From: Lacipirellulaceae bacterium
GTDB lineage: Bacteria > Planctomycetota > Planctomycetia > Pirellulales > Lacipirellulaceae
Direction of reading: 5' to 3'
Length of the DNA stretch: 64,000 nucleotides
Assembly: GCA_040218535.1 (NCBI GenBank)
Contig: JAVJRG010000012.1
Coordinates: forward strand, 1,488,001-1,552,000
In this document: one piece after another, positions 1 to 64,000 of the stretch
How the letters are laid out: each line of letters opens with the position of its first letter
How positions within the stretch are numbered: position 1 is the first letter of the stretch
Made by a program: the position numbers and the translations under genes
The notes under the pieces: model-generated
What the model saw: the letters and a program-made list of their open reading frames with translations, nothing else
Database searches by the model: none
Told to the model about the DNA's origin: nothing

Positions 1-886
1 CTTCGGGCGAGTCCGCGTAGTGGAGTAAGTCGAGATGCTCGTCGGCGATGACGCCTTCGTCGGCGAATTGTTGGAAATTGATCAGCCCGTTCCAGTAGTC
101 CGTGCCGTAGAGGATGATCGGGATCTCCTGCATGCGGCCTGTTTGGCGAAGGGTGAGCGTATTGAAAAGCTCGTCGAGTGTGCCGAAGCCTCCAGGGAAG
201 ACGACCAGTGCCGCAGCGCGAAGGATGAAATGGAACTTCCGCATCGCAAAGTAGGAGAACTGGAAGCAGAGTTCCGGCGTGATATAGGGGTTGGGTTCCT
301 GCTCGTGCGGCAGTTCGATATTCAGGCCGACGCTCTTGCCGCCGACTTCAAACGCACCACGGTTGGCCGCTTCCATGATGCCGGGGCCGCCACCGGTGGT
401 AATGACGAAGTCGCACTTGCCGTCCTTCTGGCAGGATGAGGAAACGATCTTTGCGAACTCGCGGGCCTCTTCATAGAAGTGGCTCTTAGCGAGCACCGCT
501 TCGGCGCGTTCAATTTCACGGAGGATGCGGGGATCGTCAGGACGCTTATCTAAGTGGCGTTTTGCACCGGCCAGTCGCGCCTCGGCCTGTTCGTGTGGAA
601 CGACTTGCGTTCCGCCGAACACGACGACCGTTGTGGCGACGTTGTTCTCGCGGAGTAGGGTCTCAGCCTTTTGCAGTTCAAGCTGCATCCGGATGGGACG
701 CTGTTCGCTGCGACCGAGGAAATCGATATCCATTTCGGGCAAGCGGTAGCTCAGCGACTCAAGAATCGCCCGCCGATTCTTGGCGACCGCTTCATCAAGG
801 TCGAGTCGACTGGGGGGATGGATGGAATCTTCAGAAGTGCCGCCGGTGGAAGCGACGGGACGTTGTTTGCTGCGTTTTTCGGACAT
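1..886 (-). CDS. LOG family protein (lysine decarboxylase-like Rossmann fold), 3' end outside window
   Basis: The minus-strand frame is open from ATG at 886 to the left edge, giving 295 codons and no stop, so the gene is partial. It has the hallmarks of the LOG/TIGR00730 family: TTGGGPGIMEAANRGA at about residues 163-178, MRK at 215-217 and PGGFGTLDE at 231-239. In characterised members these residues form the nucleotide-binding site of a cytokinin-riboside 5'-monophosphate phosphoribohydrolase. The roughly 80-residue N-terminal extension resembles the longer bacterial LOG-like proteins whose substrate is less certain. No clear Shine-Dalgarno sequence precedes the ATG. Family assignment is firm, substrate is not. 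Confidence 0.88.
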   Translation of the reverse strand, partial: MSEKRSKQRPVASTGGTSEDSIHPPSRLDLDEAVAKNRRAILESLSYRLPEMDIDFLGRSEQRPIRMQLELQKAETLLRENNVATTVVVFGGTQVVPHEQAEARLAGAKRHLDKRPDDPRILREIERAEAVLAKSHFYEEAREFAKIVSSSCQKDGKCDFVITTGGGPGIMEAANRGAFEVGGKSVGLNIELPHEQEPNPYITPELCFQFSYFAMRKFHFILRAAALVVFPGGFGTLDELFNTLTLRQTGRMQEIPIILYGTDYWNGLINFQQFADEGVIADEHLDLLHYADSPE

Positions 887-933
887 GGAGATAGTTTTCA
901 GTTGTCAGTGTTCAGTTTTCAGTAGCACTAGTG

Positions 934-2322
934 CTAGACCAACTCATGGGTTTCGCCCAGTTCGGGGCAGGTGACTTCCCAGCCGCGGTCTTCGCGGAGG
1001 GTGTCGGCGAAGGCGTCCATACTGTCGGGCTCGCCGTGGGTGAGGAAGGTTTGTTTGGGCTGCGAGAGGTCTTTCAGCCAACGGAGTAAATCTTTGCGAT
1101 CGGCATGGCCGCTCAGACCGGGGACCTTCTCAATCGCGGCACTCACGGGGATATCGAGCCCGTGGATGCGGAGCGTTTCTGCCCCTTCCTCGAGCTTACG
1201 ACCGCGGGTTCCAATCGCTTGATAGCCGCCCATGACGATCGTCGTTTTGGGATCGGAGAGGCGGCGCTTCAAGTGGTGAACGATCCGCCCGCCGGTCATC
1301 ATGCCACTCGACGCAATGATGATCGCTCCACCGTTGATGTTGTTCAGCGCTTTCGATTCATCCGCACTGCGACACAAGTGAACGGCTGGGCCGCCGAGCA
1401 CCGGACGATCGCCGCAAAGCTCGCCTTCGCTGAGGTCGTGGTCCTCGTTGTGTTCGCGATAGATCTCCGTTGCGTTGCAGGACATCGGGCTGTCGAGATA
1501 GATCGGCAGATCGGGGATTTTGTTTTCGCACTTCAACAATTGCAGAAGATAGATGAGCTGTTGTGCACGACCGACCGCGAACGAAGCCATCAGCATCACA
1601 CCGCCACGGTCAATCGAGCGGTTCACGACTTCGGCGAGCGCTTCGGGCAGATCGTTCTCCGGGTGATCGCGATTGCCGTAAGTGCTTTCGCAGATCAGAT
1701 AGTCGCACTCAGGAGGCGGTGTTGGATCGTGGTAGAGCGGACCGTCGTAACGCCCGACGTCGCCTGAGAAGAGAATTCGTTTCGGTTCCTTGTCTTCGTG
1801 CCGAATTTCAACTTCGATCATGTTCGAGCCGAGCAGATGACCGGCGTCGTGGAACTTTGCCCAAATCGGTCCAGCAACGTTCGTCCATTTGAGCCGCTCG
1901 GTTTCGCGAATGAGCTTGACGGTCTCCAACGCGTCCTTACCTTCGTACAGGGGCAGGGCCGGTTTGTGTTTGGAGTAACCCTTTTTATTGGCGTAGTAAG
2001 CGTCGTACTCTTGGATTTTGGCCGAGTCGAGCATGATGATCTCGGCGAGCTTGGCGGTGCCCGGCGTGCAGTAGACGCGGCCGTTGTAGCCCTCTTTCAC
2101 GACGCGGGGCAGGTAGCCGACGTGATCGAGGTGGGCATGCGTGAGCAGCACGGCATCCAGCTCGCCCGCTTTGAAGGGCGTGCCGGCCCAATTGAGCTCG
2201 CGCAGTTTCTTGACGCCTTGGAACATGCCGCAGTCGATGAGAACACGTGCGCCGTCGGCTTCGAGCAGGTATTTAGAACCGGTAACCGTCTGGGCGGCAC
2301 CGTAGAAAGTCAGGTTGGCCAT
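934..2322 (-). CDS. MBL-fold/beta-CASP RNA-processing exonuclease-like protein
   Basis: This 462-residue protein carries the metallo-beta-lactamase signature THAHLDH at residues 61-67 and further metal-ligand motifs (DAGHLLGS, FSGDVG, SGHADR). The downstream half is a beta-CASP and RMMBL arrangement, as in the YSH1/CPSF73-like 'exonuclease of the beta-lactamase fold involved in RNA processing' family. It is expected to be a cytoplasmic zinc-dependent ribonuclease. The frame extends upstream to a TTG at 2361, but ATG 2322 begins directly at the conserved first strand (ANLTFYGAAQTVTGS), so I chose it; no strong ribosome site supports either. The gene is 48 nt downstream of the LOG gene start on the same strand. 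Confidence 0.87.
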   Translation of the reverse strand: MANLTFYGAAQTVTGSKYLLEADGARVLIDCGMFQGVKKLRELNWAGTPFKAGELDAVLLTHAHLDHVGYLPRVVKEGYNGRVYCTPGTAKLAEIIMLDSAKIQEYDAYYANKKGYSKHKPALPLYEGKDALETVKLIRETERLKWTNVAGPIWAKFHDAGHLLGSNMIEVEIRHEDKEPKRILFSGDVGRYDGPLYHDPTPPPECDYLICESTYGNRDHPENDLPEALAEVVNRSIDRGGVMLMASFAVGRAQQLIYLLQLLKCENKIPDLPIYLDSPMSCNATEIYREHNEDHDLSEGELCGDRPVLGGPAVHLCRSADESKALNNINGGAIIIASSGMMTGGRIVHHLKRRLSDPKTTIVMGGYQAIGTRGRKLEEGAETLRIHGLDIPVSAAIEKVPGLSGHADRKDLLRWLKDLSQPKQTFLTHGEPDSMDAFADTLREDRGWEVTCPELGETHELV

Positions 2323-2429
2323 AGGGAGTTTATTGAGATTTGGCTCTGAGAAGTCGTTCAATCGAGTGCAATAGCATAGCCGGTTTGGCGGAGAGAATGA
2401 ACAGAGGTTGTGAAACGAACTCCGCTGCG

Positions 2430-2501
2430 AACCGAGGGCTTGCGCCGACGGCTACTTTCTCCAGGTGATTCATCCTTAGCCGTGGGCGCAAGCCCTCGGT
2501 T
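2430..2501. repeat. Intergenic imperfect palindrome, 24-nt arms
   Basis: Left arm 2430-2453 (AACCGAGGGCTTGCGCCG...) and right arm 2478-2501 are reverse complements with one mismatch, separated by 24 nt. The element lies between the UbiD-like gene stop (2518) and the MBL gene start. There is no T-tract, so it looks like a dispersed palindromic element rather than a classic terminator. Confidence 0.8.
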
Positions 2502-2517
2502 AGTATCGGAGAACATA

Positions 2518-4416
2518 TCATAAAATCCCGTGCAGCGGCTCACCCTTCGCTGCAAGCTGATCCACGCGTCGCGTGATTTGGGGGTCCTCGACCAACGGGG
2601 GAGCGTGATGTGGTTTAATGCGAGCGTCGAAGACGAGTGCTCCGGCGCATCCCCAGTGCTTGTTGACCGTGTTCGACGCGATGCCGTAGAGGTCGCTGGC
2701 CGGATTGGTACGGGTGAAGATCGTCCAGAGGAAGTTGCGGAGCGATTTGCTGACAAACTGGGTGTCGTCAACGACGACGATCCAGCGAAACTTGTTGATC
2801 GGGTCGGACTCGGAGTAGCTGTCAACGAATGCTTGCATCTGAGCGCGGGTCTCGTCACGAGTCGCCTGCCGCGCTTGCGTGGCCGCTTCGTAGTCGAACG
2901 AGGGGGCAGGACACGCGGGGCCTTCAACAGCAAGCACACCAGGCAGCGCAACCCTCGGGTTCCGAAAAGGAGCCGTCAGGCGTAAGCCGTCGGGTATTTC
3001 CGTCGCCAGCTCGTGTCGAGCAGGACCAACCGCAGCCATGACGACTTTCGAGCCAGAGTTAAAGCCATCACCGGAATAGTCAAGCGTGTCAATCGTCGTC
3101 GCGGTTTGGAAATGCAAATCACGTCGCCAATCAGCGCGTGCCAACAGGTGACGCAGGAAGGCTCCTTCGTCATGCAAGTCAAGTTGCGGATCGTCCGCTT
3201 GGTTGGCGATCAAGAGGAACTTCGCGAGCGAGAGTTGTCCTTGTCCGAGTATCGCGTGCGCCTGGGTGAGCAGTTCTTGCGGTGCTGGATTGTTTGGTTC
3301 GCCAGTGGCGGTCATCGGCATGTATCTTTCGCTTCCCATTGCGAGCAGCAGCGGATGCACACCTGCGGCATCGACAGCATGAACGCCGTGGACACCAGGA
3401 AGAACGGTAGGGATCAGCGGGCCGGTCATCTCGTGAATGAGTTGTCCAAAGATCGTATCTTCCTGCGGTGGACGACCAACGACGGTGAACGGCCAAATTG
3501 CGTCGTTGCGATGGTAGACGTGTTCGACCTTCATCACCGGGAAAGGATGCTGCAGGCTGTAGTAACCCAAGTGATCGCCAAAGGGTCCCTCGGGGAGCAT
3601 CCGCTCAGGGTCGATGGTGCCAGTGATGCAGAAGTCGCACTCGGCATAAATCGCCGGGTGCTCGCCACGACGGATCATTCGTGAGCGACGACGATTGAGC
3701 GCTCCAGCAAAAGTCAGCTCGCTCATCCCCTCGGGCAGCGGCATGACGGCTGCGAGTGGCAAAGAAGGTGGTCCGCCTACGAAGATGTTCACGCGGAACG
3801 GTTTGCCAGTTTGTATCGCCGCTTGGTGATGGACACCGATGCTGCGATGAATCTGATAGTGCAGGCCGAGTTCTTGGTCAGGCTCGTACTGATTGCCGGC
3901 GATTTGGACGCGGTACATACCCAAGTTCGAGTTGTGCAAGTTCGGCTTGCGTGGGTCCTCAGAATAAACCGCCGGGAGCGTCACAAACGGCCCGCCATCC
4001 TCGGGCCAGCTTTGCAGTTGGGGAAGATTCGAGAGCGTTGTTTCGTTCTGCAAAATCGGCCCGGAGCGAACGTACTTCGGCAACATCGAGAGCGCGTAGA
4101 ACGGAAGCTTCCAGTACTTCCAAGGCTTTTGCATTGCTGCGGGCGGATCAGCCTTCACTTCCACGAGCTGGCTGACCGCGGCGAGCCCGTCGCGAAAGAT
4201 GTAGCGGGCGCGCTCGATGGTGCCGAACAAATTGCTCACCATCGGGAACTGGCAGCCGGTGACATTCGTGAAGAGCAGGGCAGGACCGCCTGCGGCAAAC
4301 ACGCGGCGCTGGATTTCTGCGGCCTCCAAATGGGCATCGATGGGAGCGTCGACGCGGACCAACTCGCCCTGCCCCTCGAGGTCAGTGACGCATTGGCGGA
4401 GGCTGCGGTATCCCAT
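2518..4416 (-). CDS. ubiD: UbiD family decarboxylase
   Basis: The 632-residue product matches the UbiD family throughout: the N-terminus MGYRSLRQCVTDLEGQGELV, the central GGPPSLPLAAVMPLPEG stretch, the EGPFGDHLGYYS motif and the late CWGCAGALVFDARIKPH-type region. UbiD enzymes are prenylated-FMN-dependent decarboxylases of aromatic or unsaturated acids; in planctomycetes such proteins are usually linked to menaquinone or ubiquinone-type side-chain-bearing ring decarboxylation. No ubiX partner or quinone gene is adjacent, so the substrate is open. The ATG at 4416 is the natural start because the family N-terminus follows at once. It is slightly longer than typical (about 480-620). Confidence 0.9.
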   Translation of the reverse strand: MGYRSLRQCVTDLEGQGELVRVDAPIDAHLEAAEIQRRVFAAGGPALLFTNVTGCQFPMVSNLFGTIERARYIFRDGLAAVSQLVEVKADPPAAMQKPWKYWKLPFYALSMLPKYVRSGPILQNETTLSNLPQLQSWPEDGGPFVTLPAVYSEDPRKPNLHNSNLGMYRVQIAGNQYEPDQELGLHYQIHRSIGVHHQAAIQTGKPFRVNIFVGGPPSLPLAAVMPLPEGMSELTFAGALNRRRSRMIRRGEHPAIYAECDFCITGTIDPERMLPEGPFGDHLGYYSLQHPFPVMKVEHVYHRNDAIWPFTVVGRPPQEDTIFGQLIHEMTGPLIPTVLPGVHGVHAVDAAGVHPLLLAMGSERYMPMTATGEPNNPAPQELLTQAHAILGQGQLSLAKFLLIANQADDPQLDLHDEGAFLRHLLARADWRRDLHFQTATTIDTLDYSGDGFNSGSKVVMAAVGPARHELATEIPDGLRLTAPFRNPRVALPGVLAVEGPACPAPSFDYEAATQARQATRDETRAQMQAFVDSYSESDPINKFRWIVVVDDTQFVSKSLRNFLWTIFTRTNPASDLYGIASNTVNKHWGCAGALVFDARIKPHHAPPLVEDPQITRRVDQLAAKGEPLHGIL

Positions 4417-4518
4417 CGGTGATTCTTCGCTAATGCTTGCAGGTTAGTAGGATGGGGCAGTGTCGCACTTTTGAACCGCCGGTTGTCCTTAGAAATAACG
4501 TCTCATTCGTTTGCTGCA

Positions 4519-4561
4519 CCACGCGGAGCGTGGTGTTACTGTAACTCCACGCTCCGCGTGG
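4519..4561. repeat. Perfect 15-nt inverted repeat upstream of lepA
   Basis: Left arm 4519-4533 (CCACGCGGAGCGTGG) and right arm 4547-4561 (CCACGCTCCGCGTGG) are exact reverse complements with a 13-nt loop. It sits between the divergent starts of the UbiD-like gene (4416) and lepA (4686). There is no T-tract; it looks like one of the dispersed palindromes seen all over this window. Confidence 0.8.
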
Positions 4562-4685
4562 AGAAACTCCCTTTGGGCTTTCTTCACGGGTGTGTTCAGG
4601 CGACAATGGAGAGCTTGCCTTGAGTACCAGAGCCCCTAGCAAGCGCCGGGGGCAAGTTTCTCGTTTCGCTTCCTACAGTTATCGC

Positions 4686-6554
4686 ATGTCCACCGCCTCG
4701 CCTCAGACTGGTTCTTCCTCTTCGAAGCCGCGCCCCAAGGGTGCGGTCGATCCGCAGCTTGTGCGGAATTTTTCGATCGTTGCTCATATCGACCACGGCA
4801 AGAGCACCCTTGCTGACCGGCTGCTCGAAGTGACGGGGACCGTGAGCAAGCGGGAGATGAAAGAGCAGTTGCTTGACGACATGGAACTCGAACGGCAACG
4901 AGGCATCACGATCAAGTCGCGTGCCGTTTCCATGAAGTACGAGCACGAAGGGAAAGAGTACGAGCTGAATCTCATCGACACGCCGGGGCACGTGGACTTT
5001 CAGTACGAAGTGTCGCGGTCACTCTCGTGTTGCGAAGGCGCGGTGCTGCTGGTGGATGCGTTCCAGGGTGTCGAGGCACAAACGGTCGCCAACGCCTACA
5101 ACGCAATTGAGCACGACCTGGAAATCGTCCCCGTGATGAACAAGATCGACCTACATCACGCGCGGCCTGACGAAGTGAAGCAGGAAATGGAGCAGACCCT
5201 CGGGATTGACCCTGATGAGGTGCTCGGTTGCAGTGCGAAGACGGGGCTCAAATGTGATGAAGTGCTGGCCGCGGTGATCGAACGCGTGCCTCCGCCAACT
5301 GGCGACCCGAATGCACCGTTGCAAGCGATGGTGTTCGACAGCGTTTACGATGAGTTCCGTGGGGCGATCATCTACGTGCGGCTGATGAATGGCGTGGTGC
5401 GCAAAGGGCAGAAGATTCAGTTCCTGCAAGCCGGCACGACGCACGAGATCGTCGAACTGGGACAGCTCTCACCCCGTCGTGTCCAACGCGAAATGCTTTC
5501 CGCTGGACAGGTGGGGTATCTGGTTTGCAACATCAAGTCGCTCGGCCAGATACACATCGGTGATACGGTGACGGTCGCCAGTGGCGAACAGGCAAAACCG
5601 CTCGCCGGATACGAAGAGCCGAAGCGGATGGTTTTCTGCGGGCTTTACCCTTCTGATGGCCAAGACTTCGAGCAACTACGTGAAGCACTCGGTAAGTTGC
5701 AAATCAACGATCCTAGTTTCGAGTTCGAGCCGGAAACCTCAGACGCCCTCGGCTTTGGTTTCCGCTGCGGTTTTCTCGGCCTTTTACATATGGAAATCGT
5801 CCAGCAGCGTTTGGAGCAAGAGGCGGACATCGATTTGGTCCAAACCGCTCCGAACGTCACCTATCGCATCCAAACCAAGGATGGGACTTGGGAGGAAGTC
5901 CATACGCCCACGCGCGTCCCTGACGTCGGCGACATCGAGGAGTTCCAACAGCCCATCGTCCGGGTGAGTTTCGTTGTGCCCGAAGAGTATGTCGGCGGCA
6001 TCATGAAGCTGTGTGCGGATCGTCGGGGAATCTTCGTGCGGCAAGAGTACTTGTCTCCCACACGGGTCATGTTGGTTTACGACATTGCCCTGGCCGAAGT
6101 CGTTTACGACATGCACGATAAGCTGAAAAGTACGACCCGCGGCTACGGCACGATGGATTACGAGCTACGCGGCTACGAGACGGGCGAACTGGTACGGCTT
6201 GATATTCTGGTCAAGAACGAACGCGTCGATGCTCTCTCAATCGTCTGCGACCGCCGTGATGCCGACACCCGCGGTCGTGCGGTGATCAAGAAGCTGAAGA
6301 AAGAGATCCCCCGTCACATGTTCGAGGTCGCCCTGCAAGCGGCCATCGGCACCCGCATCATCGCCCGCGAGACGATCAGCGCGATGCGTAAGAACGTGAC
6401 TGCCAAATGCTACGGTGGCGATATTAGCCGGAAACGCAAGCTTTGGGAAAAGCAGAAGGAAGGCAAGAAGCGAATGAAGTCGATCGGCTCGGTCGACATT
6501 CCGCAGAAAGCGTTCCTGGCAGTGTTGGAGACGGGGGAGGAGGAGAAGAAGTGA
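4686..6554 (+). CDS. lepA: Elongation factor 4 (LepA), ribosome-associated GTPase
   Basis: The 622-residue protein has the full LepA plan: G1 AHIDHGKST at about 33-41, G2 RQRGITIKS, G3 DTPGHVDFQYEVSR, G4 MNKIDL, EF-Tu-like domain 2, EF-G-like domains III and V, and the LepA-specific C-terminal domain ending with KCYGGDISRKRKLWEKQKEGKKRMK. LepA binds translating ribosomes and acts in translation or subunit biogenesis under stress. The frame continues upstream to GTG 4590, but that extension is unlike any LepA; ATG 4686 gives a short Ser/Pro-rich leader before the GTPase domain. Length is about 20 residues above the usual 600 because of that leader. Confidence 0.97.
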   Translation: MSTASPQTGSSSSKPRPKGAVDPQLVRNFSIVAHIDHGKSTLADRLLEVTGTVSKREMKEQLLDDMELERQRGITIKSRAVSMKYEHEGKEYELNLIDTPGHVDFQYEVSRSLSCCEGAVLLVDAFQGVEAQTVANAYNAIEHDLEIVPVMNKIDLHHARPDEVKQEMEQTLGIDPDEVLGCSAKTGLKCDEVLAAVIERVPPPTGDPNAPLQAMVFDSVYDEFRGAIIYVRLMNGVVRKGQKIQFLQAGTTHEIVELGQLSPRRVQREMLSAGQVGYLVCNIKSLGQIHIGDTVTVASGEQAKPLAGYEEPKRMVFCGLYPSDGQDFEQLREALGKLQINDPSFEFEPETSDALGFGFRCGFLGLLHMEIVQQRLEQEADIDLVQTAPNVTYRIQTKDGTWEEVHTPTRVPDVGDIEEFQQPIVRVSFVVPEEYVGGIMKLCADRRGIFVRQEYLSPTRVMLVYDIALAEVVYDMHDKLKSTTRGYGTMDYELRGYETGELVRLDILVKNERVDALSIVCDRRDADTRGRAVIKKLKKEIPRHMFEVALQAAIGTRIIARETISAMRKNVTAKCYGGDISRKRKLWEKQKEGKKRMKSIGSVDIPQKAFLAVLETGEEEKK

Positions 6555-6728
6555 GTGGGCAGCACTTCTTGCGACGTTGTAGCCCACATCCTCTTAGTCT
6601 ACGACTATCTCGTTGGATTATTCAAGCTGAGAGGTCCGTATCAGGTCGTTGAGTAATCTATTAAACTTTGCGTAGTTAGGCTTCCTTAATTTCTTCTTCA
6701 GATCGTACGAGATCAAGGGCGAGAGACT

Positions 6729-7838
6729 GTGGGAGAGAAGCAAGAGGCAAAACCCAATCGACTGAAGCACTATGTTTTCTGGGCGGCAGTCGGCTTCGGC
6801 GTCGTCATGGCGCTGACATCCTTTTTGCCTCTATTGCCGGTCAATTGGTGGTGGGTTCGCATCGGGGACTTCCCGCGGTTGCAACTTCTCATCGGCTCTT
6901 TAATCGCGATGGGTATGTTGGCTCCTTTTTGGCGACGTCGGTTCACGAAGTCGCTCATGCTGCTGTTGCTTCTGGGTGTGGGAATCCAAGTCTATTGGAT
7001 TTCGCCCTATCTGCCCTGGGCACCTGTCGAGGTGGAAGACGCCAAGTCGCAAGACAAATCTACGCACGTGCGGATTCTTGCCGCAAACGTACTGCAAGAG
7101 AACGATCAGGCAGACGCCTTGCTCGAGTTGATTACCGAGGTCGATCCGGACGTGATCACCTTATGTGAAGTGAACCAGCGTTGGATAGATGATCTCTCAG
7201 CATTGGAAAAAGACTACCCTCACTTCCTCAAGCATCCCCAGGACAACACGTACGGCATCGCCATCTACTCAAGGCTACCGCTCATTGATCCCCAAGTGCG
7301 GACGCTTGTGAAAGAAACGATCCCCTCGATCGATACCCGTGCGAGGCTTCCCTCAGGCCATGAGGTGCGAGTTTTCGTCGTCCATCCAAATCCGCCCCGC
7401 CCTGGCGAATCAACCGCAAAGCGGGATGCTGAACTGATTCTTGTGGGACGTGAAATCGAGGAGGATGCGAGTGCGATCGTAATGGGCGACCTCAACGATG
7501 TTGGCTGGTCACGAACCACGAACCTCTTTCAAGAAGTGAGCGATTTGATTGACCCCAGAAAAGGGCGTGGCCTCTATCCCACCTACAATGCCAAGTCGAT
7601 GATTTGGCGTTACCCACTCGACTACTGCTTTCATTCAGATGATTTTCGCCTCGTGCAGATGGAAACACTTCGTGATATCGGCTCCGACCATTTCCCACTC
7701 TACGTGGAACTGAGCCACGAGCCGGATGCCCGTGATGAACAGGCCGCTCCGCATTTGGACCAGGGCGACCAAGAGGACGCTGAGCAGGCTGTCGAAACGG
7801 CTAAAGAAGAAGGCCACAATGTTGAGGATTCTGAGTGA
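6729..7838 (+). CDS. Membrane-anchored endonuclease/exonuclease/phosphatase (EEP) family protein
   Basis: The 369-residue product begins with a short basic segment and about three hydrophobic segments (roughly 15-35, 50-65, 73-92), followed by an EEP-fold domain. Catalytic motifs are visible: CEVNQRW (metal-binding Glu), VHPNPPRPGES, MGDLNDVGWS (Asp/Asn) and GSDHFPLYVE (Asp-His). The family includes phosphodiesterases acting on nucleic acids, lipids or phosphoinositides, so substrate cannot be read from sequence. The C-terminal about 40 residues are highly acidic (QGDQEDAEQAVETAKEEG). Start is GTG 6729, with GGGCGAGAGA upstream as a weak ribosome site. The topology puts the hydrolase domain outside the cytoplasmic membrane or in the periplasm (inference). 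Confidence 0.82.
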   Translation: MGEKQEAKPNRLKHYVFWAAVGFGVVMALTSFLPLLPVNWWWVRIGDFPRLQLLIGSLIAMGMLAPFWRRRFTKSLMLLLLLGVGIQVYWISPYLPWAPVEVEDAKSQDKSTHVRILAANVLQENDQADALLELITEVDPDVITLCEVNQRWIDDLSALEKDYPHFLKHPQDNTYGIAIYSRLPLIDPQVRTLVKETIPSIDTRARLPSGHEVRVFVVHPNPPRPGESTAKRDAELILVGREIEEDASAIVMGDLNDVGWSRTTNLFQEVSDLIDPRKGRGLYPTYNAKSMIWRYPLDYCFHSDDFRLVQMETLRDIGSDHFPLYVELSHEPDARDEQAAPHLDQGDQEDAEQAVETAKEEGHNVEDSE

Positions 7839-7858
7839 ACTCAAGCGTCGCCTAGTTC

Positions 7859-9427
7859 TCAATTTTCTATTGTAATTAGAGACTCGTACACATCCTCAGC
7901 TGAATCGAAAACCGGTGGGGCTAAGTCCAGTGAGTACGACGCTGCTGGCAGCCGGGGCAGTTTGAATTCGAGCTGCGAGCTTGCCCCAGGTAGCAGCCAA
8001 CGACCGAACCCGGCAGCGGCTTGCCATTTTCTTCCTTGAGAATCTACAAGCGTGAGTTGCGTTTGGAGCAGAGCGTGTCGAGTCCCCTCATTCTTAGTAG
8101 GAACCAGGAGGATGGTATTCTCGTTGGTTTGCAAGTAGTGAGCTGATCCGAACTGAATGCGGGCCACGGAGCTTTCATCGGCGATCAGACCCACTGGCAA
8201 TTCGACACGTCCTCCCTGAACTGTTTCTGTTGGAACGACTTCGGCGACGAGTTTGCCGTAGCGGTTATCTTGAACGTTCGTGCCACCGCGGTAAGCGACC
8301 AGCACGTTACGTTTCCTCCCGGGAGCGAGCGTAAATTGCTGAGGCCGGATCATGAGCCACGCGTCGGCGTCCGGGGCCGACAACTGAACCGTGACGGCTT
8401 GTGGACCGCGGTTATGGAATTGCAGCGGCACACGCCGCCGCCCGCCGCGTAAAGTCGACAGCTCAATTTGCCGTGGCGAGACTTCTAACGAGCGAACGAC
8501 TTCCGCCACGAGCGATCGCTGGGCGGGAAAATCGTTCTCACCGACGGTCAGCGGAAAGCGTTGCTCGGTCGCCTGAGCTCCTGTCCCTTTTCGCTGCACC
8601 GCCAGTTGGTATTTGCCGGGGAACAAGGGTGCGGGAACGGGGGCGACGACCTGTACCTTGCTGCCGGTTAGCAAATGCACCTGACGGCGGGTTTTCTCGG
8701 GCTGGTTCTGACGCACGGACATGTACATCGGAAACGGCGTGGTGACGGGCTCGCCCTCGGCATTGAGGACCCGCCCCAGGATCTCCGTATGGACGCTACC
8801 GCTGCGGGTGGCGTCGAGCTGACAACTTGCCCAGGCGCTTCCCTCGCGATCAAGGAGTTTCCCATCGCGGATCGCCAAATCGGTACTCGCAGCCCCCTGA
8901 CGGCAGTTGGCTTCCAATCGCAAAAGGTAGCGCGTGACGAAACGCACACGACCTCCCACGCGATCGCTCGACTGGCCGTTTTCGGCTTCTAAGGCAGCCC
9001 CGGAATCAGTCACCAATAAACCCGCCATGAAGAAGTCGCTCTTGGTGGCGGGTAATTGCCAGGCGCCGCGAACCTCAGTGCTTTCGCCAGCGCGAAGTCG
9101 CACGCGCGATTTCGTGAGCAGTCGGATGTCGCCAGTGATGCGTGCTTGGACGTCAGGCAGAATCAGTCCCCGACCGTCTTGTTGGAGACCCACTGGATGG
9201 ATCATCACGTCGAGCGGCTTGTCGAACGCTTCTAAGGTGATCGAGAAACGCACCTCTTGCCCGGGCCGTGCATTGGCCTGCACGACAAGTGGCGTCATGC
9301 GGAAGGAAGGTTTCGGCTGAACCCGCTTCTCGACGCGTGCCCCGGTCGCCTGGCTAATGAGGAGTAAGCTCAGCGTTGTCGCCAAGGTGAAGCGGCAATG
9401 CTTCCTCGTTGATTCTGGTGCCAGCAT
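7859..9427 (-). CDS. Exported Ig-like protein, secretin-linked
   Basis: I do not recognise a named family. The 522-residue protein starts with a signal peptide (LATTLSLLLISQATG) and continues as two or more beta-sandwich-like regions. The N-terminal region (RMTPLVVQANARPGQEVRF, then a DVMIHPVGLQQDGRG stretch) resembles extracellular 'PGQ' domains of the DUF916 kind; later stretches (PLQFHNRGPQAVTVQLSAP, FTLAPGRKRNVLVAYRGG) look like Ig/MSP-type domains found in periplasmic chaperones. ATG 9427 lies inside the end of the secretin gene (74-nt overlap, different frame), implying translational coupling; a GTG at 9433 is an alternative. Context suggests it acts with the secretin at the outer membrane. 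The chaperone or adhesin role is inference. Confidence 0.6.
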   Translation of the reverse strand: MLAPESTRKHCRFTLATTLSLLLISQATGARVEKRVQPKPSFRMTPLVVQANARPGQEVRFSITLEAFDKPLDVMIHPVGLQQDGRGLILPDVQARITGDIRLLTKSRVRLRAGESTEVRGAWQLPATKSDFFMAGLLVTDSGAALEAENGQSSDRVGGRVRFVTRYLLRLEANCRQGAASTDLAIRDGKLLDREGSAWASCQLDATRSGSVHTEILGRVLNAEGEPVTTPFPMYMSVRQNQPEKTRRQVHLLTGSKVQVVAPVPAPLFPGKYQLAVQRKGTGAQATEQRFPLTVGENDFPAQRSLVAEVVRSLEVSPRQIELSTLRGGRRRVPLQFHNRGPQAVTVQLSAPDADAWLMIRPQQFTLAPGRKRNVLVAYRGGTNVQDNRYGKLVAEVVPTETVQGGRVELPVGLIADESSVARIQFGSAHYLQTNENTILLVPTKNEGTRHALLQTQLTLVDSQGRKWQAAAGFGRWLLPGASSQLEFKLPRLPAASYSLDLAPPVFDSAEDVYESLITIEN

Positions 9428-11015
9428 GAGCACAGTCCTTTACGATGCGCGGCGAAATGAAGATCGCCACTTCGACTTTCTGATCCTGCCGTTCCACGCG
9501 TTGGAATAACTTTCCGGCTAGCGGGATGCGGCTCAGCACAGGGACGCGGTTATGGACGTTCACTTTCTGGCGTTGGGTCAGTCCGCCGATCACGATCGTG
9601 TGACCGTCGAGCACGTGTACCGTGGTCGAAACGCTCCGTCGATTGATCAACGGGAAGCGATCGTCCGAGCCGGCCTGGGTTTCGTCCGCTCGGATGTCCT
9701 CGCTCACCTCGGCCCGTTCGATATCGACAACCACGTTGGGTTCTCTCACCCGCGGCACGATGTCGAGCATGATCCCCGAGGACACCTGCTGGACATCCTG
9801 CCGATAGAGAAAGTTGTTCGTCTCGGGTTGGACGCTGAAGAACGTATCACGCCCGATGTGAATCCGCGCCTGTTTGCCATCCTGAGCCATCACGCGGGGA
9901 GCGGCACGGATTTTCACGTAGCCTTTTTGCTCGAGTGCTTTTAGTAGTGAACTGGTAACGCGGAAGTCGTTCAGACTGTTTGCCGCGGGGGCCCCGAACT
10001 TGCCAGCGATGCTCAAGCTGTTGAGTGCGACATCGGCCGATTTCCCGAACACGTGGACGCCACTCTCCATGTTGAAGCCGAAGCGGAAATTCGTCTCGGG
10101 CGAATAGACGCAAATGAGCGCTTCGAGAACTACCTGCGGCACCGGTTGGTCGAGCTCTTCCAACTCGCTCAGCACATGTCGAGCTTGTTGCTCGGGTGCC
10201 TCAACAATTAACCAACCTCCTTGGGGGGAGATGCGAACGAACTTCTGGTAACGCTTTGGGAGCGTCTTGGCGAGTTCCTCGGGGTCGCGGTGATAGGCGG
10301 AAAAGCGAAAGCGCTCGGCGATCTCGGGAAACAGTGCAGAATCGGGATCGGGCACGCCGACGTAGACCGTTTCGCCCACATTCCGGAAGACGAACCCCAG
10401 CGGATGAAGCACCTGAACGAGCGACTCCTCGAAGGTACGCTCTTCTATGTTCGCTGAGACCGTGCCGCGGACTTGATCATCCACGATCAGTCGCACACCG
10501 GCTTGCGTGGCCAAGGATTGCAACGCTTCGCGAACGTCCGTTTCAATGAAGGTGTCGCTGACTAGCGAGCTTTCCGGCAGTGGCAGAGGTTCCGCGTTGT
10601 TGTCTGCTTCGGTGGGGATTGGCTGTTCGAGCGGACTCGAATTCGCCCAGTGTGCGGCTTGCTCGACTCTGGGGATGCTGGGGAACCATGACTCTGGATT
10701 TCGATCGTTCGCACTGGCGATCCGTTCGACTCGGGGCAATCGCTGCGAGGCGATCGCGATGGCGGATGGCTCACTGACGGTTCCTTCGACACGCGTGGAG
10801 AAATCTTCTGGGAACTGAAACGCCGTTCGCTCGCCTCCACCGGGCCAGTTCTTGTCTTCGATTTCGTCCGCCGTGGCAACTTCTGTGGCGGTTGCCCGTT
10901 CGGTCAGAGCCAGCGGAGTCGGCCTCGTCGCAGAGCACCCGAGGCAACACAGGTGCGCGCTGAGCAGGCAGGTTGCCAGCCGAAGAATCGCGTTGTGTTG
11001 GTTGGGTGTGGACAT
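9354..11015 (-). CDS. Secretin (type II/III secretion system outer-membrane channel family)
   Basis: The 553-residue protein has an N-terminal signal region with a possible lipidated Cys27 (CCLGC), a low-complexity linker, an STN-like domain at about 150-220, an N1-type domain at about 225-295 (FRISPQGGWLIVEAPEQQARHV-like) and a C-terminal secretin barrel at about 296-525 with the family gate motif VPVLSRIPLAGKLF at 491-504 and VEVAIFISPRIV. Secretins form multimeric outer-membrane channels for type II secretion, type IV pili or phage. It is compact, with fewer N-domains than GspD, and no ATPase, platform or pseudopilin gene is adjacent. It is second in a three-gene minus-strand run. Confidence 0.88.
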   Translation of the reverse strand: MSTPNQHNAILRLATCLLSAHLCCLGCSATRPTPLALTERATATEVATADEIEDKNWPGGGERTAFQFPEDFSTRVEGTVSEPSAIAIASQRLPRVERIASANDRNPESWFPSIPRVEQAAHWANSSPLEQPIPTEADNNAEPLPLPESSLVSDTFIETDVREALQSLATQAGVRLIVDDQVRGTVSANIEERTFEESLVQVLHPLGFVFRNVGETVYVGVPDPDSALFPEIAERFRFSAYHRDPEELAKTLPKRYQKFVRISPQGGWLIVEAPEQQARHVLSELEELDQPVPQVVLEALICVYSPETNFRFGFNMESGVHVFGKSADVALNSLSIAGKFGAPAANSLNDFRVTSSLLKALEQKGYVKIRAAPRVMAQDGKQARIHIGRDTFFSVQPETNNFLYRQDVQQVSSGIMLDIVPRVREPNVVVDIERAEVSEDIRADETQAGSDDRFPLINRRSVSTTVHVLDGHTIVIGGLTQRQKVNVHNRVPVLSRIPLAGKLFQRVERQDQKVEVAIFISPRIVKDCAHAGTRINEEALPLHLGDNAELTPH

Positions 11016-11165
11016 AGCATTGTCGAGAGCAGACTACCACTTCGGCAGTTGCTGTGTTCGCTCAGTTCTGAGAAGACTTGGGATAAGTTACGAGAGCAGG
11101 TATTCAATGAGGTCGAATCGTAAGGTCGTTATTCGATGTCAATCTGGAGATGCTATTTGCAGTTG

Positions 11166-11708
11166 CTATTTTGCCGTGATCGTGGCGGTGATTGTTGCGC
11201 AGTAGTCGCCTGGGATCAGTGTGCTTTCGTCACCTGTGATGAAGGAGATCACCAAGGCAAGGGTTGCATTGCCGGGACCGGTTGACTCTGCGACGACGGT
11301 GGCGGTTTCGTCGGGGATTAAGTTGCCGAAGTCGGTCTGGTCAGTCGCCGCTGTCACCGCCCAAGCAGCGGCAGGGTCCGTCGTCAGCACGGCCAGCGAG
11401 AGGCCGATGTCACGCTTTTCCAGTGGCAGTGTCTGATGAACCATCGCCGTAGTGGTCTCGAAGGTGCAAGTGGCACCATCCACGTCGTTGGAGATGACGG
11501 TCATCACGGCAGGTGCGAATTCTTTGATGCCGCTCAACCCATCATGCGTGAGAGGCACGGTCGCCACCGGAGCGATTACCGACAAGGCGGTTCCTACGGT
11601 GACGCAGAACTCAGTCGTTGCCGTTGTGTCCGCGCGCAGTGTATTCGTTGGCCAAACGCTTACAGCGGCAACAATTAGAAAACCGATAGCACGAGAATTC
11701 CTGAGCAT
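11166..11708 (-). CDS. Small exported beta-rich protein, possible surface or coat subunit
   Basis: The 180-residue product has a signal peptide (GFLIVAAVSVWPTNTLRA, likely cut near residue 26) and a Thr/Ala/Val-rich mature region that alternates like beta strands, with three cysteines (35, 81, 170) and a terminal strand PGDYCATITATITAK. This ending recalls WxL, spore-coat-U and DUF4402-like secreted proteins, but similarity is at pattern level only. ATG 11708 is chosen because GGGAGGGGAAC stands right before it; the frame is open further upstream into a repeat. It is the first gene of the run leading to the secretin (150 nt gap). It might be the exported substrate of that module (inference). 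Confidence 0.62.
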   Translation of the reverse strand: MLRNSRAIGFLIVAAVSVWPTNTLRADTTATTEFCVTVGTALSVIAPVATVPLTHDGLSGIKEFAPAVMTVISNDVDGATCTFETTTAMVHQTLPLEKRDIGLSLAVLTTDPAAAWAVTAATDQTDFGNLIPDETATVVAESTGPGNATLALVISFITGDESTLIPGDYCATITATITAK

Positions 11709-12073
11709 GAGTTCCCCTCCCTGGGTCTCATTCATTTGGGCAATCAATCGACTAGAAATGCAGGTGCGAGCGCTGCCCCAGCACTCGCACCCGCTTCGCT
11801 CCTTCAAGGCTGGCACTGCCAGCCTTTCTGGGTGTTGCGATTTTGTTAGTATCGTAATGATTTCCCCCACGAATTGAGGGAAGGCTTAGTGAGTCAGTCA
11901 CAGCAGCCTTGCGTAAAAGCGCGAGAAGTTCGTATACCCCTTAAAGACTAGGGGGTTGCGGACAAACGCCGCAAAGAAATTTTTTGCTCGAACCAAGTGA
12001 ATACCCTAAAGGCGATGGAAAGCGACTGGGTGCTAACCACCAGAGTAGGGTTTGATCGCTGCGGTTTGCCCAC
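11709..12073. other. Gene-free interval upstream of the exported-protein/secretin run
   Basis: No convincing coding region. Near the gene it holds a 21-nt near-perfect palindrome (11806-11826, AAGGCTGGCA stem arms around one C) and GC-rich flanks. Further upstream (about 11935-12065) are several possible short helices, for example GGTG/CACC around TTAG on the minus strand. I could not match any known riboswitch consensus. Promoters for the minus-strand run should lie here, but I see no clear -35/-10 pair. Confidence 0.4.
11806..11826. repeat. Short palindrome, 10-bp arms, 1-nt centre
   Basis: AAGGCTGGCA and TGCCAGCCTT surround a single C. It is within the 5' region of the small exported protein gene at about 100 nt from its ATG. 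With almost no loop it would form a cruciform better than an RNA hairpin. Confidence 0.65.
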
Positions 12074-12907
12074 CTAGGCTGCTTGGTTGCGAGCTTCGGC
12101 CCTCGGCACAGCTAAGATATCAAAGTGCTTTTCGGCGGTGAGTTTTTCTCGCGAGATGCTTGCACCTTGAGGACTCTCTCCACCTTCGTAGCGGAACACT
12201 TCAAAGCCATTATCTGCTAGCAAGTCGAAGAGTTCGCGACGTTCGCTAGCAAGCAACTTACGGAAGACTTCGGTCCGGATCACGGGCCGGGTGTCCAGCA
12301 GAATGGGCAGAATGGATTTGAGGATTGCGCAGTCGTAGCCTTCGGCATCGACTTTCACGTAGGCGAGTTTGGGAAGCCAGCCGGCGAACTCGTCACGCAG
12401 CAGATTCGCGAGAATCCGACCTTTGACTTTCAGCGCGTGCTTACGACGAAACAACGGCCAACGCTGCTGCGAGCGGAATCCACCGTTACAGAACGAGGCG
12501 TCGCTGTAGTGGAACACGAAGTTGCCATCATGCTCAGTCGCCGCCAGGCATTGTGGAACGATATGGGTCTTGTCGAGGTTCAGGCCCGCGTTCTCCTTAA
12601 GGATCTCGAAGACGTAAGGATTTGGCTCTAAAGCCAGCACACAGCCCTGCTTTCCCGCCGCCAGGGCCATCGGGACGGTCGTATCCCCCGTGTGGGCACC
12701 AATGTCGATGGCAAAGTCTCCGGGGCGGATGAACTGCTTGAGGCCATCGATCTCGCTCTGGTCGATCGACTTGGTGGTCTCGTAAGGGTGGAGCCACTGG
12801 GCGTAGTCGACGCTTCCCTCTTGGGGCAATTCGAACGTGGAGACTTGGCTGCCCCATTGAGCAAAGGGGACTTTTTCGCGACGTTTGAAGAGTCTGGAAA
12901 GCGACAT
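12074..12907 (-). CDS. FkbM family S-adenosylmethionine methyltransferase
   Basis: The 277-residue protein contains the SAM-binding motif FAIDIGAHTGDTT at about 65-77, the acidic strand end VLALEPNP, and the FkbM signature YVKVDAEGYDCAIL in the second half, followed by the FkbM C-terminal tail ending near FEVFRYEGG. FkbM enzymes O-methylate hydroxyls on sugars or secondary metabolites; many bacterial copies act in glycan decoration. The gene stands alone on the minus strand between the secretin run and a plus-strand operon, so its substrate is not indicated. ATG 12907 starts the expected basic N-terminus (SLSRLFKRREKV). Confidence 0.88.
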   Translation of the reverse strand: MSLSRLFKRREKVPFAQWGSQVSTFELPQEGSVDYAQWLHPYETTKSIDQSEIDGLKQFIRPGDFAIDIGAHTGDTTVPMALAAGKQGCVLALEPNPYVFEILKENAGLNLDKTHIVPQCLAATEHDGNFVFHYSDASFCNGGFRSQQRWPLFRRKHALKVKGRILANLLRDEFAGWLPKLAYVKVDAEGYDCAILKSILPILLDTRPVIRTEVFRKLLASERRELFDLLADNGFEVFRYEGGESPQGASISREKLTAEKHFDILAVPRAEARNQAA

Positions 12908-13126
12908 GGTCGAACCTCAGGGAAAAACGAAATCGAAACTCTAGCCACGGTCGTACCGACCGACGGTTGCGCGGCAAAGAACACTACCAGACCAAAAGTT
13001 CGGATGCACGAGAGGTTTCCCCAGTGCTAGCTTCCACTGGGCCTCTTCTTCTTGCGATTTGATCGGCACAATAGGCCGCTCTCCGACCGTTTGTGGCCCT
13101 TTGCCCTGCTAGGGTAAGATGAAGGC

Positions 13127-14011
13127 ATGAGTGCTAGCGAACTCTCTCTGGAAACCACGAGTAGCCCCTATTGGGTGGCGGCTCGCTGGGTGCTACGCCT
13201 CGGAGTTTGCCTGCAGGCAATTGGGCTGGCTCAGTGGTGGATCAACTACGAACAACTACCGTTGGATGAATGGCTGTGGGTCGGCGAGGAAGGCGGGGGA
13301 TTGGGCTGGAGCGAGACCGAAGCACTCGCCTTGCAGAAGCAGCTCGGATGGTTGGCACTTGTCTGCGGATTGCTCAGCTTGGTACGACCTTGCCTGTTGG
13401 TTACGGGTCCGTTGGTTTTGCTTGAAGGGCTTTTGCTCTTTGCGATGCTGAAGACCAACTACGGCTACTCACTAGAGCGCAACTGGGTCGCCCCGCATGT
13501 TGAACGTTGGTTTCCGCTGGGAGGTCATGCCGCACGAGTCGTCGCTCCACTGGGGCTGATTCTTATTGACCCGTTTTGGGGCTTCTGGCGGAAAGGGACG
13601 AACTTGTCCCCGAAAAGCATTCGTGCTTTTTCGGGGATGCAGCTCATGCGTATGGCGATCGCTTGTACGTTCGCCATTCACGGCATGGAAGCGCTTCAGC
13701 TGAAAGGCACCTTTCTAGACCTGTTGATCGGGACCTCGCAGCGTTGGTTCGGTTGGGACATGTCCCAGATTGTGGCGGAGCAAATCCTGACGATCGTCGG
13801 CTATGTTGACTTGGCCGTTGCGGGCGGCTGCTTGATGGTACGGTCGCGGCTCGTCTGTGGGTGGTTGGCGGTTTGGGGATTCGTGACTGCATTGAGTCGG
13901 ATCACTGCAGGGGGCTTGGAGAATCACTGGCACGAAACCCTGTGGCGTGCCTCACACTTTTGTATCCCGATAGCTCTCGGGCTGTATTGGCATATTCTCA
14001 GAAAGAAGTAA
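13127..14011 (+). CDS. Multi-pass membrane protein of unknown function
   Basis: The 294-residue product has about six to seven hydrophobic segments (for example at 19-38, 75-92, 95-110, 140-155, 172-190, 222-245, 268-290) with short polar loops rich in Trp and Arg. I do not recognise a family; the layout is loosely like DoxX or vitamin-K-reductase-type four-helix proteins duplicated, but no diagnostic motif is visible. It ends 9 nt before the metallophosphoesterase start and begins what looks like an operon running to the signal peptidases. Confidence 0.65.
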   Translation: MSASELSLETTSSPYWVAARWVLRLGVCLQAIGLAQWWINYEQLPLDEWLWVGEEGGGLGWSETEALALQKQLGWLALVCGLLSLVRPCLLVTGPLVLLEGLLLFAMLKTNYGYSLERNWVAPHVERWFPLGGHAARVVAPLGLILIDPFWGFWRKGTNLSPKSIRAFSGMQLMRMAIACTFAIHGMEALQLKGTFLDLLIGTSQRWFGWDMSQIVAEQILTIVGYVDLAVAGGCLMVRSRLVCGWLAVWGFVTALSRITAGGLENHWHETLWRASHFCIPIALGLYWHILRKK

Positions 14012-14020
14012 GAAGGTCGT

Positions 14021-15310
14021 ATGATCGAGTACAAGAACGTTAGAAACTTTACTTTCGGCGCTCGCTCGCTGGCCTGCCTAGTCGCTGGCTTATGCTTCGC
14101 CGCAATGCTTGTGTCCGTGCAGGGCGCTCAAGGTGATGTTACCGAAGCATCGGCAGCCCCTCAACAGTGGCGCTGCGTTTGGACCTCGGACCCAAGCACC
14201 ACCGCTCTGATTAGTTGGAATACCAACAACGCTGGACAGGTCCATCAGGTTCATTACCGTAGGGTTGATGGAAACGGGGCGGCCGAATGGAGCGTGCAAG
14301 AATCGCATCGCGACGGCCAGTATTCTAGCAAGGCGGTTGAACTGTTTTACCATCACGTTCGTCTGACGGGGCTTGCTCCTGACACAACCTACGAGCTTTC
14401 GATGGAAAGCGACGGAGAGAAGTCTCCCACGTTCCATTTCAAAACGGCACCTGCAGAGGATAAGCCCCTGGCGGTGATTTTCGGCGCGGATTCGCGTTCC
14501 GGCTTGAAGGAGCGACGGCGGATGAACGCGATGCTCTCACGCATGCTTGCCGAGTCGCAAACGGAAGACAAAACACCGATCATCGCGTTTTCGCACGGAG
14601 GTGACTTTGTCGTTAATGGGAACGATCTTAAGCAATGGTCCCGGTGGATGAGTGATTATGAGCTGACCACGACCGACAAAGGTCAACTTCTGCCAATCAT
14701 TCCCACACGAGGCAATCACGACCACGGGCCTTTGTTTAACGAGGTTTTCGACTTTCCCAAGGGCGACAAGAACTATTATGCCATAGACGTTGGGCCGCAG
14801 ATTCGCTGGGTGATCCTCAACACGGAAACGAGCGTCGCCGGCAATCAAGCGAAGTGGTTGCGTGAGGAATTGGCTGCCTCACGGCCTAAGTATCGGTGGA
14901 TCGTTCCGCAGTACCACCGCCCGGCTTTTCCAGCGGTAAAAGCACCGGGACGCGCGCTGATCCACTGGGTTCCGCTATTCGAGAAATACAACGTCGACTT
15001 GGTTTGCGAAGGGGACGGTCACAACATCAAACGAACGCCGCCAATTCGTAACAACCGCATCGATCCAACGGGAGTTGTTTATATCGGCGAGGGGGGGCTA
15101 GGCGTCGGGCAGCGCACGCCGAAACTCGACCTTTGGTACTTGCGTCCCCCGCAGGCGAAAGCGGGGCAAGGTCACCACGTCCAACTGCTTTCCTTCGACG
15201 AAGAGTCGATCACCTATCGAGTCGTGCTGTTGGATGAGGGTGAAGGCAGCAAGATTTTTGATGAGCATCGTCTGGCTGCGCGGAAGCCTGATGCAAAAAA
15301 GGAGAAATAG
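14021..15310 (+). CDS. Exported metallophosphoesterase with N-terminal purple-acid-phosphatase-like domain
   Basis: The 429-residue protein has a signal peptide (hydrophobic stretch LACLVAGLCFAAMLVSV) and a fibronectin-III-like domain (about 48-140, ending LTGLAPDTTYELSMESDG) as in purple acid phosphatases. The catalytic domain follows, with FGADSRSG, SHGGDFVVNG, PTRGNHDHG, PQYHRPAF and CEGDGHNIKR motifs standing for the five metallophosphoesterase blocks. Block V reads GDGHN rather than GHxH, common in this subclass. It should hydrolyse phosphate esters outside the cytoplasm using a two-metal centre. AAGAAGG lies 8 nt before ATG 14021. It is tightly spaced after the membrane protein gene and 9 nt before a signal peptidase gene. 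Confidence 0.88.
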   Translation: MIEYKNVRNFTFGARSLACLVAGLCFAAMLVSVQGAQGDVTEASAAPQQWRCVWTSDPSTTALISWNTNNAGQVHQVHYRRVDGNGAAEWSVQESHRDGQYSSKAVELFYHHVRLTGLAPDTTYELSMESDGEKSPTFHFKTAPAEDKPLAVIFGADSRSGLKERRRMNAMLSRMLAESQTEDKTPIIAFSHGGDFVVNGNDLKQWSRWMSDYELTTTDKGQLLPIIPTRGNHDHGPLFNEVFDFPKGDKNYYAIDVGPQIRWVILNTETSVAGNQAKWLREELAASRPKYRWIVPQYHRPAFPAVKAPGRALIHWVPLFEKYNVDLVCEGDGHNIKRTPPIRNNRIDPTGVVYIGEGGLGVGQRTPKLDLWYLRPPQAKAGQGHHVQLLSFDEESITYRVVLLDEGEGSKIFDEHRLAARKPDAKKEK

Positions 15311-15319
15311 CAGCAGACT

Positions 15320-15868
15320 ATGCATAGTCCCCTTCCATATAGGGCTATTCGCTACGCAGTGGGAGTCCTTACTCTCTCGCTGATCCTCCGCACTTGGGTC
15401 GCAATGGGGCTCGTCGAACCGGTCACGGTTTCTGGCACTTCGATGGAACCGGCCGTGCCAGAGGGGAGTCGGCTTGTTATTGATCGAGCGGTCTTGCTGC
15501 AGACCTTGGACCGCTGGCAGGTCATCGTGTTGCGATCTCCCGTCGATGGCCAGCTTGCGGTGAAACGAGTCGTCGGGCTGCCGGGTGAGCGGATCGATCT
15601 GCGAGAGGGCAAGTTGATCGTGAATGGGAAGATCGAGCATCATCCGCTCTCGAAAAAGCGAACCTGGCACAGACGAGTCGGGGACCAGCCTCCAGAGGTC
15701 TACTACACACCACGCGCGGCGGGGCAGCCTTTGCGACCCGGTCCCTGGGAGTTAAGCGAAACCGAAATCTTCGTTCTGGGTGACAATAGCCCCGTTTCGA
15801 TTGACAGTCGCCTGTGGGGGCCTGTTCCGGCACGTCTGGTGCTAGGGGTGCCCCTCGGCGTTCGCTAG
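15320..15868 (+). CDS. Signal peptidase I, compact form
   Basis: The 182-residue protein has one N-terminal membrane helix (about 11-30) and all S26A boxes: SGTSMEP with catalytic Ser41, VKRVVGLPGE with general-base Lys82, and GDNSPVSIDSRLWG at 154-167. It should cleave Sec and Tat signal peptides at the outer face of the inner membrane. It is close to the minimum length for the family. It starts 9 nt after the metallophosphoesterase gene and stands 112 nt before a second, very different signal peptidase gene. It may be specialised for the exported products of this operon (inference). Confidence 0.9.
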   Translation: MHSPLPYRAIRYAVGVLTLSLILRTWVAMGLVEPVTVSGTSMEPAVPEGSRLVIDRAVLLQTLDRWQVIVLRSPVDGQLAVKRVVGLPGERIDLREGKLIVNGKIEHHPLSKKRTWHRRVGDQPPEVYYTPRAAGQPLRPGPWELSETEIFVLGDNSPVSIDSRLWGPVPARLVLGVPLGVR

Positions 15869-15980
15869 CTGGTTTTCTTCTCGCTTCCCCGCCAAGATTT
15901 GCGTGTATTCTTCGAAGTACCCTTTCGCGTACAATTGTCGGGAATCATCGCGAGTTTCGCAAATCCAGGCTTAGTCATCC

Positions 15981-17990
15981 ATGAGCAAGAAGAGCAAGAA
16001 ACAGCCCTCCGCCAAGAAATCTCCGGCTAAGAAAGAGCCTAAGCCGATCGAGGAGCAGCCCAAGCCGGGCGGTTTTCACGCCTTTCGCGAGAGCTTGGAG
16101 TCAGTCGTGATCGCCTTCGTGCTGGCCTTTCTATTTCGCACGTTCGAGGCCGAAGCTTTTCAGATTCCGACTGGGTCAATGTCACCTGCTCTACTGGGCC
16201 GTCATAAGGACGTGAACTGCTCGGAATGTGGGTATCGGTTTCGGATCACTGATAGCGAGGAAGAGAGCGACCAGGTCTTGGAGGCGATTGAGTTCCTTAA
16301 TTCGGGACGCTTAATGAACAAGCGAGATCGCGAGAGATTAATCGCTGGTGTTCAAGGTGCCGAAGTCTTGGGCGGCGTTTGCCCGATGTGTCGTCACGCG
16401 ATGCCAGTTCGACCGAAGTCGCTTTCAGGCCGTCCCGATTTCCCAACGCAATTGGAAGATCAGGTAACTCTCGAAGGCGTCGAAGCGGCACCTTCCTACA
16501 ATGGCGATCGAATCCTCGTCAACAAGTATGGCTTTACGTTCAACGACCCTGAGCGTTGGGATGTGGTCGTCTTTAAGTACCCCGGCAATGCGGGGATGAA
16601 CTACATCAAACGCTTGGTTGGCTTGCCGGGTGAGAGGCTCCAGGTTTATCAGGGCGATCTCTTCGCGCGTCCTCTGGATGGAAGTGCCGAATACAAAATA
16701 CAGCGCAAACCGCCCTCGAAAGTGCTGGCGATGTTGCAGCCGGTTCACGACACCGACTTTGAATCCAGTACAGCTTATGAGGCCGGTTGGCCGCTGCGGT
16801 GGGCGGCAACAACGCCTCAGGGGTGGGAGGTTACGGCGGAGCCCGGTGAACAGACGGTGGCAACGAGTTTTCAGATCGATCATTCGGGCGACGCGGATGA
16901 AACTGCGTGGCTGCGTTATCGGCACTTAGTGCCCGATGCTGCTGACTGGCAAGCGATTCGCGACATCAAGCGTGAGGGGCAAATTGAAGGCGGTAACCAA
17001 AGTGTCGAAGCTTGGTTAGAAACCATCGGCCCGGAACTCGTCACGGACTTCAATCCCTACAACGCTAAGTTAAGCCGGAAAGATATTCGGGATAACGACT
17101 ACACCTGGGAGGCGACAGCAGCTAACCAAGGACTGCAGTGGGTTAGCGACCTCGCGGTACGCTGCGAAGTCGAAGTGAAAGCAGCGCAAGGGAGCCTGCT
17201 GTTAGATCTGGTCGAAGCAGGGAAGCACTTTCGGGCGAAGATCGATCTCAGTACAGGGGCCGTCGAGTTTGGGATTGTCGACGGTGAGACTGGGAAGAAG
17301 CTCGACTTCGAAGCCAAAGCTCAAACGCCAGTCAATTCGACTGGTAGCTACACCTTGCTATTTGCCAACGTGGATGACCAGTTGCTGCTCTGGGTCGATG
17401 GCGAACTCGTTGAGATCACGGATTCAACTTATGACCCCGAGGAACTTTTCGGCGAGCGAAAACGGCTGATTCCTTGGGCGTCTTCCGAAGAGAGCGGCGA
17501 TCAAGGAGATCTTGCCCCTGTTGGGATCGGAGCAGCAGGAGCGCAGTTAAAGATCAGCCGTATTGAGGTCTTGCGGGACATCTACTACTTGGCGTCAGAG
17601 TATCCGCTGAATTCGCTAGAAGATTACGGTTCGATTTCAAACTCGGAAGTGATTGAAGGTCGTAGGCTGCCTCAGCTTGGTAGCCACCGGGAACTGTTTT
17701 CTGAACCCAAGAATTGGTTCCGGTTTCTCGAACGCCGCAGGGTTTCGTTTCCCGTTGATGAAGAACAGTTCTTCGTTATGGGTGATAACAGCCCGTTCAG
17801 TCAGGACGCTCGACTTTGGAAGGGCGGATCGCGCAGCGGTGATAGCGTCCCTGGCGGAGCTTACCTCGACCGCAGGCTTCTGATCGGCAAGGCGGTTTGC
17901 GTTTTCTGGCCGCACTCATGGGGTTCGATACCAGGGCTACGCAAATTGCCAGGCTTTCCAAACTTCAGCGATATGAGGTTGGTGCGGTAG
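15981..17990 (+). CDS. lepB: Enlarged signal peptidase I with Cys-pair insert
   Basis: The 669-residue protein has a Lys/Pro-rich cytoplasmic start, a membrane helix at about 40-53, catalytic Ser66 in PTGSMSPA, general-base Lys210 in YIKRLVGLPGE and the last box GDNSPFSQDARLW at 601-613. Two inserts set it apart. Between Ser and the next box lie two CxxC pairs (C80/C83 and C134/C137), which look like a zinc-ribbon. Between Lys210 and GDN601 there are about 390 residues, including a beta-rich part resembling a concanavalin/LamG-like domain (residues about 370-480). Typical enzymes are 180-320 residues. The catalytic set is intact, so it should be active. Confidence 0.9.
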   Translation: MSKKSKKQPSAKKSPAKKEPKPIEEQPKPGGFHAFRESLESVVIAFVLAFLFRTFEAEAFQIPTGSMSPALLGRHKDVNCSECGYRFRITDSEEESDQVLEAIEFLNSGRLMNKRDRERLIAGVQGAEVLGGVCPMCRHAMPVRPKSLSGRPDFPTQLEDQVTLEGVEAAPSYNGDRILVNKYGFTFNDPERWDVVVFKYPGNAGMNYIKRLVGLPGERLQVYQGDLFARPLDGSAEYKIQRKPPSKVLAMLQPVHDTDFESSTAYEAGWPLRWAATTPQGWEVTAEPGEQTVATSFQIDHSGDADETAWLRYRHLVPDAADWQAIRDIKREGQIEGGNQSVEAWLETIGPELVTDFNPYNAKLSRKDIRDNDYTWEATAANQGLQWVSDLAVRCEVEVKAAQGSLLLDLVEAGKHFRAKIDLSTGAVEFGIVDGETGKKLDFEAKAQTPVNSTGSYTLLFANVDDQLLLWVDGELVEITDSTYDPEELFGERKRLIPWASSEESGDQGDLAPVGIGAAGAQLKISRIEVLRDIYYLASEYPLNSLEDYGSISNSEVIEGRRLPQLGSHRELFSEPKNWFRFLERRRVSFPVDEEQFFVMGDNSPFSQDARLWKGGSRSGDSVPGGAYLDRRLLIGKAVCVFWPHSWGSIPGLRKLPGFPNFSDMRLVR

Positions 17991-18014
17991 GAGCTTTTCG
18001 CTATTACCCATCTG

Positions 18015-18109
18015 TGTCATTCCGACGGGAGGCTCGCCGATCGAGGAATCTGGCCTGGACTCGAGTTCGTACCGGATTCCTCGGTCGCTGACGCTCGGTC
18101 GGAATGACA
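18015..18109. repeat. Palindromic element, family A copy 1
   Basis: Left arm 18015-18050 (TGTCATTCCGACGGGAGG...) and right arm 18075-18109 (...GGTCGGAATGACA) are imperfect reverse complements of about 35 nt. A second copy lies at 32712-32821 in the opposite orientation. It fills most of the gap between the large signal peptidase gene and lptB. Confidence 0.85.
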
Positions 18110-18151
18110 TGATGGCTAACGACTCACTGCTAACCGCTAAAAACTCAACCC

Positions 18152-18976
18152 ATGTCGCTCCTCAGAGTTTCCGGTCTCGTTAAAAACTACGGTCGCCGTC
18201 GTGTGGTGGACGGCGTGGACTTCCATGTCGAGTCAGGCGAGATCGTCGGGCTGTTGGGACCTAATGGTGCTGGCAAAACGACCACCTTCCGCATGACCTG
18301 CGGCATGGCGGAGCCCGATGCGGGGACCGTGAAGCTGGGCGGGCAGGATGTCACCGACTGGCCGATGTATGCACGGGCTCGCGACGGTGGCATGGGCTAC
18401 TTGGCGCAGGAGTCGAGCGTCTTCCGGAAACTCTCCGTGCAGAACAATCTGTTGGGCGTCATGGAGATGCTCGGCATGAATCGCAAGACCCGTCGTCAGC
18501 GGTGCGAGGAGCTGCTTGAACAGTTTGGCATCACGAAGCTCCGCAAAAGCAAAGCGATGTCGCTGTCGGGAGGCGAACGCCGTCGCCTTGAAATTGCTCG
18601 CTGTTTGGTTTCCGATCCGAAGATCATTCTCCTCGATGAGCCTTTCACTGGAATCGACCCGGTAACGATCGCTAGTATCCAGAACATCATTCGTGACTTG
18701 CGGAAACGTGGCATTTCGATCTTGATCACCGATCACCAAGTACGCGAAACGCTCGAAATCACTGATCGCAGCTACGTGATACGAGCTGGACAAGTTCTTT
18801 GCCACGGCACGCCGAATGAAGTGTTGCAGAACCCTGACGCCCGCAAGTATTACTTCGGCGAAGGCATGGACGTCGGGCTGGGCCAACCTGCTCCGAAGCT
18901 CAACACGCCGCACAGTCGCTTGGCGGCGCTACGAGGGCGGCTGACAGGCAAGAATGTGTCCGATGATGCCGCTTAG
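18152..18976 (+). CDS. lptB: LPS export ABC transporter ATP-binding protein LptB
   Basis: The 274-residue ATPase has Walker A GPNGAGKTT at 36-44, the Q-loop GYLAQESSVFRKLSV typical of LptB, signature LSGGERRRLEIAR, Walker B IILLDEPF with DPVTI, and the switch region ILITDHQVRETLEITDR. LptB powers extraction of lipopolysaccharide from the inner membrane with LptFG and LptC; its presence fits a diderm cell. The last about 30 residues (GLGQPAPKLNTPHSRLAALR) extend past the usual end. No lptA, lptC or lptFG gene is next to it, and it seems to be transcribed alone or from the signal peptidase side through the palindrome. Confidence 0.93.
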   Translation: MSLLRVSGLVKNYGRRRVVDGVDFHVESGEIVGLLGPNGAGKTTTFRMTCGMAEPDAGTVKLGGQDVTDWPMYARARDGGMGYLAQESSVFRKLSVQNNLLGVMEMLGMNRKTRRQRCEELLEQFGITKLRKSKAMSLSGGERRRLEIARCLVSDPKIILLDEPFTGIDPVTIASIQNIIRDLRKRGISILITDHQVRETLEITDRSYVIRAGQVLCHGTPNEVLQNPDARKYYFGEGMDVGLGQPAPKLNTPHSRLAALRGRLTGKNVSDDAA

Positions 18977-19055
18977 TCTGAGGCAGCTTTTTCGATAGGA
19001 ACAAGGGCAGGCGAGCTGCCCATGCCACCCCTCGGTTGTTGAATGCAAGAGTTGC

Positions 19056-20108
19056 CTACGTTTGCGAAACTTCTAGCTGATCAGAATTCGCACGCTCGGC
19101 AACGACATCGGGAACGAAGTCTTCGATATCGACTTCGGGTTCCTTCTCCGTCGCACCGGCGTTGACGCCGCAGCCGGGGTTCCAAAGGGAGGGGAGCATC
19201 GCCCAGGTCGCTTGCCAGTACCGCTCATAAGTTGGGTACTCGACTTCAGGGTTTTCCGCTTGGTGTTCGCCGAGCTTGTCTTCGAGCGTCGTATGAGCAA
19301 CCCGCGGATGACGGTGATGGGGGCCGTGGATAAAGATGTCGAAGTTCAGGAAGGAGCTGAGCCTGAGTAGCCATTGTCGTGGCAATACCGTCCGCGTGCC
19401 GAGCAGTGGATCGTAGCTGGCCATTCCCAGATGCTCCGTGAACTTCCGCCCTGTTTGGCAGAGGGCAGCAAGATACATCGGTAGCAAGATGGCAAACGCA
19501 TGACGTGGCCATAGTCCTGCGATGGTGGTGAACGTCCAAATGCCGCCCCACACGAAGATGATCGCTAGGTACTCGTTACGAATGGTGCGTCGCAACTCGG
19601 GAGATTTGATTTGCGAGTCTTTCTTAAAGAACATCCTGCCGTAGATCACCGGACCAGCGATGACGCCAAGCAGTAGATCGAACCACACAAACACACGGCG
19701 GAACGTGAGCGAGGCCTTCGGGTCAGTGTACGGCCAGAGTTCCCAATCGTTGGGTGTATTCAAGTACGCATGATGGCGAATATGGACTTCGCGATACATT
19801 GAGTAAGGCGTAAACATCAACGTGCCCAACAGACGCCCGGACCAAATGCTCAAGGGTCGCGAGTGCCAAAGTGTTTGGTGAGCCGCCTCGTGCAGTGCGC
19901 TGGTCCAGCAAAACATCATCGACGCGGTGAAGAGCGTCAGAGCGGCCAGCAACCAAGCGTTCTCGCCAGTAAAGCCGCCGTTGACCATAAGGAGATCGAC
20001 CAGCAGCATGCTGACTCCAGCGAGTGGAATCGACAGCAGCCTGGGAAGCGTGCGTTTCTCGCGCAGGCTCTTCAGTTCATCGCTAGTAAACTCAGTCAGA
20101 GCGCTCAC
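19056..20108 (-). CDS. Membrane fatty acid desaturase/hydroxylase
   Basis: The 350-residue protein shows the eight-histidine pattern of diiron membrane desaturases: HEAAH at 73-77, HIRHH at 109-113 and HGPHHRHP at 261-268, together with EHLG at 225-228, and four hydrophobic segments around them. It would introduce a double bond or hydroxyl into an acyl or carotenoid chain in the membrane using O2. The start is GTG 20108 with AAGGA 8 nt upstream. The C-terminal 40 residues are acidic and unconserved in appearance. Its exact lipid substrate cannot be read from the sequence. Confidence 0.87.
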   Translation of the reverse strand: MSALTEFTSDELKSLREKRTLPRLLSIPLAGVSMLLVDLLMVNGGFTGENAWLLAALTLFTASMMFCWTSALHEAAHQTLWHSRPLSIWSGRLLGTLMFTPYSMYREVHIRHHAYLNTPNDWELWPYTDPKASLTFRRVFVWFDLLLGVIAGPVIYGRMFFKKDSQIKSPELRRTIRNEYLAIIFVWGGIWTFTTIAGLWPRHAFAILLPMYLAALCQTGRKFTEHLGMASYDPLLGTRTVLPRQWLLRLSSFLNFDIFIHGPHHRHPRVAHTTLEDKLGEHQAENPEVEYPTYERYWQATWAMLPSLWNPGCGVNAGATEKEPEVDIEDFVPDVVAERANSDQLEVSQT

Positions 20109-20537
20109 GGGAGCGAGTCCTTAGAAACAGACGGTGCAGATTTGGGTCTTGGAAGGTGGATGGAAAGGTTCAGTGCGGCACGATTGCCGTGAGGTCTAAA
20201 CATCCATGGTGAAAAACTCTGCGCTCCCCAGGCCGTATTGAGCCGACCTTCGCAGAATCTTGTTTTCGGTGGGGGTCAGGATCGTGGCCGGCTTTGTCGC
20301 CAAGTCTCGGGGGACAAATCGCCGGAAGTTCCGTAATCGTTAGGGAATCGCTATTTTGCCTGACTTCTACCAGAGTACTCCGTCCTGAGGATGCGGTCAA
20401 ACCGCTGGTGGCAAGCCGTTCGTCTCAGAAGGCGGGTTTGATTGAGCGTACTTGGGTGTCTACTCTGGAGTTACGTTCATCGCTCCAGCGGCTCGCCCCT
20501 GCCGGGCCGTTTCCTGCAAGACAAGACAGTTGCCTCT
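20109..20537. other. Gene-poor interval between divergent desaturase and acetyltransferase genes
   Basis: This interval should hold promoters for both divergent genes; I see no clear consensus boxes. On the minus strand a short, protein-like frame (20196-20303) is described separately. No long palindrome is present here, unlike most other gaps in the window. Confidence 0.4.
20196..20303 (-). CDS. Possible 35-residue small protein upstream of desaturase gene
   Basis: A minus-strand frame from TTG 20303 to TAG at 20196-20198 encodes 35 residues ending ENKILRRSAQYGLGSAEFF followed by TMDV. Composition is protein-like (mixed charges, aromatic residues near the end) and it lies 87 nt before the desaturase GTG on the same strand. 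There is no in-frame ATG and no clear Shine-Dalgarno sequence; an overlapping frame on the same strand is open too (20170-20400). It may be a leader peptide, a small gene or chance. I do not recognise it. Confidence 0.25.
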   Translation of the reverse strand: MATKPATILTPTENKILRRSAQYGLGSAEFFTMDV

Positions 20538-21668
20538 ATGACCACCCCTACCACTGAATCGGCCAGTCTCGCAACAGAATCGGCAGACTCTCCGTGGCAA
20601 ATCGAACTCACCGAGCAAGTGCCTGAAGCGGACCTACGGGCTGTCGGCAATCGGTTGGTCGACATTTTCTCCTACTACCAACCCTTTAGCACCCAGCGAA
20701 CGCAGCTCGCATGGATCCGCGTCCAGTTCGAGGGTCAGCTTCTCGCGTTGGTTCCCACCGTAAGACTGGTGAAACGCCCGGTCACCGACATGCTCCGTCA
20801 CGGTTGGCGACGCTGGCTGGGGCCTACTCTTGGGCCGCTGGCCAAGAAGACGACCCTGCTGATCGACACCGCTTTTATGGTCTTTGCCGATCAGTCACCG
20901 TTCGTCATTGCAGAGGGAATCGAGATTGATCCCAACCGCTTGAAGCGTGAGGTCGTGGAGTTTGCGAAGGGACTGAAAGGAGTCGATATGCTCTGGATCA
21001 CCGAGCCTGAAGAAGATTGCCAGTGGGCAGCCGGGGAAGGCTTTCATCAGTTCTACGCATTACCGATGGCCCACATCGAGATCGGCGAGAGCACCAGCTT
21101 TCAAGAGTATGCCGCTACGGTTTCCAGAAACCGGCGTCGAAACTTCAAGATTGAGCGAAAGACCTTTGAGCAGGCGGGCGGGCAGATCGAAATGCAGGAG
21201 GGGCCGCTCCAAGAGCCACTGCTAGGTGAAGTGCTTAAGTGCCTCGAAGGAAGCGCCGCCCACAGCCAGTTTGTCGTGCCGTATAACGAGGTGCTGATCG
21301 ATCCGCGGGCCTTCGCGGGGCAGCGGCAGACCGTGTTGGTAGCACGTGTCGCGGGGCAAGTTGTCGGCTTTATGAGTTTTCTCATTGACGGAAAGCGGCT
21401 CATGCAATGTCATGGCGGGCTCGACTACCAAAGATCGCACGAGGTGTTGGCCTATCACAATCTCATTCAGACTGCGGTCAAATATGCCATTGAGCGCGGC
21501 CTGACCACGTTCAGCATGGGCCCCCTAAGTAACGAGACCAAACGCCGGGCAGTGACCACCCTGAAACCGATGGTTGCCAATTTGTGGAATCGCAACCCAC
21601 TGGATGCGATGGCGGCAAAAATATTCTTCACCAAGAATCTGGAAGTCTATCGCGGTGAGCTTGATTGA
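20538..21668 (+). CDS. GNAT-fold (BioF2-like) acetyltransferase
   Basis: The 376-residue protein has a tandem GNAT appearance; the second half (EYAATVSRNRRRNFKIERKTFEQ, then VLVARVAGQVVGFMSFLIDGKRL and YHNLIQTAVKYAIERGL) matches the peptidoglycan-bridge/BioF2-like acyltransferase family (PF13480-type). The family moves acyl or aminoacyl groups onto small molecules or cell-surface precursors. No specific substrate is evident. The frame is open upstream to 20442, but ATG 20538 precedes a plausible polar start (TTPTTESASLATESADSP), so I used it; ribosome-site support is weak. Confidence 0.75.
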   Translation: MTTPTTESASLATESADSPWQIELTEQVPEADLRAVGNRLVDIFSYYQPFSTQRTQLAWIRVQFEGQLLALVPTVRLVKRPVTDMLRHGWRRWLGPTLGPLAKKTTLLIDTAFMVFADQSPFVIAEGIEIDPNRLKREVVEFAKGLKGVDMLWITEPEEDCQWAAGEGFHQFYALPMAHIEIGESTSFQEYAATVSRNRRRNFKIERKTFEQAGGQIEMQEGPLQEPLLGEVLKCLEGSAAHSQFVVPYNEVLIDPRAFAGQRQTVLVARVAGQVVGFMSFLIDGKRLMQCHGGLDYQRSHEVLAYHNLIQTAVKYAIERGLTTFSMGPLSNETKRRAVTTLKPMVANLWNRNPLDAMAAKIFFTKNLEVYRGELD

Positions 21669-21671
21669 TGC

Positions 21672-21745
21672 CTGTAGCGAACGCCCTCCGCGGTGTCGGT
21701 GTTTTGGCCGTATCTACGGAACGCTACAGAGGGCGTTCCCTACAG
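21672..21745. repeat. Palindromic element after the acetyltransferase gene
   Basis: Left arm 21672-21688 (CTGTAGCGAACGCCCTC) pairs with right arm 21728-21745 (GAGGGCGTTCCCTACAG). It starts 4 nt after the acetyltransferase stop and ends 11 nt before the convergent dehydrogenase stop, so it fills a convergent gap. Confidence 0.75.
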
Positions 21746-21755
21746 TTGGAAAGCG

Positions 21756-22610
21756 TCAGACCTTCTTCATCAGCCCCGCAGCTCTCGCCAAGATGCGATT
21801 CATCAACCACTTCGGCAGTAGCCACTTGAGTGCCGCCAAGCCCCAGGCGTCGAAGCCGACGTAGTAGTGTGGTTTGGGTCGTCGAGCGGTCAATGCTTTG
21901 GAGACAACTGCGGCGACGCTTTCAGGCGTTCCGCCTGTCTTCGCTCCTCGTTCGTTGAACTGGGCAGATTTCTGGTAAAAGCGAGCGTAGCCGGGTTGGA
22001 GATGCTCAGGGATTTCTGCTGTTCGTTCAGCTAACGCGGTACGTGCTTTGTCGAAGATGGCCGTTCGGATCTGTCCCGGGCGGATGACGCTGATCGGAAT
22101 GTCCCAAGGACGCAGCTCGATGCGAAGTGTGTCGGAGAGTGCTTCCATGGCGAACTTGCTGGCGGAGTAAGCACCGACCATTGGTAAGGCGACCACGCCA
22201 TTCATTGAGGAGACATTCACGATTCGCCCCCGGGTTTGCCGTAGCAAGGGAAGGCAAGCTTGAATGAGACGCATCACCCCCACGGCATTCACTTCGAGCA
22301 GTTGACGTAATTCGTCGAGCGACGTCAGCTCCGTCGCTGAGGGTGCCGCCAGTCCCGCGTTGTTGATGAGTGCGAAGAGCTCACCGGCCGTTTCCTCTTG
22401 GATCTTCTGGACCACCTGAGCGACTTGTTCGTCGGAAGTCACATCCAATCGGACGGGCGTGACGGAATCATGATCCGTCCACTCCGATTCAGACGGCTCG
22501 GAGCGAATTCCCGCATAGACATGAAACCCATCGGCGACGAGACGTACGACGATGGCTCGTCCAATTCCTGAGGAACAACCAGTTACGAGAATGGCACGGG
22601 GCTTGGGCAT
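21756..22610 (-). CDS. Short-chain dehydrogenase/reductase (SDR)
   Basis: The 284-residue protein is a classical SDR: nucleotide motif TGCSSGIG at 10-17, NNAG at about 88-91, catalytic Ser in NVSSMNG and YSASK with the Tyr-Lys pair. The post-catalytic segment SVIRPGQIRTAIF is also typical. Classical SDRs oxidise or reduce alcohols and ketones with NAD(P)H; the arrangement with a second half ending in KWLLPKWLMNRILARAAGL suggests a membrane-associated C-terminus, as in lipid or retinol-type SDRs. No substrate can be assigned. Confidence 0.9.
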   Translation of the reverse strand: MPKPRAILVTGCSSGIGRAIVVRLVADGFHVYAGIRSEPSESEWTDHDSVTPVRLDVTSDEQVAQVVQKIQEETAGELFALINNAGLAAPSATELTSLDELRQLLEVNAVGVMRLIQACLPLLRQTRGRIVNVSSMNGVVALPMVGAYSASKFAMEALSDTLRIELRPWDIPISVIRPGQIRTAIFDKARTALAERTAEIPEHLQPGYARFYQKSAQFNERGAKTGGTPESVAAVVSKALTARRPKPHYYVGFDAWGLAALKWLLPKWLMNRILARAAGLMKKV

Positions 22611-22612
22611 TG

Positions 22613-22694
22613 AGTTCGTAGTACCGCCTTTAGGTGGCTTAACGGTTGCCTTGTTGTTACGGTCATAAGCCGCCTGAAGGCGGAGCTACGAACT
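22613..22694. repeat. Palindromic element, family B copy 1
   Basis: Left arm 22613-22641 (AGTTCGTAGTACCGCC...) and right arm 22666-22694 (...GGCGGAGCTACGAACT) are imperfect reverse complements of 29 nt. The right arm overlaps the end of the WcaF-like gene and supplies its TAG stop codon. A second copy is at 27992-28075. Confidence 0.85.
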
Positions 22695-23264
22695 TTGCGG
22701 TTCTTCACGTTCGCCGATGGGCTTCGCCGGGTTGCCGCCGACGATCACGGCGGGCTCGACATCGTTCACGACGATACTCCCTGAGGCTACCAGCGCATTG
22801 GCTCCGATGGAAACATTTTGCAAAAGGACTGCGGCAGCCCCCACCCAGGCACCGTCATCGACCGTGATCGGGCCAGTGATCAGATCAAAGGCCTTGCGGC
22901 GATGATCGTGACTGCCTGTGCAAAAGTAGCTCTTTTGCGAGATGCAAACATGGCTGCCGATGGTCACCGGGGCCATATTATCGATCCACACTTCCTGCCC
23001 GATCCAGCAGTGATCGCCAATGGTGAGCATCCATGGGTACTTGATGCGGACATGCGGCTTGATCGTGACACCGCGACCAATTTTCGCTCCAAACACTCGC
23101 AGTAGTCGAGCCTTCAATCCGTTGAAAGGGAAGCAGCCACTTTCCAAAAAACACGCGCTGACAAAGTACCAGAGCGTCCGCGTGAACTTGCCACGTCCCG
23201 GGTTATAGTCGCTATTGTCGAACGCGCTAAGATCGAGCCACGACTTGTTTGGTTTTTCGGTCAT
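22686..23264 (-). CDS. WcaF-like hexapeptide-repeat acetyltransferase
   Basis: The 192-residue protein has the WcaF-type N-terminus (LDLSAFDNSDYNPGRGKFTR, then a hydrophobic LWYFVSACFLESG) and left-handed beta-helix hexapeptide repeats (IGRGVTIKPHVRIKYP, IGDHCWIGQEVWID, IGSHVCISQKSYFCTGSHD). Such enzymes O-acetylate sugars in exopolysaccharide synthesis. The final codons lie in a palindromic repeat, whose TAG ends the frame, so the native C-terminus may have been altered. It is divergent from no sugar gene here; neighbours are the SDR and a Gfo/Idh/MocA protein. Confidence 0.88.
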   Translation of the reverse strand: MTEKPNKSWLDLSAFDNSDYNPGRGKFTRTLWYFVSACFLESGCFPFNGLKARLLRVFGAKIGRGVTIKPHVRIKYPWMLTIGDHCWIGQEVWIDNMAPVTIGSHVCISQKSYFCTGSHDHRRKAFDLITGPITVDDGAWVGAAAVLLQNVSIGANALVASGSIVVNDVEPAVIVGGNPAKPIGEREEPQSS

Positions 23265-23298
23265 GGCTGAGTCACCAATAACATTTCTAGATCACATT

Positions 23299-23330
23299 AT
23301 TTCGCCGCGGCACAAGTGCTGCGGCGAAAT
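23299..23330. repeat. Hairpin palindrome between Gfo/Idh/MocA and WcaF-like genes
   Basis: Arms ATTTCGCCGC and GCGGCGAAAT surround GGCACAAGTGCT (which itself can pair further). The core ATTTCGCCGC is shared with the elements at 44092-44158 and 50223-50287. It lies 5 nt after the stop of the Gfo/Idh/MocA gene and may slow or end its transcription, though no T-run follows. Confidence 0.75.
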
Positions 23331-23335
23331 GGGGA

Positions 23336-24778
23336 TCAGGCATCAATCTCAAAACCAGCGCGCTGCTTGCGCTGGACGAAAGTATTGGCCTGATCATCAC
23401 CGACGAAAGTGTCGGTCGCTGTATCAAAGGTTAGCTTACGACCGAGCCGCATGGCAATGTTAATGCCATGACAGATGGAAAGCATGCGATGGTGCGAGGC
23501 GACATCGCTGACCGGCTGCTCGCGGCTTTCGACACAATGGAAGAAGTTAGTCATGTGATCCCCGTGAGGGTCGCAGCCGTAGAGGTTGGTGATGGCGTCC
23601 TCGGGGAGCGGGTTGTCCTTGAGATCCTCCACGGGCTTGCCGACAAGCTTACCTCGGTTGACCAAGTAACGACCCCTGTCGCCTTGGAACATCACGCCAT
23701 TGCCAAAACCAAGGTCGCCAGCGTTATGTGTGACCAGCATCTCAATGCCATCTTCGAAAGTGACGAGCACGTTAAACGCGGTCGCGCAGTTGAATCTCGT
23801 CGGGTCGGTCGGCATTCCGTCTTTGAAAGGGACCGGGTGCTTGACCATCTGCGGGTCGATCGTCACTTTGCCGATGTCACGTCCCAATTTGTCGAGCCCC
23901 CACATAGCAACGTCCACATGGTGCGCGCCCCAGTCGGTCAGCTTGCCGCCCGAGTACTCGTACCACCAACGGTAGTAGCGATGCGTTCGGGCAAACGGGT
24001 GGCCAGCTCCCCAGCCGGCGGTATCAACCATTGGACCTTCGCGATATTCCGTCACTTCGGCGGGGCCTTGGTAAAGATCCCAGTTGAGTTGCGGAGGCAC
24101 GTCGACTACGGGAAGCGGCTCGCAAGAACGCGAACCCCCAAGGGCAACCGTGACCCGTTTCATGTTTCCGACACGCCCATCGCGAGCCATTGCAGCCGCT
24201 GTGGCAAATCGTCGATTGAAGCCGGTTCGCTGCATGGTGCCGACCTGCATCACCCGACCGGTTTCTTCCAGGACCTTAAGGATCTGGTTGCCCTCGTGAA
24301 TGGTCAGCGTCAGCGGCTTTTCGCAGTAGACGTCCTTGCCAGCCCTGAGTGAATCAATCACTTGTTTGGTGTGCCAGTGATCGGGAGAGCCGATCACGAC
24401 GACATCGAAGTCGTCCCGCTTGAGAGCCTCTTGGTAGTTTTCATAAGTGACCGAATTGATGGGCCACTCATTCTGACGATGCACATCCATCGCCACTTGC
24501 AGGGCACGCCCGGCTTGTACGGAATCGACATCGCAAATCGCCCGGCAAGGACGGTGCTTCATTGCCGCCTTGCCAAGGTAGGTGTGGTAACGGATGCCCG
24601 TGCCAATGAAGAGGACCCCCTTCTTGGGGTCGAGCTCTTGCTTTTCCTTCTCGTGATGATCAGCCTTTGCCGTAGCGGGTTGGCTGGCAAGCAAAGCACC
24701 TGCTGTCGGAGCAACAAGCCCTGCGGCAGTCGTGGATTTTAGGAAATGGCGGCGACTCGAATCTGATGCTGGTGGCAT
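23336..24778 (-). CDS. Tat-exported Gfo/Idh/MocA family oxidoreductase
   Basis: The 480-residue protein starts with a twin-arginine signal (SSRRHFLKSTTAAGLVAPTAGALLA), then an NAD(P)-binding Rossmann domain and the family motif CEKPLTLTIHEGNQIL near residues 150-165. The second half has GGKLTDWGAHHVDVAMWGLDKLG and the usual C-terminal beta-sheet domain. The family oxidises or reduces sugars and cyclitols; the exported planctomycete paralogue group is large and mostly uncharacterised. It is followed upstream by the FucP-like permease (64-nt gap), so a sugar-linked role is likely but inferred. Confidence 0.9.
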   Translation of the reverse strand: MPPASDSSRRHFLKSTTAAGLVAPTAGALLASQPATAKADHHEKEKQELDPKKGVLFIGTGIRYHTYLGKAAMKHRPCRAICDVDSVQAGRALQVAMDVHRQNEWPINSVTYENYQEALKRDDFDVVVIGSPDHWHTKQVIDSLRAGKDVYCEKPLTLTIHEGNQILKVLEETGRVMQVGTMQRTGFNRRFATAAAMARDGRVGNMKRVTVALGGSRSCEPLPVVDVPPQLNWDLYQGPAEVTEYREGPMVDTAGWGAGHPFARTHRYYRWWYEYSGGKLTDWGAHHVDVAMWGLDKLGRDIGKVTIDPQMVKHPVPFKDGMPTDPTRFNCATAFNVLVTFEDGIEMLVTHNAGDLGFGNGVMFQGDRGRYLVNRGKLVGKPVEDLKDNPLPEDAITNLYGCDPHGDHMTNFFHCVESREQPVSDVASHHRMLSICHGINIAMRLGRKLTFDTATDTFVGDDQANTFVQRKQRAGFEIDA

Positions 24779-24842
24779 ATTCCCCTACCTCAGTCTACTT
24801 CTCTGGTTTCTAGAACTTTGCAGCGAATCGATTCAGGGCTGA

Positions 24843-26252
24843 CTAGCTAGGCGAAGCTGTTCTGTCTTGCTTCGACATGAGGAATCCATAGATGGCAACA
24901 AACACAAACGCCGCGGCGGGTAAGAAAAATGCTGCCCTCAACCCCGGGAGCGAACTACCAAGAATGTTAACGGTTTCCTGGTCCGTGATGTTCCCCGTGA
25001 ACTTTGGCATCAAAGCCCCACCGACGATTGCGAAGATCAGGCCAGCGGAACCGAGCTTCGCATCATCCGGAGTAAGCCCATCCAACGCGATGCCATAAAT
25101 CGTTGGGAACATGAGCGACATGCAGGCGGAGATGCCTATCAAGCAATACATGCCCACGATGCTCTGAACATAAATCACTCCAAGGGTTAACCCCAAGGCG
25201 ACCGTGGCCAGGATTCCCAGCAGCAAGCCAGGCCGTAAGTATTGCAATATGAATGTGCAAATAAAGCGGCTGCACAGGAAGATAATCATTCCCGCAATGT
25301 TCCAGTTCTGGGCCTGCGAAGCGCTCATCCCGTGATAGGTCATGCCGTAGTGAATGATGAACGTCCAGCACGTAATCTGCGCTCCAACGTACACGGCTTG
25401 CGCGACGACACCTCCTAGGTACCTGAAGGTACTGAGCTTCTTAATCAGTTCTCCAAGCGAAATGGGTTGCTCCTCGTCGTGGGCAGCAGGCATCTTCGTG
25501 AGCAGAAAAGTGACGAGTACCGTAATAACAACAATCGCCAGAATGACATAAGGCGTTCGCAGCGTGGCGAGGTCAGTGAGTTTCATCTCGCCGAATTTTT
25601 CAACGTTTTCGGTCGACAGTGTGGTCAAAGCTTGATCAAGTTTGTCGTTCACCTCACTGGGTAGCATGTTCTTGTATTCAGGATGCGCAGCTGCTTCGGA
25701 TTCGCGATACTTATTGACTTCTAACTGGGGAAGAATCAACAGCGATGCCACGGCCATCCCGGTCAAGGATCCGATTGGATTGAAGGCTTGAGCGAGATTC
25801 AAGCGTCTGGTCGCCGTCTCGCGGGGACCCATGGCAAGAATGTAGGGGTTCGCGGCAGTTTCCAAAAAGGCGAGCCCAAAAGTGAGGATGTAGAAGCTAA
25901 TCAGGAAGATGTTGAATTCCATGCGAATGCTGGCAGGGATGGTTATCAACGCGCCCGCCGCAAACAGAATCAGTCCAACGACGATACCAAACTTGTAGGA
26001 GAACTTGCGGATCACTAGCGCCGCCGGGATGGCCATCGTGGCATAACCGCCGTAGAAGGCTGCCTGAACCCAAGCGGATTGACCATCGCTGATCTGAAAG
26101 ATCTGCCCGAACATTTTCACCAACGGGTTCGTGTAGTCGTTGGCGAATCCCCAGAGTGCGAACAGCGAAGTGACAAGACAGAAAGGAAGAAAGTACTTGC
26201 TTGGTACGACTGCCTTGTCATCCGAGGGCACATCAACAGCAGCATCTGACAT
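24843..26252 (-). CDS. FucP-type MFS sugar permease
   Basis: The 469-residue protein has about twelve transmembrane helices and the FucP-family features in the first half: LFALWGFANDYTNPLVK, GYATMAIPAALVIRKFSYKFG and ETAANPYILAMGPRETATRRLNLAQAFNPIG. Characterised relatives are proton symporters for L-fucose or other hexoses, taking monosaccharide across the inner membrane. The C-terminal half is less conserved, with a soluble insert near 190-225. Its nearness to an alpha-L-fucosidase gene (38420-39937) suggests L-fucose, but the substrate is not proven; galactose or glucose is possible. Confidence 0.86.
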   Translation of the reverse strand: MSDAAVDVPSDDKAVVPSKYFLPFCLVTSLFALWGFANDYTNPLVKMFGQIFQISDGQSAWVQAAFYGGYATMAIPAALVIRKFSYKFGIVVGLILFAAGALITIPASIRMEFNIFLISFYILTFGLAFLETAANPYILAMGPRETATRRLNLAQAFNPIGSLTGMAVASLLILPQLEVNKYRESEAAAHPEYKNMLPSEVNDKLDQALTTLSTENVEKFGEMKLTDLATLRTPYVILAIVVITVLVTFLLTKMPAAHDEEQPISLGELIKKLSTFRYLGGVVAQAVYVGAQITCWTFIIHYGMTYHGMSASQAQNWNIAGMIIFLCSRFICTFILQYLRPGLLLGILATVALGLTLGVIYVQSIVGMYCLIGISACMSLMFPTIYGIALDGLTPDDAKLGSAGLIFAIVGGALMPKFTGNITDQETVNILGSSLPGLRAAFFLPAAAFVFVAIYGFLMSKQDRTASPS

Positions 26253-26409
26253 AGTTTTTGATCCTGAATAGATTTCTTAAGCAGAAGGGAGTGTTGGGAA
26301 CGAGCGAAAAGATGGGAAAAGATCCGCCAAAACCATGCTCGTGGATGGCCTCTACTATATTTGCCAGTTGTTAGAAAAACTATCCCCCCAAGCCGCGACG
26401 GTATGAGAG

Positions 26410-26504
26410 TAGGCAGCCGCGACCTAACAGGTTGCCGGAGAATCAGAGCCAATGGTTACCCAACGAGCAAATTCCCGGCGACCTGTTAGGTCGCGGCTGC
26501 CTTA
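26410..26504. repeat. Palindromic element, family C copy 1
   Basis: Left arm 26410-26438 (TAGGCAGCCGCGACCTAACA...) and right arm 26475-26504 (...GGTCGCGGCTGCCTTA) are imperfect reverse complements. It lies between the DUF1501 stop (26521) and the FucP-like start. Related elements are at 53382-53512 and 59570-59645. Confidence 0.82.
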
Positions 26505-26520
26505 GTGAACGCCTTATTCC

Positions 26521-27978
26521 TTACAACAGTATCTCTTTCACTGCCTTGCGTGGCTCAACCCCTGTGAGTCGCATGTCGAGTCCTTGGACTTTGACGGACA
26601 AGCGTTGGTGATCGATCCCTAAGCAGTGCAGGATGGTGGCGTTGAGGTCGCCGATGTGCACCGGGTCGCGGACGACGTTGTAGCTGAAGTCGTCCGTCTC
26701 GCCATGGACAACGCCCGGCTTGATACCGCCGCCGGCCATCCAAATGGTGAAGCAGCGAGGATGATGGTCGCGACCGTAGTTCTCTCGCGTGAGCTTACCT
26801 TGACAATAAACCGTGCGGCCGAACTCACCGCCCCAGACGACCAGCGTGTCTTTGAGCAGCCCACGATTCTTCAGGTCTTGCACGAGCGCCCAACTTGCTT
26901 GATCTATATCACGGCACTGATTGGGCAGATCGCCAGCCAGGTTGCCATGTTGATCCCAGCCGCGGTGGAAAATCTGAGTGAACCGGACATCGCGTTCGGC
27001 CATGCGACGCGCGAGCAAGCAACTCGCGGCAAAGGTACCGGGCTTAGTCACGTCGGGTCCGTACATATCGAGGACGCTCTTCGGCTCGTCGCTGAGGTCC
27101 GTGAGTTCGGGCACCGAGGTTTGCATGCGGAAGGCCATTTCGTACTGTTCGATCCGCGTTTGCGTTTCGGGATCGCCGATTTCCGCGAAGGTCCGCTCAT
27201 TGAAGCGAGCAAGCCGATCAAGAACGCGTCGCCGAGCTGCAGCGTCGATTCCTGCAGGATTGGAAAGAAACAGCACGGGGTCGCCGCTGGAGCGTAGAGA
27301 TACGCCTTGGTGCTTGCCTGGCAAGAAGCCGCTGCCCCAGAGCCGATTGAAGAGGGCTTGCGCCTCGCGGCGTCCTGTCCAACTGGGCGTCATGACAACA
27401 AACGCAGGCAGGTCGGCATTGCTGGTGCCCAAGCCGTAGCTCAGCCACGAACCCAGGCTTGCTCGTCCAGGAAGCTGGTTGCCAGTGCAGATGTAAGTGA
27501 TCGCCGGATCGTGATTGATTGCTTCGGTATGAACCGTTTTGACGATGGCCAGGTCGTCGACCATTTTGGCGGTGTAAGGCAGCAATTCACTGACCCAGGT
27601 GCCGTTCTCGCCATGTTGGCTGAATTTGTACTTCGAGGGGGCCAGAGGCAAACGTGACTGGCCGGATGTCATGGTGGTAATGCGTTGCCCCTTGCGAATC
27701 GAATCCGGCAAGTCCTTGTTGAACATCTCCTCAAGCTTGGGCTTGTAATCGAGTGTGTCGATCTGGCTGGGAGCACCCGCCATGAAGAGGTATATGGCAC
27801 GCTTTGCCTTGGGAGCAAAGTGCGGCAGGCTCGGCAATCCCGCGACGGATGCCACTGCTTGTAACTGCTGCGAAGGAAGCAGCGAGCCGAGCGCCGCCGC
27901 GCCGAGGCCCATAGCGCCTTTCGCAAAGAAGTGGCGGCGAGTGAGTGCGTTGCCGAATTGCTGGATGGGATCGTGCAT
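26521..27978 (-). CDS. DUF1501 Tat-exported protein, copy 1
   Basis: The 485-residue protein begins with a Tat motif ([22 protein letters not shown]) and matches DUF1501: [90 protein letters not shown] and [21 protein letters not shown]1501 belongs to the alkaline-phosphatase-like/sulfatase-like superfamily; the biochemical role is unknown, but it nearly always follows a DUF1553/DUF1549 gene, as here (96-nt gap). I start at ATG 27978, matching the other copy (about 12 residues before TRR); ATG 28008 lies inside palindrome family B. Confidence 0.88.
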
Positions 27979-27991
27979 GGCAGGTTTCGCT

Positions 27992-28075
27992 AGTTCGTAG
28001 TTCCGCATTTAGGCGGTTTGTTACTTTGAAAAATGATTGAAGCCGCAGTGCCGCCTAAAGGCGGAACTACGAACT
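27992..28075. repeat. Palindromic element, family B copy 2
   Basis: Left arm 27992-28016 (AGTTCGTAGTTCCGCATTTA...) and right arm 28051-28075 (CCGCCTAAAGGCGGAACTAC...) are near-perfect reverse complements. The right arm ends on the first base of the DUF1553 stop codon region. If the DUF1501 gene is started at 28008, the left arm would encode residues of that protein. Confidence 0.85.
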
Positions 28076-31000
28076 CAGTTCTTGGTAACCACTTCATCGA
28101 GGTTCAAAATCAGATTCGCCGTCAGCGTCCAGGCGGCGAGTTCCGTTCGATTGAGTTCTTCAGAAGGTGGAATCGCACCGATGGCGGTGAGTTGTTTGGC
28201 CGCTTCGGGATTGTCTTGAAAGTGCTTGAGTTCCTGCTGGTAGCTTTCGACCAGTTCGAGGATCTCTTCATCGGTGGCACTGCGTCCTGCTGCCAGGCGA
28301 AACATCGTTGCTGCTTTGGCGGCGGGCGTTTCCGCTTTTGATTTCATGACGCGTTCGGCTAGAGCGCGAGCCGCTTCGACGTACTGCGGGTCGTTGAGGA
28401 TCAACAAAGCTTGCAGCGGAGTGTTGGTGCGTTCGCGAACCACGACGCACGACTCACGCGGTGGTGCGTCGAACGTACCCATCTGCGGCGCAGGTGCCGT
28501 TCGTTTGATGAAGGTGTAGAGCGTGCGGCGGTGAATCTTCTCTGGGTCTTTATCCGCTTTGAAGATCTTCGTGTTCGAGCCGGAGTAGGCGACTGCCTCC
28601 CAAATGCCCTTAGGCTGCGGTGGCTTCACGCTCGGACCGCCGAGTTTGTCTGACAGCAATCCGCTGACGGATAGTGCCTGATCGCGAAGCATTTCAGCGT
28701 CGAGCCGGAAACGGGGGCCGCGGGCTAGCAGGCGATTCTTGGGGTCCTTTGCGTAAAGATCGGGTGTGACATGCGAAGATTGAAGGTACGTGGCGCTCAT
28801 CACGAGCCCTTTCATGAAGGCCTTCACGTCCCAGCCGCTTTGCATCAACTCAGTCGCTAGCCAGTCCAGCAGTTCGGGGTGACTAGGTGGTTCACCCTGC
28901 GAACCAAAGTCGCCGGCGGTTTTCACTAATCCGATACCGAAGGCCTGTTGCCAGAAGCGGTTCACAGCGACACGTGCGAACAGCGGGTGCTGGTCGTCGG
29001 TTAGCCAAAGGGCCAAGCCGAGGCGGTCATTCGGAAGGTCTTCTGCAAGCGGCGGCAAGACGCCCGGTGTGGCTCTCTCGACCTTTTCTCCCCGTTGGTC
29101 GTACTCACCTCGATTGAGCATGTAGGCCTGACGCGGCTTGGCGGCTTCCTTCCAGACGAGCGTCGTGGGGATGCTCGCTTCGAGTTGCTTGATCTCACCC
29201 TCGAGTGCTTGCAGACGATTGCGAACTTTCACTAACTCGGGTTGAGATGCGAGGTTTTGCCGGAAGTGCTCGCGAACCTTTGCTTGTTGTTGGTCATTGC
29301 GTTTGCTGGGTTCGACCTTAACGATCTTGAGAATCTCCGGTGGTGCAACCGAAGCATCGCCGGGGACGCCAAAGTAGAACGCCGATGCACCCAGATAGTT
29401 GACCACCTTGAGCATCAAGTCGTTGTTGCCCTGCTTCAAGTCGAGCGTCAACTTGTTTTGATCAGGCCCCGCCCCACGGCGGACGTTGACGGCCAGGACT
29501 TCTTTGCCATTGAGAAACACCTTGAGCGCGTCGTCACTACCAAGACTGATTGCGAGTTTTCCAGCCTCATTCGCAACGATCTTGCGATAAAGGTAAGTCA
29601 CCGTGACTCGACGATCACGGATCGGCAGAGGATTGACCTTACTGTCAACAAAATCAAGTCGCTCCTTCCAGTTGAAAACTCCAAAAAGCGAAGCGTAGTC
29701 CTTCTTGGGGACATACCCTTCTTTCTCCGGCCCAAACACTTTGCCGAACGCTTCGGACTCTTTCGGTTGGAAGTAGGCCAACATTTGCCACGGATGAAGT
29801 GAGTATTTTCCGTGGACGACTGTTACGCCTTTCTCTTTCGGAAGTTTGCTGTTGGTGTTGTTCGCGAGTTGCGTTTCCCACTGCTGCTGAGCCAAGTCAA
29901 CCTCTTGCCAGTCGTCTGTGAACTTCTGTTTGAGTTCTATATTTTCAGTCTTCAGTGCCGCGAGCTTCTCTTTTTGCTCTTCCGAGGGCGACTTCACGTG
30001 CGGCCCGAAGACCTTCTGGTTGCCGTCCATGATGCCCGACTCAAGGCTATTGAAATAGGCACTCATTGAGTAGTAGTCGTGCTGAGTGAGTGGATCGTAC
30101 TTGTGGTCGTGGCAGCGTGTGCAGCCCATCGTGAGACCGAGGAACACCGTCGAGAACGTATCGACGCGATCAATCACATTGCGAATGTGAACTTCTTCCT
30201 TGATCGAACCCCCTTCGTTCGTCGTCACGTGGCAACGATTAAAGCCCGTGGCGATCAATTGATCTTGGGTCGGGTTTTCTAGAAGGTCGCCCGCGAGTTG
30301 CTCAATGGCGAATTGATCGAACGGCAAGTTCCTGTTGAAAGCATCAATCACCCAGTCGCGGTAGAGCCACATCTCGCGATAGTTGTCGAGATGCAAGCCG
30401 TGCGTATCGCCATAGCGCGCGGCATCCAACCAGAAGCGCGCCATGTGCTCGCCGTACTGGGGCGAAGCGAGTAAGCGGTCGACAACCTTTTCATAAGCGT
30501 CAGGTGAGTCGTCTTTGACGAACGCATCAATCTCTTGAAGCGTTGGAGGCAAGCCGGTGAGGTCGAAGGTCACGCGACGCAATAAGGTTTCGCGATCGGC
30601 TGGTTCCGCAGGCTTCAATTCTTCGGCTTCCAGCCGCGCCAGAATGAAATGATCGATTTCGTTTCGTACCCAATTGCTTGTTTGAACGCTAGGTGGTTCT
30701 GGCCGGCTAGGAGGGATGAGTGACCAATGCGGTTCCCAAGACGCGCCCTCGGCGATCCAACGGCGTAGCGTTTCAAGTTGTTCCGGGGTGACGCTTTTGT
30801 GCGTTTCCTCAGGAGGCATCCGTTCAGGGTCGTCTTTGTCGAGGGTTATCCGACGAAGGATCTCGCTGGCATCAGGATCTCCCGGGACGACCGGACGCTC
30901 GCCCGAGTCCCCTTCAACAAGCGCACCCTCAGCAACGTCTAAATGAAATCCACCTGCGCGTTCTCCCGCATCCGGTCCATGACACGCGAAACAATTCTCC

Positions 31001-31116
31001 GAAAGGATCGGTCGGATGTCTCGGTTGAATTTCAGCTCAGCTCGATCGCTGCCAAACACGAGGGACGGAAGTGCGCAAAAAACTAAGTAGGCAGAAAGTT
31101 GGGAAATAGATCGCAT
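28075..31116 (-). CDS. DUF1549/DUF1553 planctomycete cytochrome-like protein, copy 1
   Basis: The 1013-residue exported protein has a signal peptide, an N-terminal CxxCH region (ENCFACHGPD near residue 40), the PSCyt2/DUF1549 region (FDLTGLPPTLQEIDAF, then TRCHDHKYDPL), a central beta-rich insert with a fibronectin or PA14-like feel (SLGSDDALKVFLNGKEVLAVNVRRG, residues about 520-580) and the C-terminal DUF1553 part with MLRDQALSVSGLL and AVNRFWQQAFGIGL. The family is thought to bind heme at CxxCH sites and to act in periplasmic breakdown of complex compounds. ATG 31116. Its stop is 96 nt from the paired DUF1501 gene. Confidence 0.88.
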   Translation of the reverse strand: MRSISQLSAYLVFCALPSLVFGSDRAELKFNRDIRPILSENCFACHGPDAGERAGGFHLDVAEGALVEGDSGERPVVPGDPDASEILRRITLDKDDPERMPPEETHKSVTPEQLETLRRWIAEGASWEPHWSLIPPSRPEPPSVQTSNWVRNEIDHFILARLEAEELKPAEPADRETLLRRVTFDLTGLPPTLQEIDAFVKDDSPDAYEKVVDRLLASPQYGEHMARFWLDAARYGDTHGLHLDNYREMWLYRDWVIDAFNRNLPFDQFAIEQLAGDLLENPTQDQLIATGFNRCHVTTNEGGSIKEEVHIRNVIDRVDTFSTVFLGLTMGCTRCHDHKYDPLTQHDYYSMSAYFNSLESGIMDGNQKVFGPHVKSPSEEQKEKLAALKTENIELKQKFTDDWQEVDLAQQQWETQLANNTNSKLPKEKGVTVVHGKYSLHPWQMLAYFQPKESEAFGKVFGPEKEGYVPKKDYASLFGVFNWKERLDFVDSKVNPLPIRDRRVTVTYLYRKIVANEAGKLAISLGSDDALKVFLNGKEVLAVNVRRGAGPDQNKLTLDLKQGNNDLMLKVVNYLGASAFYFGVPGDASVAPPEILKIVKVEPSKRNDQQQAKVREHFRQNLASQPELVKVRNRLQALEGEIKQLEASIPTTLVWKEAAKPRQAYMLNRGEYDQRGEKVERATPGVLPPLAEDLPNDRLGLALWLTDDQHPLFARVAVNRFWQQAFGIGLVKTAGDFGSQGEPPSHPELLDWLATELMQSGWDVKAFMKGLVMSATYLQSSHVTPDLYAKDPKNRLLARGPRFRLDAEMLRDQALSVSGLLSDKLGGPSVKPPQPKGIWEAVAYSGSNTKIFKADKDPEKIHRRTLYTFIKRTAPAPQMGTFDAPPRESCVVVRERTNTPLQALLILNDPQYVEAARALAERVMKSKAETPAAKAATMFRLAAGRSATDEEILELVESYQQELKHFQDNPEAAKQLTAIGAIPPSEELNRTELAAWTLTANLILNLDEVVTKN

Positions 31117-31247
31117 AGAAATCTGGATAAATAGGGCAAGAAGGCAGAAGCGGCCTCGCTGGCGAAAGTAACGCGTGTGGTTACTAGACAGCGGAAACCC
31201 CCGCTTTACTTATGTAAATTCGCAGGAAATTCAGCCTTTTTCCCGAT

Positions 31248-32693
31248 TTATGCCAGGAGCGGCTGAACGACGTGGCCGTGTACATCCGTCAAGCGATACC
31301 GACGGCCCTGGAATTTGTAGGTAAGACGCTCGTGATTGACCCCTAGCAGGTGCAAGATCGTGGCATGGAGATCGTGCACATGAACTGGGTCCTTAGTGAT
31401 ATTGTAGCTATACGGATCGGTCTCGCCATGAACCACCCCTGGCTTGGCCCCACCGCCGGCCATCCACATCGTAAAGCAGCGGGGATGATGGTCGCGGCCA
31501 TAATTGGTGGGGGTCAGTTTGCCCTGGCTGTAGGCCGTGCGGCCGAATTCGCCGCCCCAAACAACCAACGTATCGTCCAGCATGCCCCGCTGTTTGAGGT
31601 CCGTAATGAGACCGGCGCAAGCTTGGTCCGTCTGCCGACACTGGTTTTTAATCGCGCCCGGTAGTCCGCTGTGCTGATCCCAGCCGCGGTGGAAGAGTTG
31701 GATAAAGCGAACATCACGCTCGGCCAACCGTCGGGCGAGGAGGCAATTCGCCGCAAACGTGCCCGGATCGCGCGAGTCGGGGCCGTAGAGATCGAAAATG
31801 TGATCGGGTTCTTGCGAAAGGTTCGTGGCTTCGGGCGCTGAAGATTGCATACGGTAGGCCATCTCATATTGTGCGATCCGCGAATTGACTTGCGGGTCAA
31901 GCGACTGCTCGTACTGCATCTGATGAAGCTCCGCCAAGCGATCGAGCATGTTCCGTCGACTGGCGTCGGAAATTCCCGGCGGATTGTTCAAGTAGAGAAC
32001 GGGATCTTTGCCGGAACGAAACTGGACGCCTTGGTAGACCGAATCGAGAAAGCCGGCTCCCCAAAGCCGTGAATACAGAGGTTGCCCACCACCCTTCTTG
32101 CTGACTAGCACGCAGAAGGTGGGCAGGTTGTCGTTCATCGAGCCAAGCCCGTAGCTCAGCCAGGCGCCAATCGAAGGGCGCCCGGCGATCTGAGCGCCCG
32201 TCTGGAAAAAGGTGATTGCCGGGTCGTGATTGATCGCTTCGGTATGCATCGACTTCACGATGCATAGATCGTCAACCACTTTGGCCGTGTGTGGCAGGAG
32301 CTCGCTGACCCATGTGCCGTTCTCGCCATGCTGGGCGAAGTCGAAAATTGAACCGGCCAATGGCAGCGATGCTTGATTGCCGCTCATCGAGGTAAGCCGT
32401 TGGCCCTGGCGGACCGAATCGGGCAGTTCCTCTCCGTTCATCTCGTTGAGCTGCGGCTTGTAGTCCCACATATCCATTTGCGAGGGGCCGCCGCTCATGA
32501 ACAGGTAGATCACACGCTTTGCTTTGGCGGGGAAGTGCAGTCCGTCCAGCACCCCGTTGGTTGTGCCTGAGTGCGCCTGATTACCTTCGCCTCCCAGTAG
32601 GCTGGCGAGCGCAGCCGCACCAAGTCCCGTGCTGGTACGCGAGAAGAAATGCCGTCGAGTGATTGCCGCGGCGAGTTGTTCAATATGATTCAT
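31248..32693 (-). CDS. DUF1501 Tat-exported protein, copy 2
   Basis: The 481-residue protein has a Tat signal ([24 protein letters not shown]), and conserved blocks nearly the same as copy 1: [92 protein letters not shown]. The C-terminal part differs from copy 1. GGAGAC precedes the ATG at 32693 with a fitting gap. It follows the DUF1553 copy 2 gene in the same direction. Function is unknown; copies 1 and 2 may serve different substrates together with their partners. Confidence 0.88.
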
Positions 32694-32711
32694 GGGATTG
32701 GTCTCCTAACG

Positions 32712-32821
32712 TGTCATTCCGACCGAGCCCCAGCGACCGAGGAATCCAGTCAAAGCTCTCGTTGACTCAATCTTGCTGTACACCCGATTCCTCGGTCGGC
32801 GAGCCTCCCGTCGGAATGACA
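32712..32821. repeat. Palindromic element, family A copy 2
   Basis: Left arm 32712-32746 (TGTCATTCCGACCGAGCC...) and right arm 32786-32821 (...CCCGTCGGAATGACA) are imperfect reverse complements. It is the inverted copy of the element at 18015-18109: its right arm matches the left arm there. It lies between the DUF1501 start and the stop of the DUF1553 copy 2 gene. Confidence 0.85.
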
Positions 32822-32827
32822 CAGCTC

Positions 32828-35800
32828 CTATCTCTTCACAACGCATTCATCGAGGTTCATTATTGCTTTCGCGAGTACCGTGTAAGCGGCTAGCTCGGTC
32901 GGTTCGATCTCAGTGTCGACTTCCTCGTCACCAACGCTAAGGAACTTGTCGACCTCAACTCGATTCGTCTGAAAATACTGACGCTGGTCGGTCAGAAGCC
33001 GCAACAGCACGTCGATCTCCTTGGCATGAGGTCGGCGGCTGGTTAATGCTCGGAATACGAATTCGATCCGCTCAGCATCGCTCGAGTTAGGCAACTCTTT
33101 GATCGCCTTGGTTGCCAAAGCACGAGACGCTTCGACGTATTGGGGATCGTTCAATAGGACCAACGCCTGCAGCGGTGTGGCGGTTGCTTGGCGTCGGACA
33201 ATGCAGTTCGCGCGCAGTGCCGCATCAAGTGTCACCATCGCTGGAGGAGGTGACGTGCGTTTCCAGAAGGTGTAGAGGCTGCGGCGGCGACTCCCTTCTC
33301 CCGGATCGCGCTTGAAGACTTTCGGGCCCTTCTCCTTCCAAAGACCTGGCGGTTGGTAAGGCTTTACCGGAGGTCCGCCGATCTTTTCGACAAGCAAGCC
33401 GCTCGCCTTGAGCGCGTTGTCGCGAATCATTTCCGCAGGCAGGCGATTGCTCGAACCGCGAGCGAGAAGTGCGTTGGTTGGGTCGTTTTCTCGCTCTTGG
33501 GGATCACAATCGGAAGACTGTCGATAAGTTGCTGACATGACCATCTGTTTGATGATGGCCTTTACGTTCCAGCCGGAATCTCGGAATTCGGTGGCGAGGT
33601 AGTCGAGCAGATCCGGGTGAGTTGGCAGCTCGCCTTGGGTGCCAAAATCTTCTTGGGTCGCAACAAGCCCGCGGCCGAAGACGCCTTGCCACAAGCGGTT
33701 CACGGCGACCCGAGCAAACAGCGGGTTGTCTTTATGAGTCAGCCAGGCGGCTAACCCCAAACGGTTACGAGGGAAGGATTCATCCCAGGGAAGGACCTTT
33801 TGCAACACGCCCGGATCCACCGGCTCGCCTTTGGCGTCGTAGGCTCCGCGCTCAAGCACGTAGCTCTGACGAGGCATGGGGAGCTCCTTCATTACGGAAA
33901 TTTCTGCCATGCGGTCGAGCAAGTTGCCGCGTTGGTAACGTAGCTCTTCGAGTTGTTTCAAAGCGCTGGAGTAGGTTTCGCTGTATCCCAAGAGATAAAG
34001 CTCGCGGAGTTCCTCGATATTGGCTTTACTTCTTTGAGCGAGCCGATTGCGGATTGCCTTGCCGTCGTGAAGCGTGGCGATTTCCAACTTCGAGAGTTGC
34101 CGATTGAAGATTTGCAGGTCGTCAACCTCGCCATTGATGAGCCCTCGATCTCGGAAGCGGCGGCCAACGCTCAGCTTTGTGGCGTCGTTGATTGTATCGA
34201 CGGCGTTGCGCTCGGGGATGCCGTCTTTGTAGAGAATGCTCTGGGTCAGTCCGTCGCGTAGCGTTTCCGTTGCGACGATCTTGCCGTCCATGATGACTTT
34301 CAGTCCGGCTGCTTTGCTGGAGCCGTCGTAGGCAATGCCCACCTGCACCCAGCGACCAACAGGGAGCTTCTCTTTGGCGGCAACTGCCATCGCATCACCG
34401 GGCCAGAAGTGAGCCATCCATGCGTTGAGTTTGCCGTCGATGATGGTTAGCTCGTAGCCGCGATGTCCAGCATCAATGGATGCCCGGGTCCGGTGAAAAA
34501 CAACCGCTCGATCGTACTGCTTGGGAACCTTCACCCAGAGGCTGATCGTGAACGGATCGTGCCGCGAGAAGTTGCCTCCTTCGGGTGTCATCACGACGTT
34601 CTCGCCACTCAGCTTGAACGCTTTACCGCGACGCCCGTCGATCAACTGCGGCTCTTCGTAAAGTTTTCCGAAAGTGGGCTTCTCGTCTTTGGCGGTGAGC
34701 GAATTCGGAGTCTGATCGTCACCGACGGTATCAAATTCGTAGCGACCAATTTCGCCAGGAATCTCAGGCGTCTCGCCAAGCTGGTCGAGCCACTTCTCGA
34801 AAGCCGGCTGTTGTTCAGCGGCCAAAGTCTCCAATCGTTCTTCGCTGGCCTTGATCTCCTGAGCGAGCTTTGCCATCTCTGCTTGCTGATCGTCCGTGCT
34901 GAGCATCAGCGTCGGCGTTGGTGTCGAGGGGGCGAAGTAGGCGTAGAGTCCGCGCTCGTCGATGTTGTCGAAGAAAGCGGAAACTTGGTAATATTCCTTC
35001 TGCGAGAGCGGATCAAACTTGTGGTCGTGGCAGCGGGCGCAGCCCAGGCTCAATCCTAAGAAGGCCAAACCGAAGGTGTCGGTACGGTCGACGACGTATT
35101 CGATGCGGAACTCTTCCTCAACGCTGCCACCCTCGCTCGTTTGCCGGTGCACCCGATTGAACGCGGTGGCGAGAATTTGATCCTGCGTGGCGTTGGGCAA
35201 CAGGTCGCCGGCCAGTTGCTCGGTGACAAACTGATCGTGCGGCATGTTCTCGTTAAACTCGCGGACGACCCAATCGCGGTAAGGCCAAACCGGACGATAA
35301 CTGTCCTCTTGGTAGCCGTAGGTGTCGGCATAGCGTGCGAGGTCGAGCCAGTCGACGGCCATCCGCTCGCCGAAGTGGGGCGATGCGAGGAGCTCGTCGA
35401 CGAGACGCTCGTAAGCTTCTGGTGAATCGTCCGCGAGGAACGCATCAAGCTGCTCAACGGTTGGTGGCAGTCCCGTGAGATCGAAGTAGAGTCGTCGTGC
35501 TAGTCGTTCGCGGCTTGCTTCTGGGGAAGGTTGCAGACCTTCATTCTCGAGTCTGGAGAGTACAAAGTGGTCGATGGCGTTCTTCAGCCATTCCTTATTC
35601 TTGACTTCTGGAGGTTTAGGATTCTCAATTGGTAGGAACGACCAATGTTCTTTCCACTTCGCGCCCTGTTCAATCCACTTCTTCAGCAGTGCAACTTCTT
35701 CCTGAGTGACCGTCAGGTGCGACTCGGGTGGCGGCATGACGATATCTTCGTCATCGGAAGTGACTCGACGGAGAAGTTCGCTTGCTGAAATGTCGCCTGG

Positions 35801-36055
35801 CTTGATGACATGCGTACGCTCGCCTGAGTAGCTTTCGCCGTAGGCACCTTCAGGAGTGTCGAGACGAAGATCGGCGGCTCGATTCTCCTCATCTGGGCCG
35901 TGGCAAGCGTAGCAACGATCTGAGAGGATCGGTCGAATGTGAAAATTGAAGTCGATCTGCTCCGGCAATTCCGCACACGCCGAAAGCTGGCCTAGCCAAC
36001 CTAACAGAACAGCTCCAAGGAAGAACTGCGGGATGTATCCAACGAACCTAAGCAC
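32828..36055 (-). CDS. DUF1549/DUF1553 planctomycete cytochrome-like protein with LamG insert, copy 2
   Basis: About 1075 residues with an N-terminal signal, CxxCH (CYACHGPD), a second Cys-His site (CARCHDHKFDPL), the DUF1549 part (LTGLPPTVEQLDAF, EQLAGDLLPNATQDQILATA) and the C-terminal DUF1553 part. The middle (about 485-690) holds a LamG/concanavalin-like domain (FTISLWVKVPKQ and VGRRFRDRGLINGEVDDLQI), different from the insert in copy 1. I prefer GTG 36055, preceded by GAGG 6 nt before and followed by a good signal peptide (LRFVGYIPQFFLGAVLLGWL); TTG 36100 is an alternative upstream start. It is the first gene of the operon toward the FucP gene. Confidence 0.85.
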   Translation of the reverse strand: MLRFVGYIPQFFLGAVLLGWLGQLSACAELPEQIDFNFHIRPILSDRCYACHGPDEENRAADLRLDTPEGAYGESYSGERTHVIKPGDISASELLRRVTSDDEDIVMPPPESHLTVTQEEVALLKKWIEQGAKWKEHWSFLPIENPKPPEVKNKEWLKNAIDHFVLSRLENEGLQPSPEASRERLARRLYFDLTGLPPTVEQLDAFLADDSPEAYERLVDELLASPHFGERMAVDWLDLARYADTYGYQEDSYRPVWPYRDWVVREFNENMPHDQFVTEQLAGDLLPNATQDQILATAFNRVHRQTSEGGSVEEEFRIEYVVDRTDTFGLAFLGLSLGCARCHDHKFDPLSQKEYYQVSAFFDNIDERGLYAYFAPSTPTPTLMLSTDDQQAEMAKLAQEIKASEERLETLAAEQQPAFEKWLDQLGETPEIPGEIGRYEFDTVGDDQTPNSLTAKDEKPTFGKLYEEPQLIDGRRGKAFKLSGENVVMTPEGGNFSRHDPFTISLWVKVPKQYDRAVVFHRTRASIDAGHRGYELTIIDGKLNAWMAHFWPGDAMAVAAKEKLPVGRWVQVGIAYDGSSKAAGLKVIMDGKIVATETLRDGLTQSILYKDGIPERNAVDTINDATKLSVGRRFRDRGLINGEVDDLQIFNRQLSKLEIATLHDGKAIRNRLAQRSKANIEELRELYLLGYSETYSSALKQLEELRYQRGNLLDRMAEISVMKELPMPRQSYVLERGAYDAKGEPVDPGVLQKVLPWDESFPRNRLGLAAWLTHKDNPLFARVAVNRLWQGVFGRGLVATQEDFGTQGELPTHPDLLDYLATEFRDSGWNVKAIIKQMVMSATYRQSSDCDPQERENDPTNALLARGSSNRLPAEMIRDNALKASGLLVEKIGGPPVKPYQPPGLWKEKGPKVFKRDPGEGSRRRSLYTFWKRTSPPPAMVTLDAALRANCIVRRQATATPLQALVLLNDPQYVEASRALATKAIKELPNSSDAERIEFVFRALTSRRPHAKEIDVLLRLLTDQRQYFQTNRVEVDKFLSVGDEEVDTEIEPTELAAYTVLAKAIMNLDECVVKR

Positions 36056-36163
36056 TACGACCTCAAGATAACCTGCATTTGGTAGAGTCAAACTGAGCAA
36101 CGACCTTGAGCAAATACCCCGTCGCCTCAGTTAATTGCTTTGCCCGACAGCCCCAACGCCACA

Positions 36164-36175
36164 ATTGTATACAAT
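36164..36175. promoter_or_regulatory. Perfect palindrome ATTGTATACAAT, GntR-type operator candidate
   Basis: The 12-bp sequence ATTGTATACAAT is a perfect palindrome in the 271-nt region between the divergent DUF1553 copy 2 gene (start 36055) and the redoxin fusion gene (start 36327). Many GntR-family (FadR/FCD) regulators bind sites of the TTGTATACAA type, so it may coordinate both directions. The regulator is not in this window. I found no second copy by eye; one site of this length can occur by chance. Confidence 0.4.
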
Positions 36176-36326
36176 ATCAGCTATTCGCGGAAAGTGGTGC
36201 GTATTCTGGGCTTTTTAAGCGATTTACTCAGAGCGTGGCTCACGTGTCAGTAACGCAAGGTGGTGTCAAACGCTTAGAATGGGCATCCCTAAAGCAACTC
36301 CGAAAAGTTGCACTCCGTAACGACGA

Positions 36327-38405
36327 ATGTTTAGAAAAATGAAAAAACGCCATACTTACTTCCTCCTCGTTCTCGGCCTGTTGGTTTTCGTCAGTGCTTT
36401 TGCAGCACGTAACAACGCTGTTGCGACTAATGATCCTGAAGCTAGCCACCGTCAACGAATCCAGGACTTCACGCTCAACGATTACCTTGGCGCAAAGCAT
36501 TCGCTCTCCAATTGGAGTGATGAACAAGCTGTCGTTGTTGTCTTTCTCGGAACCGAGTGTCCGCTAGCGAAGCTCTATGGAAAACGTTTAGCGAAGATGG
36601 ACCGCGAGTATGCGGAGCAGGGCGTTCAACTCGTTGGTATCAACTCGAACCGCCAAGACACGCTACAAGAGATGGCCGTCTACGCGAAGAAGCACAAGAT
36701 CAAGTTCCCGTTGCTCAAAGACCCAGGCGGGAAAGTTGCTCGACAGTTCGGCGCAACGCGTACTCCCGAAGCGTTCCTGTTGGATGGTGAAGGAACGATT
36801 CGCTATCGCGGAAGAATCGACGATCAATACGGCGTCGGCACCGCTCGTGGAAAACCACGCGTGGAGGAATTGAAGGAAGCGATTGACGCATTGCTCGCGG
36901 GCGAGCCGATCGAGACAGCACAAACCGATGCGATCGGTTGCTTCATCAGCTTCCCGCGAGATATCGAGCCACAGGGCGAGGTTACTTACTCAAATCAGAT
37001 CTCACGCGTCTTGCAAAAGCACTGCGTGAATTGCCATCGCGAGGGACAGATCGCACCGTTTGCGCTACAGAACTACGACGATGCCTCGGCCTGGGCCGAC
37101 ACGATGCTCGAAGTGATCGACAACGGCCGGATGCCTCCTTGGCATGCCGATCCTAAGCATGGCGAGTTCCTCAACGACGCGCGGATGCCCGAGGAAGACA
37201 AAAAACTTTTCCGCAAGTGGGTCAAGAATGGACTTCCTGAAGGCGACCCGGCGAAACTGCCAGAGCCACCCGAATTTGCCGAAGGGTGGCAAATTCCTGA
37301 GCCGGACGTAGTCTATCAAATCCCCGAGCCCTTCATGGTGCCGGCTACCGGGGTGGTCAACTATCAGCACTTCTACTTTGATCCGAAGTTCAAAGAGGAC
37401 AAATGGGTGATCGGTGCCGAGGCAAGGCCGGGCAACCCGGAAGTGGTGCACCACATCATTCTGTTTTACGTCCCACCCGGTCAGAAACGGCATCGGCCTG
37501 AGGATGCTTTGTTCAACCTAATTGCCGGTTTTGCGCCGGGGATGCCGGCGGTTAAGGGGCAGCCGGGGCGTGCGCTGCGTATCCCTGCGGGTTCGAAACT
37601 CGTCTTTCAGATTCACTACACGCCCAATGGCACGCGTCAAAGCGACTTGAGCGAGGCGGGCCTGATCTTTGCCGACCCGAAAGACGTCAAGAAGGAAGTC
37701 TTCGTGAAGGCGGGCCTCAACTTCCGTTTTCTCATTCCCCCGGGCGACCCCGACTACGTGGTCAAAGCGAACTATACCGTCCTGCACGAAGACCTCGAAC
37801 TACACACCCTCGCTCCGCACATGCATTATCGCGGGAAGAGTTTCCGCTTTACGGCAAAGTATCCCAATGGCGAGAAGGAGATCTTACTGGACGTGCCAAA
37901 GTACGATTTCAATTGGCAAAATATTTACTTGCTCAAGGAGCCCAAGCTCATCCCCGCCGGGACGTCGATCGATATGGTCGCCCACTTCGATAACTCCGCG
38001 AACAATCCGTTGAATCCCGACCCGACCGCCAAAGTTCACTGGGGCGATCAAACGTGGCAAGAGATGATGCTGGGCAGCCTGAGCTTCAGCCGCGTCGATC
38101 AAGACCTCCAGGCCACCGGCCCCACTGCGACGAAGCTCCCCTCGGGCAACTATCAGGTGACGTTCAAGTACCGACCGGATGGCAAAGCCAAGAGCGTGTT
38201 CCTCTCCGGCAGCTTCAACGGTTGGAAGGCGAAAGGCGTTCCCATGCAGGGCCCCGATGACGAGGGGAACTACACAGTCGCACAGGAGTTCCCACCAGGG
38301 CAGCACGAATACAAGTTCGTGGTCGATGGTAAGACTTGGAAGACCGATCCGGGGAACGCTGCCGTGAAGGGATACTACAACAACAGTGTGTTGGAGTTGG
38401 AGTAG
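36327..38405 (+). CDS. Redoxin-heme-copper monooxygenase-CBM48 fusion protein
   Basis: The 692-residue exported protein joins four parts. A signal/anchor helix (11-27) is followed by a thioredoxin-like redoxin domain (about 45-190) with single Cys78 in TECPL. A heme c-type site C233-V-N-C236-H237 follows. Next is a copper type II ascorbate-dependent monooxygenase-like (PHM) pair of domains with the expected ligands: HH375-376, H430 in FQIHYTPNG, H498/H500 in APHMHYRG and Met579/580. A glycogen-binding CBM48/AMPK1 domain ends the protein (about 610-692, GSFNGW and GQHEYKFVVDG). Such modular proteins occur in planctomycetes; substrate is unknown. The ATG choice is uncertain (36327 or 36339). 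Confidence 0.86.
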   Translation: MFRKMKKRHTYFLLVLGLLVFVSAFAARNNAVATNDPEASHRQRIQDFTLNDYLGAKHSLSNWSDEQAVVVVFLGTECPLAKLYGKRLAKMDREYAEQGVQLVGINSNRQDTLQEMAVYAKKHKIKFPLLKDPGGKVARQFGATRTPEAFLLDGEGTIRYRGRIDDQYGVGTARGKPRVEELKEAIDALLAGEPIETAQTDAIGCFISFPRDIEPQGEVTYSNQISRVLQKHCVNCHREGQIAPFALQNYDDASAWADTMLEVIDNGRMPPWHADPKHGEFLNDARMPEEDKKLFRKWVKNGLPEGDPAKLPEPPEFAEGWQIPEPDVVYQIPEPFMVPATGVVNYQHFYFDPKFKEDKWVIGAEARPGNPEVVHHIILFYVPPGQKRHRPEDALFNLIAGFAPGMPAVKGQPGRALRIPAGSKLVFQIHYTPNGTRQSDLSEAGLIFADPKDVKKEVFVKAGLNFRFLIPPGDPDYVVKANYTVLHEDLELHTLAPHMHYRGKSFRFTAKYPNGEKEILLDVPKYDFNWQNIYLLKEPKLIPAGTSIDMVAHFDNSANNPLNPDPTAKVHWGDQTWQEMMLGSLSFSRVDQDLQATGPTATKLPSGNYQVTFKYRPDGKAKSVFLSGSFNGWKAKGVPMQGPDDEGNYTVAQEFPPGQHEYKFVVDGKTWKTDPGNAAVKGYYNNSVLELE

Positions 38406-38419
38406 CCGCTTGCCAGCAG

Positions 38420-39937
38420 CTAGTTGGCGAATTGAATCTTGAACACGTACGCCGCCTCACAAGGCTGTTCACCCTGCGTTTGAATCGTCAGGGCATCCTC
38501 TGCCTGCTCCCAGTCAATTTCGTTCGAGCCACTCACGAACTCCACCGAAGCAACAGGCTTCGACTCGTGAGGATTGCCTTTAGAGAGGGATTCGATGCGG
38601 AACTTGCCATCTTTGGGCCAGGCGAGTGAGATGGCGAAGAGCGTTTCGCCTTTGGTGGTAAAGCGAACATCTTCGGCGACTGACTCGACATCGTTGTATT
38701 CGGTGTGGTGTTTGTTCTTGAATTTCGTCTTGCCTTCAGCGAATTTCGCGGGGCCTTCGCCGTAGATTTTCCATGGGCGTGTGCCGTAGATTGCCTCACC
38801 GTTGATTTCGAGCCACTTGCCGAAGTCCTTGAGGATCGCTGCCTCGTTCTCACCGATCGTGCCGTCCGGTTTGGGGCCGATCGAGAGCAGCAAGTTTCCG
38901 TTTTTGCTGACGATATCGACCAGCTCATCGATCAAGAAGTCGGAAGACTTGTAGTTCTCGTTGATGATCCAAGTCCAAGATATTTTGCCCACGGCTGTGT
39001 CGGTTTGCCAGGGAAGCGGGCTCGTTTCCGTGCGTCGACCGCGCTCGATGTCCAGCACCATGAGATCTTCGGGGAACGATTCGTACCGCATGTTCTTGTC
39101 TTGGAAGACGACACCCTTTTCCCACTCCAACCCTTTGTTGTAGTAGTAGGCCATGATTTTCTTATGCACCGGAGCGAAGCCCGGTTTGTCGAGTCCGAAG
39201 TCGAACCAGAGAATGTCTGGCTCATACTGATCGACAATGTCCGTGGTGCGATCCCACCAGTGGTCGAGGAACTCCTGCGTCGGAGGGTCCTCTGGTTTGA
39301 CGGGCTTGCCGTAGAGGTCTTCAAATTCAGGGTCGTTGGTGTCGAACGTGGGATCCCACTTTGGATAGTATTCGCGGTTCCAAGCGAAGTGGGAGGACAG
39401 ACCAACCTTCAGGTCCTTCTTGCGTGCCTCGTCTACTAGCAGACGCATAACGTCGCGCTTCGGGCCGACATCTACGACGTTCCAGCGCGTATGCTTCGAC
39501 GCGTACATGGCATAGCCGTCATGCATTTCGGCGACAGGCACGATATACTTCGCGCCGGACTCTTCGAATAACGAAACCCAATCACCGGCGTCGTACTTCT
39601 CCATCTTGAATCGCGGAAAGAAGTCCTTGTAGCCGAATTTAGACGAGTGACCAAAGTGCGCCTCGTGGTAGCGACGGCAGTCGACGCCGTTGGGGACGTA
39701 CTTCTTGGAGTACATCCACCTGCCATACTTGTCGTTGCCTACTTGCGGCACCGACGCTGGCCCCCAAAAGACAAAGATGCCAAACTTCGCATCGCGAAAC
39801 CACTCGGGGCACTTGTATCGACTGCGAATCGAGTCCCAGTCAGCCTCGTAACGAAAGGCTTCTTGGGCACGCAACGGATTCGCAACCGAGACTAGGCTGA
39901 GAATTAGGACCGCTCTCATACAGTTTGCTTTGCCCAT
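38420..39937 (-). CDS. Exported alpha-L-fucosidase, glycoside hydrolase family 29
   Basis: The 505-residue protein has a signal peptide (MRAVLILSLVSVANPLRA) and a GH29 catalytic barrel: WFRDAKFGIFVFWGP near 46-60, AEMHDGYAMYAS at 136-147 (the family KHHDGF block) and PDILWFDFGLD with the likely nucleophile Asp246, followed by a C-terminal beta domain. It should release L-fucose from glycans outside the cytoplasm, by a retaining mechanism. GGAGAAG stands about 12 nt before ATG 39937; the frame runs upstream to GTG 40003 but without support. It converges with the redoxin fusion (14-nt gap). With the FucP permease it supports a fucose-use theme. Confidence 0.92.
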   Translation of the reverse strand: MGKANCMRAVLILSLVSVANPLRAQEAFRYEADWDSIRSRYKCPEWFRDAKFGIFVFWGPASVPQVGNDKYGRWMYSKKYVPNGVDCRRYHEAHFGHSSKFGYKDFFPRFKMEKYDAGDWVSLFEESGAKYIVPVAEMHDGYAMYASKHTRWNVVDVGPKRDVMRLLVDEARKKDLKVGLSSHFAWNREYYPKWDPTFDTNDPEFEDLYGKPVKPEDPPTQEFLDHWWDRTTDIVDQYEPDILWFDFGLDKPGFAPVHKKIMAYYYNKGLEWEKGVVFQDKNMRYESFPEDLMVLDIERGRRTETSPLPWQTDTAVGKISWTWIINENYKSSDFLIDELVDIVSKNGNLLLSIGPKPDGTIGENEAAILKDFGKWLEINGEAIYGTRPWKIYGEGPAKFAEGKTKFKNKHHTEYNDVESVAEDVRFTTKGETLFAISLAWPKDGKFRIESLSKGNPHESKPVASVEFVSGSNEIDWEQAEDALTIQTQGEQPCEAAYVFKIQFAN

Positions 39938-39999
39938 AAGGTTATCTTCTCCATCCGCTCTTGGCTTGTTTCGGATCGTGCTGGTACATTCTTGGTTGC

Positions 40000-40521
40000 T
40001 CACTCTTCGGTAGTGATATCGAAGTTGAATTGCTGCGACTGGCCCGACTCATTGACGACGACCTTCAGTGGTGTAGTTTCAATCGAGTTGTACTTTGTAG
40101 GAACGACATGAATCAAGCGGCCTTCGCCGACACGAAATTCAGCGTCTTCGATTTCCGCTTCTTCGATGGTATCTCGCTTGCCGCCTTTTGGTTTTCGCTC
40201 TTCCCAAAGATCAGCGATGATACTCACTTTGTACTCGCCAAGGGGAACGCCGTCCCCAGGTTTGCGGTAAGAGAGAACAAACGATCCGTCAGGTTGAATT
40301 CTTCCGGTCCCGGTCCTGCCCCCTCCGAGAGGATAAAAGGTGACCTTGCCCATCGTCACCGGAGTACCATCTACAGAGACGGTGCCGCCCGCTAACTGGG
40401 TGTTGCCTCCATTCCAACATCCGCTGACGCTTAGGCAAGCAACTGCGAGGAAAGCCATGTGAGGGAGGCGAAGGGAATATGCTTGCCTTATCGCTCGTGC
40501 GTATCGACTCGGAACAACCAT
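40000..40521 (-). CDS. Small lipoprotein with transthyretin/carboxypeptidase-regulatory-like domain
   Basis: The 173-residue protein has a signal peptide with lipobox VSGC near residue 35 and a beta-rich mature domain with the pattern GGTVSVDGTPVTMGKVTFYP, GTGRIQPDGSFVLSY, GVPLGEYKVSI and a terminal Thr/Val-rich strand. This layout is widespread in planctomycetes next to DUF1559 proteins. Function is unknown; it may bind polysaccharide or act as a surface accessory. ATG 40521 gives a Tat-like basic start; an inner ATG at 40458 would also leave the lipobox. It is between the DUF1559 and fucosidase genes, same strand. Confidence 0.83.
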   Translation of the reverse strand: MVVPSRYARAIRQAYSLRLPHMAFLAVACLSVSGCWNGGNTQLAGGTVSVDGTPVTMGKVTFYPLGGGRTGTGRIQPDGSFVLSYRKPGDGVPLGEYKVSIIADLWEERKPKGGKRDTIEEAEIEDAEFRVGEGRLIHVVPTKYNSIETTPLKVVVNESGQSQQFNFDITTEE

Positions 40522-40552
40522 AGAGCTACTTTTTAGTCGATAGCAGGAAGAA

Positions 40553-41506
40553 TCAGAACTGGCTCGAGTCGATCAGGTTGCCGCTGTTCATCGAGCCCAG
40601 TTCTCGCAGCACCAGGAGGTCAATCAAGTCGTCGACGAGTTGAACATGACCATCGGCAAAGGCGAAGTTTGCTGCATTTCCGTGAAAGCTGGAAAAGGGG
40701 TGGTCGTGCGTGCTGAATCGATCGTCGAATGAACCACCGTGAGGCTCGAAAAATGCCGGGTCGTTAATCGCCGAGTTCAGGGTCAGAACCGAGCGAGGAG
40801 GATTCACCGGTTTTAGGAGAAGCTCTGACAACGGTGCGCGACCACCACCTCCTCCGGTACGCCAGTCGGCAAGCCCGGAATAGTCGGTGCCCGGGGCTCT
40901 GTCCACGGTGTTGTATTTCGCGCGCAAGCGATTCTCGCCTATGGTGACTGTGTTCGACGTGCCGTCGGTGATTTCGCTGGTGGTTCTTCCTGAGTAAACA
41001 CCAAAGACCCCATCATTGTGCAAAATGCCACGATTAATGACGTTTCCAAAAGCACGGTCTTGAGCTCCTTGGACACCAAAGTAATCTCGCACTTGCGATG
41101 CGTGACCATTCGTGGGGCAGCGGAAGAACGAGATCGTCAAGGCATCGCCGTGTTGGTGCAATTGGGTATACGCCCAAGTTGCGCGATTATCGTAATCGAT
41201 TGCAGTAAGTAGATTCTCGCCCTCTAGGAAAGGGAGCATTTGAATAAACAAGTTACTACCTCGGTAGTAACCGTTGCCATTCTGGTTGCCTTCGAGAATC
41301 AGGCCGCCGGCAGGGTATTCCCCATGCGCTGATTCATAGTTCAGCGCGGCCAGGGCAAGCTGCTTAAGATTATTCGTGCACTGACTGCGGCGGGCCGATT
41401 CGCGCGTTTGCTGCACGGCGGGCAGTAGCAAGCCAACTAACACGCCGATGATTGCAATGACAACCAGCAACTCGACCAGCGTAAAGCCGAAAGAGCGATT
41501 GCGCAT
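40553..41506 (-). CDS. DUF1559 protein with type IV pilin-like N-terminus
   Basis: The 317-residue protein starts with a class III (prepilin) leader [20 protein letters not shown], cleaved by a prepilin peptidase, and continues with the DUF1559 signature [19 protein letters not shown] and a C-terminal region ending in [23 protein letters not shown]. Planctomycetes carry many paralogues; their substrates of assembly are not known. ATG 41506 is chosen since the leader begins right after it; the frame is open upstream to 41581. It is followed by the lipoprotein gene 31 nt later, on the same strand. Confidence 0.91.
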
Positions 41507-41630
41507 AGGAAGACCCAAGTGATGATTGAAGGCTGAAGAGTGAACGAAAAGACGCTGAACACGCAGCAACAGCATTATCATCGCTCAGTGAAGAGAAGGC
41601 AACTCGTCATGCGGCGACTGCAACCCAGAC

Positions 41631-42470
41631 TTACAACCACAACTTCAAGCGTCCTTCGAGCATGTCGGGCAAAGCTCGTTCGACCATTTTCCTCACGGTA
41701 TTCGGGTGATACCGCGTGCTGAGGTGGCCGGCGATCACCAGTTCATTCTTGAACCGGTCCTTACGGTCGACATAGTCGTCCAAGTGCATGTGGCCGAACT
41801 TGTGGATTTTTTCTTTGCGGTGTTCGGGCGAAACGAACGTCAGCTCGCTGATGAGAATCTTCGCTTCGTACATCTCGGGACAGTTATCGAGCCCAGCCGG
41901 GGAGGTGTCGCCGGTGTAGGCAACAAGTGGAGTGCGACGCTCCTCGGTAACTTCGGTGCCGGCTTGGCGGAGATCGCGAATCTCTTCGCCTGAGAGTTCG
42001 GTGTACTCAGCCTTCAATTTGTGACGGCGATCCCAGACGATGAAGCCGCACGAAGCAACCGAGTGCTTGGTTTCGCTCACCGTGACGACCAACTCGCGAG
42101 AAAGCGGAATCTCCGCCCCCGCGTAGACCGGCTTGAGCTCGCAGGGCATGCGGCCACGGTCAAGTCGCGTGAACTGCTTGAGCATTTCGCGCGAGGGCTC
42201 GATTGCCTCGGGCGGCATGTAGATCGTCGGCTGGGGCATCTTCATCATCCGCCGACGTGCGACATATAAGGGCAACGCCGCGATGTGGTCGAGGTGGCCG
42301 TGCGAAACGAACCAAGTCTCGGTTCCCATAAACGACCACGGTTGACCACCAAGGTCGAACCCCAACTTCAGCTCCGGAATCCGCCAATAGGTTTGCACGG
42401 CGGCGCGCGAGTAGCCCTCGATCGTGAGATCGCCATGCGTGTGCGAAATGACGGGGGCGTTATCGACCAT
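41631..42470 (-). CDS. MBL-fold hydrolase, RNase Z-like
   Basis: The 279-residue protein has the zinc-binding motif SHGHLDHIAALP near residue 55, an AYTGDTSPAG block near 190 and AGHLSTRYHP near 245, in the spacing of ribonuclease Z-type proteins. RNase Z removes the 3' trailer of pre-tRNA; several bacterial homologues have other substrates, so activity is not certain. ATG 42470 gives an N-terminus DNAPVISHTHGDL; an upstream TTG at 42482 is an alternative. It has no same-strand partner: the DUF1559 gene follows 124 nt downstream. Confidence 0.83.
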   Translation of the reverse strand: MVDNAPVISHTHGDLTIEGYSRAAVQTYWRIPELKLGFDLGGQPWSFMGTETWFVSHGHLDHIAALPLYVARRRMMKMPQPTIYMPPEAIEPSREMLKQFTRLDRGRMPCELKPVYAGAEIPLSRELVVTVSETKHSVASCGFIVWDRRHKLKAEYTELSGEEIRDLRQAGTEVTEERRTPLVAYTGDTSPAGLDNCPEMYEAKILISELTFVSPEHRKEKIHKFGHMHLDDYVDRKDRFKNELVIAGHLSTRYHPNTVRKMVERALPDMLEGRLKLWL

Positions 42471-42606
42471 GTGGTCCAACAAAACTTGGGTAGAAAAGTA
42501 GACAGGATAACAGGATGAAACAAGATTGACAGGATGCTTAGCCTAGGCAGCTTGCTGATTACCTCTTGTTGATCCGGCTTATCTAGTTATCCGGTCACTC
42601 AGAAGA

Positions 42607-43356
42607 TCATGTAGGCTCAACATCAGCAGCCAAGACCCAGATTTCGCCGAAGAGTTCGGTTTGCTCGCAACGAATCCCTTGGTGGCGGATTAACTCGAGC
42701 ATCGCTAAGAATAGTCCCACCATCTGCGAGCGATGCATCTGGGGGGCAAAGAAATCAACAAAGCGGATACGTGGCTCGCGCTCCAGCCGCTCCTTGATTC
42801 GTTCCGCATGCACCTCGATCGGCGTTTCGTCGTAAGCGATCTTCGCAGGCTGCGTCTTGGCATTGTGTTGCGTCACGCGGCTGAAGGCGCTCACCAAGTC
42901 CCACAGTTCGACATCGCCGATCGGTTGCTCGGCTGCCGTTGGGGCGGTCAAATTCAGATCGTCTGTGCGGCGGGTGTAGCGTCGTTGCCAGTCGAGGCAG
43001 CGTTGCTCCAATTCGCTGGCGGCCTGCTTGTAGCGACGGTATTCGAGCAGTTGCTGGACGAGGTCTTCCCTCGGGTCCTCAAGCTGTTCTTCCTCTTCTT
43101 CGTGTCGTGGAAGCATCGTCTGGCTCTTCGCTTCCATGAGTTTGGTGGCGACTTCAAGAAAGTCGCCCACCGCGTCGACGTCGATTTGTTCAATGACCGC
43201 CAGGATTTCGAGGTACTGCTGGGTGACCGTCGCAATGGGTATGTCGAGGATGTCTAGCTCGTGCTTGCGCACCAGATAGAGCAGCAGATCATAGGGACCA
43301 GCAAAAGCGTCAAGTTGGACGCGGAAACGGGAAATGGTCGAGGGAGCGGAGGGCAT
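42607..43356 (-). CDS. scpA: Segregation and condensation protein A (ScpA)
   Basis: The 249-residue protein has the ScpA kleisin plan: N-terminal SMC-neck-binding helix (RVQLDAFAGPYDLLLYLVRKHELDILDIPIA), VTQQYLEIL, an EAKSQTMLPRHEEEEE region and a C-terminal winged-helix ending (MVGLFLAMLELIRHQGIRCEQTELFGEIWV). It bridges the SMC heads in chromosome condensation; ScpB and SMC genes are not in the window. The frame is open upstream to 43419, but ATG 43356 fits the usual start. Confidence is high on the family, moderate on the start. Confidence 0.92.
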   Translation of the reverse strand: MPSAPSTISRFRVQLDAFAGPYDLLLYLVRKHELDILDIPIATVTQQYLEILAVIEQIDVDAVGDFLEVATKLMEAKSQTMLPRHEEEEEQLEDPREDLVQQLLEYRRYKQAASELEQRCLDWQRRYTRRTDDLNLTAPTAAEQPIGDVELWDLVSAFSRVTQHNAKTQPAKIAYDETPIEVHAERIKERLEREPRIRFVDFFAPQMHRSQMVGLFLAMLELIRHQGIRCEQTELFGEIWVLAADVEPT

Positions 43357-43549
43357 AGCGCGAAGTATGGCGGGCAAAGCAGAATGTCGCCAGAGCAAGC
43401 CAGCACTCACATGCTCCACTAGCCCGCGAGCACAGTGATGCTAGGGTTGGCTCGCACGGTGCGTCACGGCTAAGCTGCAAGCAGCCTTGTTGACTGTTCT
43501 CCACGCCCTTACACTTCCTGCTAGCAAGTGTTTCGAGCTGGAGAACGCA

Positions 43550-44083
43550 ATGAATGAAGAGCGACTATGGGCCCCATGGCGCTTGGGCTATGTCGCAGGA
43601 GATCAGCAGCCAGAGCCCATGCTGCCTACGTCATGGCTGCTAGGAGCTTCCCAGACGTGCTTCGTCTGCCGCGGCGCTGCTAGCTTTGAGGATGACTTGG
43701 CGGCCCGGCGTGAGAATCTCGTCGTCGAAATCGGCGAGTCGGCGATCGCCATTCTCAACCGTTATCCTTACGCGAATGGCCATTTGCTGGTTTGCCCGCG
43801 GCGGCACGTGGGCAACTTATGCGATCTCACCGAAGCAGAATCAGCTGAGTGCCAGTCGATGCTTGCAGAGTTCACGGAGCGTTACCGCACGTTGATTCGC
43901 GCTGACGGTTTTAACATTGGTTTGAACCTAGGAACCACTGCCGGGGCAGGCGTGCCGGGACATTTGCATTGGCACTTGGTGCCACGCTGGCCGGGAGATT
44001 CCAACTTCATGCCAGTCACCGCCGGGATTCGAGTGATTCCTCAGTCTCTCGACGAGTTGTGGGAAGCGTTGGTGAAGGACTAG
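43550..44083 (+). CDS. HIT family protein, Ap4A phosphorylase/ATP adenylyltransferase-like
   Basis: The 177-residue protein starts with MNEERLWAPWRLGYV, has a Cys pair CFVC near residue 40 and the HIT triad block HLHWHLVPRW near 140. This arrangement (N-terminal zinc Cys pair and HxHxH) is that of the bacterial adenylyltransferase/Ap4A-hydrolase branch. It likely splits dinucleoside polyphosphates or AMP-adducts in the cytoplasm. GGAGAACGCA precedes ATG 43550. It is divergent from scpA and 102 nt before the dGTPase-like gene, with a palindrome in the gap. Confidence 0.9.
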   Translation: MNEERLWAPWRLGYVAGDQQPEPMLPTSWLLGASQTCFVCRGAASFEDDLAARRENLVVEIGESAIAILNRYPYANGHLLVCPRRHVGNLCDLTEAESAECQSMLAEFTERYRTLIRADGFNIGLNLGTTAGAGVPGHLHWHLVPRWPGDSNFMPVTAGIRVIPQSLDELWEALVKD

Positions 44084-44091
44084 AGAGTTCA

Positions 44092-44158
44092 TTTCGCCGC
44101 TGAGCTTGCTCCGCGATTTGGTGGCTTTAGCGCGGAGCAAACTCAGCGGCGAAATGGT
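44092..44158. repeat. Palindromic element, family D copy 1
   Basis: Left arm 44092-44117 (CATTTCGCCGCTGAGC...) and right arm 44133-44158 (...CTCAGCGGCGAAATG) are near-perfect reverse complements. It starts 8 nt after the HIT gene stop. A related copy is at 50223-50287, and a shorter version with the same tip is at 23299-23330. Confidence 0.85.
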
Positions 44159-44185
44159 ATTTTGAAGAAGTTGCAGAAACTTAAA

Positions 44186-45334
44186 ATGAGCAATCGCGAA
44201 GCGAAATCCCCAGAAAAATGGCTACTCGCCCCTTACGCAATGCGTACCGCGGACTCGGCGGGGCGAATTCATGAGGAATCGCCTCACCCTTATCGCAATG
44301 CCTACCAGCGGGATCGTGACCGGATCGTTCACTCTAGCGCGTTCCGCCGTCTTGCTCACAAGACGCAAGTTTTCCTTGGCACCATGGGCGACTACCATCG
44401 TTCGCGATTGACCCACACGTTGGAGGTTACTTCGATCGCGAGGACGGTTGGCCGAACGTTGCGGTTGAATGAGGACCTCATTGAGCCGCTCGCCCTGATG
44501 CATGACATCGGTCATCCGCCTTTCGGTCATGCCGGGGAGGATGTCCTCAACGAGTGCCTTGCGGAGCATGGCGGCTTCGATCACAACGCACAAGCGCTGC
44601 GGATCGTTGAGCTGCTGGAGCGTCGTTATCCGAAGTTTCCCGGTTTGAATCTCACACGCGAAGTCCTCTCGGGCCAAGGTTGTCGTGCGAATAAGAAGTC
44701 TCAAACACCGGAAGCCACATCCAAGCAGCCTTTGCTCGAAGTGCAAGTCGTCGATGCGGCTGACAACGTGGCATACGACGCTCACGACCCTGACGACGCC
44801 ATCGAGATGGGACTCATTTCGCTGGCCGAACTGGAAGAGTCGCACCTGTGGCGGGAAGCAACCAAGAAAGCCAAAGAGCGCTTTGCAGCACTCGATGCCC
44901 ATGATACTCGCCGCGCAGTCGTCCACGGGGTGATTGATCTGCTGGTGGGCGATTTGATATCGGCATCGGCGGAGCGGATTCGTGAGCACGACCCGCAAAG
45001 TTCTGGCGAAGTGCAATCCTTGAGCTTTCCCCTCGTGCAAGGTTCAAGAGAAATGCTTGAGCAACAGGCCGAGCTCGAGGCTCTGTTGTTCGAGCAGGTC
45101 TACCGTCATCCGCAAGTACTTGCCCAGCGCGAGCGTGCGCAACAGACACTTCACAGCACATTCGACGCCATCGTCCATGGCAATAGGACACTTCCGCAGG
45201 AGAGTCAGGCACTCGTTGAATCCGAAGGGATCCAGCGTGTGGCCGGAGACTATCTGGCGAGCCTGACTGATCGGTCAGCGCTTGAGCTAACCACTACAAA
45301 CGTACCAGTCGCAACGGTTGGAACTGGGGAATAG
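44186..45334 (+). CDS. dgt: dGTPase-like HD-domain phosphohydrolase
   Basis: The 382-residue protein has the HD-domain set of the deoxyguanosine triphosphate triphosphohydrolase family: HSSAFRRLAHKTQVF, HTLEVTSIARTVGRTL, LALMHDIGHPPFGHAGEDVL, FDHNAQALRIVELL and VVDAADNVAYDAHDPDDAI. It is expected to hydrolyse dNTPs to deoxynucleosides and triphosphate, helping nucleotide-pool control. ATG 44186 is chosen; TTG 44162 extends the frame into the palindrome area. It is about the usual length for the shorter (type 2) members. Confidence 0.9.
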   Translation: MSNREAKSPEKWLLAPYAMRTADSAGRIHEESPHPYRNAYQRDRDRIVHSSAFRRLAHKTQVFLGTMGDYHRSRLTHTLEVTSIARTVGRTLRLNEDLIEPLALMHDIGHPPFGHAGEDVLNECLAEHGGFDHNAQALRIVELLERRYPKFPGLNLTREVLSGQGCRANKKSQTPEATSKQPLLEVQVVDAADNVAYDAHDPDDAIEMGLISLAELEESHLWREATKKAKERFAALDAHDTRRAVVHGVIDLLVGDLISASAERIREHDPQSSGEVQSLSFPLVQGSREMLEQQAELEALLFEQVYRHPQVLAQRERAQQTLHSTFDAIVHGNRTLPQESQALVESEGIQRVAGDYLASLTDRSALELTTTNVPVATVGTGE

Positions 45335-45491
45335 CACCAAGAACCTAATTGCGGGGCACTGGTTGTTTGCCGCGGCAGTGCTAGACTTGTAGTGAGGGGC
45401 AAAATATCTCTTTCCTGCGGTGGGGGACTACCCGCGGGAAAATCCACTTCCAACCCAACCGCCTGCGAATGCGTAGGCTGGCGAATCCGAT

Positions 45492-46517
45492 ATGGCCCTG
45501 ATTGTCTTACGTTGTGTGTTCATCCTCGTTGCGGCGGGGCTTGGCGTGCAGTTGATTCAATCAGATTCCCTGCCCAAAGAGCCCTACATCCCCTGGGCAG
45601 TGATCGGCGGGATGATTCTACTCGCCGGTTTGGTGATTGGCGTTGATGTTTGGGCGCGAAAGAAACGCCTCGACACGATCACGGCGGTCTACTTCGGTCT
45701 GCTGATCGGGTTGTTTCTCACCTACGTCCTGAAGATCGCCCTCAGCCCCGTCCTCTTGCCCGACTCGCCCGTGACGACTTGGGCGACCTTGGTACTTGGC
45801 ATGGTGCTGTGCTATTCGTGCATCAGTATTCTGATGCAAACGAAGGATGACTTTCGCTTCATCATTCCCTATGTGGAGTTCGCCAAAGAGATCAAAGGCC
45901 TGAAGCCTTACGTTCTCGACACGAGCGTGGTGATAGACGGACGCATCGCCGACGTGGTCGACACGCGGATGATCGACAATCAGTTGATTATGCCGCAGTT
46001 CGTGATTGCTGAGCTTCAGGCGATTGCTGACTCCAGCGAGAAGCTCCGTCGCGGGCGAGGTCGGCGTGGTCTGGACATCCTCAATCGCTTGCGTTCTGAC
46101 CCAAAAGTCGACTTGGTGATTTACGATCGCGAACTTCCCCAGTTCGCGGGCCAGCCAGTCGATCAGAAACTGGTGCTGCTGGCGAAACATCTTGAGGGCA
46201 AAGTCGTCACCAACGATTACAACCTGAACAAAGTTGCGAAGCTTCACGAGGTTGGAGTCATCAACCTGAACGACATTTCCAACGCGCTCAAGCCGATCTT
46301 CCTGCCTGGGGAGTCGCTGGAAGTGCGGATCATGAAGCCGGGCGAGGAAAGTGGCCAAGGCGTCGGGTATCTTGAAGACGGCACGATGGTCGTCATCGAA
46401 GGGGGCCGCGAACACGTGGGCGAAAACGTCGCGGCCACCGTCAGCAGTGTGCTGCAAACCAGCGCAGGCCGTATGGTTTTCGGTCGCTACGAACGCAACG
46501 GCAGTGGCGGGTCGTAG
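45492..46517 (+). CDS. Membrane protein with PIN and TRAM domains
   Basis: The 341-residue protein has four transmembrane segments (about 5-22, 36-53, 65-85, 93-112), then a PIN-like nuclease domain beginning VLDTSVVIDGRIADV with acidic sites continuing at VTNDYNLNKVAKLHEV, and a C-terminal TRAM RNA-binding domain (from about 270, VRIMKPGEESGQGVGYLEDGTMVVIEGG). This is the YacL/PIN-TRAM architecture. The likely role is RNA binding or cleavage at the membrane. ATG 45492 begins the first hydrophobic segment. It is a stand-alone gene 157 nt after the dGTPase-like gene. Confidence 0.92.
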   Translation: MALIVLRCVFILVAAGLGVQLIQSDSLPKEPYIPWAVIGGMILLAGLVIGVDVWARKKRLDTITAVYFGLLIGLFLTYVLKIALSPVLLPDSPVTTWATLVLGMVLCYSCISILMQTKDDFRFIIPYVEFAKEIKGLKPYVLDTSVVIDGRIADVVDTRMIDNQLIMPQFVIAELQAIADSSEKLRRGRGRRGLDILNRLRSDPKVDLVIYDRELPQFAGQPVDQKLVLLAKHLEGKVVTNDYNLNKVAKLHEVGVINLNDISNALKPIFLPGESLEVRIMKPGEESGQGVGYLEDGTMVVIEGGREHVGENVAATVSSVLQTSAGRMVFGRYERNGSGGS

Positions 46518-46654
46518 CGGTTGTGCGGGCTGGTCGCGTCTGAAGAACTTCTCGCGAGCCTTGGGCAGCATTAGCGCCTCGGTCGTACCCCCACCACGAG
46601 CTATTCTTTTTAAGAAAGTGCACCGTTTCTGCGCGCGAATTGAAGAGTTCCCCG

Positions 46655-48103
46655 ATGACTGTCAGCACCCAAACACAGAATCAAAATTCGTCAACAACCG
46701 ACTCGCAAGACGGGCTCATTCGCCTCTCGGAAGTGATCGCCTCGCTCTCCTATGCGCTCGACATCACCGAAGGCCAGCCCCAAGGCCACGCGGCACGGAC
46801 CTGCGTGATCGGAATGCGGATCGCGCAGCAGATCGACCTACCAGCAATCGACCAGTCGGCTCTCTTTTACGGGTTGCTTCTCAAGGACCTCGGCTGCAGC
46901 AGCAATGCGGCGAAAATGTGTTACCTGTTCGGTGCCGACGATCGGACCGTCAAACACGACATCAAGACTATCGACTGGCCGAAGATGTCCGCGAGCATGA
47001 AGTTCGTCCGCAATGCGGTCGCGCCTGGTGCAGGCAGTTTAGAAAAACTGATGAAAATCGTGTCGATGGCTCTTCAGGGACCCAGCGGTCCGAAGAAGCT
47101 CGTCGAAACACGTTGCGAACGGGGTGCCCACATTGCCCGCCAGTTGGGTTTTACCTCTCAGACGGCTACCGCAATTCATCAACTGGATGAACACTGGAAC
47201 GGCAAAGGACACCCTCAGGGGCTCAAAGGGGAAGAGATCTCTCCCATCGCTCGCATTATGGGGCTCGCGCAGACGGTCGAGGTTTTCTACAGCCAACAGG
47301 GCCTCAAGGCAGCGCTCGACATTGCCCAAGAGCGAAAAGGTCGATGGTTCGAACCTGCACTGGTGGATGCCCTGTTTGCTTTGAAAGACGACCACGAATT
47401 CTGGCGGGCAGTTTCGGCACCCAATCCCGACCGTTTGGTTTCGAAATACGAACCGCCCGATGAACTCATGCATGCCGACGAAGATCAATTCGACAAGATC
47501 GCTGAAGCCTTCGCGTCGGTCGTCGATGCCAAGAGTCCTTGGACTTCACGCCACTCGATGGGCGTTTCTGAGATCGCTGTTGGAATCGGCGAGGTACTGG
47601 GCCATTCCCGCGAAGAGTTACGCGTTATTCGTCGCATGGGACTTCTGCATGATGTGGGGAAACTGGGCGTCTCGAACACGGTACTCGACAAGCCGGGCAA
47701 GCTGACCGACGATGAATTCGCCCAAATGAAGAAGCACACCTTCCACACGCAGCAGATCCTCAGTCGTGTGCATAGCCTGGGTGATCAGGCCGATCTTGCT
47801 GCCGCTCATCACGAGAAACTCAACGGACGGGGCTATCACTTGGGGATCGAGAGCGGCACACTGCCCCAATCGGCCCGACTGCTAGCAGTGGCCGACATTT
47901 TCGAGGCTCTCTCTGCCAAGCGACCATACCGCGACGGAATGCCAATCGAGAAGATCAAGAGCATCATGGGCGGCGACGCCGGCACGGCCATTTGTGCTGA
48001 TTCTTACGCAGCCATGCTCACGTGGCTTGAACGGGGCCGATTCTCCAATCGCATGGAGAAGCAGCTTGAAGCAATCGATGCTCTGCTGAGCCAGCTTGAC
48101 TAG
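46655..48103 (+). CDS. HD-domain phosphohydrolase, HD-GYP-like
   Basis: The 482-residue protein has two HD-like parts. The N-terminal one (residues about 40-215) keeps HAARTCVIGMRIA but has LLKDLGCSSNA in place of HDxGK and looks degenerate. The C-terminal one has HSMGVSEIAVGIG, LLHDVGKLGVSN, HHEKLNGRGYH and DIFEALSAKRPYR, the pattern of HD-GYP phosphodiesterases that hydrolyse cyclic di-GMP, though the GYP tripeptide reads GYH. It may hydrolyse cyclic di-GMP or bind it. ATG 46655 follows GAAGAG. It is a lone gene 138 nt after the PIN-TRAM gene. Confidence 0.83.
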   Translation: MTVSTQTQNQNSSTTDSQDGLIRLSEVIASLSYALDITEGQPQGHAARTCVIGMRIAQQIDLPAIDQSALFYGLLLKDLGCSSNAAKMCYLFGADDRTVKHDIKTIDWPKMSASMKFVRNAVAPGAGSLEKLMKIVSMALQGPSGPKKLVETRCERGAHIARQLGFTSQTATAIHQLDEHWNGKGHPQGLKGEEISPIARIMGLAQTVEVFYSQQGLKAALDIAQERKGRWFEPALVDALFALKDDHEFWRAVSAPNPDRLVSKYEPPDELMHADEDQFDKIAEAFASVVDAKSPWTSRHSMGVSEIAVGIGEVLGHSREELRVIRRMGLLHDVGKLGVSNTVLDKPGKLTDDEFAQMKKHTFHTQQILSRVHSLGDQADLAAAHHEKLNGRGYHLGIESGTLPQSARLLAVADIFEALSAKRPYRDGMPIEKIKSIMGGDAGTAICADSYAAMLTWLERGRFSNRMEKQLEAIDALLSQLD

Positions 48104-48258
48104 CAAAGCTTTTCCGACCGCTAAAGTTGCCCTCGCTTTTGTAGTGCGTTCCCCCTCATTTGGGCTGTTCTCGCTAGTCCAACCCGCACGATGTTGTTGA
48201 TTAGTGCAAGTGGAACAGAAGTCGTTCCCGTAGACGACACAGCGATTGAGGCAGCAAG

Positions 48259-49311
48259 ATGGGCACTTTTAGGCGGTGGTGCGCGGTGTTCGCACTCGGA
48301 GTAATCGTACAGGCTTCGACAGTTCATGCGGTACAACCAGTCCCGCTCTTTGAGGATCCAGGGACACCCGAGGCTTTCACAACGGCAACTATTGTCGACC
48401 TACCCACCACGATTGTCAAAGACGAAAACTTCACGCCCATCGCCTATTGCGATTCCGCCTGCAACGATTCCTCCGGGGGCGTAGCCGGATGCTGGGCCGG
48501 TGATGGTTACAACTGGCGAGACACCTTGAGCCTGTTCCTTGGCTACGAAGGCTCCAAGCAGCCGCAAGACTTTGGCGTGAATGCTCACTTCGGCGGTCGG
48601 ACAGCCATCAACTGGGGCGTGCCGCTTGTTGAGGACTGGGGGCTTGGTTTCCAAATCGGTTCAGCCATCAACGCGAGTTCCAATGCCGTGCAGGTGAATG
48701 AACGCGTCGAAGGCAATTCTTCCCGGACGCAAAGCTTTACCACCGTCGGCCTGTTTCAGCGCTTAGACAACGGCCTGAAGTGGGGCGTCGCCCACGACTT
48801 CCTCTATCAGCGCTACTACGACGACTTCACGCTTTCGCAGTGGCGCGGCTACTTCGGCTATCAGCTTTCCCAGCGCAACGAAGTTGGCGTGCGGATGGCC
48901 TTTCACGAGAAGGAGGACGAAGGCTTTTTCGGAACCTCCGGCGTGCAGCTACGCGCGATCGACCAAGGAAGCGTCTACTGGCGGCATACGTTCCAGCAGG
49001 GCGCACAGCTTGGCTGCTGGTTTGGTGTAGCTGAGGGGCACAACGAGCCCAACATCGCGCTCGGCGATCTGCCGCGACAGAATGGTGTTTTCGCCTACGG
49101 CTCTGATGTGTTCTGCCCGATCACTGACCGCATGGCACTGTTCGGCGAGGCGAACTTTCTGACGCCGGCGGACACGGGAACCGTCGACGCTTTCCTAGGG
49201 GTTGAAATCTTCCCCTGGGGCGGAGCCCGTCGCGGGCGAAGCCGTCGGTTCTCACCCGTGCAATCGGTTGGCGGTAACACGAGCATGTCGGTCGACTTGC
49301 GACGGCTGTAA
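48259..49311 (+). CDS. Putative outer-membrane beta-barrel protein, planctomycete type
   Basis: The 350-residue exported protein has a signal peptide (WCAVFALGVIVQASTVHA), a linker with four Cys, then a barrel-like series of amphipathic strands (DTLSLFLGYEGSKQP, GLGFQIGSAINASS, GVAHDFLYQRYYDD, GYFGYQLSQRNEVGVRM, SVYWRHTFQQGAQLGCW, MALFGEANFLTPAD and VDAFLGVEIFPWG). DUF6666-like proteins in planctomycetes look like this, but I did not verify the name. GAGGCAGCAAG lies just before ATG 48259. It may be an outer-membrane channel or structural protein. The gene is convergent with the next one (4-nt gap). Confidence 0.65.
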   Translation: MGTFRRWCAVFALGVIVQASTVHAVQPVPLFEDPGTPEAFTTATIVDLPTTIVKDENFTPIAYCDSACNDSSGGVAGCWAGDGYNWRDTLSLFLGYEGSKQPQDFGVNAHFGGRTAINWGVPLVEDWGLGFQIGSAINASSNAVQVNERVEGNSSRTQSFTTVGLFQRLDNGLKWGVAHDFLYQRYYDDFTLSQWRGYFGYQLSQRNEVGVRMAFHEKEDEGFFGTSGVQLRAIDQGSVYWRHTFQQGAQLGCWFGVAEGHNEPNIALGDLPRQNGVFAYGSDVFCPITDRMALFGEANFLTPADTGTVDAFLGVEIFPWGGARRGRSRRFSPVQSVGGNTSMSVDLRRL

Positions 49312-49315
49312 TCAA

Positions 49316-50038
49316 CTATTGGCTACTGGCTGTCGATTCCTCAGCCTGGACCTCTGTCGCCGATTCTTCCGCTGGCTGCTCTTCGGTATCACCCTTCGCC
49401 TGTTTCGGTGGCTCCGGCTTGCCGTTGACGATCTTCCCGTGATCAATGCTGCCCTCAAGCTGTCGGAGGATGTCACCGGTGGGTTCGCGGAGGAACTTGA
49501 AGTCGTCGATCACGAACGTTTTCTTCTTGCCGTTGTCCGTGTACTGCACTTTGGCGATGCCCTTGTTCTTCCACTTCTTTTTGTCGAGCTGCGTCACCTG
49601 ATCGAACGGAACGGTTTGTCCCCAGCTTGACGTGATCGAGCTGCCATTGCCTTCGATCCATGTGCCAAGCGATCTGACTATGTGAAAAAGCAGGCCCGCG
49701 ACAATCACACCGCAGATACCCGCCATGATGAATTGCACATTGATGCTTCCTTGAGACATGCGGTGCTCGACATCGGGAGCTTCCGTGGACCAGCCTTTTT
49801 CAGCGGCCATTTCTTCCCACTCTTCGCGAAGCCCCAGTTTCTCGCCCTTCTTCTTGGCTTCTTGTTCTCGTTCCTGCAACGCAAAGAAGGCCTCCTGACG
49901 CTCGAGTTCAGCCGGGTAGCTGATGAATCCGTCCTTCAAGCAGAGTACTAGAAAGATCGTCGCTCCGATAATCATGTACCAGAAGCGTCGGTAGTATTTT
50001 GCGTCGCGTTCGGCACGAACGGTTGTGGAATCAGACAT
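49316..50038 (-). CDS. Membrane protein of unknown function with two transmembrane segments
   Basis: The 240-residue protein has a transmembrane segment at about 18-35, a highly charged helix (ELERQEAFFALQEREQEAKKKGEKL) likely forming a coiled coil, a second transmembrane segment at about 103-120, and a C-terminal domain (SSWGQTVPFDQVTQLDKKKW, KTFVIDDFKFLREPTGDILRQL) followed by an acidic Glu-rich tail. I do not recognise the family. Start at ATG 50038. It is a convergent neighbour of the putative barrel gene, so no operon clue is available. Confidence 0.65.
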   Translation of the reverse strand: MSDSTTVRAERDAKYYRRFWYMIIGATIFLVLCLKDGFISYPAELERQEAFFALQEREQEAKKKGEKLGLREEWEEMAAEKGWSTEAPDVEHRMSQGSINVQFIMAGICGVIVAGLLFHIVRSLGTWIEGNGSSITSSWGQTVPFDQVTQLDKKKWKNKGIAKVQYTDNGKKKTFVIDDFKFLREPTGDILRQLEGSIDHGKIVNGKPEPPKQAKGDTEEQPAEESATEVQAEESTASSQ

Positions 50039-50222
50039 GAATCGATGCGTTGCTGAGGAATAGAAAGGAATCCAAGAGAAACATTCAGTATGACGTTGCG
50101 CTCTGGGGCGTCAATTTGCGAGGCGGATTTACGGAGCGAGAATCGCCCTTAACGAGCAGGAATATTGACTAGAGCGGTTGTACCGATTGTCCCAATTTCG
50201 AGAACACCGTTTCGAGGACACA

Positions 50223-50287
50223 GTTTCGCCGCTGAGCTCGCTCCGCGCTTTGTTGAGGCTATCGCGGAGCAAGCACCGCGGCGAAAC
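50223..50287. repeat. Palindromic element, family D copy 2
   Basis: Left arm 50223-50247 (GTTTCGCCGCTGAGCTCG...) and right arm 50263-50287 (...GCACCGCGGCGAAAC) pair with a few mismatches. It ends 4 nt before the argS stop codon (TAA at 50292-50294) and shares the arm tips with the elements at 44092-44158 and 23299-23330. Confidence 0.82.
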
Positions 50288-50291
50288 ACGG

Positions 50292-52265
50292 TTACATCCG
50301 CTCGACGACTTCAATCCCGAGCAAATCAAGCCCACACGCGAGGGTTCGCGCCGTCAGATCACATAAGGCTAATCGACTGTTTCGCAGTTTGTCGCTTTCA
50401 GCTTTGAGCACGGGGCAATCGTTGAAGAAGACGGAGTACTTGCTTGCCAAGTCAAATAGGTAAGCCGTCAGATGATTGGGGCGATAGTCACTGGCGACAC
50501 GCGCGAGCGCTTCACTGAATTGCAGTAAGGAAAGCGCCAAGGCGCGTTCTTGCGGACTTTCGAGTTTGATCTCCGGATTGCTCTGACGCAGCGCTTCGCG
50601 ATCAACGCCCGCTTTGCCGAAAATGCTGCTCACTCGGGCGTAGCTGTACTGCATGTAGGCGGCGGTGTTGCCGTTCATGGCGAGCATCTTGTCGTAACTG
50701 AAGACGTAGTCGCTCGTACGATTATGTGCGAGGTCAGCGTACTTGATCGCCCCGATGCCGACCCGTTCTGCGACGGTGCGGCGTTCGGCTTCTGAGAGCA
50801 GTGGCTCAGAGCGTGCGTCGTCGTTTTCGCTGACGATTCTGTAGGCGCGCTTAACCGCTTCGTCGAGCAAGCCACTCAAGCCGACAGCAGTCCCCGAGCG
50901 TGTCTTGTAAGGCTTGCCGTCTTCGCCAAGCACGGTGCCGAAGCTAATGTGCTGAAGCTCTAGGTCTTTGTAGTCGTTCCAATGTCGGGTCGTGGCGAAG
51001 AGTTGCTCGAAGTGGAACGACTGGCGATGGTCCACGACGTAAAGAATCGCCTCGGGCTGCCACTCTTCGACGCGGTACTTGATCGTAGCGAGATCCGTCG
51101 TGGCGTAGAGGTACGCCCCATCCCGCTTCTGCACAATGAACGGTGCATCGTACCCTTCGAGAAAGATACACTTCGCCCCGTCGCTCAGTGTGACAAGGTC
51201 CTGCGATTCGAGACTGGCGACCGTGTCAGCCAGGCGATCGTGGTAGAAGCTCTCCCCGAGCGTGTGATCAAACTTCACTCCGAGCCGCTCGTAGATGCTA
51301 TCCATTTCAGCAAGGCACGCCGGGAGGAAGCGTTCCCAGAGCTCAAGATTCTCTCTATCACCAGCGTGCAAGGCGGCCGTTTCGGCGAGCACTTTCTGAC
51401 CGATGTCCGCATGCTCTTTGGCGACAGCAATCAGTTGGTCGTCGTGCTCCGCTTCGACCAGTTTCTCTTGCAACCCGATCAGTTCGCCTCGTCGCTCATC
51501 AAGTAGACCCTTTGCCTGACGCAGCTTCTTGGCAGCCTTCTTCTTCGCTTTCTCATCGTCAGGTAGTGGCGTGTCTTCGAGATTCTCGACGACAATCTTC
51601 TGCTGGTCGCGGGCCTGTTCGGCCGCGGGAATCTTCTTGGTCTTCAGGACGTGATATTCAACCAGGGAATTCACGAAACGGTAAAGTCGCGAGAGCTCAG
51701 CCACGGGCGTCTCAGCGAGCTTCTTCTCGTCGCCGAAGTGTTTATAACCGTACAGGATCATCCCGAACTGGGTGCCCCAGTCACCGATGTGGTTGTCGGT
51801 GATGACCCGATGGCCCAGCAACCTGAGGACGCTAGCCAGAGCATCGCCGATGACGGTCGAACGAATATGCCCCACGTGCATCGGCTTGGCGACATTCGGT
51901 GACGAGTAATCGAGTACGATCGTTCGGGGCTGGGCAGCCTTGGCGACGCCTAGACGGTCTTCGTCGGTGAGCGCTTCTTCCGCAAGTTGGACAATACGCT
52001 CGTCCTTCACTCGCAGGTTGATAAACCCGGGCCCAGCGATCTCCGGGGTTTCACACAGATCAGCAAGGTCGAGCTTCTCAACCAACTCAGTCGCAACTTC
52101 ACGCGGCGGACGACCCAATCGCTTGCCCAACGGCATGGCGCAGTTCGCCTGATAGTCGCCAAATTTGGGGTCCTGGCTGGGGAGGACCATTTCGGCCAGT
52201 TCTGGCGCGTCGAACGCTTCAAGTGTCTGCGAAAAGCGGCTGCGAAGTTCGGCGAGAAGATTCAT
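50292..52265 (-). CDS. argS: Arginyl-tRNA synthetase
   Basis: The 657-residue class Ia synthetase has the N-terminal arginyl-specific domain (ATELVEKLDLADLCETP), the HIGH-type motif SSPNVAKPMHVGHIRST near residue 115, the long insertion with VKFDHTLGESFYHDRL, the HISFGTVLGEDGKPYKTRSG block replacing KMSKS, and a C-terminal anticodon-binding DALR domain ending LLGIEVVERM. It charges tRNA-Arg with arginine in the cytoplasm. It is larger than the usual 550-590, mainly because of a charged insert around 205-260 (DDEKAKKKAAKKLRQAKGLL). A palindromic element follows its stop. Confidence 0.96.
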   Translation of the reverse strand: MNLLAELRSRFSQTLEAFDAPELAEMVLPSQDPKFGDYQANCAMPLGKRLGRPPREVATELVEKLDLADLCETPEIAGPGFINLRVKDERIVQLAEEALTDEDRLGVAKAAQPRTIVLDYSSPNVAKPMHVGHIRSTVIGDALASVLRLLGHRVITDNHIGDWGTQFGMILYGYKHFGDEKKLAETPVAELSRLYRFVNSLVEYHVLKTKKIPAAEQARDQQKIVVENLEDTPLPDDEKAKKKAAKKLRQAKGLLDERRGELIGLQEKLVEAEHDDQLIAVAKEHADIGQKVLAETAALHAGDRENLELWERFLPACLAEMDSIYERLGVKFDHTLGESFYHDRLADTVASLESQDLVTLSDGAKCIFLEGYDAPFIVQKRDGAYLYATTDLATIKYRVEEWQPEAILYVVDHRQSFHFEQLFATTRHWNDYKDLELQHISFGTVLGEDGKPYKTRSGTAVGLSGLLDEAVKRAYRIVSENDDARSEPLLSEAERRTVAERVGIGAIKYADLAHNRTSDYVFSYDKMLAMNGNTAAYMQYSYARVSSIFGKAGVDREALRQSNPEIKLESPQERALALSLLQFSEALARVASDYRPNHLTAYLFDLASKYSVFFNDCPVLKAESDKLRNSRLALCDLTARTLACGLDLLGIEVVERM

Positions 52266-52270
52266 TGAGT

Positions 52271-52363
52271 AGCTGTCAGCCGTCAGCCATCAGCTTTCAG
52301 CCTAGAAAATACAAATTGTTCAGAATCGAAAAGCTGACGGCTGAAAGCTGACAGCCGATAGCT
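52271..52363. repeat. Palindromic element, family E
   Basis: Left arm 52271-52301 (AGCTGTCAGCCGTCAGCCAT...) and right arm 52333-52363 (GCTGACGGCTGAAAGCTGAC...) pair imperfectly. It fills the gap between the argS start and the rsfS stop. A related motif repeats at about 895-925 (TTTTCAGTTGTCAG...), upstream of the LOG gene. Confidence 0.78.
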
Positions 52364-52789
52364 TTAATCCCCAAACGGTACCCGCGTCGCCCCGTTCCAA
52401 AAATCCTCAAGCGCGTAAAACTCCCGTGTTTCTTCATCGAACAGATGAATCACGACGTTGCCGTAGTCGAGCAAGATCCAACGGCTTTCGTTGTAACCTT
52501 CGATGCCCATTCGCTTGTCTTTGAGATCGTCCTCGAGCTTGTGGTCGATTTCTTCGCTCATCGCGTGCAACTGGCGGCGGCTTTTGCCGGTGGCCAGCAC
52601 GAAGTAATCGAAGACGGGCGTGATCTCGCGCATGTCGAGGATCACAATATCCTCGCCACGGTTGTCCGCCGCGGTCTGCGCAGCGGCCATGGCCAGTTGC
52701 AAACTGCGGCTTGAGGCTTCATCATCGGGAAGCGGCGTGTTGGGGCTGCTCGATTCTACGATGGCAGGTCTCGCATTCTCAGTATTCAT
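52364..52789 (-). CDS. rsfS: Ribosomal silencing factor RsfS
   Basis: The 141-residue protein has the RsfS/Iojap pattern: [74 protein letters not shown] and [13 protein letters not shown]. RsfS binds L14 of the large subunit and keeps it from joining the small one when nutrients are low. The first 25 residues are an acidic extension. ATG 52789. It lies just upstream of argS, separated by a palindrome; the two could be co-transcribed. Confidence 0.95.
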
Positions 52790-52900
52790 TGTTCAAAGAC
52801 GCGTCAAACGGCAGATTCTACCCCTAGAGCCCCCAACCGACGAGGGCTCAGAAGCCGTGGGAATCGCAATTATCAGCATTCAGAAAGTGAGGTTTTCGAT

Positions 52901-53374
52901 ATGGGAGATTGGCTGGAACCGGGCAAAAAAGCCCCGGCGTTTACTCTGACCGCCGATGATGGCAGCAAGGTTCGCTTGGCAGATCTCAAAGGCAGCCCGG
53001 TTGTGTTCTACTTCTATCCCAAGGACGACACCCCTGGATGCACGAAAGAGGCCTGTGCCTTTCGCGACCGTCAGAAAGAGATGAAAAAGCTTGGCGCCGT
53101 GGTCCTGGGAGTCAGCCCCGACGATGTCGAGAGCCACGGCAAATTCCGCGACAAGTACAAGCTAAATTTCCCTCTGTTGGCCGACAAAGATCACAAAATC
53201 GCCGAGAAATACGGGGCCTGGCGTGAAAAAAACATGTACGGCAAGAAGTCGATGGGCATCCAACGCAGCACCTACCTGATCGATGCCGATGGCAAGATCG
53301 CGAAGGTGTGGAAGCGAGTGAAGGTTGATGGCCACGACGAGCAGGTGATTGAGGCGATAAAGGAGCTGGAATAG
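52901..53374 (+). CDS. bcp: Thioredoxin-dependent peroxiredoxin, Bcp type
   Basis: The 157-residue protein has the peroxiredoxin motif [18 protein letters not shown] with peroxidatic Cys47 and resolving Cys52, as in the BCP/PrxQ subfamily, and [30 protein letters not shown] as usual. It reduces hydrogen peroxide and organic peroxides with electrons from thioredoxin. ATG 52901 lies 111 nt upstream of nothing on its strand and diverges from rsfS. Length is standard. Confidence 0.96.
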
Positions 53375-53381
53375 CGAAAAC

Positions 53382-53512
53382 GTAGGCAGCCGGAGCCGCG
53401 ATTCCCCGGTAGCCGCAGCCCCAGCATCTTAAGTTATGGCGGCTGCCGGGGAGTTGCTCTAAGGCGATCCTGCCCTTGTGCTCCGGCAGGCTGTTAGCCT
53501 GCGGCTGCCTGA
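53382..53512. repeat. Compound palindromic element, family C copy 2
   Basis: Begins with TAGGCAGCCGGAGCCGCG and ends with CAGGCTGTTAGCCTGCGGCTGCCTGAG; internal parts (GGTAGCCGCAGCC, GGCGGCTGCCGGGG) add two further nested hairpins. End sequences match the elements at 26410-26504 and 59570-59645. It lies 7 nt after the bcp stop. Confidence 0.75.
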
Positions 53513-53905
53513 GCATGCACGCAAAATCGGCACGCACTGCCCTGACTTATGCTAGCGAGCGGCTCTCGCTATTCGGCCAAGTCACGCTTGCCAGCATTTC
53601 CTGGCGAAACTTTGACTGCAAATCCGATTGGCGCGAAGTTTGCTTTGCAGTTTTTCCAGGGAATTAGAAACTCATGTTTGCGGTCCACCGCGATTCGGGT
53701 AGGTTTGATCATGTGCTGATTGAACCTGCTAAGGCGATGTGAGTCACTCGATTCCTTGCAGGGCGAACCGAACCCTCCCGCCCTGCGTAGCATCCTGTAG
53801 ACCTCACGTTTAGCCGCAATAAGGATTTCTCCGAATCCCCGCAAACCTTCATTAGTTTCCGTGCTTTTGAGGGTAATGCAGGCAAGATCAGCATCCACCT
53901 AGCGA

Positions 53906-53939
53906 CCCGTCGGCGACTTCCCCTCCCTCCGCCGACGGG
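53906..53939. terminator. Perfect 10-bp stem before a T-rich tract, possible terminator
   Basis: CCCGTCGGCG (53906-53915) and CGCCGACGGG (53930-53939) are exact reverse complements with a 14-nt loop; CTTTTTCGC follows 11 nt later. The distance to the T-run is longer than normal for a Rho-independent terminator, so the role is uncertain. Confidence 0.3.
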
Positions 53940-53999
53940 CTCGCTGGGCTTTTTCGCGATCCTCAGGGCATTCACCCTTGAGTACCCACGAACCCTGTG

Positions 54000-54449
54000 A
54001 TGCGAGCCTTGTCTATGCGATTGAGCTACCAATCCGAACTTGATAAGCAATCCCGCCTCGACACTCTCGCCCTCACAATGATCGCCTCTCAATCTCTCGA
54101 TACCCTATCTCTCCGTGCTGGCTCAGCACGTACTGAAGCCGCCATACTCCTGGAACGGGTACGTGAGTTTCTCCGCTCAAAGTCGAGCTCCAGCGGGGCA
54201 CTTCCGCTGAAGGCACAGATCATTCCGCTGAATGCTGCCGGTGAGCCCTGCCCTCCGCGCGAAGTTGAGCTTCGCGACTTCAACGAGCGAGGCTTAACGT
54301 TCGATCATCCCCGTCCCATCAAAGGTCGGCGAGCGAAGCTCGTCTTCGACGATTCTCGCTTCGGCAAGCTCAACGCCGAAGTTGACCTCTCCTGGTGCCG
54401 CTACCTGCCCGGTGGCCGCTACACGAGCGGCGGACGTTTTGTGGGTTAG
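54000..54449 (+). CDS. Small protein with possible PilZ-like domain
   Basis: The product of 149 residues starts MRALSMRLSYQSELDKQ and continues with a helical N-terminal half, then PLKAQIIPLNAAGEPCPPREVELRDF-type strands, NERGLTFDHPRPIKGRRAKLVFDD and VDLSWCRYLPGGRYTSGGRF. The pattern (short strands, a D-x-N/S-x-x-G turn, a V-x-W/S-C strand, ending in G-G-x-F) looks like a PilZ domain but lacks the canonical RxxxR start. PilZ proteins bind cyclic di-GMP; here binding is doubtful. No clear ribosome site precedes 54000 (GTG 53997 is equally possible). Confidence 0.5.
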   Translation: MRALSMRLSYQSELDKQSRLDTLALTMIASQSLDTLSLRAGSARTEAAILLERVREFLRSKSSSSGALPLKAQIIPLNAAGEPCPPREVELRDFNERGLTFDHPRPIKGRRAKLVFDDSRFGKLNAEVDLSWCRYLPGGRYTSGGRFVG

Positions 54450-54660
54450 CCGCTTGCGGCTTAGCCGTGCGAGGGGAATCTGTGCGAGGCGCAGGCGCAG
54501 GCTAGCAACACTCTAGGCCTCCTTAAATTTTGACAAGGCCCTCAGCCACCGCTTACACTGAAGCTCCGTCGGCAAGTTGCAACCGGAACGTGACTTGCCA
54601 CTTCTCTCGCGGGGAGGACACGCTTTTCGGGTTCTCGATTTGAACCCAAGGAGGCATCGG

Positions 54661-55824
54661 ATGTTCAGGGGCTCTGTCTTACGAAACTGTGATTGGAAGT
54701 TTGGGTTTGTGTGTGCGCTGCTTCTGTCAGCAAGCAATTCTGTCGCTCAAGAGAATGATCTGTTCGACGAGTCCGCCGTCGAGATCGAGCGGGCGGCGAA
54801 TCGAGATGAGATGAAGCGAGTTTACGACGCAGCACGTGCTGAGTCGACCAATCCCCCAGCGACCTCTTCCCGCGGCATGGTGACCCAATCACCCGCGATG
54901 CGAAAGGCGAACGAGCGTATCGATGCTGCCCTCGATCAGCCGCTGAAGACACCGCTCGACTTTATAGAAATTCCACTGAACCAGATCCTGATGAGGATTT
55001 CCGACGACTATAACATCCCCATTGTGTTTGATCTTCAAGCTCTTGAAGCTTTAGCCATCTCGGTCGAGACCGAAGTAACGACGAATCTTAGAGAGGTTTC
55101 CCTACGAACGGCCTTCGAGATCATGCTTCGGCAAGTCGAGGATCTCACTTATATGGTCGACAATGAGGTGCTGCTGATTACCAGCGAAGACGAAGCAATG
55201 CAGCGACTGGAGGTGCGCGTCTATCGCGTGGACGATCTGATCTGGGTTCCTTCGACTGGCGAACTTGATTTTGATTCCCTCATCGACATACTCGTTTCTT
55301 CGGTGGAACACGACTCTTGGATGGAAAACGGCACTGGTGATGGGGAAGTTCAGCCGTATTCCCCAGGGATGTTAGTCATCACGCAAACTCGTCGCATCCA
55401 TCAACAGATCGAGACATTGTTTTCTACCATGCGTGAGGTGAAAGCAGCCATCGAAGCCGACAGACCGGTCGCTGCTGAGGAGCCATCTAACGCGGTCCGC
55501 ACCAAGGCTTTCCGCATCCAAAACGTCTGGGGCGACGACCCCGAGCAGGGGCGCGAGGTACTTCATGAAGCGATCGCAATCTCCGTCGGGTGGGAGCAGG
55601 AGAACATCGATGAAGACGACACGTTCCTTGCCGTGTTGCCCGACCGTGTAATCGCTCGCCACATCCCAGCGGTACTCAGGCAGGTGGAAGGGACGCTCAA
55701 GCAACTCGATTACATTAAGACTAGCGGTGGTGGTACCAGCGTGTTTTTCAGTCCCTCATTGCCTCGTAAGACTGTCAATCCAGGCGGCGGTCCTTTCCAA
55801 GTTGAGGACGCGAAGCAGAAGTAA
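54661..55824 (+). CDS. Exported protein with STN/secretin-N-like domain
   Basis: The 387-residue product has a signal peptide (WKFGFVCALLLSASNSVAQ), a charged linker and an STN-like domain at about 95-175 (TPLDFIEIPLNQILMRISDDYNIPIVFD, then LREVSLRTAFEIMLRQVEDLTYMV and ITSEDEAMQRLEVRVYRVDDL). A later part (PGMLVITQTRRIHQQIETLFSTM) resembles the N1 fold. No secretin barrel follows, so it is a soluble periplasmic relative. AAGGAGG stands 7 nt before ATG 54661. Its stop TAA overlaps the ATG of the next frame (TAATG at 55822-55826). Confidence 0.74.
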   Translation: MFRGSVLRNCDWKFGFVCALLLSASNSVAQENDLFDESAVEIERAANRDEMKRVYDAARAESTNPPATSSRGMVTQSPAMRKANERIDAALDQPLKTPLDFIEIPLNQILMRISDDYNIPIVFDLQALEALAISVETEVTTNLREVSLRTAFEIMLRQVEDLTYMVDNEVLLITSEDEAMQRLEVRVYRVDDLIWVPSTGELDFDSLIDILVSSVEHDSWMENGTGDGEVQPYSPGMLVITQTRRIHQQIETLFSTMREVKAAIEADRPVAAEEPSNAVRTKAFRIQNVWGDDPEQGREVLHEAIAISVGWEQENIDEDDTFLAVLPDRVIARHIPAVLRQVEGTLKQLDYIKTSGGGTSVFFSPSLPRKTVNPGGGPFQVEDAKQK

Positions 55825-57113
55825 TGCTTTCAAGCCCAGATCAAGAAGATGTCTCGCGCAGAGACGCAAAGACGCAGAGTGCAAGTTGGTCACCGAACCC
55901 CCGCGCCTCTGCGTCTATGCGTGAGACCTTCCTTTTTGCGGTGCTGGTAAGCTTCGCCCCGCTACTCAACGCCGAAGAAACTCTCGACGGTCGCGAGGGC
56001 CGTGACTTGGCGCTCGACCGATTTCGCCCGCAGTCGCAACTCGTCTTGCCGCAGGAAACCGTCCGGCGTGCTAAGTTTCCGGTCGTCGACGTGCATGTCC
56101 ATTGCCGGCTGAAGATGCGGCAGTCGCCGGAGGTCGTCGATGAGTTCGTCCGCTTGATGGATGCACAGAACATTGCCGTGTGTGTATCGCTCGACGGTGG
56201 GCTTGGCGAAAAGTTTGAGGAACACAAGCAGTTTTTGCAGCAGCGTTACCCCAACCGTTTTGTGATCTTCGCAAACATCGATTGGATCGGCAACGGCACG
56301 CGAGAGGAGCCCGCGACGTGGGATTGCCACCGCCCCGACTTTGGCCGCCGTATGGCACTTGCACTGGCCGACGCCAAAGAACGTGGCGCTGCTGGCTTGA
56401 AAATCCATAAGATGCTAGGTCTTTACTATCGCAACCCTGATGGCTCCTACATGGCGGTAGACGATCCGCGTTGGGATCCGATTTGGGAGGCGTGTGGCGA
56501 ACTCGGTCTTCCGGTCATCATTCACACCGCTGACCCCGTGGCATTCTTTGAGCCGATTGATGCAACGAACGAGCGCTGGGAGGAACTCAACCGCCACCCG
56601 GACTGGAGCTTCGCTGGGGGCCCACCAAACAATTACGATGGTCCGGGGCATGATGAATTGCTGGAAGCGCGCAACCGGGTGATCGCTCGCCATCAGAAAA
56701 CGACTTTCATCGGCGCCCACGTCGCCAACTATCCAGAGAACTTAGCGAAGGTAGGCGAATGGCTGGATGCGTACCCAAATCTGGTGGTCGAGATTGCCGC
56801 CCGGATTGCGGAACTCGGCCGCCAACCCCGCAGCGCGAGAAAGTTTTTCCTGAAATATCAGGATCGCATCATGTTCGGCACCGACGGGCCGCGGCCTGCT
56901 GGGAGATTGCATCCGCATTGGCGGATGCTGGAGACCGATCACGAGTATTTTACCTATGCTGAAGGGCAATATCCGCCGCAGGGGATTTGGAACATTTATG
57001 GACTCGATTTGCCTGATGAGGTGCTGAGAAAGGTCTATTTTGAGAATGCTGAGAGGGTGATACCAGGTGTAGCGGATCGGCTCAAAGTAGCTCGGGCCTC
57101 CAGGCCTGAGTAG
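55824..57113 (+). CDS. Exported amidohydrolase, TIM-barrel
   Basis: The catalytic part has metal-binding HxH (VVDVHVHCRL), KIHKMLGLYY, VIIHTADPVAFF, IGAHVANYPEN and MFGTDGPRP, the pattern of the amidohydrolase_2 (ACMSD-like) family, which decarboxylates or hydrolyses small substrates. The first about 30 codons come from a palindrome (55851-55927) with the natural-looking signal peptide starting at ATG 55917 (RETFLFAVLVSFAPLLNAEE); ATG 55824 overlaps the previous stop. The last codons, VARASRPE plus stop, come from another palindrome (57088-57191). So both ends are marked by repeats. Substrate is unknown. Confidence 0.85.
   Translation: MLSSPDQEDVSRRDAKTQSASWSPNPRASASMRETFLFAVLVSFAPLLNAEETLDGREGRDLALDRFRPQSQLVLPQETVRRAKFPVVDVHVHCRLKMRQSPEVVDEFVRLMDAQNIAVCVSLDGGLGEKFEEHKQFLQQRYPNRFVIFANIDWIGNGTREEPATWDCHRPDFGRRMALALADAKERGAAGLKIHKMLGLYYRNPDGSYMAVDDPRWDPIWEACGELGLPVIIHTADPVAFFEPIDATNERWEELNRHPDWSFAGGPPNNYDGPGHDELLEARNRVIARHQKTTFIGAHVANYPENLAKVGEWLDAYPNLVVEIAARIAELGRQPRSARKFFLKYQDRIMFGTDGPRPAGRLHPHWRMLETDHEYFTYAEGQYPPQGIWNIYGLDLPDEVLRKVYFENAERVIPGVADRLKVARASRPE
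55851..55927. repeat. Palindromic element, family F, inside the 5' end of the amidohydrolase gene
   Basis: Left arm 55851-55879 (GTCTCGCGCAGAGACGCAAA...) pairs with right arm 55907-55927 (CTCTGCGTCTATGCGTGAGA...); the right arm lacks about 8 nt present in the left. Its right arm contains the candidate start ATG 55917. In the frame from 55824 it would code for an Arg/Ser-rich stretch. Confidence 0.75.
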
Positions 57114-57191
57114 CGTTGGCTGTAATTTGAAGACGTATGCAATTCTGATTGGAATGTAGGGGCCTCTGCTCAGCCCTGGAGGGCCGAGCTA
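57088..57191. repeat. Palindromic element, family G copy 1
   Basis: Left arm 57088-57110 (TAGCTCGGGCCTCCAGGCCT...) and right arm 57169-57191 (...GGAGGGCCGAGCTA) are imperfect reverse complements. The left arm encodes the C-terminal residues of the amidohydrolase and sets its stop. A second copy follows at 58898-58967. Confidence 0.82.
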
Positions 57192-57296
57192 CATGCACCT
57201 TGTTGCATCGCAGCCACCCTCGCTGGTAGACTTTGCAGTTTGTGCGCCGAGCGTGCGCCCTGCCACAGCAAACGAGCCTCTCTATTCTGATTTCTC

Positions 57297-58895
57297 ATGT
57301 CTGTCGAATCTGAAACGAAGTCCGCCGAAGAGACCACTGAAGCGACGCCTGCTGAGACATCCTCGCCCGCCAGCGAGTCAACCGCTGAAGACTCGACACA
57401 AGCCGCGGTGAATCCAGAGCAGGATTCTCCGCCAACGGAAGCTCCGCCGGCCGAGGCATCAGAGCAAGCCGACGCAACTCCGGCTGAACAATCAGCACCA
57501 AAGCGTGAGATAAAAATAGGCTCGCAGCGCGAAGGACAGTCGGCTGCTGATGCCAAGCCTAATCCGGTGACGAAGGTTTCCGAAGGGACGCCAAGCACAG
57601 AAGATCAGCGCAAGAGCTTCCCGCCGCCCAATGTGCGAGACAAACTCTCGCCCGAAATGGAAGCCGAACTCGAAGCCGCCATGGGTGGCGACTCAATGGA
57701 CGCTATCCTTGGCGACGGCTCAACCGATGCGACCGAAGAACTTGCGGCAGGCACGAAGGTCAAAGGGAAGGTTGCGAAAGTTTCCGGCGAAGACCTGTTC
57801 CTTGAAGTCCCCGGCACGCGCCACCAAGGCGTTATTCAAGTCAAACAGTTCAAAGCAGACGCCGAGGGCAAACGCGAGTTGCCTGAACCGGGCAGCCAAC
57901 TCGAAGCGATCGTCAGCAAATTCGACGCAGAGCAGGGCCTCTACGAGATGTCGCTCGCCACCGCAGCGGTCGAAGTGGGCGATTGGGATGCGGTTTCCGA
58001 AGGGCAAATCGTTGACGTGGTCGTCGACAAAGCAAACAAGGGGGGCCTCGAATGCAAAGTCAGCGGCATCCGCGGCTTCATTCCGATGGGACAGATTTCG
58101 ATCTACCGTGTCGAGAATGCCGAAGATTACGTCGGTAAGAAACTCACCTGCGTCATCAGCGAAGTCAGCCGTAAGCGGAAGAACTTGGTTCTTAGCCATC
58201 GCGCGTTGATGGAACGTGAACGCAAAGAGCAAAAAGAAAAGCTGCTCGCCGAGATCGCTCCCGGACAAATCCGCGAAGGCGTGGTTCGCAGTCTGCAAGA
58301 TTTCGGCGCGTTTGTTGACCTGGGCGGAGCCGACGGGCTCGTTCACGTAAGCCAACTCAGTTGGGACCGCATCGGCCATCCCAGCGAAGTCCTCCAAGTG
58401 GGTGAGAAGATCAAGGTGAAGGTCGAGAAGGTCAATCAGGAGACCGGCAAAATCGCCCTCAGCTACCGCGAAGCAGGCGACAACCCTTGGAGCGACGTCA
58501 GCACCAAGTACGGCATCGGCTCTAAAGTGAAGGGGGCCGTTACCAAGCTGATGCAGTTCGGCGCCTTCGTGAAATTGCAGCCGGGTGTTGAAGGGCTGAT
58601 ACACATCTCCGAACTCGGCCACGGGCGGGTTCATCGTGTGAGCGATGTCCTCAGCGAAGGCCAAGAGGTCGAAGTGCAGGTCCTCTCGGTCGATGCCGAC
58701 GCCCAGAAGATCGGCCTTTCGCTCAAGGCGCTCATGCCCAAGCCGGAGAAGCCCAAAAGCGAGAAGGAGCAGCAGGTTGAAGCCGCCATGGACGAGGCCG
58801 ATAAGCGGCCGCGTAAGAAAAAGAAGCACGACCCCAATCTCAAGGGCGGCATCGGCGGCCCCAGCGGCGGCGAGCAGTTTGGGTTGAAGTGGTAA
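57297..58895 (+). CDS. S1 RNA-binding domain protein, ribosomal protein S1-like, four S1 domains
   Basis: The 532-residue protein has an acidic low-complexity N-terminus (about 1-135, Ser/Thr/Glu/Ala-rich), then four S1 domains at about 147-215, 228-300, 318-390 and 405-475 ([51 protein letters not shown] and [28 protein letters not shown] are clear). The C-terminus is Lys-rich ([11 protein letters not shown]). Bacterial S1 proteins help mRNA reach the ribosome; six-domain forms are the rule in many bacteria, so this four-domain form may be a planctomycete or a Tex-like type. ATG 57297. The downstream stretch has palindrome copy 2. Confidence 0.89.
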
Positions 58896-59235
58896 CCGTA
58901 GCTCGGGCCTCCAGGCCTGAGTTGAATTGGAAAGTGTTTGCCACTCAGGCCTGGAAGCCTGAGCTACATGCCAAATTGGCACCCTTTTCCATCGTCTTTT
59001 CCGCCTGCGAGCCAAGGGCAGACCATTTTGGCAGTCGCCCATCACAGAGCGATTTCACGTAATTGCTTATCTCATGGCAGTTTGCAGGAATTGAGGCCCT
59101 TTGGCGCGCTGATTGCTTTTCTATCTCTCTTCAAATAACTCTTACGCTCCGGCGGTTCGTAGAACCGCGGCTAGCGGAGCCGACAGCAAATTCGCTGATA
59201 GCCAACAGCAACCTTTAACAGGAGACTCCCCGCCC
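58896..59235. other. Gap between S1-domain gene and groES
   Basis: The first 75 nt hold a palindrome (58898-58967). The next about 150 nt have no recognisable gene. Just before groES, at about 59150-59184, CTCCGGCGGTTC and GAACCGCGGCTAGCGGAG can pair. I looked for a CIRCE inverted repeat (TTAGCACTC-N9-GAGTGCTAA) and did not find it; I see no clear -35/-10 pair. Confidence 0.4.
58898..58967. repeat. Palindromic element, family G copy 2
   Basis: Left arm 58898-58921 (GTAGCTCGGGCCTCCAGGCC...) and right arm 58944-58967 (CTCAGGCCTGGAAGCCTGAG...) pair with few mismatches. It starts 2 nt after the stop of the S1-domain gene and shares its arms with the element at 57088-57191. Confidence 0.84.
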
Positions 59236-59553
59236 ATGGCCGCTGCCACGAAAAAGAAGAGCAAAGTCGCTCTCCAGCCTCTCGGAGACAAAGTTGTTGT
59301 CGAACGCGATGAGTCGCTCGACACCACCGCCGGAGGCATCGTCCTACCGGATTCTGCCAAGGACAAGCCAAGCCGTGGCACAATCGTCGCCGTGGGCACT
59401 GGTAAGCTGCTCGACGACGGTAGCCGTGGCTCGCTGCAAGTGAAGAAGGGCGACCGCGTTCTCTTTACCAGCTACGCCCCCGAGACGATCACCGTCGACG
59501 ACGACGAGTTCCTGCTGATGAGCGAGAGCGATATTCTTGCTGTGATTGAGTAA
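59236..59553 (+). CDS. groES: Co-chaperonin GroES
   Basis: The 105-residue protein has the Cpn10 plan: VALQPLGDKVVVERDESLDTTAGGIVLPDSAKDKPSRG with the mobile loop, then AVGTGKLLDDGSRGSLQVKKGDRVLFTSYAPETITVDDDEFLLMSESDILAVIE. It caps the GroEL cage. AACAGGAG stands 12 nt before ATG 59236; the N-terminal 10 residues (MAAATKKKSK) are an added basic extension. The frame runs upstream to 59113 but without a family match. It forms an operon with groEL, with a palindrome in the 142-nt gap. Confidence 0.96.
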   Translation: MAAATKKKSKVALQPLGDKVVVERDESLDTTAGGIVLPDSAKDKPSRGTIVAVGTGKLLDDGSRGSLQVKKGDRVLFTSYAPETITVDDDEFLLMSESDILAVIE

Positions 59554-59569
59554 CTCATGACGCGAGATC

Positions 59570-59645
59570 AAGGCAGCCGCAACCAAACTTGGTTGCCGGA
59601 GCCTCTCTCGCAGCTCCCGGCAGCCTGTTAGGCTGCGGCTGACTT
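59570..59645. repeat. Palindromic element, family C copy 3
   Basis: Left arm about 59570-59602 (AAGGCAGCCGCAACCAAACT...) and right arm about 59613-59645 (...TTAGGCTGCGGCTGACTTA) pair imperfectly. It lies between groES and groEL. Copies with the same ends are at 26410-26504 and 53382-53512. It might affect the groES/groEL ratio by folding in the transcript. Confidence 0.8.
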
Positions 59646-59647
59646 AA

Positions 59648-61315
<1,668 letters not shown>

Positions 61316-61365
61316 GAAACGCCGCTCGCGGCGTAGCCGCAGGCTATAAAAGCTGAACGTCTCCG

Positions 61366-61395
61366 AAGCCCCGGCCGCAAGGTCGGGGCTTTTTT
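61366..61395 (+). terminator. Rho-independent terminator after groEL
   Basis: AAGCCCCGGCC and GGTCGGGGCTT around loop GCAA form a strong GC-rich stem followed by T6. It lies about 50 nt past the groEL stop, so it should end the groESL transcript. Confidence 0.85.
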
Positions 61396-61445
61396 GTGTA
61401 GGGTAGAGATGTTCTAGGCGAAATAGCTTCGTGGCAAATTATTAG

Positions 61446-61465
61446 CCCCGGCGTTTACGCCGGGG
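61446..61465. repeat. REP-like hairpin 1
   Basis: CCCCGGCG, loop TTTA, CGCCGGGG: a perfect 8-bp stem, preceded by ATTATTAG. The same TTAG foot is seen at hairpins 2 and 3. A lone matching right arm followed by CTATTAAT occurs at 61638-61654. Confidence 0.85.
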
Positions 61466-61712
61466 AGGCAAGCTGGAAATCCAGTCGTTCGAGCGGAAAG
61501 TTCAGCGTACCGGCGGCGTTTTATCGAGACCGAAATCTAGCCGCGGCCTCGTTTTGTCTAGGTTCGTGGGCGACCTCGGCAATACGCCGCCCGCAGTCGA
61601 CGTTCTCTGCTCGGTCGATGCTCTCGGATCCACGTTCACGCCGGGGCTATTAATCTAGTATGTGGTTTGTGCCTCATGGCTCGTGGATCAGTATTCCCGA
61701 GAAAATTGTTAG

Positions 61713-61732
61713 CCCCGGCATTTATGCCGGGG
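61713..61732. repeat. REP-like hairpin 2, upstream of the transposase
   Basis: CCCCGGCA, loop TTTA, TGCCGGGG: perfect 8-bp stem, preceded by TGTTAG. It lies 68 nt before the transposase start and is the mirror of hairpin 3. Confidence 0.85.
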
Positions 61733-61800
61733 TATTCTATCGACTAACAGTTCGCTAGCCCCGCTCACGGGTCTTATCTTTGTTCACGCTTGAGCCAATC

Positions 61801-62229
61801 ATGTCGCGCAACTACTACAGCGAAATCAACCTGCACATCGTTTGGCACACCAAGGAAAGTCAACCAGCCCTGATCAACGAAGTCGAGAAAGCAACTCATC
61901 AGTGCATCCGTCAACGAGTGATCGACACGCCCGACGCGTTCATTCATGAGATCGGCGGAATCAACGATCACGTTCACCTCGCCGTTACCATCGCACCGAC
62001 GATCCTGGTAAGCAATTTCATTGGTCAGCTGAAAGGTGGTTCGGGGCATGACGCGAATCAAAAGCTCGGTCGCAAAGTTATTCAGTGGCAGGCAGGCTAC
62101 GGGGTAGTGAGTTTTGGCAAGCGTGATTTGCCTTGGGTGATCAAGTATATTCGCAACCAGCGCGAACATCATCGCGTGGGTAGTATTCATCAGCGGTTGG
62201 AAACAATTGAGCAGCGAGAAGACCCGTAA
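61801..62229 (+). CDS. tnpA: IS200/RAYT-type Y1 transposase (TnpA-REP)
   Basis: The 142-residue protein belongs to the Y1_Tnp single-strand transposase family: NLHIVWHTKE strand, HUH motif NDHVHLAV (His57, His59), then WQAGYGVVSFGK and KYIRNQREHH with the likely nucleophile Tyr116. Members of the IS200 group move as single-stranded DNA by cutting at hairpins; RAYT relatives act on REP sequences. ATG 61801 is chosen (TTG 61780 extends it by 7 codons). No TnpB is nearby. The flanking hairpins make this a candidate active or domesticated REP transposase. Confidence 0.9.
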   Translation: MSRNYYSEINLHIVWHTKESQPALINEVEKATHQCIRQRVIDTPDAFIHEIGGINDHVHLAVTIAPTILVSNFIGQLKGGSGHDANQKLGRKVIQWQAGYGVVSFGKRDLPWVIKYIRNQREHHRVGSIHQRLETIEQREDP

Positions 62230-62261
62230 ACGGGCCTATTTGGTGCCGCTATCGAACTGGA

Positions 62262-62281
62262 CCCCGGCATAAATGCCGGGG
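62262..62281. repeat. REP-like hairpin 3, downstream of the transposase
   Basis: CCCCGGCA, loop TAAA, TGCCGGGG: perfect 8-bp stem, followed by CTAATAACA. On the other strand this reads TGTTATTAG before the hairpin, so it is an inverted partner of hairpin 2. The 24 nt from TTAG through the stem are identical between hairpins 2 and 3 in opposite orientation. Confidence 0.85.
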
Positions 62282-62331
62282 CTAATAACATTTCAAATTT
62301 TAGGCCAGTCTTTTCTCGCAGGAGCCTCCCC

Positions 62332-62790
62332 ATGTCCCAATTCGGCCACCTCATCCTCACCGACGAGCCCACCGTCCGCGAGGTTTGCTCAACCTGGACG
62401 CCCTCTCTGCCTGAGCCCAAGGAGGTGGAGATGAAGAACCCGTTCACGGGCGAGTTGATGAAGATCAAGACGCACTTCGCGCCGCCAGAGGGACGCAAGG
62501 CACCCGACGAGCAAGCGTCGACTGAGAGCGTCGTTGAAGCGTTTCGCGAGCAGGCGGCTCTGTGCATCGATTTCCAAGTGCATAGCCTAATGCGCAAAGA
62601 TTTCATGGACGAAAAGAAACCACTGTTCATGGGCGACCGAGATGAAGAGGGCATCACGGTCGACCTGATCCCCACGGAGTTCGAGGAGAAACTGGTCCCC
62701 TACTTCACCGAGGAACTCGGCGAGTACGCTGACCAGGCCGTGCGTCGCGAACGCGGGCTATCGTTTTTCGTGCTGATCGACGACTTCTGA
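62332..62790 (+). CDS. Conserved-looking small protein of unknown function
   Basis: The 152-residue protein starts MSQFGHLILTDEPTVREV and has an acidic, soluble composition with segments NPFTGELMKIKTHFAPPEGR, SVVEAFREQAALCIDFQVHSL and EEGITVDLIPTEFEEKLVPYF. No signal peptide or membrane segment is seen. I do not recognise the family. GCAGGAG 8 nt before ATG 62332 and normal codon use support a real gene. It follows the transposase unit (43 nt after hairpin 3) and precedes a palindrome of another family; no functional clue in the neighbours. Confidence 0.68.
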   Translation: MSQFGHLILTDEPTVREVCSTWTPSLPEPKEVEMKNPFTGELMKIKTHFAPPEGRKAPDEQASTESVVEAFREQAALCIDFQVHSLMRKDFMDEKKPLFMGDRDEEGITVDLIPTEFEEKLVPYFTEELGEYADQAVRRERGLSFFVLIDDF

Positions 62791-62838
62791 TTGCCGCTGC
62801 TGTCTCTGCGCGAAACTGATGTGGCCCACAACTTTTTT

Positions 62839-62929
62839 AGCCACAGATATTACGGATGACACGGATCATATTGGCGGGCAAGTCTGACTCCGCTCTCAAA
62901 AAATCCGTGTCATCCGTGCAATCCGTGGC
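62839..62929. repeat. Palindromic element, family H
   Basis: Left arm 62839-62866 (AGCCACAGATATTACGGATG...) and right arm 62903-62929 (...CCGTGCAATCCGTGGC) pair with few mismatches. The phrases CACAGAT and ATCCGTG are a common repeat type in environmental bacterial genomes. It lies between the unknown small gene and ybaB. Confidence 0.82.
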
Positions 62930-63016
62930 CCAAATTACGGATTGCCTCTCCAAACTGAGAGAAACCCGATACAATGCGAGCAGGACATCTAACTGATTGC
63001 GATCGAGGAGAGGGAT

Positions 63017-63391
63017 ATGCTTAAAGGACTTGGAAATCTCGCCAACTTGCCGGGGATGCTCAAACAGGCCCAAGAGATGGGCGGCAAGATGCAGGAGATG
63101 GGTGAACAGCTCAAAACCAAGCGGGTGACTGGCAACTCCGGCGGGGGGATGATCGAAGTCGAGGCCAACGGCGTGGGGGAAGTGCTTGCCGTGCGGATCG
63201 ACCCTTCGCTGATCGAGAAACAGGACAAGGAATTGATCGAAGACCTCATCCCGGCGGCCATCAATGCGGCCCAACAGAAGGCAAAGCAGCTTCACGCGGA
63301 GATGATGCAGGAGCTGACCGGCGGGATGAACATCCCCGGCTTGGGGGACGCCCTGGGCTCTCTCGGCGGTGAGGACCCGCAACAGAGCTAA
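63017..63391 (+). CDS. ybaB: YbaB/EbfC nucleoid-associated protein
   Basis: The 124-residue protein has the YbaB layout: N-terminal amphipathic helix LPGMLKQAQEMGGKMQEMGEQL, then the beta-sheet GNSGGGMIEVEANGVGEVLAVRIDPSLI and a C-terminal helix LIPAAINAAQQKAKQLHAEMM, with a Gly-rich tail. YbaB dimers bind DNA without strong sequence preference. In many bacteria it is between dnaX and recR; here those are absent and rpoN follows 337 nt later. GAGGAGAGGG lies just upstream of ATG 63017. Confidence 0.94.
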   Translation: MLKGLGNLANLPGMLKQAQEMGGKMQEMGEQLKTKRVTGNSGGGMIEVEANGVGEVLAVRIDPSLIEKQDKELIEDLIPAAINAAQQKAKQLHAEMMQELTGGMNIPGLGDALGSLGGEDPQQS

Positions 63392-63728
63392 GTCTCTCTG
63401 AGCTAAGCCCCGAAAAAGCTCTTCTCGGCAGAAAAATGCTTAGGTGTGAGACTAGGTAAAATCCCTTCTCGCCATAAAGATAGCTGTTTCATGGCCCGGT
63501 TTTTCTAGGCTTAAACCTGCTTTTCGGGGTAGAATTCGATTGGGGCTGATAGGAAAAACAAGGGGCTTCTGCGCGACAACCCTGTCGCGGCAAGTAGCAA
63601 GCGAGCCTGTTTGATCTTCGACAGGCGGCCTCGTTATGTTAATGATCCGCTCCAACGGCGAACCAAGCGGTTTGCTCCAACGTTAACACTCAAACAATAC
63701 AAGCCAGCTCAAACGGAACTGATTTCGG
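63392..63728. other. Gene-free interval before rpoN
   Basis: I see no gene or long palindrome here, apart from a few short hairpins (for example AGCCCCGAAAAAGCT near 63406). Promoter elements for rpoN should be located here; TAGAAT at about 63532 may be a -10 box but no fitting -35 is visible. Confidence 0.35.
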
Positions 63729-64000
63729 ATGCGACTCTCCCTCGGCCAAAGCATGCAGATGTCTCAGAAGCAGGTGCTTGCACCGCGGATGATTCAATCG
63801 ATGGAGATTCTGCAACTGCCGATCCTTGCTCTGCAAGAACGCATCGAGCAGGAGATGGAAGACAACCCCGTGCTCGATCAGATCGAGCCCACGGGCGATG
63901 AGTACGACACGGACGAAAAGGTCAGCCCCGATGCGCCGGCTGATGGCGAGAAGGAACTGGTCGTCGACGAAGACCATAACAACCAGGACGACTTCGAGCG
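63729..64000 (+). CDS. rpoN: RNA polymerase sigma-54 factor RpoN, 5' part
   Basis: The first 90 codons of RpoN are in the window: MRLSLGQSMQMSQKQVLAPR, then MIQSMEILQLPILALQERIEQEMEDNPVL, which is region I (activator interaction), followed by an acidic region II. The core-binding and DNA-binding domains with the RpoN box would be past the right edge. Sigma-54 directs RNA polymerase to -24/-12 promoters with AAA+ activators. ATG 63729; no clear ribosome site is seen. Confidence 0.93.
   Translation, partial: MRLSLGQSMQMSQKQVLAPRMIQSMEILQLPILALQERIEQEMEDNPVLDQIEPTGDEYDTDEKVSPDAPADGEKELVVDEDHNNQDDFE

Follow-up and report, generated by a model that had tools for sequence, protein, structure and literature searches.

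We propose that tnpA, a single-copy gene predicted to encode a class 1 Y1 transposase in a 64,000-nucleotide stretch of a Lacipirellulaceae bacterium genome (the window), sits inside two nested sets of inverted hairpins and that its product works in trans on scattered paired-hairpin elements with the same ends, an arrangement resembling a REPtron. We assign this reading a probability of roughly 0.7. It draws on direct observation of the anatomy of the locus, conservation of the nested layout, dispersal of the hairpins, compensatory change in their stems, co-occurrence of hairpin and gene across genomes, and purifying selection on the gene; binding, the position of cutting and mobilization by TnpA would follow by analogy with related enzymes.

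In the window, groEL is followed by the tnpA region and then by a hypothetical gene (Table 1). The Y1 transposase that an earlier, sequence-only reading of this DNA had recognized is present: the protein has an HUH motif (H57/H59, in NDHVHL), W96-Q97 and the catalytic Tyr116 in YIRNQREHH, and it matches Pfam Y1_Tnp (7.5e-20) and NCBIfam transpos_IS200 (72.4 bits, cut-off 55). The gene is bracketed by an exact inverted identity of 24 nt, TTAGCCCCGGCATTTATGCCGGGG, at 61709-61732 on the + strand and 62262-62285 on the - strand; the folding energy as single-stranded DNA is -10.8 kcal/mol (z -4.5) for the left stretch and -10.6 kcal/mol (z -4.2) for the right one. The inverted 24-nt pair claimed earlier is thus real, with its left partner at 61709 and not at 61442. 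The 61442 hairpin starts a separate element (61439-61653), so the left hairpin named in that reading is the end of a neighbor. There are accordingly three good hairpins near tnpA, not two (61442, 61709 and 62262), and all three fold as single-stranded DNA well below shuffled sequences.

Table 1. Features of the tnpA region, in positions of the window
Feature	Position	Strand	Sequence, basis or remark
tnpA, Y1 (HUH) transposase, 142 aa	61801-62229	+	Pfam, NCBIfam, AlphaFold
Outer left REP-like hairpin	61706-61732	+	foot TTGTTAG + CCCCGGCATTTATGCCGGGG; inverted partner 62262-62288
Outer right REP-like hairpin	62262-62288	-	CCCCGGCATAAATGCCGGGG + CTAATAA; - strand foot TTATTAG
Inner left hairpin, imperfect in the window	61757-61774	+	AGCCCCGCTCACGGGTCT; fold weak
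Inner right hairpin, imperfect in the window	62220-62237	-	AGACCCGTAAACGGGCCT; overlaps tnpA stop codon; fold weak
Non-coding paired-hairpin (REPIN-like) element, ~215 nt	61439-61653	+	shared palindromic core; right hairpin truncated
Left hairpin of the non-coding element	61442-61465	+	TTAG + CCCCGGCGTTTACGCCGGGG
Degraded right hairpin of the non-coding element	61633-61654	-	CGTTCACGCCGGGGCTATTAAT; inverted repeat and alignment

The non-coding element stands directly upstream of the tnpA unit. It matches our sequence model R1 over model positions 2-212 (97.5 bits, E 1.8e-27), folds as single-stranded DNA with a z of -3.8, and begins with a CGTTTACG variant of the hairpin in the same orientation as that at 61709. 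Of 24 ends compared in this genome, 12 have T, 7 A, 3 C and 2 G as the foot base ahead of TAG, with TTA preceding it, so the foot is TTANTAG. The tetranucleotide is therefore NTAG rather than the TTAG proposed earlier and, instead of contrasting with the known GTAG as had been suggested, includes it.

Class 1 TnpA_Y1 proteins have the signature Y---Q--HH, whereas RAYTs (class 2) have Y---NP (Quentin 2018, PMC6006769). With DHVH, WQ and YIRNQREHH, the window protein carries the class 1 motifs, and its homologues are of the Y---Q--HH type. It also has the Y---Q and the core-only protein of IS200/IS605 (subclass 1.1). A search of the PDB with a profile of the clade found IS200/IS605 structures, with RayT absent, and the AlphaFold model (pLDDT 88) best matched the TnpA of ISDra2, ISC and IS608, with RayT at rank 30. 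In a tree of 47 rows, the protein groups with its homologues in a single clade (100/98), separate from both IS200 and genes with a YDERYVWD-type tail; long branches come together at the deeper nodes, which leaves the position of this clade with respect to IS200 uncertain. By motif, tree and modeled fold, TnpA belongs to class 1, on the IS200 side, in a clade of its own, and is not a RAYT. The classical RAYT REPtron favored by the sequence-only reading has the layout and NTAG foot described for RAYTs (PMC2817692, PMC8266576), but it is now extremely unlikely, given the missing Y---NP, an E. coli RayT more distant in the tree than any other row by a wide margin, and the low rank of the RayT structure; motif, tree and fold rule out class 2. 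What stands of the likeness to RAYT-REP systems is the organization (a single-copy gene, mirrored footed hairpins and dispersed pairs), and what falls is membership of the RAYT family.

The clade is uncommon, with a scattered distribution in Planctomycetota and a few members in Acidobacteriota. At a strict threshold it was found in 8 of 392 genomes of the phylum, with one match each, and a scan of named genomes gave 26 loci, nearly all in Planctomycetota, a few in Acidobacteriota and one a weak match in a Spirochaete. Pairs of homologous tnpA genes have dN/dS of 0.07-0.10 and are under purifying selection. This genome holds one copy. One relative (G042) holds two, merely 80% alike across about 700 nt, while true IS200-type genes in another (G013) gave six matches of identical score. 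The clade does not behave like an active insertion sequence.

One might nevertheless regard tnpA as the sole surviving copy of an ordinary IS200/IS605 insertion sequence, whose subterminal hairpins resemble the repeats by coincidence. The NCBIfam equivalog score above cut-off, the nearest solved and modeled structures, and the presence of two copies in G042 fit this explanation. Against it, the hairpins form an inverted pair whose feet lie on the outer side at either end, dispersed non-coding copies have the same ends, the G042 copies are only 80% alike, and each positive genome of the phylum has one copy, unlike the six of G013. Copy number and hairpin orientation largely refute it, and we consider it very unlikely. 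IS200/IS605 elements such as IS608 and ISDra2 share the protein fold, HUH, Y---Q and hairpin ends with the window system; they differ from it in that here near-identical copies are absent, the hairpins are inverted and non-coding copies outnumber gene copies.

The hairpin recurs across this 5.36-Mb genome. The 24-nt pattern with up to 3 mismatches gave 18 matches, and a 23-nt version with up to 2 mismatches gave 25, compared to none for the reversed pattern in either search; these counts, like all those from our pattern and model searches, are lower bounds that miss diverged copies. Most matches form mirrored pairs spaced about 90-210 nt apart, and a sequence model search found 11 loci with full-length elements of ~210 nt, that of the window included. 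Seven of the eight elements tested lie outside ORFs of at least 200 aa, compared to 18 of 200 random positions (9%). The genome-wide recurrence and the enrichment in pairs between genes that had been anticipated were thus both borne out. With about 25 hairpin copies and a single tnpA, neither of the two outcomes that would have told against a REP-like family, a lack of further copies or many identical insertion sequences, was found. Chance origin of the hairpins is excluded by the 18 matches versus 0 for the reversed pattern and by the bracketing of homologous genes described below.

The stem is conserved besides the sequence, as indicated by compensatory changes in 6 of its 8 pairs over 24 ends: we counted 12 compensatory cells, compared to 1.8 in shuffles (0/500) and 0-2 in slid controls. 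When RNAalifold was applied to the whole ~210-nt element, covariation contributed almost no energy, and our structural claim is therefore limited to the terminal hairpins.

REP and REPIN families usually exceed 100 copies per genome. The family described here has their palindrome with a conserved foot (NTAG), intergenic location and mirrored pairs at a lower copy number, 25 in this genome and 53 in G046 with the 2-mismatch pattern. Modest copy number counts against the REPtron-like reading, as does the lack of a direct sign of movement: copies are diverged, and no empty site was seen. Among the dispersed copies compared within one genome, the best likeness over the length was ~84%, with no near-identical pair. 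A comparison of the downstream gene and of the region downstream of groEL in relatives revealed no empty site or target signature; synteny is lost in these relatives, and hence there is no clean empty site. Just 3' of groEL in a genome of the same genus (L181, G001), where the window has its tnpA, there is no such gene, and a lone hairpin is followed by CCTAATA (CCCAGCATAGATGCTGGGCCTAATA).

The nested layout is more evident in homologues than in the window. Their mirrored outer hairpins enclose mirrored inner hairpins closer to the gene, namely a AGCCCCGTTCACGGGGCT-type hairpin about -67 from the start codon and a AGCCCCGTAAACGGGGCT-type hairpin downstream, and this inner pair is strong there. 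In a strict test demanding perfect stems, an inverted bracket of at least 85% was found around 13 of 23 homologous genes and around none of 400 random intervals; in most homologues that failed, one arm is imperfect. The outer hairpins are of the TAG-CCCCGGCG or TAGG-CCCGCCG type in the lineage of the window gene (A) and TTTG/TCTG/CTTG-CCACCAGCTTTAGCTGGTGG in its sister (B). The lineage B hairpin was found in 3 of 97 relatives, which are exactly the holders of the lineage B gene (p 7e-6), with 53 copies in G046 and 3 and 2 in the others. Of the 6 genomes that hold the gene of lineage A, 5 have the lineage A hairpin, compared to 13 of the 91 that lack it (p 7e-4). The presence of this hairpin in genomes where no close tnpA was found, such as G031 with 16 matches, counts against the REPtron-like reading.

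Gene-less derivatives of these units also occur. Non-coding lineage B copies in G046 keep the outer and inner hairpins and lack the gene, with differing spacers. In G084 and G042, short internal-deletion derivatives with the same ends adjoin tnpA, and those in G042 include remnants of the tnpA flank. At L027 1501-1923 (G003), the C-terminal part of tnpA with the catalytic Tyr is lost, and all hairpins (outer, inner and additional ones) remain complete; this locus resembles a step on the way to an element devoid of the gene. A homologue in a member of Terriglobia (L096 3001-3423) has Phe at the position of the catalytic Tyr (WVIRFVRNQKEHH) and retains mirrored hairpins.

A ~125-nt palindromic core, CGACCGAG...CGAGGTCGAAA...TTTCGACCTCG...CTCGGTCG, is common to elements with two kinds of terminal hairpin. 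This genome has 11 such elements with CCCCGGG ends, including the one beside tnpA, and at least 18 (L149-L166) with ATAG-CCCAGGGT...ACCCTGGG ends, which match the hairpins that flank other Y1 genes of the same genome. Beside the CCCAGGGT hairpin of one of these genes (L021, about 1341-1395; Y1 gene at C12:279428) lies a short tandem AACCCTGGGTAATT repeat. The core also occurs in G001, G004, G010, G023 and G031, and that of G031 has, by eye, matching G:C replacements in all four arms. That a single core has two kinds of end may mean either that ends have been exchanged or that the core itself has a function. Simple mobilization by tnpA leaves this sharing unexplained, a further point against the REPtron-like reading. 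An alternative is that the elements are MITE-like double-stranded DNA elements moved by an unrelated transposase, with tnpA as passenger or target. Such elements could have the observed length of 180-330 nt, the inverted ends, and a core common to differing ends. Yet the flanks inspected have no target duplications, the ends are footed hairpins as with HUH enzymes, and gene and hairpin co-occur across genomes, all of which make this explanation highly improbable.

The ends of sister Y1 genes coincide with a known Rfam family. Acido-Lenti-1 (RF01687) is a predicted RNA of unknown function (PMC2864571), and its model matches the hairpin-CTAN-hairpin ends of these genes on both sides, mirrored, as in L038, L032, L035, L043, L045, L031 and L047. 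Matches to this model, many of them paired in mirror orientation at a distance of about 150 nt, were found in 64 of 97 relatives and in none of 14 control genomes, and its presence tracks that of a Y1 relative (57 of 64 versus 7 of 33, p 3e-11); Acidobacteriota were searched in single genomes. These matches indicate that Acido-Lenti-1 is probably the end of a mobile DNA rather than an sRNA, a possible explanation for this Rfam family. The opposite inference would be that all of these palindromes are host structures, such as terminators, mRNA stabilizers or ncRNAs, with a transposase merely among them. The listing of Acido-Lenti-1 as an sRNA speaks for host structures, as do the intergenic location of the hairpins, which would fold as RNA too, and the age of the copies. 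Host structures would not explain the mirrored bracketing of tnpA in distant genomes, the change of hairpin type together with the transposase lineage, or feet mirrored at both ends, for which a terminator has no need, and we therefore find this possibility unlikely.

The HUH mechanism is established for IS608, ISDra2 and the E. coli TnpA_REP. By analogy, the REPtron-like reading predicts that a TTANTAG hairpin would fold once the DNA becomes single-stranded, as at a replication fork, and that a TnpA dimer would bind it. The NTAG foot might then guide the choice of cut site, and Tyr116 would nick and rejoin the strand. Short elements of two to four hairpins could be moved or copied in trans in this manner, with the gene itself seldom moving. 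The two lineages with differing feet (TAG versus TTG) make direct tests of the guide model possible.

The system has much in common with RAYT REPtrons, including a single-copy, conserved HUH-Tyr gene amid inverted palindromes that have an NTAG-type foot on their 5' side (PMC2817692, PMC3116915, PMC6006769, PMC8266576). As in REPINs and BIMEs, mirrored palindrome pairs are intergenic and derivatives of the gene region lie inside pairs, and the TTTA loop is shared with the Marinomonas Mb REP. It differs from RAYT REPtrons in its class 1 motif (Y---Q--HH instead of Y---NP), in a foot with a variable first base and TTA before it, in the nesting of outer and inner hairpins, and in a sister lineage with TTG instead of TAG. 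Subclass 1.2 TnpA_Y1 proteins, found mainly in Cyanobacteria and Bacteroidetes with no REPs reported (Quentin 2018, PMC6006769), share DH[IV]H (here DHVH), WQ, Y---Q--HH, low copy number and the absence of insertion-sequence behavior. In contrast to them, the window clade has mirrored NTAG-type hairpins, as do most of the sister, subclass 1.2-like genes inspected in the window's order. The window protein falls in a separate clade and lacks the YDERYVWD-type tail of these sister genes, its nearest outside relatives; we infer that this tail is the published ~30-aa C-terminal domain of subclass 1.2. TnpA_Y1 class 3 (PMC6006769) is likewise found mainly in Planctomycetes and Acidobacteria, and its genes are flanked by atypical hairpins with further copies in the genome. 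It has a longer protein, a CnGA foot and Y----Q; the feet (NTAG or TTTG) and the motif (Y---Q) seen here rule it out. A study of GTAG repeats noted numerous genes for tyrosine transposases in Rhodopirellula baltica, together with corresponding repeats at their flanks (Di Nocera 2013, PMC3733652). This is a partial precedent in a planctomycete; the text does not tell class 1 and RAYT enzymes apart, and some of these transposases may overlap with the window clade.

A clade of class 1 enzymes that has mirrored, dispersed hairpins of its own could represent an intermediate or a second origin of REP enzymes, and bears on how IS200-type transposases turned into domesticated ones. To our knowledge, a link to REPs had previously been drawn for no enzymes other than those of class 2 (RAYT) and, on a tentative basis, class 3. 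We lean towards the view that REPs and REPINs arose on the IS200 side independently of RAYTs, and that a planctomycete and acidobacterial radiation of class 1 enzymes, each with its own hairpin type, may drive families of nested four-hairpin elements, of which Acido-Lenti-1 would be one end.

The window also contains, at 62836-62935, an intergenic inverted repeat of the ATTACGGATGACACGGAT / ATCCGTGTCATCCGTGCAATCCGTGG type, which is unrelated to the REP-like hairpins.
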